In this document: positions 1-64,000 of the stretch, piece after piece
Layout of the letters: each line of letters opens with the position of its first letter
Numbering within the stretch: position 1 is the first letter of the stretch
Assembly: GCF_001293685.1 (NCBI RefSeq)
Contig: NZ_BCAG01000006.1
Location: 744,001 to 808,000 of the forward strand
Reading direction: 5' to 3'
Source of the DNA: Desulfatitalea tepidiphila
Lineage (GTDB): Bacteria > Desulfobacterota > Desulfobacteria > Desulfobacterales > Desulfosarcinaceae
DNA length: 64,000 nucleotides
Translations under genes and position numbers: made by a program
Notes under the pieces: generated by a model
What the model was told of the DNA's origin: nothing
Seen by the model: only the letters and a program-made list of their open reading frames with translations
The model's database searches: none

Positions 1-315
1 GAAAAGGATCTGGAAGGCTACGCCGGATATATTTTCGGCTGCCCGACCTATCATCGCGATATGACCAATGGAATGAAGACGTTTCTATTTCTGGCCCAGA
101 AGGCCAACTTGACCGGTAAGATGGGAGGGGCATTCTGCTCGTATACCCACAGCGGTGAGTCGGGTCCCATGGTTTTTGATACCATGCAACATGTGTATAA
201 AATGGATATGGTGGATTTGGGTGCGCTGAATCTGAAAGAGCACGTCATCGGGACCCAAGACGGCACGAAAGCCTGCCAGGACTATGGTCGAGCGGTTGCC
301 GGCAAGCTGTCCTAA
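1..315 (+). CDS. Flavodoxin-family (WrbA/NADPH-dependent FMN reductase-like) protein, C-terminal part
   Basis: Open reading frame enters from the left edge and ends with TAA at 313-315, so only the last 104 residues are present. The fragment has the flavodoxin-like pattern GCPTYHRDMTNGMKTF (flavin phosphate/isoalloxazine loop region) followed by GKMGGAFCSYTHSGE, typical of flavodoxin_2/WrbA-like FMN proteins that carry out quinone or metal reduction in the cytoplasm. The N-terminal phosphate-binding loop is outside the window, so the exact subfamily cannot be decided. It converges on the FTR/glutaredoxin pair, with a strong inverted repeat between the 3' ends. Confidence 0.75.
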   Translation, partial: EKDLEGYAGYIFGCPTYHRDMTNGMKTFLFLAQKANLTGKMGGAFCSYTHSGESGPMVFDTMQHVYKMDMVDLGALNLKEHVIGTQDGTKACQDYGRAVAGKLS

Positions 316-322
316 GGTCTGT

Positions 323-368
323 TTGCGTCGATTCACCATCGGATGCGGCCCAAGGTGAGTCGACGCAA
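323..368. terminator. Inverted repeat between convergent 3' ends (likely bidirectional terminator)
   Basis: Arms 323-337 (TTGCGTCGATTCACC) and 354-368 (GGTGAGTCGACGCAA) pair over 15 bp with one mismatch around a 16-nt loop. It lies between the stop of the flavodoxin-like gene and the stop of the FTR gene. There is no T-tract, so termination is inferred from position and stem strength. Confidence 0.5.
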
Positions 369-393
369 CCTCCGATGGATGAACATGCGGGGA

Positions 394-726
394 CTAAAAT
401 CCCATCTTCTCGGGCGGCCGCCGTTCAGGAACGTAGTCGTGGGGAATGGTTTCGTCGTTCCAGGCTTTGGAGACATACAGATTGCAATAGCAGCTGCCAA
501 ACTCCTTGACATCCGGTTCGCGGTAAACGCAGGGGCAGACGATATCCTTGTCCGCTTCCCGATTGCCTGATGCCAGCCGGCAGGGACAGGCCATATAGCC
601 GTACCGATCCTTGTTCTTCAACAAGGCGTCCAGCAATTCAAACACGCGTGCTTTATCCTTATTGAAATAATATCCCTTGGCCTCTTGAATCTTTTTCAGA
701 TTTTCGTAAAGTTGCTGGGTATCCAT
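394..726 (-). CDS. Ferredoxin:thioredoxin reductase catalytic subunit-like protein
   Basis: 110 aa protein with the FTR-beta signature: CPCRLA, then IVCPCVYR, then GSCYCNLY, giving the CPC/CPC/CxC cysteines that ligate a 4Fe-4S cluster and form the redox-active disulfide. FTR passes electrons from ferredoxin to thioredoxin- or glutaredoxin-like proteins in the cytoplasm. It is translationally coupled to the upstream glutaredoxin gene: the sequence TAATG makes the glutaredoxin stop and this start overlap by one base. No variable (alpha) subunit is present, as is usual for FTR in non-photosynthetic anaerobes. The coupling suggests the adjacent glutaredoxin is its substrate. Confidence 0.88.
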   Translation of the reverse strand: MDTQQLYENLKKIQEAKGYYFNKDKARVFELLDALLKNKDRYGYMACPCRLASGNREADKDIVCPCVYREPDVKEFGSCYCNLYVSKAWNDETIPHDYVPERRPPEKMGF

Positions 727-980
727 TATATGCCCAATGCCTCCTTGATTTCGGCCTCCTTATAACCGACGATCACCTTGTCACCGATAATGATGGTCGG
801 AAACGAGCATTTGGGGTTGAATTTCTTGACGTCTTCCAGGATTGCCTTTCGCTCGTCTCCTTCCAGAAGATCCACATCCACGAACTCATATTTAACGGTG
901 CATTCATTCAGCAGCTTCTTGGTGGATTTGCAGTGGCTGCAGGTGCTCAAACTGAATATTTTGACAGGTTCTTGGGCCAT
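726..980 (-). CDS. Glutaredoxin-family thiol-disulfide protein
   Basis: 84 aa, with a thioredoxin-fold layout: beta strand, active-site CSHCKSTKK (CxxC), cis-Pro region SFPTIIIGDKVIVG. Start chosen at 980 because GAAAGGAAAG lies just upstream; an upstream in-frame extension to 1139 has no glutaredoxin similarity. The protein probably exchanges electrons with the FTR subunit encoded immediately downstream and reduces cytoplasmic disulfides. The gene is divergent from cooS, with a long shared upstream region. Confidence 0.85.
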   Translation of the reverse strand: MAQEPVKIFSLSTCSHCKSTKKLLNECTVKYEFVDVDLLEGDERKAILEDVKKFNPKCSFPTIIIGDKVIVGYKEAEIKEALGI

Positions 981-1396
981 GACATCTTTCCTTTCATTGT
1001 ATCGAGAGGGTTGGCATATGAAAAATCGAATGCACAGGTATATGATCGTTCTTTGCTCTACCGCCGGGCACCCGATACTTCGTTTTCCTTTAGTACAACT
1101 CCTGTCAGAATGCAAATGGCAGGCATCCTGAGAAATCAAGGAAAATATTCATTCCTATTGAATCTGTGCTTGACATCCCATCCTAAACCAGTTTAGAAAA
1201 ATAGTAATTATTCCTATTAAGCTATAGTATGTGCCAAGGCTGATGGAATGGTAAGAATCAGCGTCGTCAAATCTCATCGGAAGGCGGAATATCCGACACC
1301 CCGTGGAAATCCCGAAAGCATACCGCGACAGGAACGTTGGAAAAGAACATCGGAATAAGGCCATCCAAACATAATCTTTCCAAGAAGGGAGACAAT
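981..1396. other. Divergent intergenic region between glutaredoxin/FTR and cooS
   Basis: 416 bases with no supported gene. It holds the cooS promoter candidate (see separate entry), a direct repeat ATTCCTATT at 1151-1159 and 1210-1218 flanking that promoter, and the upstream sequence of the glutaredoxin gene. A 37-codon frame at 1018-1131 (+) has a GAGAGGG seven bases before its ATG but no recognisable features, so it is not called as a gene. Confidence 0.5.
1170..1199 (+). promoter_or_regulatory. Candidate sigma-70 promoter with overlapping palindrome upstream of cooS
   Basis: TTGACA at 1170-1175 is followed after 18 bp by TAGAAA at 1194-1199. The palindrome CTAAAC-CA-GTTTAG (1183-1196) overlaps the spacer and the -10 element, the position of a repressor operator. 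The regulator is unknown. Confidence 0.45.
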
Positions 1397-3382
1397 ATGG
1401 ACATCAAGGAAAAAGTGGAAAAGGTCGCCAAAGAGGCCAAGCAGGTACCCGTGCAGGATTTGACCATCTGTGATGCAACCCAGAAAATGATCATCAAGGG
1501 ACGCACCGATGGTGTGGAAACCGCCTTCGACCGGGCGGCAAACATGAAGGCTTGCCCGATCGGTGCAGATTCGGCCTGCTGCAAGCACTGCTTCATGGGA
1601 CCATGCCGCCTCAATGCCAAAGACCCTTACGGCAAAGTCGGTGTGTGTGGTGCCACCATCGATACCATCATGGCGCGGAACTTTGCCCGCATGGTGGCCT
1701 CTGGCTGTGCGGCTCACACCGACCATGGCATGAGCATGGTGGATGTGTTCCGTGGCGTGGTCAACGGCAAAATCAAGGACTACGAAATCAAGGATGTTGA
1801 AAAACTGGAAGCCGTCGCCCAATCCATCGGTATTGAAACCGAGGGACGCACGGTCAAGGAAATCGCCACCGATCTATACGAAGAGCTGGAAAGGACTTAC
1901 ACCCAGGTCGAAGGCGAAATCCCCTTTGCCAAACGGGTGCCGCCCAAGACTCTCGAGACTTGGCGCAAGCTCGGCATCGTGCCACGCGGTGCCATGCGCG
2001 AAATTATGGAGATGATGCACCGCACCCATATCGGGGTGGACCAGCACTACGCAAATATCACCAAGCAGTGCAGCCGCACCGCGCTGGCCGATGGCTGGGG
2101 CGGTTCTATGGTCGCGACGGAAATTTCGGACATCCTCTTTGGAACGCCATCCCCGGTAAGCATCGAAGTGGATATGGGCGTGCTCAAGGAAGACCAGGTC
2201 AACATCATCATCCATGGTCACGAACCCAATCTGTTCGAGTCGATGATCGCCTCGGTGAACGAACCCACCCTGGTCGCAGCGGCCAAGGCGGCCGGCGCCA
2301 AGGGCATCAACCTGGTCGGCATGTGCTGCTCGGGCGCCGAGGTGCTCGTGCGTCACGGCATTCCCCATGCCGGCAACTTCATGTCCACCGAAGCGATTTT
2401 GATCACCGGCGCAGTGGATATGATGGCCGTGGACGTACAGTGCATCAAACAGGGTTTGGTCAAGGTGGCCGAATGCTACAACACGCCGCTCATTACCACC
2501 AATCCGCGCTGCCACATCGAAGGCGCCACCCATGTGGAATTCGACGACCACAACCCCAAAGAGACCACCGACGAACTGGTTATCAGGGCGATTACGCGGT
2601 TTAAAAATCGCACGGCCAAGATCGAGATCCCGAAAAATGTGGGGATCGGCGTTCATGGCTTTTCCCATGAATATATCAACTACATGCTGGGCGGATCGTT
2701 CCGCGGCTCTTATACACCGCTCAACGACAACATCATCAACGGCCGCATCCGGGGCGTGGCCGGCGTGGTCGGCTGCACCAACCCGCGGATCAAGCAGGAC
2801 TGGGTGCACGTGGAGCTGGTCAAGGAACTGATCAAGAACGATGTACTGGTGCTGCAGACCGGCTGCTCCCAGATCGCTCTGGCCAAAGCGGGCCTGACCA
2901 CCCCTGAAGCCGCCCATCTGGCCGGTCCGGGGTTACAGGAGGTTTGCGAAACCGTGGGTATGCCGCCGGTGCTGGGCCTCGGCTCGTGCGTGGACAACAG
3001 CCGCATTCTCATTGCCGCATCCGAAATGGTCCGAACCGGAGGGCTGGGCGACACCATCGCCGATCTGCCGGTAGCCGGCTGTGCGCCGGAGTATATGAGT
3101 GAAAAGGCGATTTCCATCGGCCACTATTTTGTGGCCTCGGGCGTCTACACGGTCTTCGGGGTCACCTTCCCCATCGTCGAAGGCACCAAGTTCCACAAAC
3201 ACCTGTTCGAAGATCTTGAGACCATGGGTCTCGGGAAGTGGGGTTTTGCCGTCAATCCCCATGATATCGCCAGACTCATGATCGCCCACATCGACAAGAA
3301 ACGCAAGGCGCTGGGTCTGGACAAGGCTCGCGAACGCGTCCTGATGGACATGTCCGATCGACGCTCGATCGATGCGGCCTAA
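1397..3382 (+). CDS. cooS: Anaerobic carbon-monoxide dehydrogenase catalytic subunit (Ni-CODH)
   Basis: 661 aa, usual length for CooS. It interconverts CO and CO2 at a Ni-Fe-S C-cluster. The N-terminal cysteine series (C53, C61, C62, C65, C70, within CPIGADSACCKHC and GPC) supplies the D- and B-clusters. C-cluster regions follow: MCCSGAEVL (about C310/311), VVGCTNPR (C460), QTGCSQIALAKAG (about 490), GLGSCVDNSR (about 530) and AGCAPEYMSEKA (about 560). Start chosen at 1397 because AAGGGAG lies 5 bases upstream; an in-frame extension to 1337 lacks a ribosome site. No cooC, cooF or acetyl-CoA synthase genes adjoin it, so it is a monocistronic CODH. It may serve CO oxidation, or supply reductant with subunits encoded elsewhere. 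Confidence 0.95.
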   Translation: MDIKEKVEKVAKEAKQVPVQDLTICDATQKMIIKGRTDGVETAFDRAANMKACPIGADSACCKHCFMGPCRLNAKDPYGKVGVCGATIDTIMARNFARMVASGCAAHTDHGMSMVDVFRGVVNGKIKDYEIKDVEKLEAVAQSIGIETEGRTVKEIATDLYEELERTYTQVEGEIPFAKRVPPKTLETWRKLGIVPRGAMREIMEMMHRTHIGVDQHYANITKQCSRTALADGWGGSMVATEISDILFGTPSPVSIEVDMGVLKEDQVNIIIHGHEPNLFESMIASVNEPTLVAAAKAAGAKGINLVGMCCSGAEVLVRHGIPHAGNFMSTEAILITGAVDMMAVDVQCIKQGLVKVAECYNTPLITTNPRCHIEGATHVEFDDHNPKETTDELVIRAITRFKNRTAKIEIPKNVGIGVHGFSHEYINYMLGGSFRGSYTPLNDNIINGRIRGVAGVVGCTNPRIKQDWVHVELVKELIKNDVLVLQTGCSQIALAKAGLTTPEAAHLAGPGLQEVCETVGMPPVLGLGSCVDNSRILIAASEMVRTGGLGDTIADLPVAGCAPEYMSEKAISIGHYFVASGVYTVFGVTFPIVEGTKFHKHLFEDLETMGLGKWGFAVNPHDIARLMIAHIDKKRKALGLDKARERVLMDMSDRRSIDAA

Positions 3383-3416
3383 CGGCGCAATCTCGATTCA
3401 ATCACACCATCAAACC

Positions 3417-3445
3417 AAAGGGCGCCCCATCCAGGGGCGCCCTTT
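3417..3445. terminator. Bidirectional intrinsic terminator after cooS
   Basis: Perfect 12-bp arms AAAGGGCGCCCC (3417-3428) and GGGGCGCCCTTT (3434-3445) around a 5-nt loop, followed by CTTTA on the plus strand. It sits between the convergent stops of cooS and the sigma-54 regulator gene. Confidence 0.85.
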
Positions 3446-3447
3446 CT

Positions 3448-4818
<1,371 letters not shown>

Positions 4819-4889
4819 ATGGGTATCGAATTCCGGTCAAATCAGGGGCCGATGCACACGGGCCGCGTTCCATCCGAGATGCGAAGGTA

Positions 4890-4909
4890 TTTAAGGTCTC
4901 GGCCTTAAA
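4890..4909. promoter_or_regulatory. Palindromic operator-like site upstream of the sigma-54 activator
   Basis: TTTAAGG at 4890-4896 and CCTTAAA at 4903-4909 form a perfect 7-bp dyad with a 6-bp centre. It lies 72-91 bp upstream of the activator's start, a position suited to autoregulation. Confidence 0.35.
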
Positions 4910-5026
4910 CGTCCAAGCGACCGAAAATCTATATGAGAGAGATGGTAATGTCAATTGATATGGGTCTGTTACCGCGTACCCCGCCACAAATGGCCACTTT
5001 GTGGAGGGACGCTGACGAGACGCTGA

Positions 5027-5758
5027 TCAGGAGAGGCGATGAGGCAAGGGCTGGTTCAGGGAGATGCCCTCGAGGTCGATGGAGACATCGTACACGACGA
5101 TCTCCACACCCTCTGAGACGACCTCACGAAGACGTCGTCCATACTCCGGATCGATCGCATCCGCCGGCTCGAAAACCTGTGCATCGCAGCGCTGCACCAC
5201 GAAGAACATCATTGCCCGGGTGCCGCTGTTTTTGATGGCGAGCAATTCGTCCAGATGCTTCTGCCCCCGCACCGTGCGGGCGTCCGGAAACCTCGCTACG
5301 CCCTGTTCCACCAGAGTGCAGTTTTTCACTTCTACGTAGCAATCGGTACGACCGATGCCGCTGAGCTTGATATCCAGGCGCGAATGCGCGCTCACCTTGA
5401 CCTCGGTGGCCACCTGTTCATATCCTGCCAGTTCCGGCACAGCGCCGTGGGACGCGGCCAGCGCCACCAGCCGGTTGGGCACCAACGTATTGATGCCCAC
5501 CAGGGAGGTGGGCATCTCGATCAGTTCCCACGTATACTTCAACTTGCGTTTGGGATCGTCATGGAACGAGAGGTAGACCGGGCGCCCGGGTTCGCTGCAG
5601 GCCGCCATGCTGCCCGAGTTGGGGCAGTGCGCCGTTACCGCTCGGCCATCGTCCAGGACCACGTCGGCCAGAAAACGCTTGTAGCGCTTGACGAGCGTTC
5701 CGCGCACCAGGGGAGACCAGAGCCATCGGGCGGATGCAACGGCTGTTTTTTGTTTCAC
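5027..5758 (-). CDS. sfsA: SfsA family protein (sugar fermentation stimulation protein homologue)
   Basis: 243 aa, full length for the family. Characteristic segments are AHCPNSGSM (N-terminal OB-like part), RLDIKLSG, CYVEVKNCTLVE and FPDARTVRGQKHLDEL, the last carrying the acidic/Lys nuclease-like core of SfsA. The biochemical role is not settled: E. coli SfsA was described as affecting maltose metabolism and DNA binding, and its fold is nuclease-like. It is last in a minus-strand run hisI-hisG-aminotransferase-sfsA, 21 bases after the aminotransferase gene, so probably co-transcribed. Confidence 0.92.
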   Translation of the reverse strand: MKQKTAVASARWLWSPLVRGTLVKRYKRFLADVVLDDGRAVTAHCPNSGSMAACSEPGRPVYLSFHDDPKRKLKYTWELIEMPTSLVGINTLVPNRLVALAASHGAVPELAGYEQVATEVKVSAHSRLDIKLSGIGRTDCYVEVKNCTLVEQGVARFPDARTVRGQKHLDELLAIKNSGTRAMMFFVVQRCDAQVFEPADAIDPEYGRRLREVVSEGVEIVVYDVSIDLEGISLNQPLPHRLS

Positions 5759-5779
5759 GAGGCGGCTCCGAAATATCTC

Positions 5780-6925
5780 TTACCCGATACGCCGCTGTAC
5801 ATACGCTTGCAGGCTGTCGAGCCCTTCGCGGATATTTTCCAGGGAGTTGGCGTAGGAGAAGCGCAAAAACCCTTCACCGCCGGCACCGAAATCGATGCCC
5901 GGCGTGACGCCCACATGCGCCTGTTCCAAAATGTCGAAGGCCAGGGCGTAAGAGTCCTGGGAAAGGTGCCCGGCATTGACGAAGACATAAAAGGCACCTG
6001 TGGGTTCCACGGCGATTTGAAAACCGATCTCCTTGAGTCGTCGCACCATAAAACGCCGTCGCTCGTCGTAGATGGCCACCATGCGGGCCACGTCCGCTCC
6101 GGCCCGGGTCAGGGCGGCGATGCCGGCCATCTGTACGGCGGCATTGGCCGAGATGAAAAAATTCTGATGCAACTTCTGGATGGGCCGCACAAACGGTTTG
6201 GGTGCGATGAGATATCCCAGGCGCAGGCCGGTCATGGCATAAAGCTTGGAGAAGCCGTTGACCACGAAGGCGCGGTCGGTGAACTCGAGAATCGAGTGGG
6301 CTTTGCCCTCGTAAACCAGGCCGTGATAGATCTCGTCGGAAAGCACGTAGGGCCCCATCTGGGCGATGGCCCGCATGCGGTCGGCCGAAAGCAGAGTGCC
6401 GGTGGGGTTGGCCGGTGAATTGATGAAGACGGCGCGGGTGCGGGATCCGAGACGCTCCTGGATCTCCTCCGGCCGGTATTGAAAACCGTCGGTCTCGCTC
6501 ACCGGCACGGTCACGCAGCGTGCTTGCAGGAAATTGACGAAGTTGGGGTAGCAGGCATAGTGGGGGTCTGACAGGATCACTTCGTCACCGGCCTCGAGCA
6601 GGGCGGCGCAGGCCATGAAGATGGCCGGCGAGCTGCCCGCCGTGACCACGATCTGATCCGGGTCCACCGTCACGCCGTACTTTTCGTGATAATCGCCGCA
6701 GATCGCCTCGCGCAAAGCCGGCAACCCCAGGCTGTGGGTGTAGTGGGTGAACCCGTCGGCCATGGCCCGGCAGACGGCCTCGGTCACACATGGCGGTGTG
6801 TCGAAGTCCGGCTCGCCCACTTCAAGGTGGACGATGTCGATGCCCCGGGCCGCCATCTCGCCAGCCTTTTCCAGCACATCCATCACGATAAAGGGCGTCA
6901 TCTCGTCGACGCGCTTGGCAACCAT
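5780..6925 (-). CDS. Pyridoxal phosphate-dependent aminotransferase, class I/II
   Basis: 381 aa, fold type I aminotransferase of the aspartate aminotransferase superfamily. Visible features: substrate loop EVGEPDFDTP near the N-terminus, NSPANPTG (the Asn contacting PLP), LSDEIYHGL (Asp/Tyr contacting PLP), the Schiff-base lysine in NGFSKLYAMTGLRLGY, and a C-terminal RFSYANS carboxylate-binding Arg. Amino-group transfer between an amino acid and a 2-oxo acid is expected; the substrate cannot be read from sequence. It lies 16 bases after hisG but resembles aspartate/aromatic enzymes more than HisC, so a histidine-pathway role is possible but unproven. Confidence 0.88.
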   Translation of the reverse strand: MVAKRVDEMTPFIVMDVLEKAGEMAARGIDIVHLEVGEPDFDTPPCVTEAVCRAMADGFTHYTHSLGLPALREAICGDYHEKYGVTVDPDQIVVTAGSSPAIFMACAALLEAGDEVILSDPHYACYPNFVNFLQARCVTVPVSETDGFQYRPEEIQERLGSRTRAVFINSPANPTGTLLSADRMRAIAQMGPYVLSDEIYHGLVYEGKAHSILEFTDRAFVVNGFSKLYAMTGLRLGYLIAPKPFVRPIQKLHQNFFISANAAVQMAGIAALTRAGADVARMVAIYDERRRFMVRRLKEIGFQIAVEPTGAFYVFVNAGHLSQDSYALAFDILEQAHVGVTPGIDFGAGGEGFLRFSYANSLENIREGLDSLQAYVQRRIG

Positions 6926-6941
6926 AACCTTTTCGGCCCCC

Positions 6942-7817
6942 TTACACGACCTTGTTCAACGGATATTCGATGATCCCTTCGGCGCCGGCCTTGAGCAATT
7001 TGGGAATCAGATCGCGCACCACTTGGGTATCGACCACGCTCTCCACGGCAAACCACTCGGACTGATAGAGCGGAGACACGGTGGGGGCGTTGAGGCTGGG
7101 CAGCAGGTTGACCACGGTCTCCAGATTCTCCCCGGATACGTTCATCTTCAGGCCTACCAGCTTTTCGCCGCGCAGGGCGCCCTGCAGCAGCAGGGCGATC
7201 TGTTCGATCTTTTCCCGTTTGGCCGGGTCCTTCCAGGCTTCGTGGTTGGCGATAAGCTGGGTGTTGGTCTGCATCAGCTCGTAGATGATGCGCAACCCGT
7301 GCGCCTTGATGGTGCTGCCCGTCTCGGTCACCTCGACGATGGCGTCGGCCAGCCCGGAGACCACCTTGGCCTCGGTGGCGCCCCAGGAGAACTCCACCGA
7401 CACATCGATGTGGCGCTCCTTGAAAAACCGCTGGGTGTAAGCCACCAGTTCGGTGGCGATCTTTTTGCCGGCCAGGTCCTCGAGCGTCTTGATGCCGGAA
7501 TCGTAGGGCACGGCCAGCACCCAGCGCGCCGGGCGCGAACTGACCTTGGAATAGACCAGGTCGTCGACCACGTGCACATCCGAGCGGTTTTCGGCGATCC
7601 AGTCCTTGCCGGTCAAACCGGCGTCCAGGGTGCCGTTTTCGACATAACGCGACATCTCCTGGGCCCGACAGATGGCGCAGTCGATGGTTGCGTCGTTGAT
7701 TTCGGGAAAATAGCTGCGCCCGTTCACATCAATGGTCCAGCCGGAACGCTTGAACAGCGCAATGGTGGCGTTCTGCAGGCTGCCCTTGGGAATACCGAGT
7801 TTCAATGGGAGTGACAT
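6942..7817 (-). CDS. hisG: ATP phosphoribosyltransferase (long form)
   Basis: 291 aa, matching long-form HisG with a C-terminal ACT-like regulatory domain; it catalyses the first step of histidine synthesis and does not need HisZ. Features: LGIPKGSLQ at the N-terminus, DAGLTGKDW, the PRPP-binding segment [18 protein letters not shown] and a C-terminal domain from about residue 210 ([10 protein letters not shown]). Start at 7817, one base after the hisI stop (TAAGATG), with GGAGG 12 bases upstream. An in-frame extension to 7871 would run into hisI and is rejected. Feedback inhibition by histidine is expected from the family. Confidence 0.95.
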
Positions 7818-7818
7818 C

Positions 7819-8205
7819 TTATTTATAGACCTCCTTGGGGTCGAACACCGGTTCGCCGACCACTTCGACATTTTGATCCTTGTCTACACGTTTGAAAAAG
7901 CAACTCCTGTGGCCGGTGTGGCAGGCCGCCCCGCCAACCTGCTCGACCTTGAGCACCACTGTATCATCGTCGCAATCGATGCGGATCTCCTTGACCAGTT
8001 GCACATTGCCCGACGTCAACCCTTTGGTCCAGAGGGTCTGACGGGTACGGCTGTAAAAGGTGGCCTTGCCCGTACTCAGGGTGGTCTCCCACGCCTCGGG
8101 GTTCATGAAGGCGACCATGAGGACCTCGCCGGTCTGATGGTCCTGAACCACCGCCGGTACCAAGCCGTCCATTTTTTTGAAATCAAGCACTGCCTTCATG
8201 TCCAC
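7819..8205 (-). CDS. hisI: Phosphoribosyl-AMP cyclohydrolase
   Basis: 128 aa, single-domain HisI without the HisE pyrophosphohydrolase fusion. It opens the purine ring of phosphoribosyl-AMP, the third step in histidine synthesis. Recognised by [23 protein letters not shown], the metal-binding IDCDDDTV and the zinc-site Cys in [11 protein letters not shown]. It heads the minus-strand run; ATG at 8205 is preceded by GAGGAGG. The other his genes are not in the window. Confidence 0.95.
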
Positions 8206-8435
8206 CTCCTCGCCTGTGAGATCATATGCGATAATAAAAACAGGTCAAGTACCGATTATTGCGGACAGAGTCAAATTTTTTTTCGGTTAGCGCATTGGAT
8301 GGAACATTTTTTGAACAGCTTGCCGTCACCCTCCTTTTTTGATAAGTTCAACAAATTTCAATCTGTATCGGAAGGCGGCGCCTCGGGGCAATTGCGGGAA
8401 CGCGGTCGCATGGGGCGCCGATCAGGTCAACCCAT
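8206..8435. other. Divergent intergenic region between hisI and the PBP1A gene
   Basis: 230 bases separating divergent genes, AT-rich in 8225-8360 with several T-runs. It must hold promoters for both directions, but I cannot assign convincing -35/-10 pairs. The PBP1A start has only a weak AGG upstream. Confidence 0.4.
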
Positions 8436-10841
8436 ATGGCAAAACCCGTCAGTACCTCGCAGATTTTAAAAAAGCGGGCACGCAAACAAAACGGCAACAC
8501 CTGGTCCAGGATCATCAAATGGTCCCTGTGGTCGGTCTTCCTGCTCATGCTGGTGGCCGGCGCCGCCACAGTGGGCATCTTCTTCTATTTAAGCCGGGAC
8601 CTTCCCAAGATCTCCACCTTGAAGGATTATCATCCGTCGATCGTCACCACGGTTTTGTCTGACGACAACCGCAAGATCGCCGAATTCTACCGCGAACGGC
8701 GCATCGTGGTCCCGCTGGAAGATATTCCCCTTCAACTGCGACAGGCCTTTATCAGCGCCGAGGATGCCCGCTTTTACAAACACCGGGGCATCGACGTGTT
8801 CAGCATCGTGCGCGCCTTTTTCAAAAACCTGGAAGCGGGCGCCATCGTTCAGGGCGGCAGCACCATCACCCAGCAGGTCACCAAAAGTTTTCTGCTGACC
8901 CCGGAACGCAGCTATGAACGTAAGATCAAAGAGGCCCTGCTGGCTTATCAGATCGACAAGACCTTCAGCAAAGACGAAATTCTCTATCTTTACCTGAACC
9001 AGATCTACCTGGGCCATGGCGCTTATGGCGTCGAGGCCGCGGCCGAAAATTATTTCGGTAAACCGGTGAAAGACCTCAACTTGGCCGAATGCGCCATTCT
9101 GGCCGGTCTGCCCCAGGCGCCGAGCCGCTATTCGCCGTTTCACTATCCCGAGCGGGCCAAGCAACGACAGATCTATGTGCTCAACCGCATGGTGGACGAA
9201 GGCTACATCACCCAGATCGAAGCCTCCGAGGCCATGTCGGTCCAACTGGACATCCACCCGCGCCGCAACTGGTACCTGGAGCAGGTACCCGTATACACCG
9301 AGGACATCCGACGCTACGTGGAGAAAAAGTATGGCGAGGAGACGCTCTATCGCGACGGGTTGAAGATCTATGCGGCCGTGAACATCGAAATGCAGAAAGC
9401 GGCCCGCGCGGAGATTCAAAACGGGCTAAAGGAGCTGGATCGCCGGGAGGGTTACCGTGGCCCCCTTGAGAAGCTGAGCCCCGACGAAATCGAAGCCTTT
9501 TCCCAGGAGTTGCTCAAAGAGTTCGCCGAAAAGCCTCCCGAAAAGGACGCCAGCATCCGAGGGGTGGTGATCGATGTGGACGACAAGGCCGGACGCGTGA
9601 CCGTGCGCATGGGAGACCGGCGCGGCGTGATCCCATTCGAAAAGATGCGTTGGGCGCGCAAGCCCAACCCCGACGTCTCCTTTTTCGCGGCCCGCCTCAC
9701 CCGTCCGAGCCAGGCGCTGTCCGTGGGCGACGTGATATTGGTCGAACTGGTCGAGCACGATCCCAAGACGGATCTGTGGCAGCTGAATCTCGACCAGGTG
9801 CCGGAGGTTCAGGCGGCCCTGGTGTGTATCGAGGTCGGCACCGGCCTGGTCAAGGTGATGGTCGGCGGTCGGGACTTCATGGAGAGCCAGTTCAACCGCG
9901 CCACCCAATCGCGCCGCCAGCCAGGTTCGGCCTTCAAGCCGATCATCTATGCCGCCGCCCTGGACCGGGGCTACACGCCGGCCACCACCATCATCGATTC
10001 GCCCATCGTCTTCGAAGACGAAGAACACGATTTCACCTGGAAGCCGAAAAACTACGGGAAAAAATTCTACGGTCCGACCCTGCTGCGTGAGGCGCTGGCC
10101 CAGTCGCGCAACGTCGTCACGATCAAAATCATGCAGGATATCGGCATCGACTATGTGATCGACTATGCCCGCAAACTGGGCATCGAGTCGGATCTGAGCC
10201 GGGACCTATCCATTGCCTTGGGCTCTTCGGGCGTGTCCCTTCTGGAAATCGTCAAGGCCTATTCGGTCTTTGCCAATCAGGGCTATCTAGTGGAACCCGC
10301 ATTTATTACCAAGATCGAGGATCGCGACGGCAATGTCCTCGAAGAGATGGATCCGGTCCGTAAACAGGTGATCGAACCGAGCACCGCCTATATCATGACC
10401 AGCCTGATGGAAGGCGTCGTCAAATTCGGCACCGGCCAACGGGTCAGGGCGCTCAAGCGTCCGGTGGCCGGCAAGACGGGCACGACCAACAACTTGTTCG
10501 ACGCCTGGTTCGTGGGCTACACGCCACGCTTTGTTACCGGCGTCTGGGTCGGCTACGACCAGGAGCGCTCCATGGGCAAGGGTGAAACCGGCTCACGGGC
10601 CGCCAGTCCGATCTGGCTTGGATTCATGCAGCAGATCCTCAAAAATGAACCGGTACGTATTTTTCAAGTCCCCGAAGGCGTGGTGTTTGCCAAAATCGAT
10701 GCCGATACGGGCCTGTTGCCCATCCCGGAATCCAAGCACACGATCTTCGAGTGTTTCAAGGAGGGCACCGTGCCGACCGAATCCACGCCCAAACCGGGCA
10801 CGGTGACCGCACCGGATCAGTTTTTCAAACTGGACATGTAA
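8436..10841 (+). CDS. Penicillin-binding protein 1A (bifunctional transglycosylase/transpeptidase)
   Basis: 801 aa class A PBP. A cytoplasmic basic N-terminus is followed by a single membrane anchor (about 25-50). The GT51 glycosyltransferase domain shows EDARFYKHRG (catalytic Glu about 109) and GGSTITQQ. The PBP1A-type OB insert covers about 320-450. The transpeptidase domain carries SAFK (Ser about 498), SRN (in AQSRNVVTIK) and KTG (Lys about 680, in AGKTGTTNN). It polymerises and crosslinks peptidoglycan at the outer face of the inner membrane. The sensor kinase gene starts 12 bases after its stop, so the kinase and regulator may share its transcript. Confidence 0.95.
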   Translation: MAKPVSTSQILKKRARKQNGNTWSRIIKWSLWSVFLLMLVAGAATVGIFFYLSRDLPKISTLKDYHPSIVTTVLSDDNRKIAEFYRERRIVVPLEDIPLQLRQAFISAEDARFYKHRGIDVFSIVRAFFKNLEAGAIVQGGSTITQQVTKSFLLTPERSYERKIKEALLAYQIDKTFSKDEILYLYLNQIYLGHGAYGVEAAAENYFGKPVKDLNLAECAILAGLPQAPSRYSPFHYPERAKQRQIYVLNRMVDEGYITQIEASEAMSVQLDIHPRRNWYLEQVPVYTEDIRRYVEKKYGEETLYRDGLKIYAAVNIEMQKAARAEIQNGLKELDRREGYRGPLEKLSPDEIEAFSQELLKEFAEKPPEKDASIRGVVIDVDDKAGRVTVRMGDRRGVIPFEKMRWARKPNPDVSFFAARLTRPSQALSVGDVILVELVEHDPKTDLWQLNLDQVPEVQAALVCIEVGTGLVKVMVGGRDFMESQFNRATQSRRQPGSAFKPIIYAAALDRGYTPATTIIDSPIVFEDEEHDFTWKPKNYGKKFYGPTLLREALAQSRNVVTIKIMQDIGIDYVIDYARKLGIESDLSRDLSIALGSSGVSLLEIVKAYSVFANQGYLVEPAFITKIEDRDGNVLEEMDPVRKQVIEPSTAYIMTSLMEGVVKFGTGQRVRALKRPVAGKTGTTNNLFDAWFVGYTPRFVTGVWVGYDQERSMGKGETGSRAASPIWLGFMQQILKNEPVRIFQVPEGVVFAKIDADTGLLPIPESKHTIFECFKEGTVPTESTPKPGTVTAPDQFFKLDM

Positions 10842-10853
10842 AACAATCCGTTT

Positions 10854-13319
10854 ATGGGCCTTCGCCACATTCTCATGGTGCTCTCGCTGCTGGCGTTTCT
10901 ATCCGCTTCGGCCGGCGGTGTGCTTTACTACTCGGCCCTGCGCCGGGCCGCCTTCACCGAAGCCGAGCAGGGGGCGGCCACGCGGACCCAGTTGATCCAT
11001 AAGAGCATCACCTCGTTTCTTTCCGAACACCACAACACCATCGTCACCCTGGCCGGCCTGCCGGCGCTGCAGGAGGCCCTGCTGATCGACACCCCCGATG
11101 CCCTGTACCGCGGCAACGTGATGCTCGACCATTTCGCGGCCACCCTCAACGCCGACGTCTGCTACCTGATGAATCGCGATGGGATGACCGTCGCTTCGAG
11201 CAACCGCAGGGAGGTCGACAGCTTCGTCGGCCAAAACTTCCGCTTCCGCCCCTATTTCCAGCAGGCGATCAGGGGGGGGCACGGCACCTATCTGGCCCTG
11301 GGCGTCACCTCCGGCAAACGCGGCGTGTACCATGCGTATCCGGTCTATTCCGATCCCGAGGACAGGCCGATCGGGGTGGCGGTGATCAAGTCCTCCATCG
11401 AAATCATCGAACAAGAACTGGGGCTGCCTGCGGAGGACATTGTCCTGGTCATCAACGAGGCCGGCGTGATCTTTATCTCCAATCGGACCGAATGGCTATT
11501 CCATCTCGCCTGGCGTCTGTCACCCGAACAACTCCGGGATCTGCGCGAAACCCGGCAGTTCGGGCCGGGACCGTGGGAATGGACCGGCCTCATCCGAAAC
11601 GATAACTATGTCACCGATCGCAACGGTCAACGCTATTTGATCCATCGGGCCGACATCGACCGCTTCGCCGATTGGCATATTCTTTATCTGCGCAACACGC
11701 GCGCCATCTCCCAATCGGTCTCCGGACCGCTGCTGAGCATCGTGCGCCCGGTGGCCCTGCTGCTATCGGTCCTGATCGGCATATCGGTATTGGTGCTCTA
11801 TCAGAAAGCCAGCCGCGAAATTCTTCGTCGCCGCACTGCCGAACAGGCCCTGCGCCAAAGCGAAAACCGCTACCGCTCGCTGTATCACCACACCCCGGCC
11901 ATGCTGCACTCCATCGATCGGCAGGGCCGGCTGCTCAGCGTCAGCGATTTCTGGGTGGAGACCACCGGCTACAGCCGGGAAGAGGCCCTGGGCCGGCCGC
12001 TCACCGATTTTCTGGCGCCCGAATCCCGGCAATACGCTGCCTCGGTGAGCCTGCCGCAGTTTTTCAAATACGGCCATGTCAAGGATGTGCCCTACCGGCT
12101 GATCAAAAAAAACGGCGAAACCATCGATATCCTGCTGTCGGCCATCGCCGACCGCGGCCCGGACGGCACCATCCAGCGGTCCCTGGCGGTCTCCATCGAC
12201 GTGACCGAACGCAACCGGGCCGAAGAGGCGCTGCGCATCGCCAAAGAGGAACTGAGCCGCTATTCCAAGGAGCTGGAGCAGCAAGTTCGCAAGCGTACCA
12301 GTGAAATCACGGCCATCCTTAAATATACACCGGCGGTGGTCTACATGAAGGATACCCAGGGACGTTACCTGCTGGTCAACTCGCGTTTCGAAAAGCTGTT
12401 CGGGGTGACCAGCGCCGAGGTCCGGGGCAAAACCGACGACGAACTCCTGCCCGCCGAAGTGGCCCGGCAATTCAGCGCCAACGACGAACAGGTCCTGACC
12501 ACGGGCGAATCCCTGCATGTCGAAGAGCAGATTCCACTACCCGAAGGACGCCAGACCTACCTGTCGGTCAAGTTTCCCATCTACGAGGCATCGGGCAAGA
12601 TCCAGGGGGTTTGCGGCATCGCCGCAGACATCACAGCGCTGAAGCGTGCCCAGGAACAGCTGCGCCGGCTATCCGGGTCGATCATGGCCAACCAGGAAAA
12701 GGAACGGGCGCTGATCGCCAGGGAACTGCACGACGAACTGGGGCAGCTGCTCACGGCGCTGCGCATGGATGCGGTATGGCTGCAGGAACACCTGAAGGGC
12801 AAGGACACGCCGGCCGCCGAACGCGCGAGGGCCATCTGCGAACTGGTGGACACCACCATCGAGGAGGTGCGCGCCATGGCCATTCGCCTGCGCCCCGGCG
12901 TGCTGGACGACTTGGGGCTGGTCGAGGCCCTGGAATGGTATACGACCGAATTCGAACGGCGGGCAGAAATCGCCTGTATTTTCAACCACGGCGCCATTCC
13001 CGCCGTGGAAAACACCATCGCCACGGCCGCCTATCGTATCGCCCAGGAGGCGCTGACCAACGTGGCGCGGCATGCCAGGGCCAACCGGGCCAAAGTGGAT
13101 TTACGCATGGCGGACGACATCCTGGTGCTCGACGTCCGCGACGATGGCGTGGGTTTCAATCCTGGTGCGCTTTCGGAAAACCAGATGCTGGGTTTGGCGG
13201 GCATGCGGGAGCGGGCCGCTTTGGTGGGTGGACGTCTCGATGTCGCCTCCCTGCCGGGCCGGGGCACCGCGGTCCAGTTCCAGGTACGGTTGACCGGCTC
13301 CTTTGGAGGCACCATATGA
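10854..13319 (+). CDS. Membrane sensor histidine kinase with periplasmic Cache-like domain and two PAS domains (NarX/HisKA_3 type)
   Basis: 821 aa. Order: membrane segment (about 5-27), periplasmic dCache-like sensor (about 30-285), second membrane segment (about 290-312), PAS-1 (about 335-455), short coiled coil, PAS-2 (about 480-590), HisKA_3 dimerisation domain with phosphoacceptor His in RELHDELGQ, and HATPase_c with N-box EALTNVARHA and G-box DDGVGF. The small-molecule ligand is unknown. The stop overlaps the start of the response regulator gene by four bases (ATGA), so the pair is translationally coupled. ATG at 10854 has no clear ribosome site, so an alternative start at the next ATG (10875) is possible. 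Confidence 0.9.
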   Translation: MGLRHILMVLSLLAFLSASAGGVLYYSALRRAAFTEAEQGAATRTQLIHKSITSFLSEHHNTIVTLAGLPALQEALLIDTPDALYRGNVMLDHFAATLNADVCYLMNRDGMTVASSNRREVDSFVGQNFRFRPYFQQAIRGGHGTYLALGVTSGKRGVYHAYPVYSDPEDRPIGVAVIKSSIEIIEQELGLPAEDIVLVINEAGVIFISNRTEWLFHLAWRLSPEQLRDLRETRQFGPGPWEWTGLIRNDNYVTDRNGQRYLIHRADIDRFADWHILYLRNTRAISQSVSGPLLSIVRPVALLLSVLIGISVLVLYQKASREILRRRTAEQALRQSENRYRSLYHHTPAMLHSIDRQGRLLSVSDFWVETTGYSREEALGRPLTDFLAPESRQYAASVSLPQFFKYGHVKDVPYRLIKKNGETIDILLSAIADRGPDGTIQRSLAVSIDVTERNRAEEALRIAKEELSRYSKELEQQVRKRTSEITAILKYTPAVVYMKDTQGRYLLVNSRFEKLFGVTSAEVRGKTDDELLPAEVARQFSANDEQVLTTGESLHVEEQIPLPEGRQTYLSVKFPIYEASGKIQGVCGIAADITALKRAQEQLRRLSGSIMANQEKERALIARELHDELGQLLTALRMDAVWLQEHLKGKDTPAAERARAICELVDTTIEEVRAMAIRLRPGVLDDLGLVEALEWYTTEFERRAEIACIFNHGAIPAVENTIATAAYRIAQEALTNVARHARANRAKVDLRMADDILVLDVRDDGVGFNPGALSENQMLGLAGMRERAALVGGRLDVASLPGRGTAVQFQVRLTGSFGGTI

Positions 13320-13954
13320 TCCGAGTGTTTTTGGCAGATGACCACAGCATCGTTCGCGCAGGGCTGCGTCGCCTGATCGAAGAGAGCGGCGACATGGAGG
13401 TGGTCGCCGAGGCGGCCGACGGCAGTGAAGCCATCCGTATGATTCGCGAGATTCGCCCCGACGTGGCCGTCGTGGATCTCTCCATGCCGCAGATCGACGG
13501 ACTGGAAGTCATCGGCCGCATCCATCCCGAATTTCCGGAGCTTCCGATCATCGTCCTGACCATGCACGCGGAAAACCAATACGTAGTGCGCGCCATCGAG
13601 GCCGGCGCCATGGGATACATCACCAAGCAGTCTGCGCCCGAGCAGTTGGTGAAGGCGATCCGCAAGGTTATCAGCGGCGCGCGTTATCTGACCGACGATG
13701 CCACCGAATCCCTGGCTTTGCGGGTTTCCAAGGGCCGGCGGGGCGCGTCGGGTCTCGACGATCTCTCCACCCGGGAACTGCAGGTGCTGCGCCGCCTGGC
13801 CCTGGGACACACCAACCGAGAGATTGCCGAAACCTACCACATCAGCATCAAGACCGTGGACACCTACCGTTTCCGGCTGCTCAAAAAACTCCACCTGCGC
13901 AACAACGCCGACCTGTCCCGCTTTGCCATCCAGAACGGCCTGATCGAACCTTAG
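13316..13954 (+). CDS. NarL/FixJ family response regulator
   Basis: 212 aa. Receiver domain (1-120) with acidic pair in FLADDHS, phosphoacceptor Asp in AVVDLSMPQ, Thr in VLTMHAE and Lys in YITKQSAP; C-terminal LuxR-type HTH (about 145-205) with LSTRELQVLRRLALG and ISIKTVDTYRFRLLKKL. Start at 13316 with GGAGG six bases upstream, inside the 3' end of the kinase gene. It is the cognate partner of that kinase; target genes are unknown. The downstream thiolase gene is on the same strand 185 bases later and is a candidate target only by proximity. Confidence 0.93.
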   Translation: MIRVFLADDHSIVRAGLRRLIEESGDMEVVAEAADGSEAIRMIREIRPDVAVVDLSMPQIDGLEVIGRIHPEFPELPIIVLTMHAENQYVVRAIEAGAMGYITKQSAPEQLVKAIRKVISGARYLTDDATESLALRVSKGRRGASGLDDLSTRELQVLRRLALGHTNREIAETYHISIKTVDTYRFRLLKKLHLRNNADLSRFAIQNGLIEP

Positions 13955-14012
13955 GCGAAAGACACGGACATGGCAGGCGTGTGTGGGGCGGGTGGCCAGG
14001 GCCACGTGAGCC

Positions 14013-14036
14013 TATGGCATTCAATTGGAATTGCTA
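14013..14036 (+). repeat. Copy A of a short upstream motif (GGCATTCARTTRGAATTG)
   Basis: One of four related 24-bp sequences in this window, each upstream of a different transcription unit and in the same orientation as that unit. This copy is 104 bases before the thiolase start and reads GGCATTCAATTGGAATTG in its core, with a partial dyad TTC-AATTG-GAA. Confidence 0.5.
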
Positions 14037-14139
14037 TGCGTTGAAAAAGAGGCTTGCATTGAGGGCCACAGGTTCGTAGAAAGAGTGTTTGATATTCTAT
14101 TGCCAACCCTAATGCCAACCACCACAAGGAGAGGACAAT

Positions 14140-15315
14140 ATGCGTGAAGCAGTGATTGTCAGTGCGGTCCGCACGCCACTGGGCGGATTCAATGGTGCTT
14201 TGACCAACATCGGGGCCACCGATCTGGGCGGCATGGTCATGGCCGAAGCAGTCCGGCGCGCCGGTATCCAGCCGGCTCAAGTCGACGAAGCGATCATGGG
14301 CCAGGTGCTGCCCTGCGGATACGGCCAGAACCCGGCCAAGCAGGCGGCCATCAAGGCGGGTCTGCCCTGGGAAACCGAATGCATTACCATCAACAAAGTG
14401 TGCGGCTCGGCCCTTAAATCCGTGATGCTCGCAGCCCAGGCCATTCAACTGGGTGATGCCGATATTGTCGTGGCCGGCGGCATGGAAAACATGAGCATGG
14501 CGCCCTACTACCTGGAAAAGGCGCGCTTCGGCTACCGCATGGGCCCGGGCCAGATGCAGGACCACATGGTCCACGACGGCCTGTGGGATATTGTCAACGA
14601 CTTTCACATGGGCATCTCCAACGAACTGTGCTCGGAGAAGTACAACATCTCCCGGGAAACCCAGGATCGTTATGCCGACCAGAGCTACAAAAAAGCCTTG
14701 GCCGCCATCTCCGCGGGACGATTCAAGGATGAAATCCTGCCTGTCGCCATTCCCCAGCGCAAGGGAGATCCCAAGATTTTCGACAGCGACGAGTGCCCGC
14801 GCGAAACCAGCTTCGAGATCCTGTCCAAGATGCCCGGCGCCTTCAAGAAGGGCGGCGTCACCACGGCCGGCAATTCGTCGGTGATCAGCGACGGTGCCGC
14901 GGCCGTCGTGGTCATGGCGCGCGAACGGGCCGAAGCCCTGGGCTGCAATATCATGGCGACCGTCGGGGCCCAGGCCTCATTTGGCATCGACATGAAGTAC
15001 GTGCTGGTGGCCCCCATCTGGGCCGTGCCCAAGGCGCTCAAAAAAGAGGGCATCGGCATCGACCAGGTGGATCTGTTCGAGATCAACGAGGCCTTTTCCG
15101 GCTCCACCTGCGCCGTCATGCAGGAGCTCGAGCTCGACCCGGACAAGACCAACGTCAACGGCGGCTCGGTGGCCCTGGGCCATCCCATCGGCGCCAGCGG
15201 TTGCCGCGTACTGGTCACCCTGCTTTACGAAATGATCCGGCGCGACAGCAAAATCGGCGTGGCCTCCCTATGCCTGGGCGGTGGAGAAGCCGTTGCACTG
15301 GTCGTAAAACGATAA
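14140..15315 (+). CDS. Acetyl-CoA C-acetyltransferase (thiolase)
   Basis: 391 aa, standard thiolase length. Nucleophilic Cys88 in [14 protein letters not shown] near 316-320, His348 in GHPIGASGC and Cys378 in CLGGGEAV form the thiolase active site. It condenses two acetyl-CoA or cleaves acetoacetyl-CoA in the cytoplasm. AAGGAGAGG lies upstream of the ATG. It is followed 43 bases later by a 3-hydroxybutyryl-CoA dehydrogenase gene, so the pair probably forms a reversible C4 acyl-CoA module for butyrate-type or beta-oxidation metabolism. Confidence 0.95.
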
Positions 15316-15358
15316 GTCGATCCACGACACATCAATACATCAAAAAAGGAGCAAGCGG

Positions 15359-16207
15359 ATGGAGATCAAAACCTTTGGCGTGGTGGGCGCCGGTCAGATG
15401 GGCTGCGGCATCGCCCAGGTGGCGGCTCAAAGCGGCCTGAACGTGATCATGAACGACATCAAGGACGAATTCGTGCAACGCGGTCTGAGCACGATCACCA
15501 AATTCTTCGACAAGGGGATTCAAAAGGGCAAGCTGACCGAGGCCCAGAAGAGTGATGTCCTCGGACGCATCCAACCGAGTACGTCCCTGGACGATATGGC
15601 CGGCGCCGACTTCGTGGTCGAAGCCGCCGTGGAGCGCGAAGACCTCAAATTCGAGATCTTCCGCAAGCTGGACAAGATCTGTCGGCCCGAAGTGATCCTG
15701 AGCACCAACACCTCGTCCATCCCCATCGGCCGCATCGCCTCCCAGACTTCGCGGCCGGCCCAAGTCATCGGCATGCACTTCATGAACCCGGTGCCCCTGA
15801 TGAAACTCGTCGAGGTAATCCGGGGCATCGCCACCTCCGAAGAGACCTTCAAGACCACCTGGGACCTCTCGGTGGAGTTCGGCAAGACCCCGGCCGAAGC
15901 CAACGACTACCCCGGCTTCATCGCCAACCGCATTCTTCTGCCCATGATCAACGAAGCGATTTTCGCCCTCTACCATGGCGTGGGCACCCGCGAAGCCATC
16001 GACACAGTCATGCAGCTCGGCATGAACCACCCCATGGGCCCGCTGACCCTGGCCGATCTCATCGGACTGGACACCTGTCTGGCCATCATGGAGACCCTTT
16101 ACGAAGGCTTCAAAGACTCCAAGTACCGCCCCTGTCCTCTGCTTCGCAAGTACGTGGAAGCAGGCTGGCTGGGCCGCAAGACCGGCAAGGGATTCTACGA
16201 GTATTAG
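15359..16207 (+). CDS. 3-hydroxybutyryl-CoA dehydrogenase
   Basis: 282 aa, the length of the stand-alone bacterial enzyme. Rossmann motif [14 protein letters not shown] at the N-terminus binds NAD(P). [20 protein letters not shown] contains the catalytic His, with Glu in VEVIRG, and [11 protein letters not shown] belongs to the C-terminal helical domain. It reduces acetoacetyl-CoA to 3-hydroxybutyryl-CoA or the reverse. A strong AAAAAAGGAG precedes the ATG. It is the second gene of the thiolase pair, and an intrinsic terminator follows 120 bases after the stop. Confidence 0.94.
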
Positions 16208-16329
16208 GAGTACCTGCAACCGCACCTTGCCGGCACGTGCGTGACTTCAGGAAGATAAAAAGCGACGAGCGACCCGCGGGACACCGCTTTTACACACCGC
16301 CAAGAGTTATCGACGGTGGATGAAAGCGG

Positions 16330-16348
16330 CGGCCCTGCGGGCCGTTTT
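16330..16348 (+). terminator. Intrinsic terminator after the thiolase/dehydrogenase pair
   Basis: Stem CGGCCC (16330-16335) / GGGCCG (16339-16344) with a 3-nt loop and TTTT at 16345-16348. Flanking A-rich and T-rich bases can extend the stem. Confidence 0.75.
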
Positions 16349-16411
16349 CCATCCGTTCCATCCAAGCGGCAGCAAAACCCTTCGCTTGGGTTAACTTCGC
16401 ATAGGCACGGA

Positions 16412-16960
16412 TCAGCGAATCAGTTCGTCGATGTTTCGGATCAATGTTTCGGTCTGATTTTCGAGAAGCGAAAACCCGGTGTTCTCCCTGAATAGAATTC
16501 TGCGATCCTTGTCGATGATGATATATACCCGGCTGGCGACCGGAAGCAGCCAGTGCTTGGCATCGTAAGCCCGAATGACTTTCATCTCCTGGTCGGAAAG
16601 CAGGGTCAAATCGTTGAGTTTGTGCCTGGCGATAAATTTACGGTGCGAAGCGGTGGAATCTTTGCTAATGCCGATCACCTGGATATTTCTCGATTCAAAC
16701 TGCGCGATGTTTTGTTGAAACTCAACAAATTCGGCCGTTCAGTTTTTTGTGTCGTCCTTTGGGTAAAAAGCGATCACCGCACCCCGGCGCCCCTCGAGCA
16801 TCCCGCTCAACGTAACTGATTCGTCATTCTGGTCCTGAAGAGTAAAATCCTCGGCCGTGCCACCCACATGGTGAGGGCCAAGCGCCTGGTTGTTCGCCGC
16901 ACATCCAAAAAAAATCAACCCGGCCGAGGCAAGGCCTATCATCAACTTTTTCCGCATCAT
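16412..16960 (-). CDS. Selenocysteine-containing peroxiredoxin (AhpC/TSA-Bcp family lipoprotein, UGA read as Sec)
   Basis: Read through one in-frame TGA at 16741-16739, the frame encodes a complete 182-aa peroxiredoxin. Before TGA: signal peptide with lipobox-like IFFGC (Cys20), then AEDFTLQDQ and AFYPKDDTKN; after it: VIGISKDSTASHRKF, LTLLSDQE and ASRVYIIIDKD. The TGA is codon 74 and falls exactly at the peroxidatic residue of PxxxTxxC (P67, T71, U74). No other Cys follows, so this would be a 1-Sec enzyme reducing peroxides in the periplasm. A perfect hairpin starts nine bases after the TGA (separate entry). Start: GGAGGTGAC precedes two adjacent ATGs (16960 and 16957). Conceptual translation without recoding gives two useless halves ending at 16739. 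A pseudogene is unlikely because the frame is intact on both sides. It is divergent from an OhrR-like gene. Confidence 0.88.
16711..16729 (-). promoter_or_regulatory. SECIS-like hairpin downstream of the Sec UGA
   Basis: On the minus strand UUUGUUGA-GUU-UCAACAAA forms a perfect 8-bp stem with apical loop GUU. It starts 9 nt after the UGA, so the loop is 17 nt downstream, with G first. This matches the known bacterial SECIS layout (hairpin just 3' of UGA, G among the first loop bases) that recruits SelB. Confidence 0.75.
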
Positions 16961-17045
16961 GTCACCTCCTATCACCTTTGGATTGTCAGAAAACGCAAAA
17001 ATTGCCGTTACCACCTGGGGATCTGCCAGAGGGATAAGTTGCTAT

Positions 17046-17068
17046 CACAAAATTTAATTGTGCACAAT
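17046..17068. promoter_or_regulatory. OhrR-like operator, site I
   Basis: CACAA-AATTTAA-TTGTG (17046-17062) overlaps the perfect palindrome ATTGTGCACAAT (17057-17068). The AT-rich layout resembles known OhrR boxes (ACAATT-AATTGT). It lies between the divergent Sec-peroxiredoxin and OhrR-like genes. A related sequence lies at 17099-17114. Confidence 0.55.
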
Positions 17069-17098
17069 ACATTTAGCGCCGACCTATCGATTGTTTTT

Positions 17099-17114
17099 CA
17101 AATTAAATTGTGCA
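17099..17114. promoter_or_regulatory. OhrR-like operator, site II
   Basis: CAAATTAAATTGTGCA repeats the site I sequence CAAAATTTAATTGTGCA (17048-17064) in the same orientation, 51 bp closer to the regulator gene. Two spaced sites suggest control of both divergent promoters by the MarR-family protein encoded next door. Confidence 0.5.
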
Positions 17115-17152
17115 AAACTCAAAACAGCTAAAAAATAACAGGGGCTTTTCTA

Positions 17153-17620
17153 ATGGAAAACGATGCGCTTCTCAGGTTGGATAACCAGCTTTGTTTCGTT
17201 CTTTATGCCTGTTCGCGAGGATTGACCAAGACCTATCGGCCCCTGCTGGCCAAGCTGGACATTACCTACCCGCAATATCTGGTCATGCTGATTTTATGGG
17301 AAAAGGACGGGGTCAGCATCAAGGCCCTCGGTGAGAAACTGTACCTTGACTCAGGCACCCTGACACCGCTGCTCAAACGGCTGGAGTCCGCCGGCCTGGT
17401 CGAACGGCGGCGATCCAGCACGGATGAGCGCGTGGTGCAGATCTATCTGACCCAAAAAGGACTGAATTTGAAGAAGAAGGCCTATGCGGTGCCCGAAACA
17501 CTGTTGTGTCGGAGCGGATTGACCGTAGACCAGTTCATCGGGCTCAAAACCCAATTGACCGCACTGCTCGAACGAATCCGTGCCTTCGATGCCGCCACCA
17601 ACAGTTGTCTTCCCGAGTAG
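17153..17620 (+). CDS. MarR-family peroxide-sensing regulator, OhrR-like
   Basis: 155 aa with MarR winged-helix core: ITYPQYLVMLILWE, SIKALGEKLYLDSGTLTPLLKRLE (recognition region) and the wing VERRRSSTDERVVQIYLT. The N-terminal DNQLCFVLYACSR closely follows OhrR, whose reactive Cys (Cys15 in B. subtilis) corresponds to Cys14 here; Cys20 is an extra nearby thiol. OhrR proteins release DNA when this Cys is oxidised by organic hydroperoxides. Divergent orientation from the Sec-peroxiredoxin and repeated AT-rich sites between them suggest that it represses both genes. No ohr gene is present. Confidence 0.87.
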   Translation: MENDALLRLDNQLCFVLYACSRGLTKTYRPLLAKLDITYPQYLVMLILWEKDGVSIKALGEKLYLDSGTLTPLLKRLESAGLVERRRSSTDERVVQIYLTQKGLNLKKKAYAVPETLLCRSGLTVDQFIGLKTQLTALLERIRAFDAATNSCLPE

Positions 17621-17710
17621 GAATAATGGCAGCATCCGCTGAGACGCGTGTCCATCCCTGGAAGAGGCCAATCGGGTCGAGATCCCTGCTCAAGACCGAC
17701 AGGACAGGCC

Positions 17711-17767
17711 CACGAAAAATTCAACCACACGTGTAGGGTTGATATGCTGCGAATTAAATTTTTCGTG
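17711..17767. terminator. Nested inverted repeats between convergent genes
   Basis: Outer arms CACGAAAAATT (17711-17721) and AATTTTTCGTG (17757-17767) pair perfectly over 11 bp. Inside are TCAACC (17721-17726) with GGTTGA (17737-17742) around ACACGTGT. The element lies between the stops of the OhrR-like and ABC binding-protein genes, so it may terminate both. An unknown structured element is the alternative. Confidence 0.4.
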
Positions 17768-17808
17768 CGACGCCGTTATCGGGCCAAGGGGACATGGGTG
17801 GACGGGCC

Positions 17809-18765
17809 CTACTCCAATATTTGAGCCTGACTGAGCACCTCATAAGGAATGGAGACACCGACTTGCTGGGCTGTTTTGGCGTTGACGATCGCCGTCAACA
17901 TCTCAAAGGGCAAATGGCTGGAAGGAATTTGAGATACCGGTATTCCTTTCAAGATCTTCGCGGCTTTTTCCACGAGTGCCTTGCCGACCATCTCATAGCT
18001 GCTGACAATACCTGCCAGGGCACCTTTCTGCATAAAGGATTCGACGGCACCATAGGTCGGAATTTTTTGGGTAGTGAGTGCGGCGACGATCGAATCGGCC
18101 TTTGATATGATCAGACTGTCCGAAGGCAAGTAGACGAGATCCACTTTCTGGTCTGCCAGCGACTTGATGCCGCCTTCCAGGTCCGCCTCCGACGTCACGG
18201 GAGCGCCGACGATTTTTATTCCCTTCTCCCCCAGAAGCTTCTTCAGCTCATCGAAAGCGATCTGGGCATTGGCGGCGTTCTGGTCATAGAGAATACCGAC
18301 CCGCTCGAATTTTCCCAGCCGCGTCATGAAATCCACCTGATCCTGATAGGGGACCGCATGGCTTACACCTGTCACATTGTTGCCCGAAGACTCCCAGTTT
18401 TGAATGAGCCCGGCCTGGACAGGATTGGTGACGATGCCGAAAAGGATCGGCGTCCGTTTAACCACCTTGGCCGTTTCAAGACTGGCCGTGGTACCGAAGG
18501 TATAAATGAAGTCGAATTTTTTCTCGTCGATGGTGGCAAGATAATCGGTCAGTCTGCCCTTGTCCTGTTGGGCGTCGAACTCGGACAACTGGATATTGAC
18601 ACCGAGATCTTTAAGGCCTGATTTCAGGGCCTTTTCGCAGGGTGTTTCGCCTCGCCAGTAGATCAAAAGAGCCTTGGCGCTGTCCGCCCCGGCGGGAAGG
18701 ACGACTGACGTCATAATCATCAGTAGAGCAAAGACCGTAGATAAAACCTTGATGCATGCGTTCAT
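17809..18765 (-). CDS. ABC transporter substrate-binding protein (ABC_sub_bind/TrpX-like family)
   Basis: 318 aa with an N-terminal Sec signal peptide (hydrophobic VFALLMIMTSVVLPAGA, cleavage near residue 27) and a periplasmic two-lobed binding protein of the PF04392 type: FDFIYTFGTTASLETAKVV, PILFGIVTNPVQAGL, VGILYDQNAANAQ and LVYLPSDSLI are typical. No permease or ATPase genes adjoin it, so it is an orphan or works with components encoded elsewhere. The ligand is unknown; some relatives bind aromatic amino acids. It ends against the structured element shared with the OhrR-like gene and is divergent from the XRE-cupin gene. Confidence 0.82.
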   Translation of the reverse strand: MNACIKVLSTVFALLMIMTSVVLPAGADSAKALLIYWRGETPCEKALKSGLKDLGVNIQLSEFDAQQDKGRLTDYLATIDEKKFDFIYTFGTTASLETAKVVKRTPILFGIVTNPVQAGLIQNWESSGNNVTGVSHAVPYQDQVDFMTRLGKFERVGILYDQNAANAQIAFDELKKLLGEKGIKIVGAPVTSEADLEGGIKSLADQKVDLVYLPSDSLIISKADSIVAALTTQKIPTYGAVESFMQKGALAGIVSSYEMVGKALVEKAAKILKGIPVSQIPSSHLPFEMLTAIVNAKTAQQVGVSIPYEVLSQAQILE

Positions 18766-19028
18766 CGGGTTCCTCCATAAGCGCGATTAAATTGAGTTCG
18801 TCCATGCCATTGGAACTTTTAACCACAATCCGAAAGAACTATCGGGCCGGTCCGATTGAAACTTTAACTGTTTGATGGGATTGAAACTGAATAGCATTCA
18901 GTTAGAACCCTTGAATTGTGGATCCAGGACTTGATCTTATCGGCGACTATGGCTTATCCTGTCGGGTAAGTTCCTCGCACCAAGCGCCCTTTAACCCGAC
19001 CGGTAACTGACCGGACAAAGGAGTCGCC
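18766..19028. other. Divergent intergenic region with three direct repeats
   Basis: 263 bases between the ABC binding-protein and XRE-cupin genes. Related sequences ATTGGAACTTTTAACC (18809-18824), ATTGAAACTTTAACTG (18855-18870) and ATTGAAACTGAATAGC (18880-18895) form a direct-repeat series. Motif copy D follows directly. It could be an operator array, possibly for the XRE-cupin protein itself. Confidence 0.4.
18890..18913 (+). repeat. Copy D of the short upstream motif
   Basis: AGCATTCAGTTAGAACCC core, matching the four-copy motif in its first 16 positions and diverging at the 3' end. It lies 116 bases upstream of the XRE-cupin start, in the same direction. Confidence 0.45.
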
Positions 19029-19574
19029 ATGGCACGCGCCAAAACAGCTTCGCCCATCGGCAAGCGAATCAAGACATTCCGCAACCGTAAAAAGGTGACC
19101 CTGGATCAACTGGCCAATGACACGGGATTCACTATCGCGTACCTCAAGCAGATCGAAAGCGGCGAGGAGATCCCGCCGGTCGGCACCCTGCTGCAGATCT
19201 CGCGAGCCTTGGCCATCGATTCCGAGGACCTGCTCCAGGACGAGCAGAAAAGCCGCGACCGGCGCGCCGCCGACTACGCCAAGCGGACAAAAAACTATGC
19301 CTATACGCCGCTGACGCCCGGCGCCGATCACAAGCACCTGAAAGCCTTCCGCATCCAGATTAAGGCCCTGCAGGAACACAAAGGGGTGGGATACCGACAC
19401 GAGGGGGAAGAGTTCGTCTACGTCCTGGAGGGAACGGTGGAGGTGACGGTGGGCGAGCATGTCAACAGGCTGTCGCCAGGCGAGTCGCTGCACTTCAATT
19501 CGGGCATCCAGCACCATATGCGCAATATCAGCGAGGAGGATGCCGAACTGTTGGTGGTGGTTTACAATCCCTAG
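19029..19574 (+). CDS. XRE-family transcriptional regulator with C-terminal cupin sensor domain
   Basis: 181 aa. N-terminal HTH_3 (about 12-70) with VTLDQLANDTGF and YLKQIESGEEIP; a linker; then a single cupin_2 barrel (about 105-178) with YRHEGEEFVYVLEGTVEV, the metal-binding His/Glu pattern, and SLHFNSGIQHHM. Such proteins bind DNA and sense a small metabolite with the cupin. It is followed 40 bases later by an ACT-domain gene with AAGGAG before its start, so the two are likely one operon; in other anaerobes such pairs accompany phenylacetate-CoA ligase or indolepyruvate oxidoreductase genes, which are absent here. Confidence 0.9.
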   Translation: MARAKTASPIGKRIKTFRNRKKVTLDQLANDTGFTIAYLKQIESGEEIPPVGTLLQISRALAIDSEDLLQDEQKSRDRRAADYAKRTKNYAYTPLTPGADHKHLKAFRIQIKALQEHKGVGYRHEGEEFVYVLEGTVEVTVGEHVNRLSPGESLHFNSGIQHHMRNISEEDAELLVVVYNP

Positions 19575-19614
19575 TCCTCAAATCGCCGTCCTGAACGGCA
19601 CAAGGAGCCTTGCA

Positions 19615-20115
19615 ATGGTGCGCACCGAAATCTCCCTTTTTTTGAAAAACGTGCCCGGCGAGCTGGGAAAGCTCACCGCGCTGCTGGGTGAAGCCGGGAT
19701 CAACATCGACGCCATCACGATCCAGGACGCCTCCAGTTACGTGAAGGAGCTTTTCAAGGCGCGCGGCAAATCCCTCAAGCGTATCGCTTCGGCGGCCAGC
19801 TACAGCTCCATGAGCAAGGACTCGGCGGATTTCGCCCTGATCCGGCTGCTGCCGGCCCACGGCACCATCAACCAGGCCATCGACCTGCTCACCGAACACG
19901 ACTACCTGTTCGACATGATGCCGGTCATCGCCGTGACCCTGACCAACAAACCCGGCGAAATCTCCCGCATTGCCGGCCAGCTCGGCGAGGCCGGCATCAA
20001 CATCAACTATGTCTATGGGTCGGCGGTCCATGCCGACCAACCCTGCCTGTTCGTCTTCTGTCCGGACGACATCGATCTGGCAGCCAAGGTGTTCAAGGAG
20101 TACAACCCGGACTGA
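19615..20115 (+). CDS. Tandem ACT-domain protein
   Basis: 166 aa. Two ACT-type domains: VRTEISLFLKNVPGELGKL at the N-terminus and VIAVTLTNKPGEISRIAG from about residue 103, each with the N-P-G-E/L-G ligand loop that binds amino acids. The region between them carries a basic stretch (KARGKSLKRIASAASY). No catalytic domain is attached, so it probably acts as an amino acid-responsive regulatory subunit. Start at 19615 fits AAGGAG 8 bases upstream; the longer frame from 19459 overlaps the XRE gene and is rejected. Confidence 0.87.
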   Translation: MVRTEISLFLKNVPGELGKLTALLGEAGINIDAITIQDASSYVKELFKARGKSLKRIASAASYSSMSKDSADFALIRLLPAHGTINQAIDLLTEHDYLFDMMPVIAVTLTNKPGEISRIAGQLGEAGININYVYGSAVHADQPCLFVFCPDDIDLAAKVFKEYNPD

Positions 20116-20126
20116 TCTCAGACGGG

Positions 20127-20158
20127 GCTCCGGGTGGGCGTGAAGGCCATGCCGGAGC
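20127..20158. terminator. Weak inverted repeat between ACT and aldehyde dehydrogenase genes
   Basis: GCTCCGG (20127-20133) and CCGGAGC (20152-20158), 7-bp arms around an 18-nt loop between convergent stops, followed by GAAAAAC. No T-tract on the plus strand, so only a weak terminator candidate. Confidence 0.3.
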
Positions 20159-20193
20159 GAAAAACAGCTTAGCCGGCCCAAGCGATAGAAGAA

Positions 20194-21633
20194 TCACTTT
20201 GCCGTTGGTGGCGTTCGAATGACCAACAGCCGGATCTCGGTCATCTCTTCGATGGCGTAGCGCAGCCCCTCGCGGCCGATGCCCGAATCCTTGACACCGC
20301 CGTAGGGCATGTGATCGACCCGCCAGGAGGGGATATCGCCCACCACAACCCCTCCGACTTCGAGCCGGTCCCAAGCCATCTGGGCCCGGTAGAGATCGCG
20401 CGTGAAGACGCCGGCCTGCAGGCCGTACCGCGAGGCGTTGACCTCGGCCAGGGCCGCTTCGAAATCGGTGAAGCGCGACAGCACGGCCACCGGCCCGAAG
20501 GCCTCCTCCTGGCAGAGTTTCTCGTCGGCGGGCACCTCTTCGAGCAGCGTGGCCGACAGCATGGCGCCTTCCCGGGCGTTGCCGCACAACACCCGCCCGC
20601 CCGCCGCGACGGCTGCCTCTATCCACGACGCCAGCCGGACGGCCTCTTTTTCCGAAATCATCGGCCCGATAAAGGTGCCGCGTTCCTTGGGATCGCCGGC
20701 CTTGAGCGCTTTGACCTTGGCCACCAATTTTTCGCGCACCTGATCGTAGACCTTCTCGTGAATCAGGATGCGCTGCACACTGATGCAACTCTGGCCGGAC
20801 TGGTAGAAGGCGCCGATCACCAGGCGCGCCACGGCGTCATCGATGTCCGCGGTCTCGTCCACGATGCAGGCTGCGTTGCCGCCCAGTTCGAGCACCACCT
20901 TCTTCTTGCCCGCCTTGGCCTTGAGTCCCCAGCCCACTGCATCCGATCCGGTGAAGCTGAGCAGTTTGATCCGGTCGTCGGTGACCAGCTGATCGGCGCC
21001 GTCGCGCGGACAGGGCAAAATTGAGAAGGCCCCTTCGGGAAGTCCGATCCCGGCCAGCACCTCGCCGATGATCAGAGCGCCCACCGGCGTGGCACTGGCC
21101 GGCTTGAGCACGAACGGGCAACCGGCGGCTATGGCCGGGGCCACCTTGTGGGCCACCAGGTTGAGCGGGAAGTTGAACGGGCTGATGAAGGCGCACGGCC
21201 CCAAAGGCACCCGCTGGGTCATGCCGCGATAGCCGTCGGCCCGGGCGCTGATCTCCAACGGAATGGTCTCGCCGCCGATGCGCACCGCCTCTTCTGCGGC
21301 CACCCGGAAGGTGTCGATGAGTCGGGTCACCTCCCCTTCCGCGTCGGAAATGGGTTTGCCGGCCTCGATGCACAGGCTGAGCGCCAGATCGTCCCGCCGC
21401 CGTTCGAACTCCGTTACGCAGGCATAGAGCATCTGCTGCCGGGCGTAAGGTTTCAAAACTGCCATGTGGGATTTGGCGGCATGGGCCATTTCGATGGCCC
21501 GGTCGATGGTGGTCGCATCGGCCAGGGGCACCCGCGTGGCGGTGTGTCCGGAATATTTGTCGACCACCTCCAGGTCGGTGTTGGGCAGCTCGGGCCGATT
21601 GCCGAGGTAGAGCGGGTAGGATTCCTTGAGCAT
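20194..21633 (-). CDS. NAD(P)-dependent aldehyde dehydrogenase
   Basis: 479 aa ALDH superfamily member. FISPFNFPLNLVAHKVAPA and KPASATPVGA bind the cofactor, LELGGNAACIV carries the general-base Glu, and FYQSGQSCISVQR the catalytic Cys. YGGVKDSGIGREG is the usual C-terminal motif. It oxidises an aldehyde to an acid; similarity in pattern to lactaldehyde and non-phosphorylating glyceraldehyde-3-phosphate dehydrogenases is noted, but the substrate is undetermined. Ribosome site AGGAG overlaps the stop of the upstream DUF3786 gene (TAAGGAGAATGTCATG), so the two genes are co-transcribed. Confidence 0.92.
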   Translation of the reverse strand: MLKESYPLYLGNRPELPNTDLEVVDKYSGHTATRVPLADATTIDRAIEMAHAAKSHMAVLKPYARQQMLYACVTEFERRRDDLALSLCIEAGKPISDAEGEVTRLIDTFRVAAEEAVRIGGETIPLEISARADGYRGMTQRVPLGPCAFISPFNFPLNLVAHKVAPAIAAGCPFVLKPASATPVGALIIGEVLAGIGLPEGAFSILPCPRDGADQLVTDDRIKLLSFTGSDAVGWGLKAKAGKKKVVLELGGNAACIVDETADIDDAVARLVIGAFYQSGQSCISVQRILIHEKVYDQVREKLVAKVKALKAGDPKERGTFIGPMISEKEAVRLASWIEAAVAAGGRVLCGNAREGAMLSATLLEEVPADEKLCQEEAFGPVAVLSRFTDFEAALAEVNASRYGLQAGVFTRDLYRAQMAWDRLEVGGVVVGDIPSWRVDHMPYGGVKDSGIGREGLRYAIEEMTEIRLLVIRTPPTAK

Positions 21634-21643
21634 GACATTCTCC

Positions 21644-22264
21644 TTACGCTTGGGTCAGAGTTTGCACGAAACGGGTCACGGCCACGGCCAACACTTCGAA
21701 CTCCAATTGAGTGGTGGCGTTGCGATCCAGCAGCAGGGTCGCCCGGGCCCCAAATTCTTCGTCGCGGTCGTAAAATAGGAGCTGCAAAGGAATATGCGGC
21801 AGCAGATCGAAGATCAGGCTCACCGCGCCCAGGCCGGCGTCGCCGCCTTCCTCACCGCCAAGCGCTGCGGCGGCGGTCAGCAGTTCGGGCAGGCGTCCCT
21901 GAAAACGTTCAACGACCGGCCGCTCCAAGGCGCTTTGGCTGTAGCTGCCCTGTTTAAAGAGGGGGCCGGCCAGCTCGGCCAAGGTTACGAAATACCAGGC
22001 CGGTTGGATGGGGCCGGCTGCGAGCAGGTAGTGGAGGATCACGCTCCCGTCAGCATCCAGGAAACGGCCGCCGTCCGCGCGCCTTACCCCGTCCCGCGAG
22101 GCGAGGAAGGTCGCCCCCAGAAACGGCACCGCCACTTCACCCGAAGCATAAGTCTCGAGCTGGAGTGATTCGGCTGCGGCACCGAGGTCCATTCCGGCCA
22201 AACGCGCCAACAGCTGCGAATAGATATAACGATGCCCGCCCACAGCCGCCATTTCAAGTATCAT
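21644..22264 (-). CDS. DUF3786 domain-containing protein
   Basis: 206 aa soluble protein of unknown function. Segments GEVAVPFLGATFLASRDG, ILHYLLAAGPI, WYFVTLAELAGPLF and LPHIPLQLLFYDRDEEFGARATLL match the DUF3786 pattern seen mainly in anaerobic deltaproteobacteria and clostridia. The family is sometimes encoded near corrinoid or iron-sulfur proteins, but no cofactor motif is visible here. Start at 22264 chosen because GGAAGAG lies 5 bases upstream; an in-frame ATG exists at 22279. It is followed directly by the aldehyde dehydrogenase gene. Confidence 0.75.
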   Translation of the reverse strand: MILEMAAVGGHRYIYSQLLARLAGMDLGAAAESLQLETYASGEVAVPFLGATFLASRDGVRRADGGRFLDADGSVILHYLLAAGPIQPAWYFVTLAELAGPLFKQGSYSQSALERPVVERFQGRLPELLTAAAALGGEEGGDAGLGAVSLIFDLLPHIPLQLLFYDRDEEFGARATLLLDRNATTQLEFEVLAVAVTRFVQTLTQA

Positions 22265-22506
22265 GATGGCTCTTCCCAACTGGCATCAGGGTCGATACCG
22301 TTTCACTGTTCATAGATCTCCCCGCGCTCAGAAGCAGTTCGAGGTTCCCGTCAGAGTCGATTATACATCTACCATAAGACGTTCGGGGCCGAAGACAAAT
22401 CCATGGGGCGTGGTTGCCACGGGGCCGATTTATGTGTAAGGATATAGGGGTCTGTATCAACCGATTCGCCTACCAATGGACCGGCCAACCGACAGGGGGC
22501 ACGCCG

Positions 22507-23277
22507 ATGACATCTTTTTTACAAGGCATCGCCTATAATTTCAAGGGGCTGAAATTCGGGCTGCGCAACGCCAAGCTGCTGCTGCTCGGGCTGGTCCGGT
22601 TGATCGTCATCATCCTCATCTCCGTGGTCGCGGCGGCAGTGATTCTGGTCAACTATGAAGAGATCCTCGCCTTGATGTGGCGCCAGCCGGAAAGTGCCTG
22701 GCTTACCTGGTTGTGGTATGTGACCTCCTGGCTGCTGGCCCTGGTGCTCATCGCCATTTCGGCCCTGGTCGGCTTTCTGGTGTCCCAGTTGCTTTTCAGC
22801 GTATTTATCATGGATGTCATGTCCCAAATCACGGAACGCAAGGTCAGTGGCAAGGTGAAGTCTTCAGAAACCCGCTTGGCAATGTTTTCATACCTGTTCT
22901 ACCTGCTGCGTCAGGAGATTCCGCGTGCCACGCTGCCCGTGCTCATCTCCTTGCTGCTCATGGTCCTGGCCTGGTTCACGCCCATCGGCCCCTTGCTTAC
23001 CCTTCTCTCGCCCCTGGCCGCCGGAGTTTTCCTGGCGTGGGACAACACCGATCTGGTGCCGGCCCGCCGCCTCGAACCCTTCGGACAGCGACTGGGGTTT
23101 CTACGCCGCAACCTGGGATTTCACCTGGGGTTCGGCGTGCTGTTTCTGATCCCGCTTCTCAACATCGTTCTGCTCGCCTTTGCACCGGTAGGGGCCACAC
23201 TCTACTATGTGGAGCGCATCGATCCGCTGCCGGCCGCACCGACGGAAGCGGCCGCGCCCGCCGAACCGCCCGAATGA
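22507..23277 (+). CDS. EI24/CysZ-like membrane protein
   Basis: 256 aa integral membrane protein of the EI24 domain family. Hydrophobic stretches occur at about 22-45, 68-100, 140-180 and 208-232, with amphipathic FKGLKFGLRNAKLLLLGLVR at the start and the conserved AWDNTDLVPARR segment before the last hairpin. The family includes sulfate permease CysZ; here transport is an inference from family only. Start at 22507 with AGGGGG 9 bases upstream. The frame before it (from 22414) is poor in ribosome signals. The tail is Pro/Ala-rich. The next gene begins 16 bases later, so they are probably co-transcribed. Confidence 0.8.
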   Translation: MTSFLQGIAYNFKGLKFGLRNAKLLLLGLVRLIVIILISVVAAAVILVNYEEILALMWRQPESAWLTWLWYVTSWLLALVLIAISALVGFLVSQLLFSVFIMDVMSQITERKVSGKVKSSETRLAMFSYLFYLLRQEIPRATLPVLISLLLMVLAWFTPIGPLLTLLSPLAAGVFLAWDNTDLVPARRLEPFGQRLGFLRRNLGFHLGFGVLFLIPLLNIVLLAFAPVGATLYYVERIDPLPAAPTEAAAPAEPPE

Positions 23278-23293
23278 AAGGAATTCGCCTGCC

Positions 23294-24070
23294 GTGAAGA
23301 CCACCTTTCAAATGCTCGGGGCGCTGTTACTGCTGCCCCTCTATGCGAGCTGCAGTCTGTTCAACAAGGCGCCCATGGAGATGGTGACCTATGACCATCC
23401 CAACAGCAGCACCAAGGAGCGACTCATCGTCTTCATGCGCGGCATGGGCGGCAACCATTACAGCTTCGAAAAAGAAGGCCTGGTGGCCGATATCTTCGAG
23501 CGTCACGCGCCATTTGACATGGTGGCGCCCAACGCGCATTTTGGATATTATGCCGATCGCTCCCTGATCAAACGCATGAAGGAAGACGTCATCGATCCGG
23601 CCCATGCCCAGGGCTACAAGGAGATCTGGTTGATCGGATTTTCCATGGGGGGCCTGGGCGCCCTACTCTATACGATCGATCATCCCGAAGATGTACAGGG
23701 CATCTATCTGGTGGCCCCCTTTCTCGGCTACCGTTCACTGCTCAACGAAATCGCTACGGCCGGCGGCGTGCACCACTGGGAGCCCGGAAACTTTGATCCT
23801 GACAAGAAATGGCAGCGCATGCTGTGGCGCTGGCTCAAACAAAACGTGGCCGAACAGCCGACCAAGCCGATCTACCTGGGCTATGGAGAAAAAGACCCTT
23901 ACGTGGACGGCCAGCGCCTCCTGGCCCAGGTGTTGCCCCCGGACCGTGTGTTCACCGTACCCGGCGGCCACGACTACGAAAGCTTCAAACGTCTTTGGGA
24001 CAAATTTCTCGACAACGGCGGTTGCCATCCGGCCGATGCGGCCGAGACCGACGCGCAAGCCCAACGCTGA
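23294..24070 (+). CDS. Alpha/beta-hydrolase lipoprotein
   Basis: 258 aa starting from GTG. Signal peptide with lipobox YASC (Cys at about residue 17) predicts anchoring in the outer or inner membrane facing the periplasm. The hydrolase core shows VFMRGMGGNHYSF (oxyanion region), nucleophile elbow GFSMGG, YGEKDPYVDG (acid) and GGHDYESF (catalytic His). It probably cleaves an ester; the substrate is unknown. An ATG at 23312 is the other possible start but would remove the positively charged signal-peptide end. It lies downstream of the EI24-like gene. Confidence 0.8.
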   Translation: MKTTFQMLGALLLLPLYASCSLFNKAPMEMVTYDHPNSSTKERLIVFMRGMGGNHYSFEKEGLVADIFERHAPFDMVAPNAHFGYYADRSLIKRMKEDVIDPAHAQGYKEIWLIGFSMGGLGALLYTIDHPEDVQGIYLVAPFLGYRSLLNEIATAGGVHHWEPGNFDPDKKWQRMLWRWLKQNVAEQPTKPIYLGYGEKDPYVDGQRLLAQVLPPDRVFTVPGGHDYESFKRLWDKFLDNGGCHPADAAETDAQAQR

Positions 24071-24432
24071 CGCGAGTTCAACCGCCCGTTCCAGCACGAT
24101 GGCCGCATACGGTTCAATCTGGAAATCGCCCTCGTCAGTCCTGCCCGTTCAAGATTAATATAACTGAAAAACGTCGCAGGGCGTCATGCCGGCGAACGCC
24201 GGCATCCAGAACATATTGAAAATACTGGATCCCGGGTTCCGCCGGGATGACGGGAAAAACAAATTCCGGGCTTCTTACGGTGCCGTAAAGATTGAAGGCT
24301 ATGTAAAAAAGTCATTGCAGGACGACGCCGTAAGAAACTCAAGGTCATGGCGCTCGAAATTCCGTGCCCTGAGGCTTACTTGTCGTACGCCGCAAGGACA
24401 ACGGAATGAGCGCAACGCAGATATTGGGCTTC
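24071..24432. other. Intergenic region of degenerate palindromic repeats
   Basis: 362 bases with no gene. It contains the 71-bp hairpin repeat below and diverged fragments: GGGCTTCTTACGG occurs near 24269 and again near 24428 (overlapping the end of the next gene), with its complement CCGTAAGAA near 24330. The pattern looks like decayed copies of a small interspersed element. Confidence 0.5.
24182..24252. repeat. Interspersed palindromic repeat (REP/MITE-like)
   Basis: Arms begin CGTCATGCCGGCG and end CCGCCGGGATGACG, about 28 bp each with few mismatches, around a 15-nt AT-rich centre (AACATATTGAAAATA). GTCATGCCGGCGAACGCCGG-type hairpins are widespread extragenic repeats in proteobacteria. 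No transposase gene is present nearby. Confidence 0.7.
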
Positions 24433-25134
24433 TTACGGCGTCGTCAGGATTCGTCGGATGGCTTGCAACAGGGGGGCAACCCGCTCCCGCTGCTCGGGCG
24501 GCACCATCAGACAGGGGATGGGTCGGTTGGCGGCCAGTCCATTGGAAAAAGACCGTCTCTCATTGCATTGATATGCATCGGGCCGCTCCATCTGGGCTAA
24601 ATGCAGCAGCACATCGGTCAGGTTGCCCGTCAGACCGCCATCGTCGATGGCTTCGATGAATTGCAACACCAGGGTATTGGCCGCCAGCACCTCATCGGGC
24701 ATGTCCGCGGCCCCATGTGCGGCGCAGTCGCTGCACGACACCATGGCCCGGCACCCAAAGGGGCGGACAGCATAGATCGAGCAAAGGTTTCCCACGAGCA
24801 GTGGACATGGGCCCACTCGGGGGTCGGCCGCCTCTTCGGACGCCTCGGGGTCTCCCGCTTGCGGTCGGACACAGAGGGCAGCGAGGTGATTGGTGGTGAT
24901 CCTGGGCTGAAAACGGGGCCGCCGGGCGGCGGCCTGAAGCACCCCCACCGGCGCACTCCCCCCTTCAGCCAGCCAATGGTTGTGGATCATGACCCCCTCC
25001 AGGGTCGTCATGGTCACATTGGCCGTGCAGCACAATGCACACCCTTTTCGGCAGGCTGAAGGAAAACCAGCACAGAAGGCTTCGTGGACACGGTATATTT
25101 TTTCCAGAAGCGCGAGTCGTTTTTCTATTTCCAT
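24433..25134 (-). CDS. YkgJ-family cysteine cluster protein
   Basis: 233 aa. N-terminal CRKGCALCCTANV and downstream CPLLVGNLCSIYAVRPFGCRAMVSC match the YkgJ CxxCxxCC...C pattern thought to bind zinc or an Fe-S cluster. Function is unknown for the family. The C-terminal half is an unassigned helical region rich in Leu. Start at 25134 taken because an upstream extension to 25218 has no family similarity; the ribosome site is weak (AAAGACG). It is divergent from the DUF362 gene. A second YkgJ-type protein is encoded at 38.8-39.5 kb. Confidence 0.8.
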   Translation of the reverse strand: MEIEKRLALLEKIYRVHEAFCAGFPSACRKGCALCCTANVTMTTLEGVMIHNHWLAEGGSAPVGVLQAAARRPRFQPRITTNHLAALCVRPQAGDPEASEEAADPRVGPCPLLVGNLCSIYAVRPFGCRAMVSCSDCAAHGAADMPDEVLAANTLVLQFIEAIDDGGLTGNLTDVLLHLAQMERPDAYQCNERRSFSNGLAANRPIPCLMVPPEQRERVAPLLQAIRRILTTP

Positions 25135-25238
25135 GGTTGGATCGTCTTTCTTGACGTGAAGGATATCGGTCCGTATGTTTGGAACACTATCTTGTGCTTT
25201 CCCGCACCGCAACCCCATTCATTCCTAAAGGAGGTCTC

Positions 25239-26345
25239 ATGTCCAGCCCAGTCTTTTTTGTCGACTGCCGCGCCGATGTGGAAAAAAATTTTATGGCCAA
25301 GCTCGAGCACGTCCTCGAGGCAACCGGCCTTTCAAAAATTATCGCGCCGCGGGATCTGGTGGCCGTGAAGATCCATTTCGGCGAGATGGGCAACGCCGCC
25401 TTCATTCGGCCGATCTATGCGCGACGGGTCGTGTCGGCCATCCGACGCCTCGGCGCCAGCCCGTTTCTGACCGATGCCAACACCTTGTACGCCGGCACAC
25501 GCAGCGATGCGCCCAGCCACCTGACCACCGCCATCCAGAACGGTTTCGCCTACGCCGTGGTCGAGGCACCGCTTGTCATTGCCGATGGGTTGCGCGGCAA
25601 AAGCGAAGAGGCCCTGCCGATCTACGGCAAACATTTTGAAAGCGCATACATCGGCAAAGAGATCGTGCAGGCCGATGCGTTGATTTCATTGGCTCATTTC
25701 AAGGGGCACGAGCTGGCCGGCTTCGGGGGTACCATCAAAAACATCGGTATGGGCTGCGCATCGCGCAAGGGCAAGCTGGCCATGCACTCCACCGTATCGC
25801 CCCAGGTCAAAGCCGAGCACTGTATCGGCTGCGGCGCTTGCGTGGACCACTGCTCCCAGCACGCCCTTTCGATTATCGACGAAAAGGCGGTCATCGACGA
25901 GGAGCGTTGTATCGGGTGCGGTGAGTGCATCCTGATCTGTCCCAACTCGGCCATCGAGTTGGCCTGGAACCAGGAGATCCCCGCTTTCCTGGAGGGCATG
26001 GTGGAATATACGGCTGCGGTGCTCAAGCAAAAGGCTGGCAAGGCCCTGTTCGTCAACTTCATCACCGATGTGTCGCCGGCCTGCGACTGCTATGGTTCCA
26101 ACGACGCACCCATCGTGAAAAACATCGGGGTGGTCGCCTCCCTGGACCCTGTGGCCATCGATCAGGCGTCGGTGGATCTGGTCAATGCCGAACCGGCACT
26201 GGCCCATTGCCGGCTTGAAATCAACACCGAACCCGGCGGCGATAAATTCAAAGGGCTCTATCCCGAGGTAGATTGGCCGATTCAACTGGAATATGCCGAA
26301 AAGATCGGCCTGGGATCCCGCAGCTACGAGTTGATACGCTTATAG
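25239..26345 (+). CDS. DUF362 domain protein with two 4Fe-4S ferredoxin motifs
   Basis: 368 aa. The DUF362 region (VAVKIHFGEMGNAAFIRP, DANTLYAGTRSD, LAHFKGHELAGFGGTIKN) spans both sides of a ferredoxin insert containing CIGCGACVDHC and CIGCGECILIC, enough for two 4Fe-4S clusters. DUF362 iron-sulfur proteins are common in anaerobes and are presumed electron carriers or redox enzymes in the cytoplasm. AAAGGAGG lies 5 bases before the ATG; a longer in-frame start at 25179 lacks one. The SLC13 transporter gene begins 3 bases after its stop. Confidence 0.88.
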   Translation: MSSPVFFVDCRADVEKNFMAKLEHVLEATGLSKIIAPRDLVAVKIHFGEMGNAAFIRPIYARRVVSAIRRLGASPFLTDANTLYAGTRSDAPSHLTTAIQNGFAYAVVEAPLVIADGLRGKSEEALPIYGKHFESAYIGKEIVQADALISLAHFKGHELAGFGGTIKNIGMGCASRKGKLAMHSTVSPQVKAEHCIGCGACVDHCSQHALSIIDEKAVIDEERCIGCGECILICPNSAIELAWNQEIPAFLEGMVEYTAAVLKQKAGKALFVNFITDVSPACDCYGSNDAPIVKNIGVVASLDPVAIDQASVDLVNAEPALAHCRLEINTEPGGDKFKGLYPEVDWPIQLEYAEKIGLGSRSYELIRL

Positions 26346-26348
26346 CCC

Positions 26349-28121
26349 ATGGAAATTGCCATCGTTACCATTATTCTGGCGGTCACCCTCTACCTGTTGA
26401 TCAGCGAACGCATCCCCATCGACCTGACCGCCATCGGCATCATGACGGCCCTGACCCTCAGCGGCATATTGTCCCCACAGGAGGCTGTGGCCGGATTTGC
26501 CAATCCCGCCGTGATCACGGTAGGGGCCATGTTTCTCATCAGCCAGGCCATGATCCGCACCGGCGTGGTAGGGTTCATCGGGCAGAAGGTCATGACCCTG
26601 GCCCGGGGCCGAGCCGTTTTGGCCCTGCTGGTGGTGCTGCTGATCGTGGCCGTGGCCTCGGCCTTTATCAACAACACGCCGGTGGTGGTGCTCTTCATTC
26701 CGGTCATCATCAGCATGGGCTGCCGCCTCGGCTTCAGCCCGTCCAAGTACCTGATTCCCATTTCTTACATATCGATTCTGGCCGGTACCTGCACGTTGAT
26801 CGGCACATCCACCAACATCATTGTCAGCGATCTGTCATCTCAGTACGGGTTCGGCAGCCTCTCCATGTTCGAGCTGGGCAAAGTGGGACTGCCCCTGGCC
26901 ATCGCCGGCCTGGTGCTAATCCTGATCGCCGCCCCGCGCCTCATGCCCGACCTGAACAATCCCACCTGCGAACTGGAGAATGAACCCAAACGGCGCTATC
27001 TGGCCGAATTGACCGTTCCCCGGGGGAGCGGCCTGATCCATATGGATCCCTGTCTAGAGCTGCCCAATAAATACCCGGGGATCGAAGTGCTCCAGCTGAT
27101 CCGCTATTCCCATATCTTCCATCCCTGCCGAGACACCGTAACCATCGCGCCCGACGATCTGCTGCTGGTAAAGGGATCGCCGAACGACCTCAACCATATT
27201 CTCCAAGGTAAAGACGTGGAGCTGCCGCCGTCCGAAAAGGGCCTCGCGTTCAACGGTCAGGATGATATGCTGGTAATGGAATTGATCATTCCGCCCCAAT
27301 CCGACCTGCTCGGTCAACGGTTGGGAGAAACCCACCTGGCACGAGACGAGGACCTGCATATCGTGGCCGTCGAGCGCAGCGGACTGCACTATACGGAACA
27401 TAAGATTAAAGATATCCGGCTGAAAATTGGCGATATCCTTCTAGTGTGGTGTTCCGTCAGCCGGGTCGACAAGTTTCGCGGTCGCAGCGATTGGATCATG
27501 GTGGAAGATGTGCATCATGAAATCGTCCACAGCCGCAAAGCGCCCCTGGCCGCCGGCATCTTTGCCGCCATGGTGGTGGCGGCCGCCACCGGCCTGGCAA
27601 ATATCATGGTGTGTGCACTGGCCGCCGTCTTCTTCATGGTCCTGACCGGCGCGCTCTCCCTCAAGGAGGCTTACCGCGCCCTGCAAAGCAATGTCCTCAT
27701 GCTCATCGCCGGCACCATCGCCCTGGGAACCGCCATGGACCAGACCGGCACGAGCCGGTACTACGCCCAGCTGTTCTTAAGCGCCCTGGAGGGATGGTCG
27801 CCTCATCTGGTTTTGGGTGGATTTATCCTGCTCACCAGCATCAGCACGCAGGTTCTGAGTAACAACGCGACCGCGGTGTTGCTGCTGCCAGTCGCCATCT
27901 CCACAGCCGTCGGACTGCAGGTGGATCCCAAACCCTTCATCATGGCCGTCTGCTTTGGCGCCAGTGCCTGCTTCGCCACACCCATCGGATACCAGACCAA
28001 CCTGCTGGTCTACGGGCCGGGCGGCTACCGCTTCAGCGACTATCTCAAGCTGGGAATTCCACTGAATTTGCTGGTCATCGTCGGTGGTACGATCCTGGTC
28101 CCCATCTTCTGGCCCTTTTGA
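26349..28121 (+). CDS. SLC13-family (divalent anion:Na+/sulfate-type) transporter with TrkA-C domains
   Basis: 590 aa. About eleven hydrophobic segments in two halves (about 1-205 and 395-590) separated by two cytoplasmic RCK/TrkA-C domains (about 220-290 and 305-385; LIRYSHIFHPCRDTVTIAPD, ERSGLHYTEHKIKDIRL). Family loops are present: FINNTPVVVLF and GTSTNIIVSDL in the first half, LSNNATAVLLLPVA and ATPIGYQTNLLVYGPGGYRF in the second. It probably imports sulfate, dicarboxylate or a related anion with sodium. Start codon 3 bases after the DUF362 stop, so probably one transcript. Confidence 0.88.
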   Translation: MEIAIVTIILAVTLYLLISERIPIDLTAIGIMTALTLSGILSPQEAVAGFANPAVITVGAMFLISQAMIRTGVVGFIGQKVMTLARGRAVLALLVVLLIVAVASAFINNTPVVVLFIPVIISMGCRLGFSPSKYLIPISYISILAGTCTLIGTSTNIIVSDLSSQYGFGSLSMFELGKVGLPLAIAGLVLILIAAPRLMPDLNNPTCELENEPKRRYLAELTVPRGSGLIHMDPCLELPNKYPGIEVLQLIRYSHIFHPCRDTVTIAPDDLLLVKGSPNDLNHILQGKDVELPPSEKGLAFNGQDDMLVMELIIPPQSDLLGQRLGETHLARDEDLHIVAVERSGLHYTEHKIKDIRLKIGDILLVWCSVSRVDKFRGRSDWIMVEDVHHEIVHSRKAPLAAGIFAAMVVAAATGLANIMVCALAAVFFMVLTGALSLKEAYRALQSNVLMLIAGTIALGTAMDQTGTSRYYAQLFLSALEGWSPHLVLGGFILLTSISTQVLSNNATAVLLLPVAISTAVGLQVDPKPFIMAVCFGASACFATPIGYQTNLLVYGPGGYRFSDYLKLGIPLNLLVIVGGTILVPIFWPF

Positions 28122-28421
28122 ACCGGGCGATAAAGGAACAAAAAGGCAAGGATCAAGCGGCGCGAGGCTTCAAGACCGCTCCCTCGACCGGCATCCCTTC
28201 CCATTCTTGCAACCGCAGTTTGACTTAATATGATTCACTCTGAAGGGCTTGCTATCCAGAATTTGTTGGATAAAAAATGTCGCATGGCATCGGCCACCTG
28301 TCCTACCCGGGCCGGATTTAAGGAATGGCATTCAGTTAGAATTGCTGTTTTTGCAAAACAAAGATGGACAATTCTTGGGGGGTGTATTAAATATGGCGGT
28401 TTTCGCTGAGGAGAAAAACCT
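28122..28421 (+). promoter_or_regulatory. Upstream region of typA with motif copy and promoter candidate
   Basis: 300 bases between the SLC13 and typA genes. It contains motif copy B (28324-28347) and, 18 bases after it, a promoter-like pair TGGACA (28365-28370) and TTAAAT (28387-28392) with 16-bp spacing, then GAGGAG before the typA ATG. The first 180 bases show no gene. Confidence 0.4.
28324..28347 (+). repeat. Copy B of the short upstream motif
   Basis: Core GGCATTCAGTTAGAATTG, the version closest to the consensus. It lies 75 bases before the typA start and just upstream of a promoter candidate. Confidence 0.5.
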
Positions 28422-30263
28422 ATGGCAACTCTGCCTGTTAAAAACGATAAGATACGCAACGTGGCCATCATCGCCCACGTGGATCACGGCAAAACGACGC
28501 TGGTGGACGCCATGTTCCGGCAAAGCGGGCTGATCCGCGACGGCCAGGCCGTCAACGAACGCCTCATGGACAACATGGATCTGGAGCGCGAGCGGGGGAT
28601 TACCATTGCCGCCAAGAACTGCGCCGTGCTCTGGCAGGGCGTGAAAATCAACATCATCGACACCCCGGGGCATGCCGATTTCGGAGGCGAGGTGGAACGC
28701 GCCCTCTCCATGGCCGACGGGGCGCTCCTGTTGGTCGACGCCTCCGAGGGTCCCCTGCCCCAGACCCGCTTCGTCCTGGAAAAGACCCTGGCCGCCGGCC
28801 TCAAGGTGATCGTGGTGATCAACAAGATCGACCGCAAGGACGCCCGGGCCGAAAAGGTGCTCGACCAGGTCTATGACCTGTTCATCGATCTGGATGCCAC
28901 CGACACCCAGCTCGACTTTCCCTTCCTGTATGCCATCGGCCGGGACGGCATCGCCCAGGCAAAACCCGACGAACGCGGCCGGAACCTCGATCCCTTGATG
29001 GCGATGATCCTGACCCATATCCCGGCACCGAGCCATAGCCCGGACGCACCCTTTCAAATGCTGGTCTCGGACCTGGGCTATTCGGACTATCTGGGCCGCC
29101 TCGCCGTGGGTAGAGTGGCCAACGGGCACGCGCGAATCAAAGACAGCCTCGTGTGCATCGGTGCAGACGCCCGGCAACGGCCGCTCAAGGTGGCCAGCCT
29201 GCAAACCTATCAGGGCCCGAGTCTCATCGACGTGCCGGAGGCCGACCCCGGCGATATCGTGGTGCTGGCCGGCATCGACGAGGTGCGCATCGGCGACACG
29301 ATTTGCACCCGAAGTACTTCCCAGGCGCTCACACGCATCCGCGTGGACGAACCGACCGTAGGCATGCGGTTTACCGTCAATACCGGACCCTTTGCCGGAC
29401 GCGAGGGTCGATACAGCCAGTCGCGCCATCTTCGCGAGCGACTGCTGAAAGAGACCCTGCGCAACGTGGCCATCCAGGTGGAAGAAACCGACAACCGCGA
29501 AGTATTCATCGTCAAGGGGCGCGGCGAGTTTCAAATGGCGATCTTCATCGAGACCATGCGCCGGGAAGGCTTCGAACTGGCCGTGGGCCGGCCCGAGGTG
29601 ATTTTCAAGATACACGATGGCGAGCGACTGGAGCCCATCGAGCACCTTTTCGTGGATTGCGACGAAGGTTTTCTGGGCGTGGTCACCGAGAAACTGTCGT
29701 CCCGGAAGGCGCAGATGATCAACATGATCAACCACGGCAGCGGCCGGGTGCGCGTGGAGTTCTCCATCCCTTCGCGCGGCCTGATCGGCTACCGGGACGA
29801 GTTTCTCACCGACACCAAGGGCACCGGGTTGCTCAACACCTATTTCGACGGATACGACACCTATCGCGGCGATTTTCCCAGCCGCTACACCGGCTCCATC
29901 GTCAGCGATCGCCAGGGCTCGGCCGTGGCCTACGCCCTGTTCAACCTGGAGCCCAGGGGAATTCTCTTCATCCGGCCTGGCGATCCTGTCTACGAAGGGA
30001 TGATCTTCGGCGAACACAATCGGCCAACCGACCTCAACGCAAACCCCTGCAAGGAGAAGAAGCTGACCAACATCCGCGCCTCAGGGCACGACGAGGCGGT
30101 GATCCTCAGCCCGATCAAGCCCATGACCCTCGAGCGCGCCATTCATTTTATTCGGGAAGACGAAATGGTGGAAATCACGCCCAAGGCCATTCGGCTGCGC
30201 AAAAACATCCTGTCGATACAGGAGCGACACCGCCAGAGGGGAAAGGTCAAGGCCGAGGAGTAA
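28422..30263 (+). CDS. typA: Translational GTPase TypA/BipA
   Basis: 613 aa, the family length. G1 AHVDHGKTTL, G2 with RERGITI, G3 DTPGHADFGGE, G4 NKIDRKDAR near the N-terminus; then domain II, EF-G domain III- and V-like parts and the BipA-specific C-terminal domain (GEHNRPTDLNANPCKEKKL and the KAIRLRKN tail). A ribosome-binding GTPase that assists 50S assembly and stress or low-temperature growth. GAGGAG before the ATG. Convergent with the ketosynthase-like operon; the stops are only 7 bases apart. Confidence 0.96.
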   Translation: MATLPVKNDKIRNVAIIAHVDHGKTTLVDAMFRQSGLIRDGQAVNERLMDNMDLERERGITIAAKNCAVLWQGVKINIIDTPGHADFGGEVERALSMADGALLLVDASEGPLPQTRFVLEKTLAAGLKVIVVINKIDRKDARAEKVLDQVYDLFIDLDATDTQLDFPFLYAIGRDGIAQAKPDERGRNLDPLMAMILTHIPAPSHSPDAPFQMLVSDLGYSDYLGRLAVGRVANGHARIKDSLVCIGADARQRPLKVASLQTYQGPSLIDVPEADPGDIVVLAGIDEVRIGDTICTRSTSQALTRIRVDEPTVGMRFTVNTGPFAGREGRYSQSRHLRERLLKETLRNVAIQVEETDNREVFIVKGRGEFQMAIFIETMRREGFELAVGRPEVIFKIHDGERLEPIEHLFVDCDEGFLGVVTEKLSSRKAQMINMINHGSGRVRVEFSIPSRGLIGYRDEFLTDTKGTGLLNTYFDGYDTYRGDFPSRYTGSIVSDRQGSAVAYALFNLEPRGILFIRPGDPVYEGMIFGEHNRPTDLNANPCKEKKLTNIRASGHDEAVILSPIKPMTLERAIHFIREDEMVEITPKAIRLRKNILSIQERHRQRGKVKAEE

Positions 30264-30270
30264 CCGCGAG

Positions 30271-31143
30271 CTAGTACTTCTCCACCCGCATGACCATGAA
30301 CTGGCCGCGGGTATCCTTGTTGACGTGGATCAGGCAGGCGCCGCCATCGCGCTGCAGAAAATGGGTCACCGCAGAGGCCGGGGCGGAATCGAAATAGCCG
30401 ATATCGCCGATGGGATCAAAAAGTGTGGCATCGGGCAGCGCATGGCCGACCGCCTTCTTATCTTCCGGGTCCACCAGGATGCCGTGAGCCACGAACACCG
30501 GCCGCTCAAAAGCCTGGCGTCCAATCCATCCAAGGAGCTTTCCAAGATCGGCGAACGCGGCGATGACGCCGATCTCACCCATGGCCCGCTCGGCATCTTT
30601 TTTGATCAGCAGCCAGCAACTGCCCTCGACCATGTTGTAGTCTTCGTACCGTCGATCGAATTTGGCCTCGAATTGCGTCTTGGAAAAACTCGCTTCATCC
30701 ACCCCGCCGATCAAGGCCTCGTTCACGGACCCTGCAACCATGTCGCAATGCAGCAACTCCAGGCCGCGTTCGAACGAAAGCAGTTTGCTGGAGAAGGTCA
30801 TGTTGCGTCCCAGCAGCTCCAGGCTCTGGGCCACATAAAAAGATGCCGTGTTGCTCATGGTGTTGATGAAATTGTAGGGCATGGGGAACTGACGCATCTG
30901 ATAAATCTGGTGCAGGACGGTCTCGGTATCTCCCAGATTGCCGTTCTCTGTGGTCAGATAGACGCCGGTATTCTTCTTGATCGACTGTTCATGGGCGCAG
31001 CGGCAGGCGCCGGCCAGCGATAGCAGCACAAAGCGGTTGGCTCTGCGGAAGTGCAACCGGGTGTACCGGCTGACGTCTTCTTTGTAGTACTTCATGTCCG
31101 CCACCGGCCGGCCGACAAAAGTTCCGTGGTTATGAATGTACAT
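30271..31143 (-). CDS. Ketosynthase-like protein lacking the catalytic Cys (chain-length-factor-like)
   Basis: 290 aa, about 100 shorter than a normal beta-ketoacyl synthase. It keeps thiolase-fold landmarks (NFINTMSNTASFYVAQSLEL, GSVNEALIGGVDE, MVEGSCWLLIKKD and a C-terminal DIGYFDSAPASAVTHFL), but the position of the nucleophilic Cys, aligned to TACTSS of the neighbouring enzyme, is Ser, and the two active-site His motifs are not recognisable. This resembles partner subunits such as chain-length factors in type II polyketide or aryl polyene synthases. Start at 31143 chosen by the AGGCGAAG upstream; the frame is open to 31233, overlapping the ketosynthase gene. Confidence 0.7.
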   Translation of the reverse strand: MYIHNHGTFVGRPVADMKYYKEDVSRYTRLHFRRANRFVLLSLAGACRCAHEQSIKKNTGVYLTTENGNLGDTETVLHQIYQMRQFPMPYNFINTMSNTASFYVAQSLELLGRNMTFSSKLLSFERGLELLHCDMVAGSVNEALIGGVDEASFSKTQFEAKFDRRYEDYNMVEGSCWLLIKKDAERAMGEIGVIAAFADLGKLLGWIGRQAFERPVFVAHGILVDPEDKKAVGHALPDATLFDPIGDIGYFDSAPASAVTHFLQRDGGACLIHVNKDTRGQFMVMRVEKY

Positions 31144-31199
31144 GTTCGCTTCGCCTGATGTTGTTTGTGTCGTGGCGTGCATGGCTTGGCCGCATCGAT

Positions 31200-32363
31200 T
31201 CAATCGCGGTTGGAGACGACCAGGGAGACGCAATTGCCACCGAAACCGAAGTAATTCAGCAGGAAGGTCCCGCTTTCGATCGCCAGATCATCGGTCATGG
31301 GAACGACCCCCAACTCTTCGTCCGGCGTTTCAAATCCCAAGGTGGCCGGTACGAATCCCGCCTTGGCCGCCTCGCTCAAAAGAACCAGCTCGATCGCGCC
31401 ACAGGCGCCCACCGTATGACCGACAAAGGGTTTCAATCCGGTCACCGGCGGCAAGTGATCGCCAAACACCTGTTTAAGGCCGTTGCACTCGGTCAAGTCG
31501 TTGTGATAACTGCCGGTGGCATGGGCTTTGATCACATCGATCTCCTCCGGCCTCGCTCCGGCGCTCGCCAATGCCTCCCGCATCACGGCGGCAATCGCAT
31601 GGCCTTCCGGATCGTGGGTCGTCACGCTATGGGTATCGCAGGCATTCGCACCTCCCAGGCAATAAAAATCGTTGGCATCCCGTCGATAGCGATCCAACAC
31701 GATGGCGCCGCACCCCTCGCCCATGATGACCCCCATGCGCTGTTTATCGAAAGGTCGGTAAGGTGGCGGCGCGATCAGCTTGAGTGCCTCGAAACCATAG
31801 AACCCCAGATTGCTGAACAGATCGTAACCGACCACCAGGGCGCGATCGAACGCGCCCTGGCCCATCATGGCCGACGCATATAGCACACCGTTGGCGCTGG
31901 AGGTGCACGCGGTGGTAAAGGTGTAGCAGCCGGCCTTGACTCCGAGGTGCCGGGCGATCTCGTTGGCGATGTTGCCGTATCCCGACGAGGTCTGGGAAAG
32001 CACGTTGCTGGCCGTTCGATAGGTCTCCTCGTAGAGCGGAATATCGATGGAGGTCGAGCCGAAGAAAATCGGCATCTCTTCTATTTCATGCGGTTGCAAA
32101 CCCGCATCGGCAATGGCCTTTTCCACTGTGCGGAACAACACGGTGTAGAAAAAAGCCTCGCTATTAGGCGGTGGATCGCCATCCTTCACTGGCAGCCGAT
32201 AATAGGGCCGCGCATAATCGAGATTGATGAGCGACAGCGGCACTTCGGTCGTTTGGCATTGGTGCGCACGCATGGCGGCGACCACAGATCCGACCTCTTC
32301 TCCCAATGCACAATGAACCGCCTTGCCGCGGATGAATGCCTTTTCGGTCAATTGTTTGATCAC
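31200..32363 (-). CDS. Beta-ketoacyl-[acyl carrier protein] synthase
   Basis: 387 aa KAS I/II-type ketosynthase. Cys153 in TTACTSSANG is the nucleophile; His in KAHATGSYHND and VGHTVGACGAIE complete the triad, and the C-terminal NYFGFGGNCVSLV is the usual Gly-rich end. It condenses an acyl group with malonyl-ACP. It starts with GTG at 32363, overlapping the ACP stop by four bases (GTGA). With a dedicated ACP and a Cys-less partner, it is probably a specialised type II system rather than housekeeping FabF; no ketoreductase, dehydratase or phosphopantetheinyl transferase is nearby. Confidence 0.9.
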   Translation of the reverse strand: MIKQLTEKAFIRGKAVHCALGEEVGSVVAAMRAHQCQTTEVPLSLINLDYARPYYRLPVKDGDPPPNSEAFFYTVLFRTVEKAIADAGLQPHEIEEMPIFFGSTSIDIPLYEETYRTASNVLSQTSSGYGNIANEIARHLGVKAGCYTFTTACTSSANGVLYASAMMGQGAFDRALVVGYDLFSNLGFYGFEALKLIAPPPYRPFDKQRMGVIMGEGCGAIVLDRYRRDANDFYCLGGANACDTHSVTTHDPEGHAIAAVMREALASAGARPEEIDVIKAHATGSYHNDLTECNGLKQVFGDHLPPVTGLKPFVGHTVGACGAIELVLLSEAAKAGFVPATLGFETPDEELGVVPMTDDLAIESGTFLLNYFGFGGNCVSLVVSNRD

Positions 32364-32635
32364 TCCGGTTGAATGTAGTCGGCAAAACTGTTGATCGAGG
32401 TCATGACGCGTCGCATCTCCTTGCTGTCTCGAATGGCAATGCCGAAGGTGTTTTGAATGGCGATGGAAATCTGCAGCGCGTCGATCGAGTCGAGTTCAAG
32501 CGGTGAATTTCGTTGAAAAAGAGGGGCCTCATCGTCGATATCCGCAATTTCGATATCCAGATCGCAATTTTCGACGATCAGAGTTTTGATCTTGTTTTTC
32601 AGATCAACATCCAGAGATCCTTTCATGCCAAGCAC
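32360..32635 (-). CDS. Acyl carrier protein
   Basis: 91 aa acidic helical protein with the phosphopantetheine attachment site in LELDSIDAL and helix SISIAIQNTFGI-like residues after it. It differs from housekeeping AcpP (DSLD). The GTG start at 32635 has GAAAGG 5 bases upstream; an ATG at 32626 is the alternative. It overlaps the ketosynthase gene and is first in the operon, so it is the likely carrier for that condensing enzyme. Confidence 0.87.
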   Translation of the reverse strand: MLGMKGSLDVDLKNKIKTLIVENCDLDIEIADIDDEAPLFQRNSPLELDSIDALQISIAIQNTFGIAIRDSKEMRRVMTSINSFADYIQPE

Positions 32636-32747
32636 AAATACCTTTCACTGTTGTATTTGCCGTCATGTGCCGGACGGTTTGCCAGCCGACACCATCGGCG
32701 AAATTTGCAAGATAATGGAAGGGCCTACAGAAGGTCAACAATTATCC

Positions 32748-34193
32748 TCATCCATCCCAGGATGCCAGCAGTGCGCCCAGGAGCTGCCACACCTTTGCGA
32801 CGGATGGTACGTATAGTTTTTCCGAAGGCGAGTGCGGATTGCGAATCGTGGGGCCGAAGGAAATCATCTGGATTCCCGGGTATACATCTCCGATGATGGC
32901 GCACTCCAACCCGGCGTGGATCACCTGAATGAGCGGCGCCTGGCCATATAGCCCTCGATAGACCGCCTCGGAGCGCTTCAACAGATCACATCCAGGATCC
33001 GGCTGCCATGGTGGATATGGGTTGCTCTCTATTACTTCGGCCCCCGCAAGACGGGCAACGGCCTGGACCCGGCCGGAGATTTCGTCCAGGCGCGAGGGAA
33101 CCGCGCTGCGCTGGCTGGACAGGATCGTCATGCGGCCGTTCTGTAGTTGAACGGTTGCCAGATTGTTCGATGTTTCCACCAGCCCCTCGATGGCCGTTGA
33201 CATGCCGGCCACGCCATGGGGCAAGGCCAGCAGGAGATCGACGGCCCGTCGGGTTTCCTCGGCAGTGGCGCCCCTGTCGGTCTGCAGGGATTCAGGAACT
33301 GCCTTGATATACAGGTTGGGTTCCTTGTCCTCATACTCCTGCTTTATGCGGCCGGCCATATCTTCAACCGCTCGGACCACCGATGGATACGCCGATGCGT
33401 CGCACGCCAGGATGGCGGTGGCGTCCCGGGCAATGGCATTGTGCCGTGTACCGCCGTCGAAGGAAATCAGACGGCAAGGCGTGCCCTGCAGCACATGGTC
33501 GAGAACCCGCGCCAGGAGCTTGTTGGCATTGGCACGTGGTTTATGAATATCGATGCCCGAATGGCCGCCTCTGAGCCCGCCCACCACCACCCGGAGCGCC
33601 TGGCTTCCCTTGGACAAAGGTTCTGTCTGCAACGGTAAGACCATGGTGATATCCCTGCCGCCGGCGCACCCGATGGTAAACACGCCTTCGTCCTCGGAAT
33701 CGAGGTTGATCAGGATTTTTCCAGTAATCAGATCGTGCGCCATTGCCTTGACCCCGTTGAGCCCGGTCTCTTCGTCCACCGTGAAGAGCAGCTCCAGGGG
33801 TGGATGCTTTACCGCTTCACCATCGGCCAGCGCCAGGGCATATGCGATGGCAATGCCGTTATCGGCCCCCAGGGTCGTACGATCAGCGGTCAGCCAATCG
33901 CCTTCCATGTGGCTGCAAACCGGGTCGCTGGTAAAATCATGGGGGGAATCCGGTGTCTTTTCGCACACCATATCCATGTGGCCCTGTAGGATTACGCAGG
34001 GCGCCATTTCATATCCCGGGCTGGCGGGGACCCGTATGACCAGATTGCCCACCGCATCACCTTTTGTTGAAAGCCCTCTTTGGCCGGCCCAACGTTGGAG
34101 CCATTCCCGTATGCGACCCTCTGCCTTCGAACAGCGTGGAATGGCATTGATCCGCTCAAAGTAGTCCAAAACAATTCTCGTGTTTTCGTCCAT
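32748..34193 (-). CDS. pepD: Aminoacyl-histidine dipeptidase (peptidase D, M20 family)
   Basis: 481 aa M20C metallopeptidase. Zinc ligands and catalytic residues are visible in LQGHMDMV, TLGADNGIA, VDEETGLNG and NLDSEDEG; the lid domain occupies about 200-390 (GGHSGIDIHKPRANANKLLAR, FDGGTRHNAIARDA); the final ligand His is in VIHAGLECAIIG. It hydrolyses dipeptides such as carnosine or other Xaa-His substrates in the cytoplasm. Monocistronic, with a strong promoter upstream. Confidence 0.94.
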   Translation of the reverse strand: MDENTRIVLDYFERINAIPRCSKAEGRIREWLQRWAGQRGLSTKGDAVGNLVIRVPASPGYEMAPCVILQGHMDMVCEKTPDSPHDFTSDPVCSHMEGDWLTADRTTLGADNGIAIAYALALADGEAVKHPPLELLFTVDEETGLNGVKAMAHDLITGKILINLDSEDEGVFTIGCAGGRDITMVLPLQTEPLSKGSQALRVVVGGLRGGHSGIDIHKPRANANKLLARVLDHVLQGTPCRLISFDGGTRHNAIARDATAILACDASAYPSVVRAVEDMAGRIKQEYEDKEPNLYIKAVPESLQTDRGATAEETRRAVDLLLALPHGVAGMSTAIEGLVETSNNLATVQLQNGRMTILSSQRSAVPSRLDEISGRVQAVARLAGAEVIESNPYPPWQPDPGCDLLKRSEAVYRGLYGQAPLIQVIHAGLECAIIGDVYPGIQMISFGPTIRNPHSPSEKLYVPSVAKVWQLLGALLASWDG

Positions 34194-34491
34194 GGCACTA
34201 TCCTTTGCTTTCGGTCGTCACGTGATCTTGTCCCAGGCGGTGGGCCGATCGCCATGCGTGGCAAAGCATAAAAGAGGGGTAGAACATTGTCAATGCTTAT
34301 GCATTATTATTTAAAATTCAGATCGTTAAGGTAATCGTGGCCATTTGTTAGTTGACTTTTTGCCTTAAGTATGGTCGAAAAACGAACCGCTTGTAGGTCC
34401 TATGGCCCGTCGGGTGCAAGGTTGCCGGGAAACAGCGGGCCTGACCCATCATAAACCACTGTGAATCGTAATTGCCGGAGGGTGTGACCCC
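34194..34491. other. Divergent intergenic region between pepD and the oadG-like gene
   Basis: 298 bases. It contains the pepD promoter and adjacent dyad (separate entry). I see no gene. The oadG-like gene has CGGAGG 8 bases before its start; I find no convincing promoter pair for it. Confidence 0.4.
34265..34293 (-). promoter_or_regulatory. Sigma-70 promoter for pepD
   Basis: On the minus strand TTGACA (34293-34288), 17-bp spacer, TATGCT (34270-34265): near-consensus in both elements. A dyad AATGC-TTAT-GCATT (34292-34305) adjoins the -35, a possible operator. Confidence 0.65.
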
Positions 34492-34890
34492 ATGATCTTT
34501 GATCTATCAAGAATCGCCGCCAACAATGGCTGGGCAATGGCCTTCACCGGAGCCATCCTGGTCATGTTGGGGTTGTCTATACTGGCCCTTATAATTTCTC
34601 AACTGCATAAAATAATAGGGTTTTTTGAAAGGCAGGCCAAGGGCCTGCCTGTGGAAGAAAGCAAACCGGCGCCGGTCAGCCACGCAGACTTGCTCAACGA
34701 TCTGGAGGCCACGATCACACTCTACCAGTCTTTGACGGCTGGCATGGGAGAGCGATTCGACCTCGCCCAACTCTATCGGTTGGCCAAAAAGGACCAGCTG
34801 CCCCACCCACACCTAACCTTGCGAACTCTTAGAGAGAACGGTCTCTTGATTGCCGCCGGTGACGGCACGTTTTCTTGGAAGAACGCTTAA
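34492..34890 (+). CDS. OadG-family (sodium-pump decarboxylase gamma subunit-like) protein
   Basis: 132 aa. One membrane span (about 13-38, GAILVMLGLSILALIISQL) followed by a cytoplasmic charged tail, the layout of oxaloacetate/methylmalonyl-CoA decarboxylase gamma subunits, which hold the complex together. The C-terminal 75 residues (LLNDLEATITLYQSL...) are longer than in minimal OadG and resemble no catalytic domain I recognise. It is directly upstream of the beta-subunit gene, 55 bases apart, so they are probably one operon. Confidence 0.72.
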   Translation: MIFDLSRIAANNGWAMAFTGAILVMLGLSILALIISQLHKIIGFFERQAKGLPVEESKPAPVSHADLLNDLEATITLYQSLTAGMGERFDLAQLYRLAKKDQLPHPHLTLRTLRENGLLIAAGDGTFSWKNA

Positions 34891-34945
34891 CCAGACGATC
34901 GCCCAACGAGCGATCGATCATCGACCCATCGAGGTACCCTGACCT

Positions 34946-36076
34946 ATGGAACTGGCTTTAGACTTCTTGAAAAACACCGGCTTTGCGATGGCCGACTGGC
35001 GCTACTTGATGATGATTCTCGTCGGGATTCTCTTCTGTTATCTCTCGATCGCCAAAAAGTACGAACCCCTGCTGCTGCTGCCCATCGGGTTTGGCATCAT
35101 CATCGGCAATATTCCCTTTTTCAAGGGGTTTGGGTTGGGCATCTACGAAGACAACAGCGTGTTGCACTATCTTTACTTCGGTGTTACCAGTGGACTCTAT
35201 CCGTCCATCGTCTTTCTCGGACTGGGCGCGATGACCGATTTTTCCTCCATGCTCGCCAGGCCCAAGCTGATGCTGCTTGGCGCCGCTGCCCAAATGGGCA
35301 TCTACTTCACATTGCTCAGCGCACTCGCCCTCGGCTTTACACCCCAGGAAGCGGCCTCCGTAGGCATTATTGGCGGCGCCGACGGGCCGACCTCCATCTT
35401 CCTCACCGCCAAGCTTGCGCCGCATCTGATCGGACCCGTGGCCATTGCCGCCTACTCCTACATGGCGCTCATCCCCATCATACAACCTCCGATCATGCGG
35501 CTTTTGACCACACGGCGAGAACGCCTGATCCGCATGCCCGATACCGAGCGGCATGTCTCACGCAAGGAGCTCGTCTTTTTTCCCGTTGTGGGCGTTCTGC
35601 TCTGCTGTTTCCTGGCACCGGCATCCATTCCATTGTTGGGGCCCTTCTTCCTGGGGAATATCCTGAAGGTTTCCGGGGTGGTCGACCGTCTCGCCAAAAC
35701 CGCCAGTTCGGCCGTCATCGACACGGCCACCATTTTCCTGGGATTTACAGTCGGTGCCAGCACCCAGGCCGATGTGTTCATCACGCCCAAGGCATTGGGT
35801 ATCTTTTTTCTCGGATCCATCGCCTTTTCCATAGCCACGGCCTCCGGTGTTCTTTTTGCCAAACTCATGAACCTTTTTCTTAAGGAAAAAATCAACCCGT
35901 TGCTAGGCGCCGCTGGCGTCTCAGCGGTTCCGGGGTCTGCGCGTGAAGTCCACTTGACCGCTCAGAAAGAAGATCCAGGCAACTATTTGCTGATGCACGC
36001 CATGGCCTGCAATGCATCGGGTGTCATCGGCTCTGCCATTTGCGCCGGTATCTTGTGGAGCTTCATGATGGGTTGA
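34946..36076 (+). CDS. Sodium ion-translocating decarboxylase beta subunit
   Basis: 376 aa polytopic membrane protein of the OadB/GcdB/MmdB family. Conserved VGIIGGADGPTSIF (the Na+ site Asp), SYMALIPIIQPPIMR, and FLGFTVGASTQADVF are present, with about nine membrane segments. In the complex it couples decarboxylation of a carboxybiotin intermediate to Na+ export. The biotin carrier and carboxyltransferase alpha subunit are not adjacent and must be encoded elsewhere, so the substrate (oxaloacetate, glutaconyl-CoA or methylmalonyl-CoA) cannot be read here. Confidence 0.93.
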   Translation: MELALDFLKNTGFAMADWRYLMMILVGILFCYLSIAKKYEPLLLLPIGFGIIIGNIPFFKGFGLGIYEDNSVLHYLYFGVTSGLYPSIVFLGLGAMTDFSSMLARPKLMLLGAAAQMGIYFTLLSALALGFTPQEAASVGIIGGADGPTSIFLTAKLAPHLIGPVAIAAYSYMALIPIIQPPIMRLLTTRRERLIRMPDTERHVSRKELVFFPVVGVLLCCFLAPASIPLLGPFFLGNILKVSGVVDRLAKTASSAVIDTATIFLGFTVGASTQADVFITPKALGIFFLGSIAFSIATASGVLFAKLMNLFLKEKINPLLGAAGVSAVPGSAREVHLTAQKEDPGNYLLMHAMACNASGVIGSAICAGILWSFMMG

Positions 36077-36094
36077 CCCAAAGGAGCATCCGCC

Positions 36095-36400
36095 ATGATC
36101 GCCAAAATTTTGATCAAAAGACGCTTCAAGGAAGGAAAGACCCCTCAGATTCTTTCGCTGCTCAACGACCTTCGTTCACGCGCCATGCATCAGCCCGGTT
36201 ACATTTACGGGGAAACCCTTTCAAAAAAGGGCTTTCCGTTGAATTTGATTGTCATCAGTACCTGGCAGAGTCCTGAGCACTGGTACGAGTGGCGGGATAG
36301 CCAGGAGAGAAGACAACTCGAATCTATTTTAGAGCTGTATCAAACCCGCCCTACCGATTACGAAGAGTTCCTGCTCGGCTTCCCGCTCAGCTCCGAATAG
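36095..36400 (+). CDS. Antibiotic biosynthesis monooxygenase (ABM) domain protein
   Basis: 101 aa single ABM-type ferredoxin-like fold: MIAKILIKRRFKEGK, the QPGYIYGETL strand and NLIVISTWQSPEHWYEWRDS with the conserved Trp pair. Such small dimeric proteins act as monooxygenases, haem-degrading enzymes or stress proteins; here the role is unknown. It begins 18 bases after the decarboxylase beta-subunit stop with AAAGGAG, so it is probably the last gene of that operon. Confidence 0.8.
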   Translation: MIAKILIKRRFKEGKTPQILSLLNDLRSRAMHQPGYIYGETLSKKGFPLNLIVISTWQSPEHWYEWRDSQERRQLESILELYQTRPTDYEEFLLGFPLSSE

Positions 36401-36605
36401 TACTACGGCTTTTCGACTGACAGGCAGTTGTCTTACCGGCTCACGGTGCTTTTCACCAATGGATTGGGGCACGTCGGAGATATGGCGCTCTTAGGTTGCG
36501 CTGCGTGCAGAAGCGCTGGAAATATCTCAAGGATTCGTGTATCAAGATTTGAAGATTCAACTGGTCACCGAACCCCACTCACCCCTAAGCTTTGAGGTCA
36601 ACCCA

Positions 36606-37433
36606 ATGAAACAATGGAAATGCACGGTCTGCGGCTACATTAACAAGGGCGACACGCCTCCCGAAACGTGCCCGGTTTGCGGTGCCGATCGGTCTCTTTT
36701 CATACTGCTCGAGGAAGCAGGAGATATTGCACCAGCCCCGGCGGAAGGGGACGCGAGCTCAGGGGTCAACGAAAACTCCAGGTGGCGTTGTTCTGTATGC
36801 GGCTACATTCATACCGGTAGCAGCCCTCCGGAAAAATGTCCGGTGTGTGGTGCGGACCGGAGTCAATTCGTCTTGTTACCTGAGGATCCGGCGGAATCAG
36901 AACAGGGCGAGCATTCATCGGCTGAGGAGAATATAACCGATGACGAAAGTCCAAAAGCCGGCGGTCGGGACCCGTCCAGTTTCATACCCGAACGATTTAG
37001 AGACATCAGCTTGAAGCTGACCGAATTGCACGGTCACCCGATCGCCGTCCACATCCCAAACGGCGTTCTACCCATCTCCGTGATGTTCGTTTTTCTCTCG
37101 CTTCTTTTTGGCTCAGAAGCCTTGGCGACAGCCGCAAAGGTGAACATTATCATGGTTGCCCTCACCATGCCCATCGTCATTGTCACCGGAATGATCGACT
37201 GGATCAACACTTTCAAAGGTCGCATGACAGAGGTCTTCCGGATCAAAATGATTTGTGCCGGAGTTGTCACATTTTTATCCATCATCCTTGCCATCTGGTG
37301 GTTGGTGGATCCAGACCTTTATGCCCAAGGTCTGTTCAACAATTTTTTCTTTTTCCTGCTTCACCTGGTTGACCTGGCTGCCGGCGCCATTGCAGGCTGG
37401 TATGGCGGAAAACTGGTTTTTCGCACAAAGTAA
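36606..37433 (+). CDS. Membrane protein with two N-terminal rubredoxin-like domains (DUF2231-like membrane part)
   Basis: 275 aa. Two short rubredoxin-like zinc/iron modules, each CxxCG...CPVCG: CTVCGYINKG-CPVCGADRS (about 4-36) and CSVCGYIHTG-CPVCGADRS (about 61-95), separated by an acidic linker. After a Glu-rich stretch come four hydrophobic segments (about 155-178, 185-208, 218-242, 246-270), the first preceded by HGHPIAVHIPNGVLP, resembling DUF2231 membrane proteins. It suggests electron delivery from a soluble rubredoxin-like head to a membrane redox partner. Start at 36606 fits GAGG upstream; an in-frame extension to 36537 is unsupported. Confidence 0.8.
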   Translation: MKQWKCTVCGYINKGDTPPETCPVCGADRSLFILLEEAGDIAPAPAEGDASSGVNENSRWRCSVCGYIHTGSSPPEKCPVCGADRSQFVLLPEDPAESEQGEHSSAEENITDDESPKAGGRDPSSFIPERFRDISLKLTELHGHPIAVHIPNGVLPISVMFVFLSLLFGSEALATAAKVNIIMVALTMPIVIVTGMIDWINTFKGRMTEVFRIKMICAGVVTFLSIILAIWWLVDPDLYAQGLFNNFFFFLLHLVDLAAGAIAGWYGGKLVFRTK

Positions 37434-37473
37434 GTTCAAATAGAGTCAAAAGGTTCCCACTGAAGTGATTTTC

Positions 37474-37508
37474 CCTCGCAAAGCCTTTATTTGTAAGGCT
37501 TTGCGAGG
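37474..37508. terminator. Strong hairpin between convergent genes
   Basis: Perfect 14-bp arms CCTCGCAAAGCCTT (37474-37487) and AAGGCTTTGCGAGG (37495-37508) around a 7-nt loop. It lies between the stops of the rubredoxin-membrane gene and the PrmA-like gene. There is no long T-tract. Confidence 0.65.
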
Positions 37509-37592
37509 CCATCTCACCAGGGCTCAAATTTTAAACGATCAGCGTCAGCCGCATACCGCGGGGCCCATTTTCAGGATCGCCACGTAAACAGC

Positions 37593-38441
37593 CTATCGAC
37601 CCCACTGGCGCCTTTGAATCGCAGCAGCGCCCCACCCGCGGTTTTCAGCACCCCATACCACCTCGAAACCCACGGGCAACTGACTGAACAGCCGAGATTT
37701 TTCTTCCGGCCGGAAACCGGTGATGATCCAATACCCTTCCGGACCGGTATGGCGCACCATATCGGGCATCAGGCGCACCAGGGTTGGGGGTCGCAAATTG
37801 GCCATAATGAGTTTGAAAGAGGATGGACGAATCGCAGCCAGCTCACCGGCAACGACATGAACTCGCATAGACAGCCCATTGCTATGGACATTTCTCATGG
37901 CCTCACAGCAGGCCAATTGATCGAGATCAATGGCGACGGCGTGGCCTAACCCCAGCCGCACTGCGACCATTGCCAATATGCCGGTTCCGGTTCCGATATC
38001 CAGAACAGCCGGTATTGCCGAAGGGCTAGTGTTTTGGCAAATATCGACAACCCAATCCATGGCTTCGATCGCCAACTGGGTCGTGGGATGGTCCCCTTGT
38101 CCAAAAGCGGCACCATCCGTCACCGTAACCTCATTCGCAGCCATCCTTGATGGGTGTTGAGAAGATACGGTTTCAAGAGACAATCCCGGCGATGCGGGCC
38201 CCCGGCAACGCGTGCCGAGTTCTATGTAGGAGGATGAAAAATGGCTTGAATAGGTCAAAAGACCCTTTTGGACCAGTTCACGGAGAATGGCTCTAAAAAT
38301 CGGTCGGCTCACATCAGGAAAATAGGCGGCAAGCGCCTGCGCCAGACCAGAGGGGGTGATACGCAGGTATTTCTGGCTCAACAGATGGTGAATATGGTGT
38401 CCTACGCGCTGAAAGGTAACGGTATCAATTTCCATTTCCAA
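37593..38441 (-). CDS. SAM-dependent methyltransferase, PrmA (ribosomal protein L11 methyltransferase)-like
   Basis: 282 aa. The C-terminal two-thirds is a class I methyltransferase: FGQGDHPTTQLAIEAM (PrmA GxGxHPTT motif), AVLDIGTGTGILAMVAVRLG (SAM-binding), AIDLDQLACC, IMANLRPPTLVRL and GYWIITGFRPEE. The N-terminal part (about 1-95) differs from E. coli PrmA and looks like a winged helix (LAQALAAYFPDVSRPIFRAIL). It probably methylates ribosomal protein L11 or a related target. Last gene of the long minus-strand run that starts at rpmH. Confidence 0.8.
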   Translation of the reverse strand: MEMEIDTVTFQRVGHHIHHLLSQKYLRITPSGLAQALAAYFPDVSRPIFRAILRELVQKGLLTYSSHFSSSYIELGTRCRGPASPGLSLETVSSQHPSRMAANEVTVTDGAAFGQGDHPTTQLAIEAMDWVVDICQNTSPSAIPAVLDIGTGTGILAMVAVRLGLGHAVAIDLDQLACCEAMRNVHSNGLSMRVHVVAGELAAIRPSSFKLIMANLRPPTLVRLMPDMVRHTGPEGYWIITGFRPEEKSRLFSQLPVGFEVVWGAENRGWGAAAIQRRQWGR

Positions 38442-38460
38442 GCTTTATTTTTAGACAGGA

Positions 38461-38796
38461 TTACTTTTCGATCCCTTTGAGTTGCTCCCTATACCAGGAC
38501 GCAAATTCAAACATCCCGATAAAGCGATCATCGGCATTGATGATTCCCAGCGCCATTTCCAGGACCCCGCGGCTGTAAGCGTTGGTGCGCCGTTCAGGAG
38601 CTCTTGTTTGGAGGAAATCCCCCACCAGCTGTTGCGTGGTGCGCTGGGTAGGATCGCGGCGAATATCGATGGGATCCTTGGGAACCTCGAACGGGTCCCA
38701 TCGATCGTAGCCGATCCGGTCAATTCTCCGGCGGGCGCGCGGTGACATGGCATCGAAAATTGCCTTTTTCCTTTGAGCGGCATCATCCTGCGTCAT
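38461..38796 (-). CDS. Conserved hypothetical protein (small, Arg-rich)
   Basis: 111 aa. I cannot assign a family. It begins with a basic segment (RKKAIFDAMSPRARRRIDRIGYDRWDPFEVPKDP) and continues as mainly helical sequence. Such short proteins with an SPRxxxxIxxxGYDxWDPF pattern occur in deltaproteobacteria next to YkgJ-type proteins, as far as I can recall. Spacing of 11 bases to the upstream YkgJ gene and 19 to the methyltransferase gene supports co-transcription. Confidence 0.6.
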   Translation of the reverse strand: MTQDDAAQRKKAIFDAMSPRARRRIDRIGYDRWDPFEVPKDPIDIRRDPTQRTTQQLVGDFLQTRAPERRTNAYSRGVLEMALGIINADDRFIGMFEFASWYREQLKGIEK

Positions 38797-38807
38797 GCTC
38801 GTGCCCC

Positions 38808-39476
38808 CTATTTTTCCTCTGTTGATCTATCTTTCAATTTTACGCCAAGATAATCCTCGGTGTAATCGGTCAAAAGCGCCATGGACAAGGGCACCAACAT
38901 ATCCGCCAATTTAGAATAGCGACTCTCAACCCCCTGCGCCAAGGCCGTCGAGATCTCATAAAGGCGCTGATAAATGGCGTCCAGCTTCACGGTCGGGTAG
39001 GCAACCCCCTCTTTAAAACCGCTGATACCACAGGAATGTGCGCGGCCTCCAATCTCGGTGGGAATCCCATACAGTCGACAGGTTATCGGCCGAACCTCAT
39101 AAATGGCACACAGATTATTCTCATCCAAAGCCGGGCATCGAACACGCTTCAAAGCCATGTCCTCCAGAATTTCATCTTCCGGCTTTCCTTTTTCCAAGGC
39201 CTGGACTGCCACCTTCTTGATACGACAAATATCCCGATCCGCCCTGTTGGCACGCTCGATCAATTGTTCGCGCCGGTCCCCTGTAAACATTCGATCGAAA
39301 TTTTCTTTGATATACACCGCCTCGATCAAGGTTAAATCAAACAAAGCGTTGCAACAATCGGAACAGGCTTCCTTACACAAGACACAATCGCCATATTCCT
39401 GTTGGACCCGGCGAAACGCATCATCCACTTTTTCGACCAATAGGCGATATTCTTTAAAAAATGGCTCGAAATCCAT
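38808..39476 (-). CDS. YkgJ-family cysteine cluster protein
   Basis: 222 aa. CVLCKEACSDCCNALFDLT near residue 31-49 and CPALDENNLCAIYEVRPITCRLYG near 115-140 form the CxxC...CC / C...C...C pattern of a zinc/Fe-S-binding domain, with a further Cys in HSCGISGF. Function unknown. Followed by the small basic protein and a PrmA-like methyltransferase. The parS site lies between its start and mnmE. Confidence 0.82.
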   Translation of the reverse strand: MDFEPFFKEYRLLVEKVDDAFRRVQQEYGDCVLCKEACSDCCNALFDLTLIEAVYIKENFDRMFTGDRREQLIERANRADRDICRIKKVAVQALEKGKPEDEILEDMALKRVRCPALDENNLCAIYEVRPITCRLYGIPTEIGGRAHSCGISGFKEGVAYPTVKLDAIYQRLYEISTALAQGVESRYSKLADMLVPLSMALLTDYTEDYLGVKLKDRSTEEK

Positions 39477-39491
39477 CTGGTATCTCCTGAC

Positions 39492-39507
39492 TGTTTCACG
39501 TGAAACA
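39492..39507. promoter_or_regulatory. parS centromere site (ParB-binding)
   Basis: TGTTTCACGTGAAACA is a perfect 16-bp match to the conserved chromosomal parS palindrome bound by ParB/Spo0J to load the segregation complex near the origin. It sits in the 45-base gap between mnmE and the YkgJ-type gene. I saw no second copy in the window and no parAB genes. Confidence 0.93.
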
Positions 39508-39521
39508 ATTGTGTGCCGGCA

Positions 39522-40961
39522 CTATTTGCCGATACAGAATTTATTAAAAATTGAATCCAACACCCTTTCATCCGAACGATCCCCGGTTATCCTTCCGAGC
39601 GCCAAAAGGGCTTCCTCCAGCTCCAAACAGACCAACTCCTCTCCATCATGGCGCTTCAGTATGTCGGTCGCCCGACTGGTGGCGCCCAGCGCCACCTCCA
39701 GAAGCCCCTGGTGTCGGACACTGGTGACGATATTCTCTTGTACCTGAAATTCCCCGGATTGCAAACACCTGTGAGAGATAACCGCCTTAAGTTGCGATAA
39801 CCCGATTCCATTTTGGGCGGATATTATGACATGATCGATCTGCGCCATTTCCTTTGGACACGGCGGAATCGCATTCTCCTCTGCCAGGTCAATTTTATTT
39901 ACAACTAAAACGGTCTTTGCCAGATCAAGGATCTGGAGGATCGACAAGTCCTCTGGAGCCCATGGAAGTTGGGCGTCGATAACAAACAGAATGAGGTCCG
40001 CCTCATCCAGGCGTTCTCGGGTCTTGCGCATGCCAATGATCTCGATCGGATCATCGCTCTCTCTCAATCCTGCCGTATCTGCGATGTGAATGGCATGATT
40101 GTCGATAAACAGCGTCTCTTCGACGGTGTCGCGGGTAGTCCCCGGTATAGGGGTGACAATAGCCTTGTCTTTCCCTACCAACACATTCATCAGGCTCGAT
40201 TTCCCGACGTTAGGGCGCCCGACGATCACCAAACGAACGCCCTCTTTGATTAGCCGCCCCCTATGAACAGTCTCCAGCAAATGCTTTATGGGCGCAATGA
40301 TCCCATTTTCTAAAGAATCGATCCAACCGGTCCTCTGCTTGGACAGGTCTATGTCCACCTCTTCTGGAAATTCAATGCCCGCCTCGAGATCTGTTAAGAC
40401 TTCGACAATGAGCGAACACAGATCATCGATTTGACGTCTGAGCCCACCCTCCAATTGTCGGGCAGCGATCGCCAACGCGCCATCGCTTCTGGCATTGATG
40501 ATATCGGCAACCGCTTCCGCCTGACTGAGATCGATTCGTCCGTTGAGATAAGCTCGTCGGGTAAACTCACCTGGTTCCGCGAGCCTGGCTCCCGAAAATA
40601 GCACCAGGTCGAGTATTTTGGTTAGGGTCAGCGTGCCGCCATGGGAATGTATCTCGACCACGTCTTCGCGCGTGTAGGTTTTTGGCGCCTTCATGGCTGC
40701 CAGCAAGACTTCATCGATGACGCGGCTCGACGCCGGCTCCCGTATAAATCCATGAACTAAACGGTGGGATGGAATTGCGGTTTCCTCGTTCTCTGCCGTC
40801 AAACCGCTGTCTATACTTCTTACGAAAAGCTTCCGCGCGATGGCATAGGACTCCGGGCCGGATAGCCGAACAATACCGATACCTCCGGCGCCCTCCGCGG
40901 TAGCGATAGCTGCAATGGTGTCATTACGGAACTCGGATTCCCTTGCAAACGTCGTCATCAA
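39522..40961 (-). CDS. mnmE: tRNA uridine-5-carboxymethylaminomethyl(34) synthesis GTPase MnmE
   Basis: 479 aa. N-terminal formyl-THF-binding domain (IAAIATAEGAGGIGIVRLSG), helical domain, inserted G domain (G1 GRPNVGKSSL, G3 DTAGLRES, G4 NKID) and the C-terminal signature CIGK. With MnmG it makes the cmnm5 modification at U34 of tRNAs. Its place after jag in the rpmH-rnpA-yidC-jag-mnmE series is the ancestral origin-proximal order. ATG at 40961, with an adjacent second ATG; the gap to jag is 61 bases. Confidence 0.96.
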   Translation of the reverse strand: MMTTFARESEFRNDTIAAIATAEGAGGIGIVRLSGPESYAIARKLFVRSIDSGLTAENEETAIPSHRLVHGFIREPASSRVIDEVLLAAMKAPKTYTREDVVEIHSHGGTLTLTKILDLVLFSGARLAEPGEFTRRAYLNGRIDLSQAEAVADIINARSDGALAIAARQLEGGLRRQIDDLCSLIVEVLTDLEAGIEFPEEVDIDLSKQRTGWIDSLENGIIAPIKHLLETVHRGRLIKEGVRLVIVGRPNVGKSSLMNVLVGKDKAIVTPIPGTTRDTVEETLFIDNHAIHIADTAGLRESDDPIEIIGMRKTRERLDEADLILFVIDAQLPWAPEDLSILQILDLAKTVLVVNKIDLAEENAIPPCPKEMAQIDHVIISAQNGIGLSQLKAVISHRCLQSGEFQVQENIVTSVRHQGLLEVALGATSRATDILKRHDGEELVCLELEEALLALGRITGDRSDERVLDSIFNKFCIGK

Positions 40962-41022
40962 ATTCGGCCTGACTTCTTTGCTCTCGCCCTCCGTTTCTAC
41001 GTGATCGAGGGACGATACCCGC

Positions 41023-41772
41023 TCAATTGGACCTCTGATGCCGCTTGCGTTTTGGAAAAATGATCAGCTTTCTATAGTTTCCGTCGCCGACACTTTGGGT
41101 TCGAACGGCTTGATTGTCTTTCAGATGCAGATGAACGATCCGTCTATCGTAGGCGTTCATTTGGCCGATGGTCACGGGCTTGTTAATTTTCTGGGCCTTC
41201 TCGGCCATTTTGGTAGCCATTCGTTTCAGGTTGGATTGACGCGTGTCGAGATATCCCTCGACATCGACCAATACTCTCAAACGGTTATCATTATTTTTGT
41301 TAACGATTTTTTCGATCAAATATTGTATCGCCTCGAGGGTCTGGCCTCGCTTTCCGATCAAAAGACCACTATTACCGCCCTCGATTTTAAAAATGATCCT
41401 GTGATTCTTGTGCTCGGCGGTGATCGTGGCCCCCTCTGATATGGCATCGACGATGCGCTGAAGCGCCTGTTTACCACAATCCAAGTCTACTGATGAAACG
41501 ACCTGCGCTTCTTCTGTCTTTTCTTCGATGCCAAACGCGCTCTTGACCAGATCCTTGGCTTTTTGTTTTGCCTCTCGATGGAGGGAACCCTTAAAATGGC
41601 TTGTTTTTACACGTATTTTGGCCTTTTTGACCCCTACTAATCCAAAGATTCCCGTAGATCCGTAGGAGATGACATCGTAACTCAATTGATCCAAGGGCAG
41701 ATCCAGTTCCTTAGAGGCTTTTTCCAAAGCCTTGTCTACACTCTTGCCTTCATATTCTATAAAATCTGTCAT
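41023..41772 (-). CDS. jag: RNA-binding protein Jag/KhpB (SpoIIIJ-associated)
   Basis: 249 aa. Jag-N domain (DFIEYEGKSVDKALEKA and SYDVISYGSTGIFGLVGVKKA), then KH domain (about 145-190; GLLIGKRGQTLEAIQYL) and R3H domain (about 205-240; AYDRRIVHLHLKD). A conserved RNA-binding protein that works with KhpA, often encoded beside yidC. Start at 41772 with GGAGG seven bases upstream. The longer frame to 41853 overlaps yidC and is rejected. Confidence 0.93.
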   Translation of the reverse strand: MTDFIEYEGKSVDKALEKASKELDLPLDQLSYDVISYGSTGIFGLVGVKKAKIRVKTSHFKGSLHREAKQKAKDLVKSAFGIEEKTEEAQVVSSVDLDCGKQALQRIVDAISEGATITAEHKNHRIIFKIEGGNSGLLIGKRGQTLEAIQYLIEKIVNKNNDNRLRVLVDVEGYLDTRQSNLKRMATKMAEKAQKINKPVTIGQMNAYDRRIVHLHLKDNQAVRTQSVGDGNYRKLIIFPKRKRHQRSN

Positions 41773-41789
41773 GCCTAAACCTCCAGACA

Positions 41790-43460
41790 TTAGGCTACTT
41801 TTTTCATTGTGTAATATTGCTGCGATATGGACACGAGGTTGCTGATGAGCCAATAGAGCACAAGCCCCGACGGAAAATTGATAAATATGAAGGTAAATAC
41901 AATCGGCATCAGCATCATCATTTTGGCTTGCATCGGATCGCCTGGTGCAGGGGACATTTTCTGCTGCAGCAACATGGTTGCCCCCATAATGAGCGTCAGG
42001 ACCGGGATCCCATAGGGGGCCTCCATAAACGGAATTTTAAATGAAAAACTGAAAAGACGGTCAGGCGCCGACAGGTCGTTGATCCATCCGAAAAACGGTG
42101 CATGCCGTAGTTCAACGGACTGGTAAAGCATTCGATAGAGGGCAAAAAATACGGGAAGTTGTATCAACATAGGAAGACAACCGCCCACGGGGTTGACTTT
42201 ATAAGTCCGGTAAAGCGCCATGGTTTCCTGATTAATCCTAGCCTTGTCGTTTTTATATTTTTCCCGGATTTCCTGCATCAAGGGTTGCAACTTGCGCATG
42301 TCGTTCATCGATTTATAGCTTTTGTTCGCCAATGGCCAGAAAAGCAACCGGGTGATGATCGTCAAGATGATAATGGCGATACCGTAGTTTGGAATATAAC
42401 GGTAGATAAAGTTCATGAACCACAAACACGGCTTGGCGATGATGTCTACCCAACCGAAGTCGATCGCTCGATCCAGATCGTTACCGACGGACTTCAATAG
42501 CGAGAGGCTCTTGGGACCCATGAACAAGCTAAAACGCCATTCGTGACCCTCACCGGCGGGAAGGGTCTGGGTTTTTGTAACCATCTGGTTTTCCACTATA
42601 TTATCATTAACATCCAGAAGCATTCGACCGTCGATGCTCTCTTTGCTCATCACACTGCTGATAAAATAGAGCCGTTCGGTGGCGATCCAACGAAGGCTCC
42701 CGCTCACCTCACTGCTTTCTTCAATATCCTTAATTTTCACCTGAGTAAGGCTATTGTTGATCAACCCGCTCGGCCCTACAAAACCATAAGCGCCACTACC
42801 TTTGTCGACCACATCATGCAGGGCGATCTGAAGGCCAGTGTTCACCGGCAAACCACTGCCATTGTGAACGGTGACATCCAGACCGATGACGTAGCTTTCC
42901 GGAACAAAACGATAGCTCTTATCAATTGAAATCCCATTACCTAGATCGTAGCGGAAAAGTACCGCCTGGGGCGCTTTATCGATCACCACCTGGTCATGAG
43001 TGATCTGCGCCTTGTAAATCCCCCTCCTCAGCAGATCAGGGTCATACGCACTTAGTGAGGACAGTACCGTACCCGAGGCAATCTCACGGGCCACCAACTC
43101 TTTGTTCGCAGAGTCGGCGGCCACGGTTTCTTTATACTCTTTGAGTACCATGCTCACCACCGCCCCGCCTTTTTCCGACAGTTTCATTCTAAAAAGAGGC
43201 GTGTCGACCACGATCGTCCTGGCTGCAACCGACTGATCCTTCGGCTCTGCGGCGGGTGGTAATGCGGGCGGTGCGGTAGTCTGCACGTCCGCTCCTATAC
43301 CTTGACTTGGTCCAGCCTGAGAAGGTGCGGCCGACTCGGACTCCTGCGCTTCCTCACTTACAGGCACTTGTTGAGTGGGTTTTGGACCGAAGGTAATGCT
43401 CCATAGAAAAAAAACGAGGAACGAGAGCCCGATGGCCATTAAAAGACGCTTTTGTTCCAT
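41790..43460 (-). CDS. yidC: Membrane protein insertase YidC
   Basis: 556 aa, Gram-negative type. N-terminal membrane anchor (about 5-22), large periplasmic beta-sandwich (about 65-350; TPLFRMKLSEKGGAVVS), then five membrane segments with the cytoplasmic KSMNDMRKLQPLMQEIREKY loop and NPVGGCLPMLIQLPVFFALYR-type core. It inserts and folds inner-membrane proteins, alone or with SecYEG. AGGAG lies seven bases before ATG 43460. It lies between yidD and jag. Confidence 0.96.
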   Translation of the reverse strand: MEQKRLLMAIGLSFLVFFLWSITFGPKPTQQVPVSEEAQESESAAPSQAGPSQGIGADVQTTAPPALPPAAEPKDQSVAARTIVVDTPLFRMKLSEKGGAVVSMVLKEYKETVAADSANKELVAREIASGTVLSSLSAYDPDLLRRGIYKAQITHDQVVIDKAPQAVLFRYDLGNGISIDKSYRFVPESYVIGLDVTVHNGSGLPVNTGLQIALHDVVDKGSGAYGFVGPSGLINNSLTQVKIKDIEESSEVSGSLRWIATERLYFISSVMSKESIDGRMLLDVNDNIVENQMVTKTQTLPAGEGHEWRFSLFMGPKSLSLLKSVGNDLDRAIDFGWVDIIAKPCLWFMNFIYRYIPNYGIAIIILTIITRLLFWPLANKSYKSMNDMRKLQPLMQEIREKYKNDKARINQETMALYRTYKVNPVGGCLPMLIQLPVFFALYRMLYQSVELRHAPFFGWINDLSAPDRLFSFSFKIPFMEAPYGIPVLTLIMGATMLLQQKMSPAPGDPMQAKMMMLMPIVFTFIFINFPSGLVLYWLISNLVSISQQYYTMKKVA

Positions 43461-43591
43461 AAAAACTCCTTCAAGTTGATCGGAATAGAATGCAGGACGG
43501 CACCTTCGGCCACATCGGCACACAGGCTGTTATTCGCTGGATAAATCGGGTTGGAACGGCAAGGCAAGAGGTCATAATGGCTCGATACACC

Positions 43592-43819
43592 CTATGGAAC
43601 CGGGTCATAACCACCGGCACACCACGGGTTACATCGCAACACTCGCTTGAGGGCCATGAGGCTGCCTTTGGCCACACCGTATCTATCAATGGCCGTCATG
43701 GCATATTGCGAACATGTCGGTTCGAAGCGACACGACCTCCCCAGAATGGGCGAGAGCACGAGTTGGTACACCCTAATCAACAACTTGGCGGCCGTCACCC
43801 CAGGTCGGTGAATCCTCAT
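43592..43819 (-). CDS. yidD: Membrane protein insertion efficiency factor YidD
   Basis: 75 aa. [29 protein letters not shown] and the C-terminal [13 protein letters not shown] are diagnostic (shown here as separate motifs: [25 protein letters not shown]). A small amphipathic membrane-associated protein that aids YidC-dependent insertion. Start at ATG 43819, overlapping the 3' end of rnpA by 47 bases; the frame is open to 43831 with a TTG. Confidence 0.9.
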
Positions 43820-44171
43820 GGAAATTTGCAATCTTTTTAAAAATTCCTTCGAGAGCTGAAAACAGTAGCTTATTGGTGCCGCCTGCCGCCTCTTTTTTGC
43901 CTATTACATGAATATCCCAATGGTTTTTGAGTAGATGGCGGTTTTGACGAAAAAACTCTCTAGTGAGGCGCTTTATTCGATTCCTGGTCGCGGCGTTGCC
44001 GACTTTTCGGCTGACGGTAATACCGATTCGACATCTCTCTTTTTCATTGACGAGAAAATAGGCGATGAAATGCCGATTTCCGGTCTTTTTGCCCGCATTT
44101 CCGACACGAAGAAATTCCGATCGCTCGAGCAACCTGTCAGCTTTGCTGAATGTATGCCTTGCTACCGTAAT
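43773..44171 (-). CDS. rnpA: Ribonuclease P protein component, with possible AUU start
   Basis: About 132 aa if started at ATT 44171. The RnpA core is clear: [24 protein letters not shown] and the RNR-type basic helix [15 protein letters not shown]. The N-terminal family segment [15 protein letters not shown] is only encoded upstream of the first TTG (44132). The upstream frame has no ATG, GTG or TTG before a TAG at 44183-44181; the available codon is ATT at 44171-44169, with AGGAAAAG just before it. So either a rare AUU start is used or translation begins at TTG 44132 with loss of the conserved N-terminus. It acts with RNase P RNA in tRNA 5' processing. Confidence 0.85.
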
Positions 44172-44248
44172 AGTCTTTTCCTATACCATTACACCCGATT
44201 GAACAATCCGGTCGCTGTGGGTCCAAGAGAAGTGGGGCGTCTGGCCTG

Positions 44249-44383
44249 CTACAGCGCCAAACGTTTGCGACCCTTCGCACGGCGACGGTTGATCACGGCG
44301 CGCCCGCCTTTAGTGGACATTCTCTTTCTAAATCCGTTCGCCCGTACTCTTTTGATTTTGCTGGGTTGATACGTTCTCTTCAT
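44249..44383 (-). CDS. rpmH: 50S ribosomal protein L34
   Basis: 44 aa basic protein beginning [14 protein letters not shown] and ending AKGRKRLAL, a full-length L34. GAGGGAAA lies eight bases before the ATG. The rnpA frame follows 77 bases later on the same strand. It heads the minus-strand series toward mnmE and marks the origin-proximal gene cluster. Confidence 0.96.
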
Positions 44384-44491
44384 GATTAATTTCCCTCGTT
44401 GTCACGTTACCATTGGGATGCAAGATCCATCGCCCAAATATTTTCAAACAAAACGTATTGTTATCCAAAATACAAGTTCAGAAACCGTGAG

Positions 44492-44519
44492 ATTAACCAT
44501 AACCATTCAAACTTGTCAA
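44492..44519 (-). promoter_or_regulatory. Promoter candidate for rpmH-rnpA-yidD-yidC-jag-mnmE
   Basis: Minus strand TTGACA (44519-44514), 16-bp spacer, GTTAAT (44497-44492), about 110 bases before the rpmH ATG. The consensus -35 makes this the best candidate in the gap. Confidence 0.5.
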
Positions 44520-44536
44520 TATGGAAAAACCGGTCG

Positions 44537-44560
44537 CGGTGATTCTAACTGAAAGCCATT
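44537..44560 (-). repeat. Copy C of the short upstream motif
   Basis: Minus-strand core GGCTTTCAGTTAGAATCA, 18 bases upstream of the rpmH -35 element and oriented with rpmH transcription. Confidence 0.45.
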
Positions 44561-44650
44561 CATTAAACGGGGCGTGAATGGCGCAGGAGGTCACTTGCTC
44601 TACTTAAAACCGCCAACCCGTGCTCACAGCGAAAAATCATTCAAGCGACC

Positions 44651-46213
44651 TTAGGTATAAGCTTCCAGCACATCGAACTCTTCAAGGTGAAAAGTCGTTT
44701 CGGGATAGATGGTCACTTGTCGCCCGATGCTTTTTTCCAGGGTGGCGATGATATGGTTTTCCTCGCCTAGCAACAGTTCTGCGATTTGCGGATGGACTTT
44801 TAAAGTCAGTCCACTGCCGATCATGTCCCTGCTGTTCCGTAAGATCTCTCGATGGATGTTGTAGCAAATGGTTTTCCTCGAGAGAAGATGGCCTTCTCCT
44901 TCACAGTAATAGCAGGGTTCGCAAAGCTGCCGGGTCAATGGCTTGCGAATGCGTTTGCGCGTCATCTGGATCAACCCCAGATCGGACATGGGCAGAATGT
45001 GGGTCTTGCTACGATCCTTGGCAAAGGCCTCGCTCAACGCGTTGAAAATCTTTTCCTGGTTAGCGCGTTTTTCCATGTCGATAAAATCAATGATGATGAT
45101 GCCGCCGATATCCCGCAGCCGGATCTGGTAGGCGATCTCCTTGACGGCTTCGAGATTGGTCTTCAATATCGTCTCCTCAAGATTGTGTTTGCCCACATAT
45201 CGTCCGGTGTTCACATCGATGGCCACCAGAGCCTCGGTGTGTTCGATGACAATATAACCGCCGGACTTGAGCCACACCTTCTTTTTCAGAGCCCTGAAAA
45301 TGTCCCCTTCGAGGTTGTAATAGTCAAAAATCGGCTCACTGCCTTCGTAAAGCTCGACGGAATCCTTAAGGTTCGGAATAAAGGTGTCCAAAAAGCTTAG
45401 AATTTCCTGACATCCCCGACGGGAGTCGATGATCAACTTCTCGGCTTCATGAACCAATAGATCCCGCACCGCCCGTAGGCTGATGTCAAGCTCCTGGTGA
45501 ATCAGATTCGGCGCGTTGGTATTGTGGAATCTCTTTTGAATACCAGCCCAAAGATTGAGCAGAAAGGTCAACTCCTGGCCAATTTTCTTGGAACCGACCC
45601 CTTCGGCGGCTGTCCTTACGATCAGACCGATTTTTTGATCGCCCCGCAACGCAGTCACCATCTCTTTCAAACGCAGGCGTTCGGCCTCATCTTCGATTCG
45701 GCGCGAAATACCGATATGATTCGAGTTGGGCATCAAAACCAGGAATCGTCCAGGCAGGGATATGTGACAGGTGATGCGGGCCCCTTTGCTGCCGATGGGT
45801 GTTTTGGCCACCTGAACCAGCAACTCCTGACCCTCGGAAATCAGATCGACAATGTTACCGACCCCTTTTTGGCCGGAGACTGCTGCGCTTCCGCTATCGC
45901 CGTCGATTTCCGGCCTCTTGAACTCCTCGTCGCCGCTGTCGAGCCCGTTTTCAAGGTAAGTTTCACCGAACCCATCCAGACTATTGGGAACGATATCATT
46001 GACATATAAAAAAGCCGCCTGCTGCAACCCAATGTCGACAAAGGCGGCCTGCATCCCGGGTAAAACCCGCTGGACACGCCCCTTGTAGATATTTCCGGAA
46101 CTATCGGACGCCCCCTGCCTCTCGATGAACAGCTCCGCGATATTGCCATCCTCGATCAGCGCCACCCGCGTTTCATGTGGCATATCATTGATAATAATTT
46201 TTTTGCTTGTCAT
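44651..46213 (-). CDS. rng: Ribonuclease G/E
   Basis: 520 aa RNase G-type endoribonuclease. S1 domain near residues 38-130 (NIYKGRVQRVLPGMQAAFVD) with an acidic insertion of about 45 residues (PNSLDGFGETYLENG...); catalytic Asp residues in VAIDVNTGRYVG and IIIIDFIDM; zinc-link CEPCYYCEGEG. It processes rRNA and decays mRNA. It lacks the long degradosome scaffold of RNase E. It follows the B12-radical SAM gene by 54 bases, a pairing often seen in anaerobes. Confidence 0.92.
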   Translation of the reverse strand: MTSKKIIINDMPHETRVALIEDGNIAELFIERQGASDSSGNIYKGRVQRVLPGMQAAFVDIGLQQAAFLYVNDIVPNSLDGFGETYLENGLDSGDEEFKRPEIDGDSGSAAVSGQKGVGNIVDLISEGQELLVQVAKTPIGSKGARITCHISLPGRFLVLMPNSNHIGISRRIEDEAERLRLKEMVTALRGDQKIGLIVRTAAEGVGSKKIGQELTFLLNLWAGIQKRFHNTNAPNLIHQELDISLRAVRDLLVHEAEKLIIDSRRGCQEILSFLDTFIPNLKDSVELYEGSEPIFDYYNLEGDIFRALKKKVWLKSGGYIVIEHTEALVAIDVNTGRYVGKHNLEETILKTNLEAVKEIAYQIRLRDIGGIIIIDFIDMEKRANQEKIFNALSEAFAKDRSKTHILPMSDLGLIQMTRKRIRKPLTRQLCEPCYYCEGEGHLLSRKTICYNIHREILRNSRDMIGSGLTLKVHPQIAELLLGEENHIIATLEKSIGRQVTIYPETTFHLEEFDVLEAYT

Positions 46214-46267
46214 AACCTACCAATTTTATGCGTGTTTTTATACTTCTACCCCTTTTGCGGGGCGATG

Positions 46268-48802
46268 TCAATTGTTGTGCAACGATGACTTATCCAACCG
46301 GACCACCCGGATGCCAGCGGCATCCTCCTCTTTTAACGAAAAGACCTGCTGCAAAACGACTCCAGGACGAATCATATGGGGCGGCATTCGCTTGATCGCC
46401 AGATAAAGGGTTTGGGGGCCGCGAACCTCGATGCTTTTGACGCAATCCTTTAGATCGATCACGCGAACCCGCCCCTTTCCGGTTTTGCGTTCGTAAGGCC
46501 ATTGGCTGCTTTGGACGAATCGTTCGATCAGATCGAGGTCGATGCTGCGCGGATCGATAAAGACGTTGTAGTGATCCTCATCGGGCTTGAATTTATCCTT
46601 GCGTCCGCCGATCCGCCGACATCCGGTCAGACGAATACCTTCCGCCAATTGGGAATTGATACGGGCCATCAATACCTGTTCGTCATAGGGGACCGCCGTT
46701 TTCACCCACATCCGTTCGGCTTCGCTCTCCATCCCGAGGGGCAGTGGATTATCGAAAGAAATCTGAGGGATCGGATGAAACCCCTTGGAATAGATCAGCG
46801 CCAGGTCGAGGCGACGCAGGGCGGCGGTCATGATTTTGATAATTTCCAAATGCCCAAAAAACCGCGCCGGCCCCATTTTGGTCCACACCATTTCGTATTC
46901 CACCGGCTCGGAACGGTCTTTTTCGGCTTCGCCAGCCACCTCCGCTTCCGTTTCCCGGTTCGCGGGACCCTCCTCAAAAATGCGCGGCCGAATGGTGTCG
47001 AAATCACACACACCGCATTGTTGACATGGGCCATTGCGGCAATCCAGCAACCGTTCGCCATTGAGTGCCGCGTGCAGTTGCTCTCTCAAAAACGCCTCGG
47101 TCACACCCGAATCCATATGTTGCCAGGGCAGCGGTTCGTCCAGTTGGCGTTCCCGCTCCGTGAAAAACCGAAAATCCAGCCCGCACGCCTCGATGGCCTG
47201 CTGCCAACGTCCGAAATCAAACCAGTCGCTCCAGCCATCGAAGGTGCAGCCCATGCGCCAGGCCTGTTCGATCACCTCCGCCATTCGGCGGTCTCCCCGT
47301 GCCAACACCCCTTCCAGCTCGCTCATTCTCGGGTCCTGCCATTTGAATTGCACGCCGGGACGTCGCAGTTTGGCAGCGAGGTGTTCCATTTTGGCTCTGG
47401 ACGCATCGATTGAAAGCTGGGAGGCCCACTGAAACGGCGTGTGCGCCTTAGGTATGAAGGTGGTCACACTGACGTTGATCTGTCCTCGCCTCTGGCGCGG
47501 ACCTTTAATCTGTTTGAGGGCCTGGACCATGTCGACAATGGCGTCTGTATCTTCTTCGGTTTCGGTGGGCAGGCCGATCATGAAGTAGAGTTTGATGACC
47601 CGCCACCCGAGCTCGAAGGCATGGGCTACGGTTTTTTCCACATCCTCGAAACGGATGTTCTTGTTGATCACATCCCGCAACCGCTGACTGCCCGCTTCGG
47701 GGGCGATGGTAAAGCCGGTCTTGCGTACCTTTTTTATAAGGGACATCAAGCGGGGGGTGAGCGTGCCGGCACGAATGGACGGCAGCGAAACGGCGACCCG
47801 ATCCGACTGGCAACGCTGCATCAGCGCCTCCATGAGCGGTACCAGGCGCGTATAATCGCCGGTGCTTAACGAGAGCAGCGACAATTCGTCGTAGCCTGTG
47901 GACGCCAGAGATGCGTCCACCAGATCGAGAAGGTTCTGCGACGATCGTTCGCGAACCGGCCGATAGATCATGCCCGCCTGGCAAAAGCGGCAGCCGCGCG
48001 TACATCCGCGCGATATCTCCAGCCGCAGCCGATCGTGGATCGGCTTGCCGAAGGGCACGATTGGTCGTTGGGGGAAAAAGGCACGATCCAGGTCGGCGAC
48101 GATGGCCCTTCGGATGGTGCCTTGATCGGCATGCTTCGGCGTCAATGTTTGAAAACCCCGGCGATCGTACTCGGCATGAAAAAAGGATGGAATATAGACC
48201 CCCTGGATTTGGGACCACCGCTCCAGCAGCCGGCGTCGGTCGCCTCCTCCCGCATCTTTCCAGGCGATCCATTCGGCTGCCATTTGAGGCAGGGCCTCTT
48301 CTCCATCGCCAAAGAGCATGGCATCGAAAAATGGCGCCATGGGTTCCGGATTGCTGATACATGGACCACCGGCGATGATCAACGGGTGATTGCCATCACG
48401 TTGCCGGGCGTAAAGGGGAATTCCGGCGAGGTCGAGCATGTTGAGTACATTGGTGTAATTGAGCTCGTAGAGCAGACTGACTCCGATGACATGAAAACGG
48501 CTCAAAGGGGTCTGGGTTTCGAGGCTGCACAGGGGCACCTGCCGCTGACGCAATAATTCCGCCATGTCTCTGGCCGGGGCATAGACTCGCTCTACCGCTA
48601 CTTGGGGGTTTTGATTGAGCAGATGATAAAGAATCTGAATGCCGAAATGAGAGGTGCCGATCTCATATAGATCCGGAAAGGCAAGGGCCATGTGGAGCTT
48701 GACATCCGAAGGGTTTTTGACGCATCGATTGACCTCGGTGCCTAGGTAGCGGCTCGGCTTTTCGACGTTGCCCAAGAGATCTTGAATGCATGTGGTTCGC
48801 AT
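46268..48802 (-). CDS. B12-binding radical SAM protein (TIGR03960) fused to a DUF2344 (TIGR03936) domain
   Basis: 844 aa. The N-terminal part (about 1-190) looks like a B12-binding-type domain (ALAFPDLYEIGTSHFGIQIL). The radical SAM core has CxxxCxxC in RGCTRGCRFCQAGM (about 265-280) and GLPTETEEDTD. From about residue 640 comes the DUF2344 domain (YEMVWTKMGPARFFGHLE, KGFHPIPQISFDNPLPLG). Two Cys clusters (CRNGPCQQCGVCDF) lie before it. The function is unknown; location upstream of rng suggests an RNA-modification role, an inference only. Divergent from htrA, 51 bases apart. Confidence 0.9.
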   Translation of the reverse strand: MRTTCIQDLLGNVEKPSRYLGTEVNRCVKNPSDVKLHMALAFPDLYEIGTSHFGIQILYHLLNQNPQVAVERVYAPARDMAELLRQRQVPLCSLETQTPLSRFHVIGVSLLYELNYTNVLNMLDLAGIPLYARQRDGNHPLIIAGGPCISNPEPMAPFFDAMLFGDGEEALPQMAAEWIAWKDAGGGDRRRLLERWSQIQGVYIPSFFHAEYDRRGFQTLTPKHADQGTIRRAIVADLDRAFFPQRPIVPFGKPIHDRLRLEISRGCTRGCRFCQAGMIYRPVRERSSQNLLDLVDASLASTGYDELSLLSLSTGDYTRLVPLMEALMQRCQSDRVAVSLPSIRAGTLTPRLMSLIKKVRKTGFTIAPEAGSQRLRDVINKNIRFEDVEKTVAHAFELGWRVIKLYFMIGLPTETEEDTDAIVDMVQALKQIKGPRQRRGQINVSVTTFIPKAHTPFQWASQLSIDASRAKMEHLAAKLRRPGVQFKWQDPRMSELEGVLARGDRRMAEVIEQAWRMGCTFDGWSDWFDFGRWQQAIEACGLDFRFFTERERQLDEPLPWQHMDSGVTEAFLREQLHAALNGERLLDCRNGPCQQCGVCDFDTIRPRIFEEGPANRETEAEVAGEAEKDRSEPVEYEMVWTKMGPARFFGHLEIIKIMTAALRRLDLALIYSKGFHPIPQISFDNPLPLGMESEAERMWVKTAVPYDEQVLMARINSQLAEGIRLTGCRRIGGRKDKFKPDEDHYNVFIDPRSIDLDLIERFVQSSQWPYERKTGKGRVRVIDLKDCVKSIEVRGPQTLYLAIKRMPPHMIRPGVVLQQVFSLKEEDAAGIRVVRLDKSSLHNN

Positions 48803-48853
48803 GATATGAACGCTCTAATTTACCGTTGATGTTGGTCCAATTATTGGAGAAAA

Positions 48854-50257
48854 TTGAAAAAAATGGTATTTTTGGCAGACTTTGGCCCTCAAAGCAAGCC
48901 CAAAACCGGCCTCATCCTCACCCTGGTTCTCCTGGCGGTCGTTTCGGCCTTGCCGGCCTGGGCATTCGATCGACAAACCCCGGTGGTCCAGGCGGTTCAA
49001 AAGGTTGGTCCGGCGGTGGTCAATATCAGTTCGGAATACCAGGTCCACAATCGGCCCAATCCCTTTGGCGGAAATCCACTGTTCGACAATTTTTTCCGAG
49101 ACTTTTTCGAACAGCAACCCCAAAAACGGGTCAGTTTGGGATCTGGTGTCATCATCGACGGCCGGCGCGGTTTCATTCTGACAAATGCCCATGTCATCGA
49201 ACGCAGCACCTCGATCAAGGTGACGCTGCAGGACGAACGCCAATTCGACGTGCGCATCGTCGGTGCGGATCCGGATTCGGACCTGGCGGTCCTGCAGATC
49301 AACACCGACACGGCGCTGCCGGCCATCGAGATGGGCAATTCCGACGACATCATGATCGGTGAAACCATCATCGCCATCGGCAACCCTTTCGGTTTTTCGC
49401 ACACCGTGACCACCGGCGTGGTCAGTGCCGTCAACCGCAGTATCAACACGGACGACCGCGTCTTTCACGACTTTATCCAGACCGATGCCTCCATCAATCC
49501 GGGCAACAGCGGCGGTCCACTGCTCAATATCAATGGCGAATTGATCGGCATCAACACGGCCATCTACGCCAAGGCCCAGGGGATCGGCTTTGCCATTCCG
49601 ATCAACAAAGCCAAACGCATCATCGCCGACCTCATTCAGTACGGCCATGTCATGCAGGCCTGGATTGGATTGGTGGTCCAGGATCTGGACAGCCGTATGG
49701 CCGCCTATCTCGGCCTTCAGAATGTCAACGGCGTGGTGGTTACCCAGGTCGAAGAGGATAGCCCGGCCGCCCGGGCCGGACTGGAAAGCGGCGACCTGAT
49801 CACCGCCGTTGGCCGCCGCAACGTCACCTCGGTCGACGACTATTATGCGGCGGTCCGTGCCCTTTCGACCGGTGAGACGGTTGACTTTTCGACCCTGCGA
49901 GACGCCGTCGGCAAACGCATCTCAATCAAGACGCGCACCTATCCCCGCGAGCGCGCAGCGGAACTGTCCTGGCGACGTTTGGGAGTCAGGGTTCAACCGG
50001 TGGATCAGCGCATTCGCCGCCAGTTCCGCATTCTATCGGATCGCGGGGTCGTCATCACGGAGGTGCGAGAAGGATCCCATCTGTCTCATATCGGCGTGGC
50101 AGCGGGTGATGTCATCGTCCAACTCGACGACCAAACCATTGGCACGATCGACGAATTCAGCGATGCAGTGATCAAGTCGCGGCTGAAATCTTCCGTTCTG
50201 CTCCTTGTTCAGCGCGATGACCGGGTGTATTATCTAACCGTCCGATTGTCGCCATAG
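48854..50257 (+). CDS. HtrA/DegQ-family periplasmic serine protease
   Basis: 467 aa. Signal peptide (hydrophobic LILTLVLLAVVSALPAWA) then trypsin-like domain with His in TNAHVIERS, Asp in DPDSDLAVLQ and Ser in GNSGGPLLN, followed by two PDZ domains (about 270-355 and 370-460). A periplasmic chaperone-protease for misfolded envelope proteins. Start is TTG 48854 with GGAG four bases before it, or ATG 48863. It is followed 21 bases later by asnS with its own AGGAG, so the two may be co-transcribed. Confidence 0.93.
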   Translation: MKKMVFLADFGPQSKPKTGLILTLVLLAVVSALPAWAFDRQTPVVQAVQKVGPAVVNISSEYQVHNRPNPFGGNPLFDNFFRDFFEQQPQKRVSLGSGVIIDGRRGFILTNAHVIERSTSIKVTLQDERQFDVRIVGADPDSDLAVLQINTDTALPAIEMGNSDDIMIGETIIAIGNPFGFSHTVTTGVVSAVNRSINTDDRVFHDFIQTDASINPGNSGGPLLNINGELIGINTAIYAKAQGIGFAIPINKAKRIIADLIQYGHVMQAWIGLVVQDLDSRMAAYLGLQNVNGVVVTQVEEDSPAARAGLESGDLITAVGRRNVTSVDDYYAAVRALSTGETVDFSTLRDAVGKRISIKTRTYPRERAAELSWRRLGVRVQPVDQRIRRQFRILSDRGVVITEVREGSHLSHIGVAAGDVIVQLDDQTIGTIDEFSDAVIKSRLKSSVLLLVQRDDRVYYLTVRLSP

Positions 50258-50278
50258 CCGCTTACCAGGAGAATTGCC

Positions 50279-51643
50279 GTGCAGCGGACCAAGATTACAC
50301 AACTATTGAAGCGCACCGAGCCCTCGGAAAATATACGTGTCCAGGGATGGGTGCGCACCCGTCGCGACGCCAAGGGCTTTTCCTTTATCGAGTTGAACGA
50401 TGGTTCCTGCCTCGCCAACCTCCAGATCATTGCAGACCAGACATTGCCCAATTACGACGACCTGATTCACCAGGTGACCACCGGCACGGCTTTGACCGTT
50501 CAAGGCCAGCTGGTACCTTCCCAGGGCAAGGGGCAGCAGTGGGAGCTTCGGTCCACCGCCATCGCCGTCCTCGGGTCTGCACCGGAAGACTTTCCTCTCC
50601 AAAAAAAGCGCCACAGCGACGAATACCTGCGTACCATCGCCCATCTGAGGCCCCGCACTAATAAATATGGCGCCGTTTTTCGTATTCGTTCCGAACTGGC
50701 ATTTGCAGTTCATCAATTTTTCCACGAGCGCGACTTTCGCTACGTGCATACCCCTATTTTGACCGCCTCGGACTGCGAGGGTGCCGGTGAAATGTTTCGC
50801 GTCACCACGCTGCCTCCCGGCAAAACATCCGTGGCGGATGATTTTTTCGGTACCGAAGCCAACCTCACCGTGTCCGGACAACTGGAGGCCGAAATGCTGG
50901 CCCTCTCCCTGGGCGATGTCTACACCTTCGGTCCCACGTTTCGGGCCGAAAATTCAAACACACGCCGGCATGCCGCAGAGTTCTGGATGGTCGAACCCGA
51001 AATGGCCTTTTGCGATCTCGAACAAAACGTGGCCATGGCCGAAACGTTGATCCGGTATCTCACCAACCATGCATTGACCCACTGTTCGGCCGATATAGAT
51101 CTCTTTGCCCGATTCGTGGACAAAGATCTCATGAAAAAACTCGACCTCCTGGTTTCATCGGAGTTTGTCCGCATTCCCTATAAAGAGGCATTGGCACAGC
51201 TCGAGCATAGCGGTCATGCGTTTGAATATCCGGTCTCTTATGGCCAGGATCTACAAAGCGAACACGAACGCTATCTCACCGAACGGGTTTTTAAACGACC
51301 TGTTTTTGTCTATGACTTTCCCGAAAACATCAAACCGTTTTACATGCGGCTGAACGATGATCAGGAAACCGTGGCATCGATGGACCTTCTGGTACCCGAA
51401 ATCGGTGAAATCATCGGAGGGAGCCAGCGCGAAGAGCGTTATGATGTTCTGGTCCGACGCATGGAGACCATGGGACTTTCAAAAGACAACTATTGGTGGT
51501 ACCTGCAATCCCGGCATTACGGAAGCGTACCCCACAGCGGATTCGGTTTGGGATTTGAAAGACTCATCATGTTGATGACCGGCATCAGTAATATCCGGGA
51601 TGTGATTCCCTTTCCGCGGACACCGAAAAACATCTCCTTCTAA
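50279..51643 (+). CDS. asnS: Asparaginyl-tRNA synthetase
   Basis: 454 aa, class IIb. N-terminal OB anticodon-binding domain (IRVQGWVRTRRDAKGFSFIELNDGS), then class II motif 2 (TFGPTFRAENSNTRRHAAEFWMVEPE) and motif 3 (GFGLGFERLIMLMTG) . It charges tRNA-Asn; PKNISF at the end is typical. GTG start at 50279 with AGGAG eight bases upstream. Presence of a dedicated AsnRS suggests direct charging rather than only transamidation. Confidence 0.95.
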   Translation: MQRTKITQLLKRTEPSENIRVQGWVRTRRDAKGFSFIELNDGSCLANLQIIADQTLPNYDDLIHQVTTGTALTVQGQLVPSQGKGQQWELRSTAIAVLGSAPEDFPLQKKRHSDEYLRTIAHLRPRTNKYGAVFRIRSELAFAVHQFFHERDFRYVHTPILTASDCEGAGEMFRVTTLPPGKTSVADDFFGTEANLTVSGQLEAEMLALSLGDVYTFGPTFRAENSNTRRHAAEFWMVEPEMAFCDLEQNVAMAETLIRYLTNHALTHCSADIDLFARFVDKDLMKKLDLLVSSEFVRIPYKEALAQLEHSGHAFEYPVSYGQDLQSEHERYLTERVFKRPVFVYDFPENIKPFYMRLNDDQETVASMDLLVPEIGEIIGGSQREERYDVLVRRMETMGLSKDNYWWYLQSRHYGSVPHSGFGLGFERLIMLMTGISNIRDVIPFPRTPKNISF

Positions 51644-51654
51644 GGGTCGTTCGA

Positions 51655-52446
51655 TCAAACACGCAAACATCTGAGTTTGGCCAGATCCTCGGCATAACCA
51701 TACAGGTGCAGCCCTTTGCTCTCCACGATCATTTCACCGTCTTTGACGCCGATGGCGTCGGCCATATAGGTTTTCAGGTTTTGAATACCGGCCAGGTTGG
51801 CCGGCAGCCCGCCCCAAAGGTCCCAAGAACGAAAATAGACGAAAAAATTCAGTGTATCGTCCTGGATGCGGGTGTCGATAGACCTCAAGCAGGGTGGATC
51901 GACCAGTGTGACATCCGATGGATGAGCGATTTGCAGCACCATCTGATTGTTGCGATGACCATGACGTTTATAGGTATCGATGATCCATTCTATCTGATTG
52001 AGGTAAAGTCGGCCATCCTCCTCGAAAACGATCCTGCCGTCGATATCCCTTAGATCGATAATCTCTTTATTCTCTGATTTCCACCATTTCAATTTATCGC
52101 CGTTGATGGGTACGCGGGTCAAGCGTTCACCGTAGGTATAGGATTCTCCGGGCTCCTTGTGACCGGTCATGAGATACTCGATATAAGATCGCTCGTAACC
52201 CTCTCCGCCGTATATATATGCCTCTTCCACCGGGTTAGGGATACCGCAGGCCGGTGGAATATCCGGTATCAGCGGGTGGGTGCCCGGGTAAAGCACGTGA
52301 CCCGTAAAATAGTCATATTCGAGTCGCGTCTGTCCTGCATAAGAACCCCTGTCGATAGTAAAACGTCTGCCGTGATCCAATATGTCGTGAACCGCTTGAA
52401 ACCATAGGTCCGGGAGATCGCGAGCCTTGATGTGGTGTATGTGCAT
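51655..52446 (-). CDS. Thymidylate synthase, divergent (archaeal ThyA-like)
   Basis: 263 aa. The C-terminal half has the ThyA landmarks DPPCLRSIDTRI with the nucleophilic Cys, YFRSWDLWGGLPANLAGIQNL (folate/dUMP contact Asn and Asp region) and IVESKGLHLYGYAEDL. The N-terminal half is unlike E. coli ThyA (long YDYFTGHVLYPGTHPLIPDIP segment) and is closer in pattern to methanogen thymidylate synthases. It methylates dUMP to dTMP using methylene-tetrahydrofolate or a pterin analogue. Convergent with asnS; no folA or thyX is nearby. Confidence 0.82.
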   Translation of the reverse strand: MHIHHIKARDLPDLWFQAVHDILDHGRRFTIDRGSYAGQTRLEYDYFTGHVLYPGTHPLIPDIPPACGIPNPVEEAYIYGGEGYERSYIEYLMTGHKEPGESYTYGERLTRVPINGDKLKWWKSENKEIIDLRDIDGRIVFEEDGRLYLNQIEWIIDTYKRHGHRNNQMVLQIAHPSDVTLVDPPCLRSIDTRIQDDTLNFFVYFRSWDLWGGLPANLAGIQNLKTYMADAIGVKDGEMIVESKGLHLYGYAEDLAKLRCLRV

Positions 52447-52807
52447 CCCTGATTCTCTCTTTGGTTAGCAGTGGTCGTTGATTTGAGAAAAATAGTATTT
52501 TCAGAAAAAAAATAGAATCGAATTATCGACTATGTCGAACAAAAAAAAGAACTGTTTTTCGCTTGACAGCATTCCTTATCTGTGCGAAAGGTCAGCTGCG
52601 CTTGCAATTCCGTTCTATTCTTCCTCATTTTCCTTTTGAGTTGTTACAATTGGTCCTGAACTGAAGCTGGAGTGGTATGTACTGACTTGACTGAAAGCGC
52701 ACCCTATTCAGAACCCCTAAGGTCCGGCCGCAGACCTTAGGGGTTCGCCTTTTAAAGGTGCCGCTTTTTTTACCAAAACAGTCCTGTGAGCCACTCCTGG
52801 CTGGTCC
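52447..52807. other. Intergenic region between thymidylate synthase and gyrB genes
   Basis: 361 bases. AT-rich first half with TTGACA at 52563-52568 (plus strand). TGCGCTT near 52597 can pair with AAGCGCA near 52700, enclosing about 95 bases: a possible structured RNA. Near the end is the gyrB-side hairpin (next entry). No protein gene is supported. Confidence 0.4.
52712..52745. terminator. Perfect hairpin downstream of gyrB
   Basis: AACCCCTAAGGTC (52712-52724) and GACCTTAGGGGTT (52733-52745) form a 13-bp stem with an 8-nt loop. It lies 63 bases past the gyrB stop. There is no T-tract on the minus strand; a T7 run occurs at 52767-52773 on the plus strand. Confidence 0.6.
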
Positions 52808-56331
<3,524 letters not shown>

Positions 56332-56621
56332 CTTTTTCCCCTATTTTTTTTTATTTAAAGAATGTTGTTATTAATAGGGACGGTGCAAACGTTGATATTA
56401 TATATAATGTTTTACTTTTACTGTATTTTTTATTGTTATGAATTGTTCACAACGCTGTTTATAATAGTTCAACAACCTGCCGTTTTTGAATAGTAAGCAT
56501 TTTATTGTGGATAACGACGAAGTTTTGAACACTCTTTGATCAACACCCTGTCAATAACTTTTGATCTGCTGTTACCTTTTGGTTGTGACCCTTGGGTGCA
56601 GCGATTGTCGGAACGTTCATC
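56332..56621. other. AT-rich region upstream of dnaN; candidate oriC
   Basis: 290 bases, very AT-rich from about 56335 to 56470. It contains one perfect DnaA box (TGTGGATAA, 56506-56514) and a near-box TTGTTCACA (56443-56451). It lies near the point where gene orientation switches from minus to plus and between the origin-proximal gene clusters. This is an inference; other box clusters and a DUE need calculation. It also carries the dnaN promoter. Confidence 0.5.
56506..56514. promoter_or_regulatory. DnaA box (perfect)
   Basis: TGTGGATAA is the exact complement of the consensus TTATCCACA bound by DnaA. Confidence 0.75.
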
Positions 56622-57149
56622 CTACTCAGGCGTCAGCCATTTTTTCATTCCCGGAATGATCAACTCCTGCCATTGGGCGGATAGTCGGTTTTTTATAAAT
56701 ATCTGAAACAACTTATCGATTAACTGAAATGGCTTCTCATAGAGATAGATTTTTTCCAGGATTACGCCTTCTTTATCATCCGCCGATTCCATGGGGCCGG
56801 TTTCGGGCAGCTTCAAAGCTGAAAAACTCAGGTTTTCGCCTTTTAGCGCAAATTGCCACTCCAAAGTGCCGCTCTTGTATATCAGATGCATATCGGTGAT
56901 CAGTGCGCCTTTTCGCAAGGCCAGGAGAGCTTCTTCCAACCCGGCGGCATCGCCTTTGATGGCGATGTTTTCCTTTCCGTTGGCCAGCCGGTTTTCCAAC
57001 ACCATGCGGTTACCCACATCCAAGTCCAGAAAATCAGGGTCGCTCCTACGCAGGGTTTCCATATCGTTTTCGATGGAAAACCAGAGCCAGGTCAAAAATT
57101 CATTTCCAAGGAATCGGTAACGATTATAGGCAACGGCGATATCAAGCAT
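56622..57149 (-). CDS. RdgC-like protein, C-terminal half
   Basis: 175 aa. It contains FLGNEFLTWLWFSIEND and a beta/helix-rich region (GNRMVLENRL, LEEALLALRKGALI) resembling C-terminal parts of RdgC-type recombination-associated proteins outside the gammaproteobacteria, as I recall them. It is in the same frame as the next entry, separated by a TGA and three codons (TGA TCA CCA CCG ATG). Its ATG has a weak, distant AGAGG. So it may be a separate cistron, the second half of a gene split by a stop mutation, or the product of stop-codon readthrough. Confidence 0.55.
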   Translation of the reverse strand: MLDIAVAYNRYRFLGNEFLTWLWFSIENDMETLRRSDPDFLDLDVGNRMVLENRLANGKENIAIKGDAAGLEEALLALRKGALITDMHLIYKSGTLEWQFALKGENLSFSALKLPETGPMESADDKEGVILEKIYLYEKPFQLIDKLFQIFIKNRLSAQWQELIIPGMKKWLTPE

Positions 57150-57158
57150 CGGTGGTGA

Positions 57159-57812
57159 TCAAACCTCTTCTTCGGTGAAGGCCAGTTTTTCCAGTACATC
57201 GCGCTGGTCATTGGTGAGAGATGTATCGAAGAAAGCCATGGTATAAGGAATCATTCGTACCAGGTGAAGACCGAACGCTTTATGAAAAAGGGTTTCGAGC
57301 TGTTCGTTGGCGCTTTTCAGATTCGAAAAAAACCAGACGATGCCGGCTTCGTATTGCCAGACCACATCATAAACACTGGGGGTGGCGGGTATTTTTTGGT
57401 TCAATCGCTGTACGATCTGATCTTTCAGGGCCTGCTTTTCATCTTTGGAGAGAAATTCACGTTCCAGGGCCTGTAAGCGTTTGGATGATTCGCCGGTGTA
57501 ATATTTCTGAAACAATTTCGGTGGAATGGATTTCTTGTCGATACGCAATGAAAAGACCACATGCGTGCCGATCAGAAAACGGGATCCTTCGAAATCCGGT
57601 TCGAACGGATTATGATAACTGGTCCATCCGACGGTCGCGTCGGAGGGTTGACCATCGATATCGGTAATCGCATAGCGTTTGAGTCCGTCCGCGATCGCAT
57701 CTATAATAGGGTGTTCCAGTTGACCTTCCACCCGGTACCGGGTGGCCGAAGTCGTTGCTGACAATAAGCCCATGATCGTCCTGCAAATACCATATAGTGT
57801 AGTGGTTATCAA
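57159..57812 (-). CDS. RdgC-like protein, N-terminal half
   Basis: 217 aa. Matches the N-terminal RdgC pattern: [51 protein letters not shown] and [20 protein letters not shown]. RdgC binds double-stranded DNA and limits RecA. Ends at TGA, after which the same frame continues into the C-terminal half. Located between dnaN and a divergent KamA-like gene, that is within the origin region. Whether this is normally one protein of about 395 aa cannot be decided without orthologues. Confidence 0.65.
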
Positions 57813-57916
57813 TAAAAACGACTAAATATAGCTGTTTTAACTAAATAAAACAAGCTGTTTTTAGGGTGTCGATTCGTGTGACGGTTGACAACCCGGACCA
57901 TATATTCATAAGTTGA
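57813..57916. other. Divergence point between minus and plus gene runs
   Basis: 104 bases, AT-rich at the left half, between the RdgC-like pair and the KamA-like gene. A TTGACA is present at 57886-57891 but I see no good -10 for the KamA gene. No DnaA box was found. Gene orientation switches here. Confidence 0.35.
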
Positions 57917-59806
57917 ATGCAAGAAACAGCAATTGCGAATAAATGGGATCACTTGCCGATCCTCCCCGTAACACTATCCAACCCGATTTTTTTGAAAGTG
58001 AAAATGATGAATAAACAACAGGAAATATCACGGCTATCGGCCATTCTTGATATGGCCCCGGAGCTCAAAACCATCCTTACCTCCGATCAGCAAAGTGATG
58101 CCAAAAAGAGAGCCATTCGTCATTGGTTGTCATTACAACTAGCTGAAACTTATGAGGAAAACCCTGATATCCCCCCACTGGAGTATATTTTGAGGCGCGA
58201 TGCCATTGATGTGTTTCGCAAAATCATATCCGAGCGAAACGAAAACCTGGCCGGCTACAGCATGATTGAATATATTGAATCCTTATTGTCGAATTATGCC
58301 AAGAAACCGGCTGATCATCCATCGCCGGCATTTCTGGCCGAGTTGGAGCATTTGATCAAAGGGATCTCCGGGAAATCCGGAATATATACAGATAAAATAC
58401 CGGCCTTCACCAAACATGAAGGCGTCAAGGCCGCCAAGTTGCGCTCCAAAGACCTGTCACGGTTGGCGCAGGCTGCCCAGCACCACATGCAAAGTTATGC
58501 CTGCGGCCTCGACAACGAAGCTGTTAGAAGAAGAAGTAGAAATAAATACAGAATATTGAAATTCTTTAACGCCACAGACCTGGAATGGGAGAAGTGGCAA
58601 TGGCATGTGCGGCACATCATACGAGATGCAGATACGCTGCGCTCGCTCATCAAGCTGACCGACGATGAGTATGAAGCCGTCCGCCTGGCACGCCAGCATC
58701 GCATCCCATTTGGCATCACCCCCTATTATCTTTCCCTTTTGGATAATGAAACCGGCGGCAAGAGGGACCGCGCCGTGCGCGCCCAGGTCATTCCCAGTCT
58801 GCACTACGTCCGCAGCCTGGCGGCGCTCAAACAACGGAACGACCGCTCCATGGATTTCATGCTCGAGCGCAACACCTCACCCATCGAAGGTATCACCCGA
58901 CGATACCCCAATATCTTGATTCTCAAACCGATCCTGACTTGCCCGCAAATCTGCGTCTATTGCCAGCGCAACTGGGAAATAGAGGATGTCTATTCCCCCC
59001 AGTCGGTGGTTTCCAAATCCAAGCTCGATGCGGCGATCGACTGGATCGCCGAGACACCCGAAATCAACGAGGTCCTGGTGACCGGTGGTGACCCTTTCCT
59101 GCTTTCCAACAAGCGGATCGAGGCCTTGATGGCACGACTGGCCGCCATTCCACACATCCTTCGCATCCGTATCGGCACCCGGACGCCGGTCACATTGCCG
59201 CAGCGAAGCAGCGACGCCCTGGTGCGGGCTATCAGCCGGTATCATATTCCCGGCAAAAGGGAAGTGATTATCGTGACCCATTTTGAGCATCCTTACGAAA
59301 TCACCCCCCAGGCCATGCAGGCCGTTCAGCAATTCCGGCGATTCGGTATGGAGGTGTATAATCAGCTTGTCTTTACGTACTATAATTCGAGAAAATTCGA
59401 GGCGTGCCTCCTGCGCCAGAAGTTGCGCCTGATCGGTGTGACGCCTTACTACACCTTCAATACCAAGGGTAAGGAGGAGACCGACGATTTCCGGGTGCCC
59501 ATCGCGCGACTGGAACAGGAGCAAAAGGAAGAGGCCCGGTTGATGCCCGGTACCGTGCGCACCGACGAGATCGTCTTTAATGTGCCGGGCTTGGGGAAAA
59601 ACTATCTCAAAGCCTCTCAGCATCACGACATCATTTCGGTCATGCCGGATGGCAAGCGGGTCTATGAATTCCACCCATGGGAGAAGAAGCTTTCCCTGGT
59701 CGACACCTATGTGTATCAAGATGTCCCGATCTACGATTATCTGAAACGGCTCAAGGCCGACGGTGAGGACGTCGCCGATTACAAGACGATCTGGTATTAT
59801 TACTGA
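57917..59806 (+). CDS. KamA-family radical SAM protein (lysine 2,3-aminomutase-like, large form)
   Basis: 629 aa, about 200 longer at the N-terminus than classical lysine 2,3-aminomutase. Radical SAM cluster CPQICVYCQRNW (CxxxCxxC, about 341-348), VTGGDPFLLSN, RIRIGTRTPVTLPQR, and VPGLGKNYL, whose Lys aligns with the PLP-binding PGxGK of KAM. It probably carries out a PLP-dependent 1,2-amino shift; the substrate could be lysine or glutamate. The start may be 58004 or 58007 (MMNKQQ), since 57917 has no ribosome site. The next gene begins 2 bases after its stop. Confidence 0.85.
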   Translation: MQETAIANKWDHLPILPVTLSNPIFLKVKMMNKQQEISRLSAILDMAPELKTILTSDQQSDAKKRAIRHWLSLQLAETYEENPDIPPLEYILRRDAIDVFRKIISERNENLAGYSMIEYIESLLSNYAKKPADHPSPAFLAELEHLIKGISGKSGIYTDKIPAFTKHEGVKAAKLRSKDLSRLAQAAQHHMQSYACGLDNEAVRRRSRNKYRILKFFNATDLEWEKWQWHVRHIIRDADTLRSLIKLTDDEYEAVRLARQHRIPFGITPYYLSLLDNETGGKRDRAVRAQVIPSLHYVRSLAALKQRNDRSMDFMLERNTSPIEGITRRYPNILILKPILTCPQICVYCQRNWEIEDVYSPQSVVSKSKLDAAIDWIAETPEINEVLVTGGDPFLLSNKRIEALMARLAAIPHILRIRIGTRTPVTLPQRSSDALVRAISRYHIPGKREVIIVTHFEHPYEITPQAMQAVQQFRRFGMEVYNQLVFTYYNSRKFEACLLRQKLRLIGVTPYYTFNTKGKEETDDFRVPIARLEQEQKEEARLMPGTVRTDEIVFNVPGLGKNYLKASQHHDIISVMPDGKRVYEFHPWEKKLSLVDTYVYQDVPIYDYLKRLKADGEDVADYKTIWYYY

Positions 59807-59808
59807 TC

Positions 59809-62800
59809 ATGACATTCATCGCCGATTTTCATATCCACTCCAAATATTCGCGGGCCACGTCCCAACAACTCGATTTGGAGCATCTTCACATCGCCGCCCA
59901 GATAAAAGGCATCCGGGTCATCGCCACCGGCGATTTCACCCATCCGGGCTGGTGGGAGGAGATCACCGCCAAACTGGTTCCGGCCGAAGAGGGGCTTTTC
60001 GCTCTCGATCCCCAGATTGCCGCCGCATGCGATGAACAGGTCCCCGCCAGCTGCCGCCAACCGGTACGGTTCATGCTGGTCACCGAGATCAGCAACATCT
60101 ATAAAAAGGGGGACCGGACGCGCAAGAACCACAATCTCGTGTTCATGCCCGATCTGGCGGCCGCCCGGGAGTTCAACCAGAAACTGGACCCTATCGGCAA
60201 TATCCGTTCGGACGGCCGTCCGATTCTCGGTCTCGATGCCCGCAACTTACTCGAAATCGTATTGGAAACATCCGACGAGGCTTATCTGGTGCCGGCCCAT
60301 ATCTGGACTCCCTGGTTCTCCCTGCTCGGCTCTAAATCGGGCTTTGACAGCGTCCAGGCGTGCTTTGAAGATTTGAGCGATCACCTCTTCGCCGTGGAAA
60401 CCGGCCTCTCTTCGGACCCGGCCATGAATTGGCGCGTGTCCGGCCTGGATCGTTTTACCCTGATCTCCAACTCGGATGCGCATTCTCCGGGCAAACTGGG
60501 TCGCGAGGCCAACCTGTTGGACGTCGAGCTGGGTTTTGGGCCCATTCGACACGCCCTCGAGACCGCGGCGCCCGACCAATTTATGGGAACCCTGGAGTTT
60601 TACCCGGAAGAGGGTAAATACCACGTGGACGGCCATCGCAAATGCAACTTTCGGTGCCAGCCCGAACAAACGCGCACACTCAACGGCATCTGCCCGGTAT
60701 GCGGCAAGCCACTGGTATTAGGGGTCCTCTATCGCGTGGAGCAGTTGGCCGATCGGGAATCCGGCCTTCAACCACCCAAAGCTAGACCCTACGAAAGCCT
60801 GATTCCATTAGAGGAGATCCTGGCCGAAACTTTTCAGACGTCCGTGACCACCAAACGGGTTCAGCAGGCCTGCCAGCGCCTGATTCGGCGCCACGGCAGC
60901 GAATTCGATATCCTGCGAAACGTGCCGATCGAAGAGTTGAGTCAAAATGGCATCGCCTTGTTCGCGGAGGCGGTCGCGCGCATGCGCGAGGGCCGGGTCA
61001 TTTTCGATCCGGGATACGACGGGGAATTCGGACAGGTGCGCCTTTTCGAGCCTGACGAGCGGCGCGAGCTGTGTGGTCAGACATCGCTGTTCGCCATAGC
61101 GGATAGTGAATGCCGCCAGGCAAAGGCTATCAAAGAAAACCGACCGGCAGCAGACTGTGCCGACGACGAGCCACCGCCTACAGATGGCATCATCAGGGGG
61201 CCGACGGCGTCTTTGGCGGAAAACGTTCTTTTAAACAGCGCCCAACAGCGGGTTGTCGACCATCCAGGGGGTGCCTTGATCGTCGCCGCGGGCCCCGGAA
61301 CCGGCAAGACACGCACCATCACCTGTCGGATGGCCGCCCTGATTCGTGAGCGGCAAGTCCCGGCCGACGCGATCCTGGCGGTGACCTTCACCAACAGGGC
61401 CGCACGAGAGATGGCCCAGCGACTGAACGCCATGCTCGGTCCCGGCTCGCAGAGGCCGTTCATCGCCACATTCCATAGCTTCTGCCGCCACCTCTTGCAG
61501 GAGCGCGACCAATTTGCCGAGTACGGGCTGGCCGATGACACCGTGCGGGGAGCGATCCTGGCCGATGCCACGACGCAGGTAAAAGAGGCCAATCCAGCCT
61601 GCCAGGTCACCCTGGCCAGGGCGATCGATTTTGTGGTGAGTGCCAAACAGCGACTCGTGAGACCCGATGGGGACTTGACGCCGCTGTTGCCGAGCGGCTC
61701 GGACGTCGATCCGTTGAGGGATATCTATCGCGCGTATCAGCGGTTGCTGGCGTTGCAGCAACTGCTCGATTTTGAGGATTTGATCCTGGAGGTGGTCGAT
61801 GCGCTGGAAACCGACGCGGCCTGGTGTCGGCACCTGCAGGAGCGGTTTACCCACATATTCGTGGATGAGTTCCAGGACGTCAATCACGGCCAGTACCGGC
61901 TGATCAGGCTTTTGGCCCCGCCGCAGGCCCATATCTGCGTCATCGGCGATCCAGACCAGGCCATCTATGGCTTCAGAGGATCCGATGTCCGCTACTTTTC
62001 ACGCTTCGCCGAGGATTATCCAGGCGCACAGCGCATCCGCCTGGTTCAGAACTATCGATCCACCGATGCGATTCTCAGGGCCGCCTATCAATCCTTGAAA
62101 CGCAACGGCGAATCGGCCGATGGCGAACGGGAGACGACATATTCCCTGCGTCAGGGAAAACTGACCCTCACCATTCTTGAATCCGCATCAGCGCGCGCCG
62201 AGGCCGTGGCCATCGGCCGATGCATCGAGCAGATGGTGGGCGGCACCGGCTTTCACGCGATCGATTTCGGCAAGGTCCAGGACAAAAAAGAGGATCGCAG
62301 CTTTTCCGATTTTGCCGTCCTTTTCCGCACCAACGACCAGGGTCGGCTTATCGACGAGGTGCTGCGGAAGGCCGGTATTCCCTGTCAGTTCGTCAGCAAG
62401 GAGGTGCTGACCCAACAGCGCGGCATGGTAAAAATAATGGCGCTCCTGCGTGTCATATCCTCGCGCGGCAGCTATGCGGACCTGTGCCAACTGAACGATA
62501 TCGTCACCCCCGGGGTCGGCCAGGACACCCTGAACGTCTTTAAGACGTGGGCGTATGCCCTCGGGTTGCCTCTGGAACGCGCGCTGAACAGCGCCATACG
62601 GTTGCCCATCCAGGGTCTGTCCACCGCTCGGCAGCAGCGGCTGGTCGATCTGATTCGCCGGGTACAATCCTTGAGAAATGAGGGTTCAAACCTGAGTGTT
62701 GCCGAGATGATCGAACGGATATTGGCCCGCACGATGCTGGCCCATCAGATCGATCCCCGGGAGCGCCAGGACCTGCTTTCGCTTGCCGCCCATTACGATG

Positions 62801-63195
62801 GCGATCTGCAGGCTTTTTTGGACGGTCAGGTGATGCGGAGCGACACCGATCTGTATCGGCCCGAGGCCGAGCGCGTGGCGCTGATGACCATGCACGCCGC
62901 CAAGGGTTTGGAGTTCGCGGTGGTATTCATCGCCGGCTGCGAAGAGGGTCTGGTGCCCTATATCCCGCCCGGCCAGGCGGCATGCGATGTGGAAGAGGAG
63001 CGCCGCCTCCTGTTCGTGGCCATGACCCGTGCCAAGGAGCGCCTCTATCTATCGTGGGCACGCAAGCGCACGCTCTACGGTAAGACCGAAGCGCGGCGGC
63101 CCACCTCCTTCTGGGAGCCCATCGACCCGAAGCTCCTGGAGCGCCTTTCTCAGCCGGTCAAAAAGGCCTCTCCACAACAGCTCTCTCTGTTTTGA
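59809..63195 (+). CDS. Endonuclease Q-like (PHP/EndoQ) domain fused to UvrD/PcrA-type superfamily 1 helicase
   Basis: 1128 aa. Residues 1 to about 400 resemble EndoQ: metal motifs DFHIHSKYS, TGDFTHPGWWEE, PAHIWTPW and NSDAHSPGKLG, then a four-Cys zinc site (CNFRC and CPVCGKPL). After a linker the helicase begins: Walker A GPGTGKTRT (about 494), VTFTNRAAREM, VDEFQDVNHGQ, IGDPDQAIYGFRGSD, QNYRSTDAI, MTMHAAKGLEF and VAMTRAKERLYLSWA. EndoQ cuts DNA 5' of deaminated bases, so the fusion suggests lesion incision coupled to strand unwinding. It follows the KamA gene by 2 bases but the two need not share function. Confidence 0.87.
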   Translation: MTFIADFHIHSKYSRATSQQLDLEHLHIAAQIKGIRVIATGDFTHPGWWEEITAKLVPAEEGLFALDPQIAAACDEQVPASCRQPVRFMLVTEISNIYKKGDRTRKNHNLVFMPDLAAAREFNQKLDPIGNIRSDGRPILGLDARNLLEIVLETSDEAYLVPAHIWTPWFSLLGSKSGFDSVQACFEDLSDHLFAVETGLSSDPAMNWRVSGLDRFTLISNSDAHSPGKLGREANLLDVELGFGPIRHALETAAPDQFMGTLEFYPEEGKYHVDGHRKCNFRCQPEQTRTLNGICPVCGKPLVLGVLYRVEQLADRESGLQPPKARPYESLIPLEEILAETFQTSVTTKRVQQACQRLIRRHGSEFDILRNVPIEELSQNGIALFAEAVARMREGRVIFDPGYDGEFGQVRLFEPDERRELCGQTSLFAIADSECRQAKAIKENRPAADCADDEPPPTDGIIRGPTASLAENVLLNSAQQRVVDHPGGALIVAAGPGTGKTRTITCRMAALIRERQVPADAILAVTFTNRAAREMAQRLNAMLGPGSQRPFIATFHSFCRHLLQERDQFAEYGLADDTVRGAILADATTQVKEANPACQVTLARAIDFVVSAKQRLVRPDGDLTPLLPSGSDVDPLRDIYRAYQRLLALQQLLDFEDLILEVVDALETDAAWCRHLQERFTHIFVDEFQDVNHGQYRLIRLLAPPQAHICVIGDPDQAIYGFRGSDVRYFSRFAEDYPGAQRIRLVQNYRSTDAILRAAYQSLKRNGESADGERETTYSLRQGKLTLTILESASARAEAVAIGRCIEQMVGGTGFHAIDFGKVQDKKEDRSFSDFAVLFRTNDQGRLIDEVLRKAGIPCQFVSKEVLTQQRGMVKIMALLRVISSRGSYADLCQLNDIVTPGVGQDTLNVFKTWAYALGLPLERALNSAIRLPIQGLSTARQQRLVDLIRRVQSLRNEGSNLSVAEMIERILARTMLAHQIDPRERQDLLSLAAHYDGDLQAFLDGQVMRSDTDLYRPEAERVALMTMHAAKGLEFAVVFIAGCEEGLVPYIPPGQAACDVEEERRLLFVAMTRAKERLYLSWARKRTLYGKTEARRPTSFWEPIDPKLLERLSQPVKKASPQQLSLF

Positions 63196-63307
63196 TCGCG
63201 TCCGAACACCAGGATACAACCGATCAATTTGTACTGGACAACCCAGGACCTGCGTGGCAATATCGGTTCGTTTTTTCAGCACCGACCGATGATGGATTCG
63301 AAAAAAA

Positions 63308-64000
63308 GATGAGCCACACCGTCATCCAATTCAATGGACATGAACGCCTGCTTGCAAAGGTAAAGGGCTATCTGCACGCCATGGACAAACTGATTCAAGA
63401 CGGTGATCAGGCCATGGACCTGCTGATCAAGGCGCTGGATGTCGCCGATGATGAAACCAAACTGAAAATTGTTTTGCTGTTGGGTTCCATGGGCTCTGCC
63501 CGGGCCGTCTGGCCGCTCTATCGACTGATGACCGATTTGAACCAGAACGATACGATTCGGCACGCCGCCGCCTCCCAATTGAGCCTGGTGGGCGCCATGA
63601 CCAAGGACCATGGCGCCCTGGTGGACAACCTCATCGCCGATCTGGGCTATCATCATGCGGCCGTGCGCGCCGCCGCCGCATTTGCCTTGGGATGGGAGGG
63701 AAATCAGCGGGCCGTGGGGCCCCTGGTCGACGCCCTCTGCGACGTGGATCCTGAGGTGCAGCAGGCCGCTGTCGGCGCCTTGGCCAATATCGGCGATGAG
63801 CGCCTTTTCGACGTTCTGGCCAATGCCATGTGGCGAAGCACCAAGGAGCAGCAACGCTGCATCTTGTATCACCTGAGCTGTTTTAAATCGCACCACAAAG
63901 AGGTGATCGAAATCTGTGCCCACTACCTGGGGCAGGGCGATGCCGACCTGCGTTACGATGCCTTGGTGGTGTTGGACTCGGTGTGTGGCACCCAAAAACC
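63308..64000 (+). CDS. HEAT-repeat protein, 5' part
   Basis: Open to the right edge; the first 231 residues are present. ATG 63308 has only A-rich sequence upstream, and an in-frame TGA lies 6 codons before it. Repeats of about 31-38 residues are visible: ALDVADDETKLKIVLLLGSMG, HAAVRAAAAFALGWEGNQRAV, DVDPEVQQAAVGALANIGDER, and ADLRYDALVVLDSVCG, typical of HEAT/PBS-lyase-like solenoids that bind protein partners. No enzyme domain is seen so far. It is 112 bases downstream of the EndoQ-UvrD gene. Confidence 0.82.

What the first reader, a model, noticed from the sequence alone, without database searches (positions are those of the whole stretch)
16412..16960. Peroxiredoxin lipoprotein with an in-frame UGA at the peroxidatic site: a probable selenoprotein
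The minus-strand frame is intact on both sides of a single TGA (16741-16739). The TGA replaces the Cys of PxxxTxxC (PKDDTKN-TGA), and all other peroxiredoxin landmarks are in place. Automated calling splits it into two useless ORFs. No other Cys follows, implying a 1-Sec exported peroxidase, an unusual combination of Sec and predicted lipoprotein export.
Basis: partly seen in the sequence, partly recalled or inferred. Interest (0 to 1): 0.85.

Follow-up and report, generated by a model that had tools for sequence, protein, structure and literature searches.

The report
Exported selenium peroxidase guarding against peroxides
A bacterium related to sulfate reducers carries a gene that looks cut in two by a stop signal but is really one gene for a selenium-containing, probably membrane-anchored peroxide-destroying enzyme, apparently switched on by a neighbouring sensor of organic peroxides; the same selenium enzyme turns up in distant bacteria.

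Summary
Minus-strand 16960-16412 is one AhpC/TSA-fold peroxiredoxin with a single TGA (16741-16739) at the peroxidatic position. The genome, a Desulfatitalea relative, has selA, selB, selD and tRNA-Sec. I found 17 members of the subfamily (the others 42-93% identical to the window protein; own phylum and spirochaetes). All 17 have TGA at this codon; none has Cys. An 8-bp hairpin after the TGA is kept in 17 of 17, with two compensatory pair changes and strong synonymous constraint, as expected of a SECIS. No member has another Cys in the mature part; 16 of 17 have Cys at the lipobox place.

New here: the divergent neighbour (17153-17620) is OhrR-like. Two OhrR-box-like sites between the genes are the two best matches in the 5.6 Mb genome. 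Ohr, the usual OhrR target, was not detected in it. OhrR adjoins in 6 of 17 members; some others sit beside PrxU or rubrerythrin-like genes.

Best reading: an OhrR-controlled, exported 1-Sec peroxidase acting in place of Ohr. Sec is well supported by sequence; lipidation, substrate, reductant and OhrR control are inferred. A new, apparently Sec-only subfamily of a known kind of selenoprotein.

The parts
16412..16960 (-). CDS of the Sec-peroxiredoxin lipoprotein, 182 residues with Sec74; start ATG 16960 (or 16957), stop TGA 16414-16412
16739..16741 (-). TGA codon 74, read as selenocysteine (peroxidatic site)
   Evidence: TGA in 17 of 17 subfamily members; Sec machinery
16711..16729 (-). SECIS-like hairpin UUUGUUGA-GUU-UCAACAAA; loop starts 18 nt after the UGA
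16901..16960 (-). predicted lipoprotein signal peptide and lipobox Cys20 (codon 16903-16901)
   Evidence: pattern recalled from PROSITE, no signal-peptide predictor available
16965..16970 (-). Shine-Dalgarno-like AGGAGG
   Evidence: read directly
17050..17068 (-). OhrR-box-like site 1, ATTGTGCACAATTAAATTT
17100..17118 (-). OhrR-box-like site 2, GTTTTGCACAATTTAATTT
17153..17620 (+). divergent OhrR-like MarR regulator with Cys14 in LDNQLCF and Cys119 (two-Cys type by position)

Best explanation
The locus encodes one selenoprotein: a PrxQ/Bcp-like thioredoxin-fold peroxidase, exported and probably anchored by a lipid on Cys20, whose only redox residue is Sec74. A repressor of the OhrR type, encoded divergently, probably holds its promoter shut at two operator sites. 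An organic hydroperoxide oxidises OhrR Cys14 (disulfide to Cys119), the repressor leaves and the gene is transcribed. SelB with Sec-tRNA inserts Sec at the UGA, guided by the hairpin. The exported enzyme reduces organic or lipid hydroperoxides at the cell envelope through a selenenic acid that an outside thiol (or sulfide, in a sulfidogen) must reduce, because there is no resolving Cys. Shown by sequence: frame, TGA conservation, hairpin, machinery, neighbour, sites. Inferred: lipidation, OhrR control, substrate, reductant.
For: Pfam AhpC-TSA on both sides of the TGA. selA, selB, selD (SelD has its own in-frame TGA) and tRNA-Sec in the genome. Members in 7 of 395 genomes of the own phylum and 5 of 392 of the spirochaete phylum; all 12 have one TGA, at 258-304 bits, the next hits being at 93.5 and 92.6 bits. 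In all, 17 distinct members, 17 TGA, 0 Cys. Hairpin paired in 17 of 17 with two both-side U-A to C-G changes, one sequence each; synonymous identity 0.93 in its 7 codons against 0.48 in 51 others. No Cys beyond the signal/lipobox in 17 of 17; Cys at the lipobox place in 16 of 17. Nearest model of the neighbour is OhrR NF052638, 3.5e-56. OhrR adjacent in 6 of 17. Sites: the best two of only three matches within 3 mismatches in the whole genome; the backward-pattern control gave one. A similar site lies upstream in two other OhrR-linked clusters, and in none of 10 members tested without OhrR. Ohr (TIGR03561): 1 of 17 handles searched, standing for 16 of the 17 members, and not in this genome.
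Against: No protein or selenium measurement exists. NF052638 gives 188.9, 187.3 and 171.9 bits for the window, G007 and G002 regulators against a cut-off of 200; those of L066-L068 were recognised by motif only. OhrR is adjacent in only 6 of 17; L070, L071, L106 and L109 show no peroxide gene that I recognised next door. The lipobox of the window protein has Phe at -3 and -2, and G162 lacks the Cys. L066's site is weak (15 of 19; 10 of 200 Markov copies reach it). The Rfam SECIS_1 search found nothing, but its 14 controls were silent too. The window hairpin alone is only moderately stable (z -2.08). One distant relative, L029, has Asn in place of Sec. No structure could be computed.
Confidence: 0.8

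Rival explanations
1. A pseudogene, or two short genes: the TGA is a real stop (or a sequencing error) and the downstream piece is a remnant.
For: The mechanical ORF list splits it; one distant relative, L029, has neither Cys nor Sec at the site.
Against: TGA in 17 of 17 members, from many assemblies and at least two phyla; conservation continues after the TGA (6 changed residues in 109 codons against G007); covarying hairpin; complete Sec machinery.
Confidence: 0.02
2. A selenoprotein, but not under OhrR: OhrR is merely a neighbour, and the peroxidase is constitutive or under another regulator (such as an ECF-type sigma factor in other members).
For: OhrR is adjacent in only 6 of 17; L064, L065 and L115 have a sigma-like gene and a rubrerythrin-like gene upstream (the L065 sigma and both L115 genes judged by sequence likeness only).
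Against: Divergent layout with two boxes resembling the S. meliloti ohr-ohrR operators; the boxes are the best two matches in the genome; similar box in the G002 and G486 clusters and in none of 10 members tested without OhrR.
Confidence: 0.15
3. Not a peroxidase but an exported thiol or selenol oxidoreductase (ResA-like disulfide reductase) using the same fold.
For: Weak ResA match (1.6e-08, 34.7 bits, cut-off 170); exported; no resolving Cys.
Against: PxxxTxxU motif and conserved Arg144, no CxxC/UxxC; best matches are Bcp/PrxQ-type peroxidases; neighbours OhrR, Ohr, PrxU and rubrerythrin-like genes in various members.
Confidence: 0.05

Closest known systems
Sec-containing peroxiredoxin (Prx, PxxxTxxU; COG1225/Bcp type) of anaerobic bacteria
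   Same: Same fold, same TxxU active site; listed as a selenoprotein family in PMC13188914 and PMC9312934 (passages seen).
   Different: The Sec Bcp-like rows of this order, the own-genome paralogue C4:88597-88890 among them, fall elsewhere in the tree. This subfamily has an N-terminal signal with a lipobox-like Cys in 16 of 17, no Cys in the mature part, and no Cys form was found.
PrxU (NF040737), AhpC-like Sec peroxiredoxin
   Same: Sec at the peroxidatic place; encoded next door in L107 (NF040737, 422 bits) and, by sequence likeness, in L108 and L110.
   Different: AhpC class with a 1-cysPrx_C extension; the window protein scores only 31.5 bits against a cut-off of 270.
OhrR-Ohr (organic hydroperoxide resistance)
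   Same: OhrR-like regulator, divergent layout, paired AT-rich operator-like sites as in S. meliloti (PMC3107159, passages).
   Different: The effector is a selenocysteine peroxiredoxin lipoprotein; Ohr was not detected in this genome. In G002 both sit in one cluster.
OspR-gpx of Pseudomonas aeruginosa
   Same: An OhrR homologue controls a peroxidase other than Ohr (a glutathione peroxidase), induced by organic hydroperoxides (PMC4999210, start of abstract and passages).
   Different: Different peroxidase family; no selenocysteine in the passages I saw.
GPX4-type membrane-acting selenoperoxidase of animals (recalled, no call)
   Same: A single-Sec peroxidase that acts on peroxides at a membrane.
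   Different: Different subfamily of the thioredoxin fold; the analogy of function is untested.

Membership tests
Peroxiredoxin (AhpC/TSA fold) | AhpC-TSA domain over the Pfam cut-off | tested here: met
   101.9 bits, cut-off 26
Peroxiredoxin (AhpC/TSA fold) | PxxxTxxC/U peroxidatic motif and conserved Arg | tested here: met
   P67, T/S71, U74, R144; P67, U74 and R144 invariant in 17; motif partly recalled, TxxU also
Peroxiredoxin (AhpC/TSA fold) | peroxidase activity | not testable with these tools
   no assay
PrxQ/Bcp equivalogs | NCBIfam cut-off of PRK09437 or PrxQ | tested here: not met
   window protein 66.4 of 140 and 60.9 of 260 bits; separate set in the tree, 99/99
Bacterial selenoprotein | in-frame UGA conserved at a redox site | tested here: met
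   17 of 17 members
Bacterial selenoprotein | SECIS hairpin just after the UGA, G in a small apical loop (rule recalled) | tested here: met
   8 bp, GUU loop 18 nt after UGA, two compensatory pairs
Bacterial selenoprotein | selA, selB, selC, selD in the genome | tested here: met
Bacterial selenoprotein | selenium in the product | not testable with these tools
   needs 75Se or mass spectrometry
Bacterial lipoprotein | lipobox ending in Cys after a short hydrophobic signal | tested here: met
   window protein and 13 others of 17 fit a recalled PROSITE-like pattern; 2 have the Cys but not the pattern; 1 lacks the Cys
Bacterial lipoprotein | lipid attached, membrane location | not testable with these tools
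   no assay
OhrR regulator | NF052638 over cut-off; two conserved Cys | tested here: inconclusive
   188.9 of 200 bits, 3.5e-56; Cys14 and Cys119 present
Ohr/OsmC peroxidase | Ohr fold (TIGR03561) | tested here: not met
   the effector is AhpC/TSA; no TIGR03561 hit in this genome

The most novel reading that the evidence does not exclude
A bacterial envelope counterpart of GPX4: a lipid-anchored, selenocysteine-only peroxidase that repairs organic or phospholipid hydroperoxides outside the cytoplasm, has taken over from Ohr as the target of OhrR in some anaerobes, and uses sulfide or small thiols outside the cytoplasm as reductant. It would be an organic-peroxide circuit whose sensor uses Cys and whose effector uses Sec, passed between lineages as a cassette.
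Probability: 0.3. Interest if true: 0.8.

Novelty: new variant of a known kind. Interest (0 to 1): 0.6.

Why it matters
Many selenoprotein families mix Sec and Cys forms (recalled); here all 17 members found keep Sec and none has Cys, so Sec may be essential rather than optional. Ordinary gene calling can break such genes in two. The OhrR link gives a testable trigger and ties selenium use to organic-peroxide defence at the envelope of anaerobes, and the absence of a resolving Cys poses a clear question about the reductant outside the cytoplasm.

Tried and rejected
Rfam SECIS_1 over the own genome: no match, but none of the 14 controls rang either, so it says nothing. ARAGORN found no tRNA gene in the window itself. 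An automatic search for palindromes upstream of the members gave nothing useful; the script used wrong start points for some members and printed a mis-cut stretch for L063; replaced by the pattern test. A sigma-70 scan of 16200-17700 found two promoter-like sites against 1.0 expected, neither in the stretch between the two genes' boxes: uninformative. The fold of the window hairpin stretch alone is only moderately better than shuffles (z -2.08, 10 of 200 as good); the case rests on conservation and covariation. Ten paper searches listed, by title and start of abstract, no paper on a lipoprotein Sec-peroxiredoxin or on OhrR with a selenoprotein; I did not read the few papers that searches listed, and the library is partial, so this is no proof of novelty.

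Rejected: pseudogene or sequencing error; two separate genes; Ohr-like fold.

Full report
Observation. On the minus strand, 16960-16412 reads as one 182-residue frame with a single internal TGA at codon 74. ORF listing splits it. Pfam AhpC-TSA matches across the TGA (3.1e-29), and the two listed ORFs alone match the right parts of the same model (24.9 bits, just under the cut-off of 26, and 37.8 bits). The TGA stands at the peroxidatic place of PxxxTxxC. The only other Cys is Cys20, in the predicted signal.

Genome. The window lies in a 5.61 Mb assembly of 7 contigs. It has selA (620 bits, cut-off 267.9), selB (374, cut-off 242.25), selD (380, cut-off 125, itself with one TGA) and a tRNA-Sec (73.4 bits, cut-off 47). 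The nearest named holders of the gene are Desulfatitalea sp. UBA4791 (92% identical protein) and D. alkaliphila M08but (49%).

The subfamily. A search of 97 relatives with the protein found 3 full-length members (own, G007, G002), each with one TGA. A named-genome scan returned 12 loci, 10 of them full members, two of those being G007 and G002 again (codons read). With an 11-row profile, 7 of 395 own-phylum genomes and 5 of 392 spirochaete-phylum genomes hold a member at 258-304 bits; the next hits are at 93.5 and 92.6 bits. Within the own family 3 of 30 genomes hold it, all three among the 11 of the own genus, so it is patchy. A 94-row tree (113 loci with a hit, 19 repeats dropped) puts the 17 members plus the long-branched L029 in one set at 99/99, apart from both Cys and Sec PrxQ/Bcp rows. 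The window and G007 group with L064 (98/96) rather than with G002 of the same genus, which suggests lateral transfer; L064 bears a Myxococcota label, but G319 counts as the own phylum. The window protein passes none of the 15 NCBIfam cut-offs listed for it; for the 16 other members only match counts and best E-values were shown, the best being 2.7e-20 to PRK09437.

SECIS. The 54 nt from the TGA align without gaps in 17 members. UUUGUUGA-GUU-UCAACAAA is paired in all; two pairs change on both sides (G002, G319), each in one sequence. On the 15 distinct rows, 2 of 500 shuffles reach the number of both-side changes, the paired percentage or the covariation score; the number of pair types is not above shuffles. 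The seven codons of the hairpin have mean synonymous identity 0.93 against 0.48 in 51 other comparable codons (0 of 20000 random draws of codons as high). The loop begins 18 nt after the UGA, within the range I recall for bacterial SECIS elements. The window stretch by itself is only moderately stable against shuffles.

Export and redox residues. Taking the lipobox place as the border, the mature part holds only the Sec and no Cys in 17 of 17. A Cys stands at that place in 16 of 17; a strict pattern (recalled) fits 14 of 17; L110 (G162) has Gly instead but keeps a signal-like N-terminus. No signal-peptide predictor was available.

Regulation. The divergent gene 17153-17620 is MarR-type and closest to NCBIfam OhrR NF052638 (188.9 bits, under the cut-off of 200), with Cys14 and Cys119. 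In S. meliloti OhrR binds two adjacent sites between divergent ohr and ohrR; its motif 1 is GCAAATTAATTTTG (PMC3107159, passages). The window has GCACAATTAAATTTTG and a second similar site, and G007 has GCGCAATTTAATTTTG. The 19-base pattern made from the window and G007 occurs within 3 mismatches at three places in the genome; the two best (0 and 2 mismatches) are these, and the backward-read control pattern gave one match. The own genome has one close copy of this regulator; the next relatives are 36% identical or less. On 600-base upstream stretches the pattern is found at 17 and 18 of 19 in the OhrR-linked clusters L069 and L068 (0 of 200 Markov copies as good) and weakly in L066 (15 of 19, 10 of 200). 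L067 had only 83 bases (14 of 19, 2 of 200) and L063 only 10 (not tested). In 10 members without OhrR (two of them near-copies) the best was 11-13 of 19, reached by at least 111 of 200 Markov copies. In L066 and L068 the site lies about 500 bases upstream, at the start of an ORF with no Pfam hit.

Context. OhrR adjoins in 6 of 17 members: divergent in the window and G007, downstream in G002, L066, L067 and L068; the upstream side of L063 is not held, and L115 was judged from its ORF list. In G002 Ohr follows (TIGR03561). Ohr was found in 1 of 17 handles, G002 only; these stand for 16 of the 17 members, because the L064 genome was given twice and G707 was not searched, and some assemblies are incomplete (G007 73%); controls rang in 10 of 14, 5 over the cut-off. 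L107 has PrxU (422 bits) and a rubrerythrin-like gene upstream; L108 and L110 have the same PrxU frame with TGA by sequence. L064 has an ECF-type sigma and a rubrerythrin-like gene upstream, L065 a rubrerythrin-like gene; the sigma of L065 and both genes of L115 are judged by likeness. L070, L071, L106 and L109 show no peroxide gene that I recognised beside them; L071 has SelB- and SelA-like genes nearby, by likeness.

Exception. L029 in G003 of the same genus is a fragment at a contig end, 34% identical over residues 48-180, with Asn (AAC) where Sec should be and the family-like tail AQTQTLLEEID. It branches very long. I read it as a decayed or repurposed paralogue.

Mechanism (shown and inferred steps are marked in Best explanation): peroxide opens OhrR; the gene is transcribed; Sec is inserted at UGA; the product is exported and anchored; Sec reduces hydroperoxides; an outside thiol or sulfide recycles it.

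Known and new. Sec peroxiredoxins with TxxU are listed families (PMC13188914, PMC9312934), and peroxiredoxin is among the selenoproteins counted in PMC1794560 (passages found by term); in the main texts of the three the terms 'lipoprotein' and 'signal peptide' occur 0 times. An OhrR homologue driving a non-Ohr peroxidase is known (OspR-gpx, PMC4999210; start of abstract and passages). My searches listed no paper joining OhrR with a selenoprotein peroxiredoxin or describing a lipoprotein Sec-peroxiredoxin, judged by title and start of abstract in a partial library. Verdict: a real, new, apparently Sec-only subfamily; new variant of a known kind.

Noticed in passing
G000:C4:88597-88890 (L060): A second Sec peroxiredoxin (Bcp-like, one TGA) in the same genome, among the Sec Bcp-like rows of this order.
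   Followed up: partly
L029:1498-1932: Distant relative in the same genus with Asn at the Sec place but a family-like C-terminus; possible pseudo-peroxidase.
   Followed up: partly
L107:5561-6286 (-), and likewise L108, L110: PrxU selenoprotein gene directly upstream of the Sec-peroxiredoxin: two different Sec peroxidases in a row.
   Followed up: partly
L066:4424-4909, L068:4457-4861: An ORF without Pfam match between the OhrR-box-like site and the Sec-peroxiredoxin; the protein ends look alike in both, and in part in G002.
   Followed up: no
G000:C1:801085-802008 (L051): SelD of this genome, G007 and G002 itself carries an in-frame TGA.
   Followed up: no
L072, L073: Planctomycetota Sec peroxiredoxins with an FYPKAMTGGU site and signal-like N-termini, outside the subfamily.
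   Followed up: no
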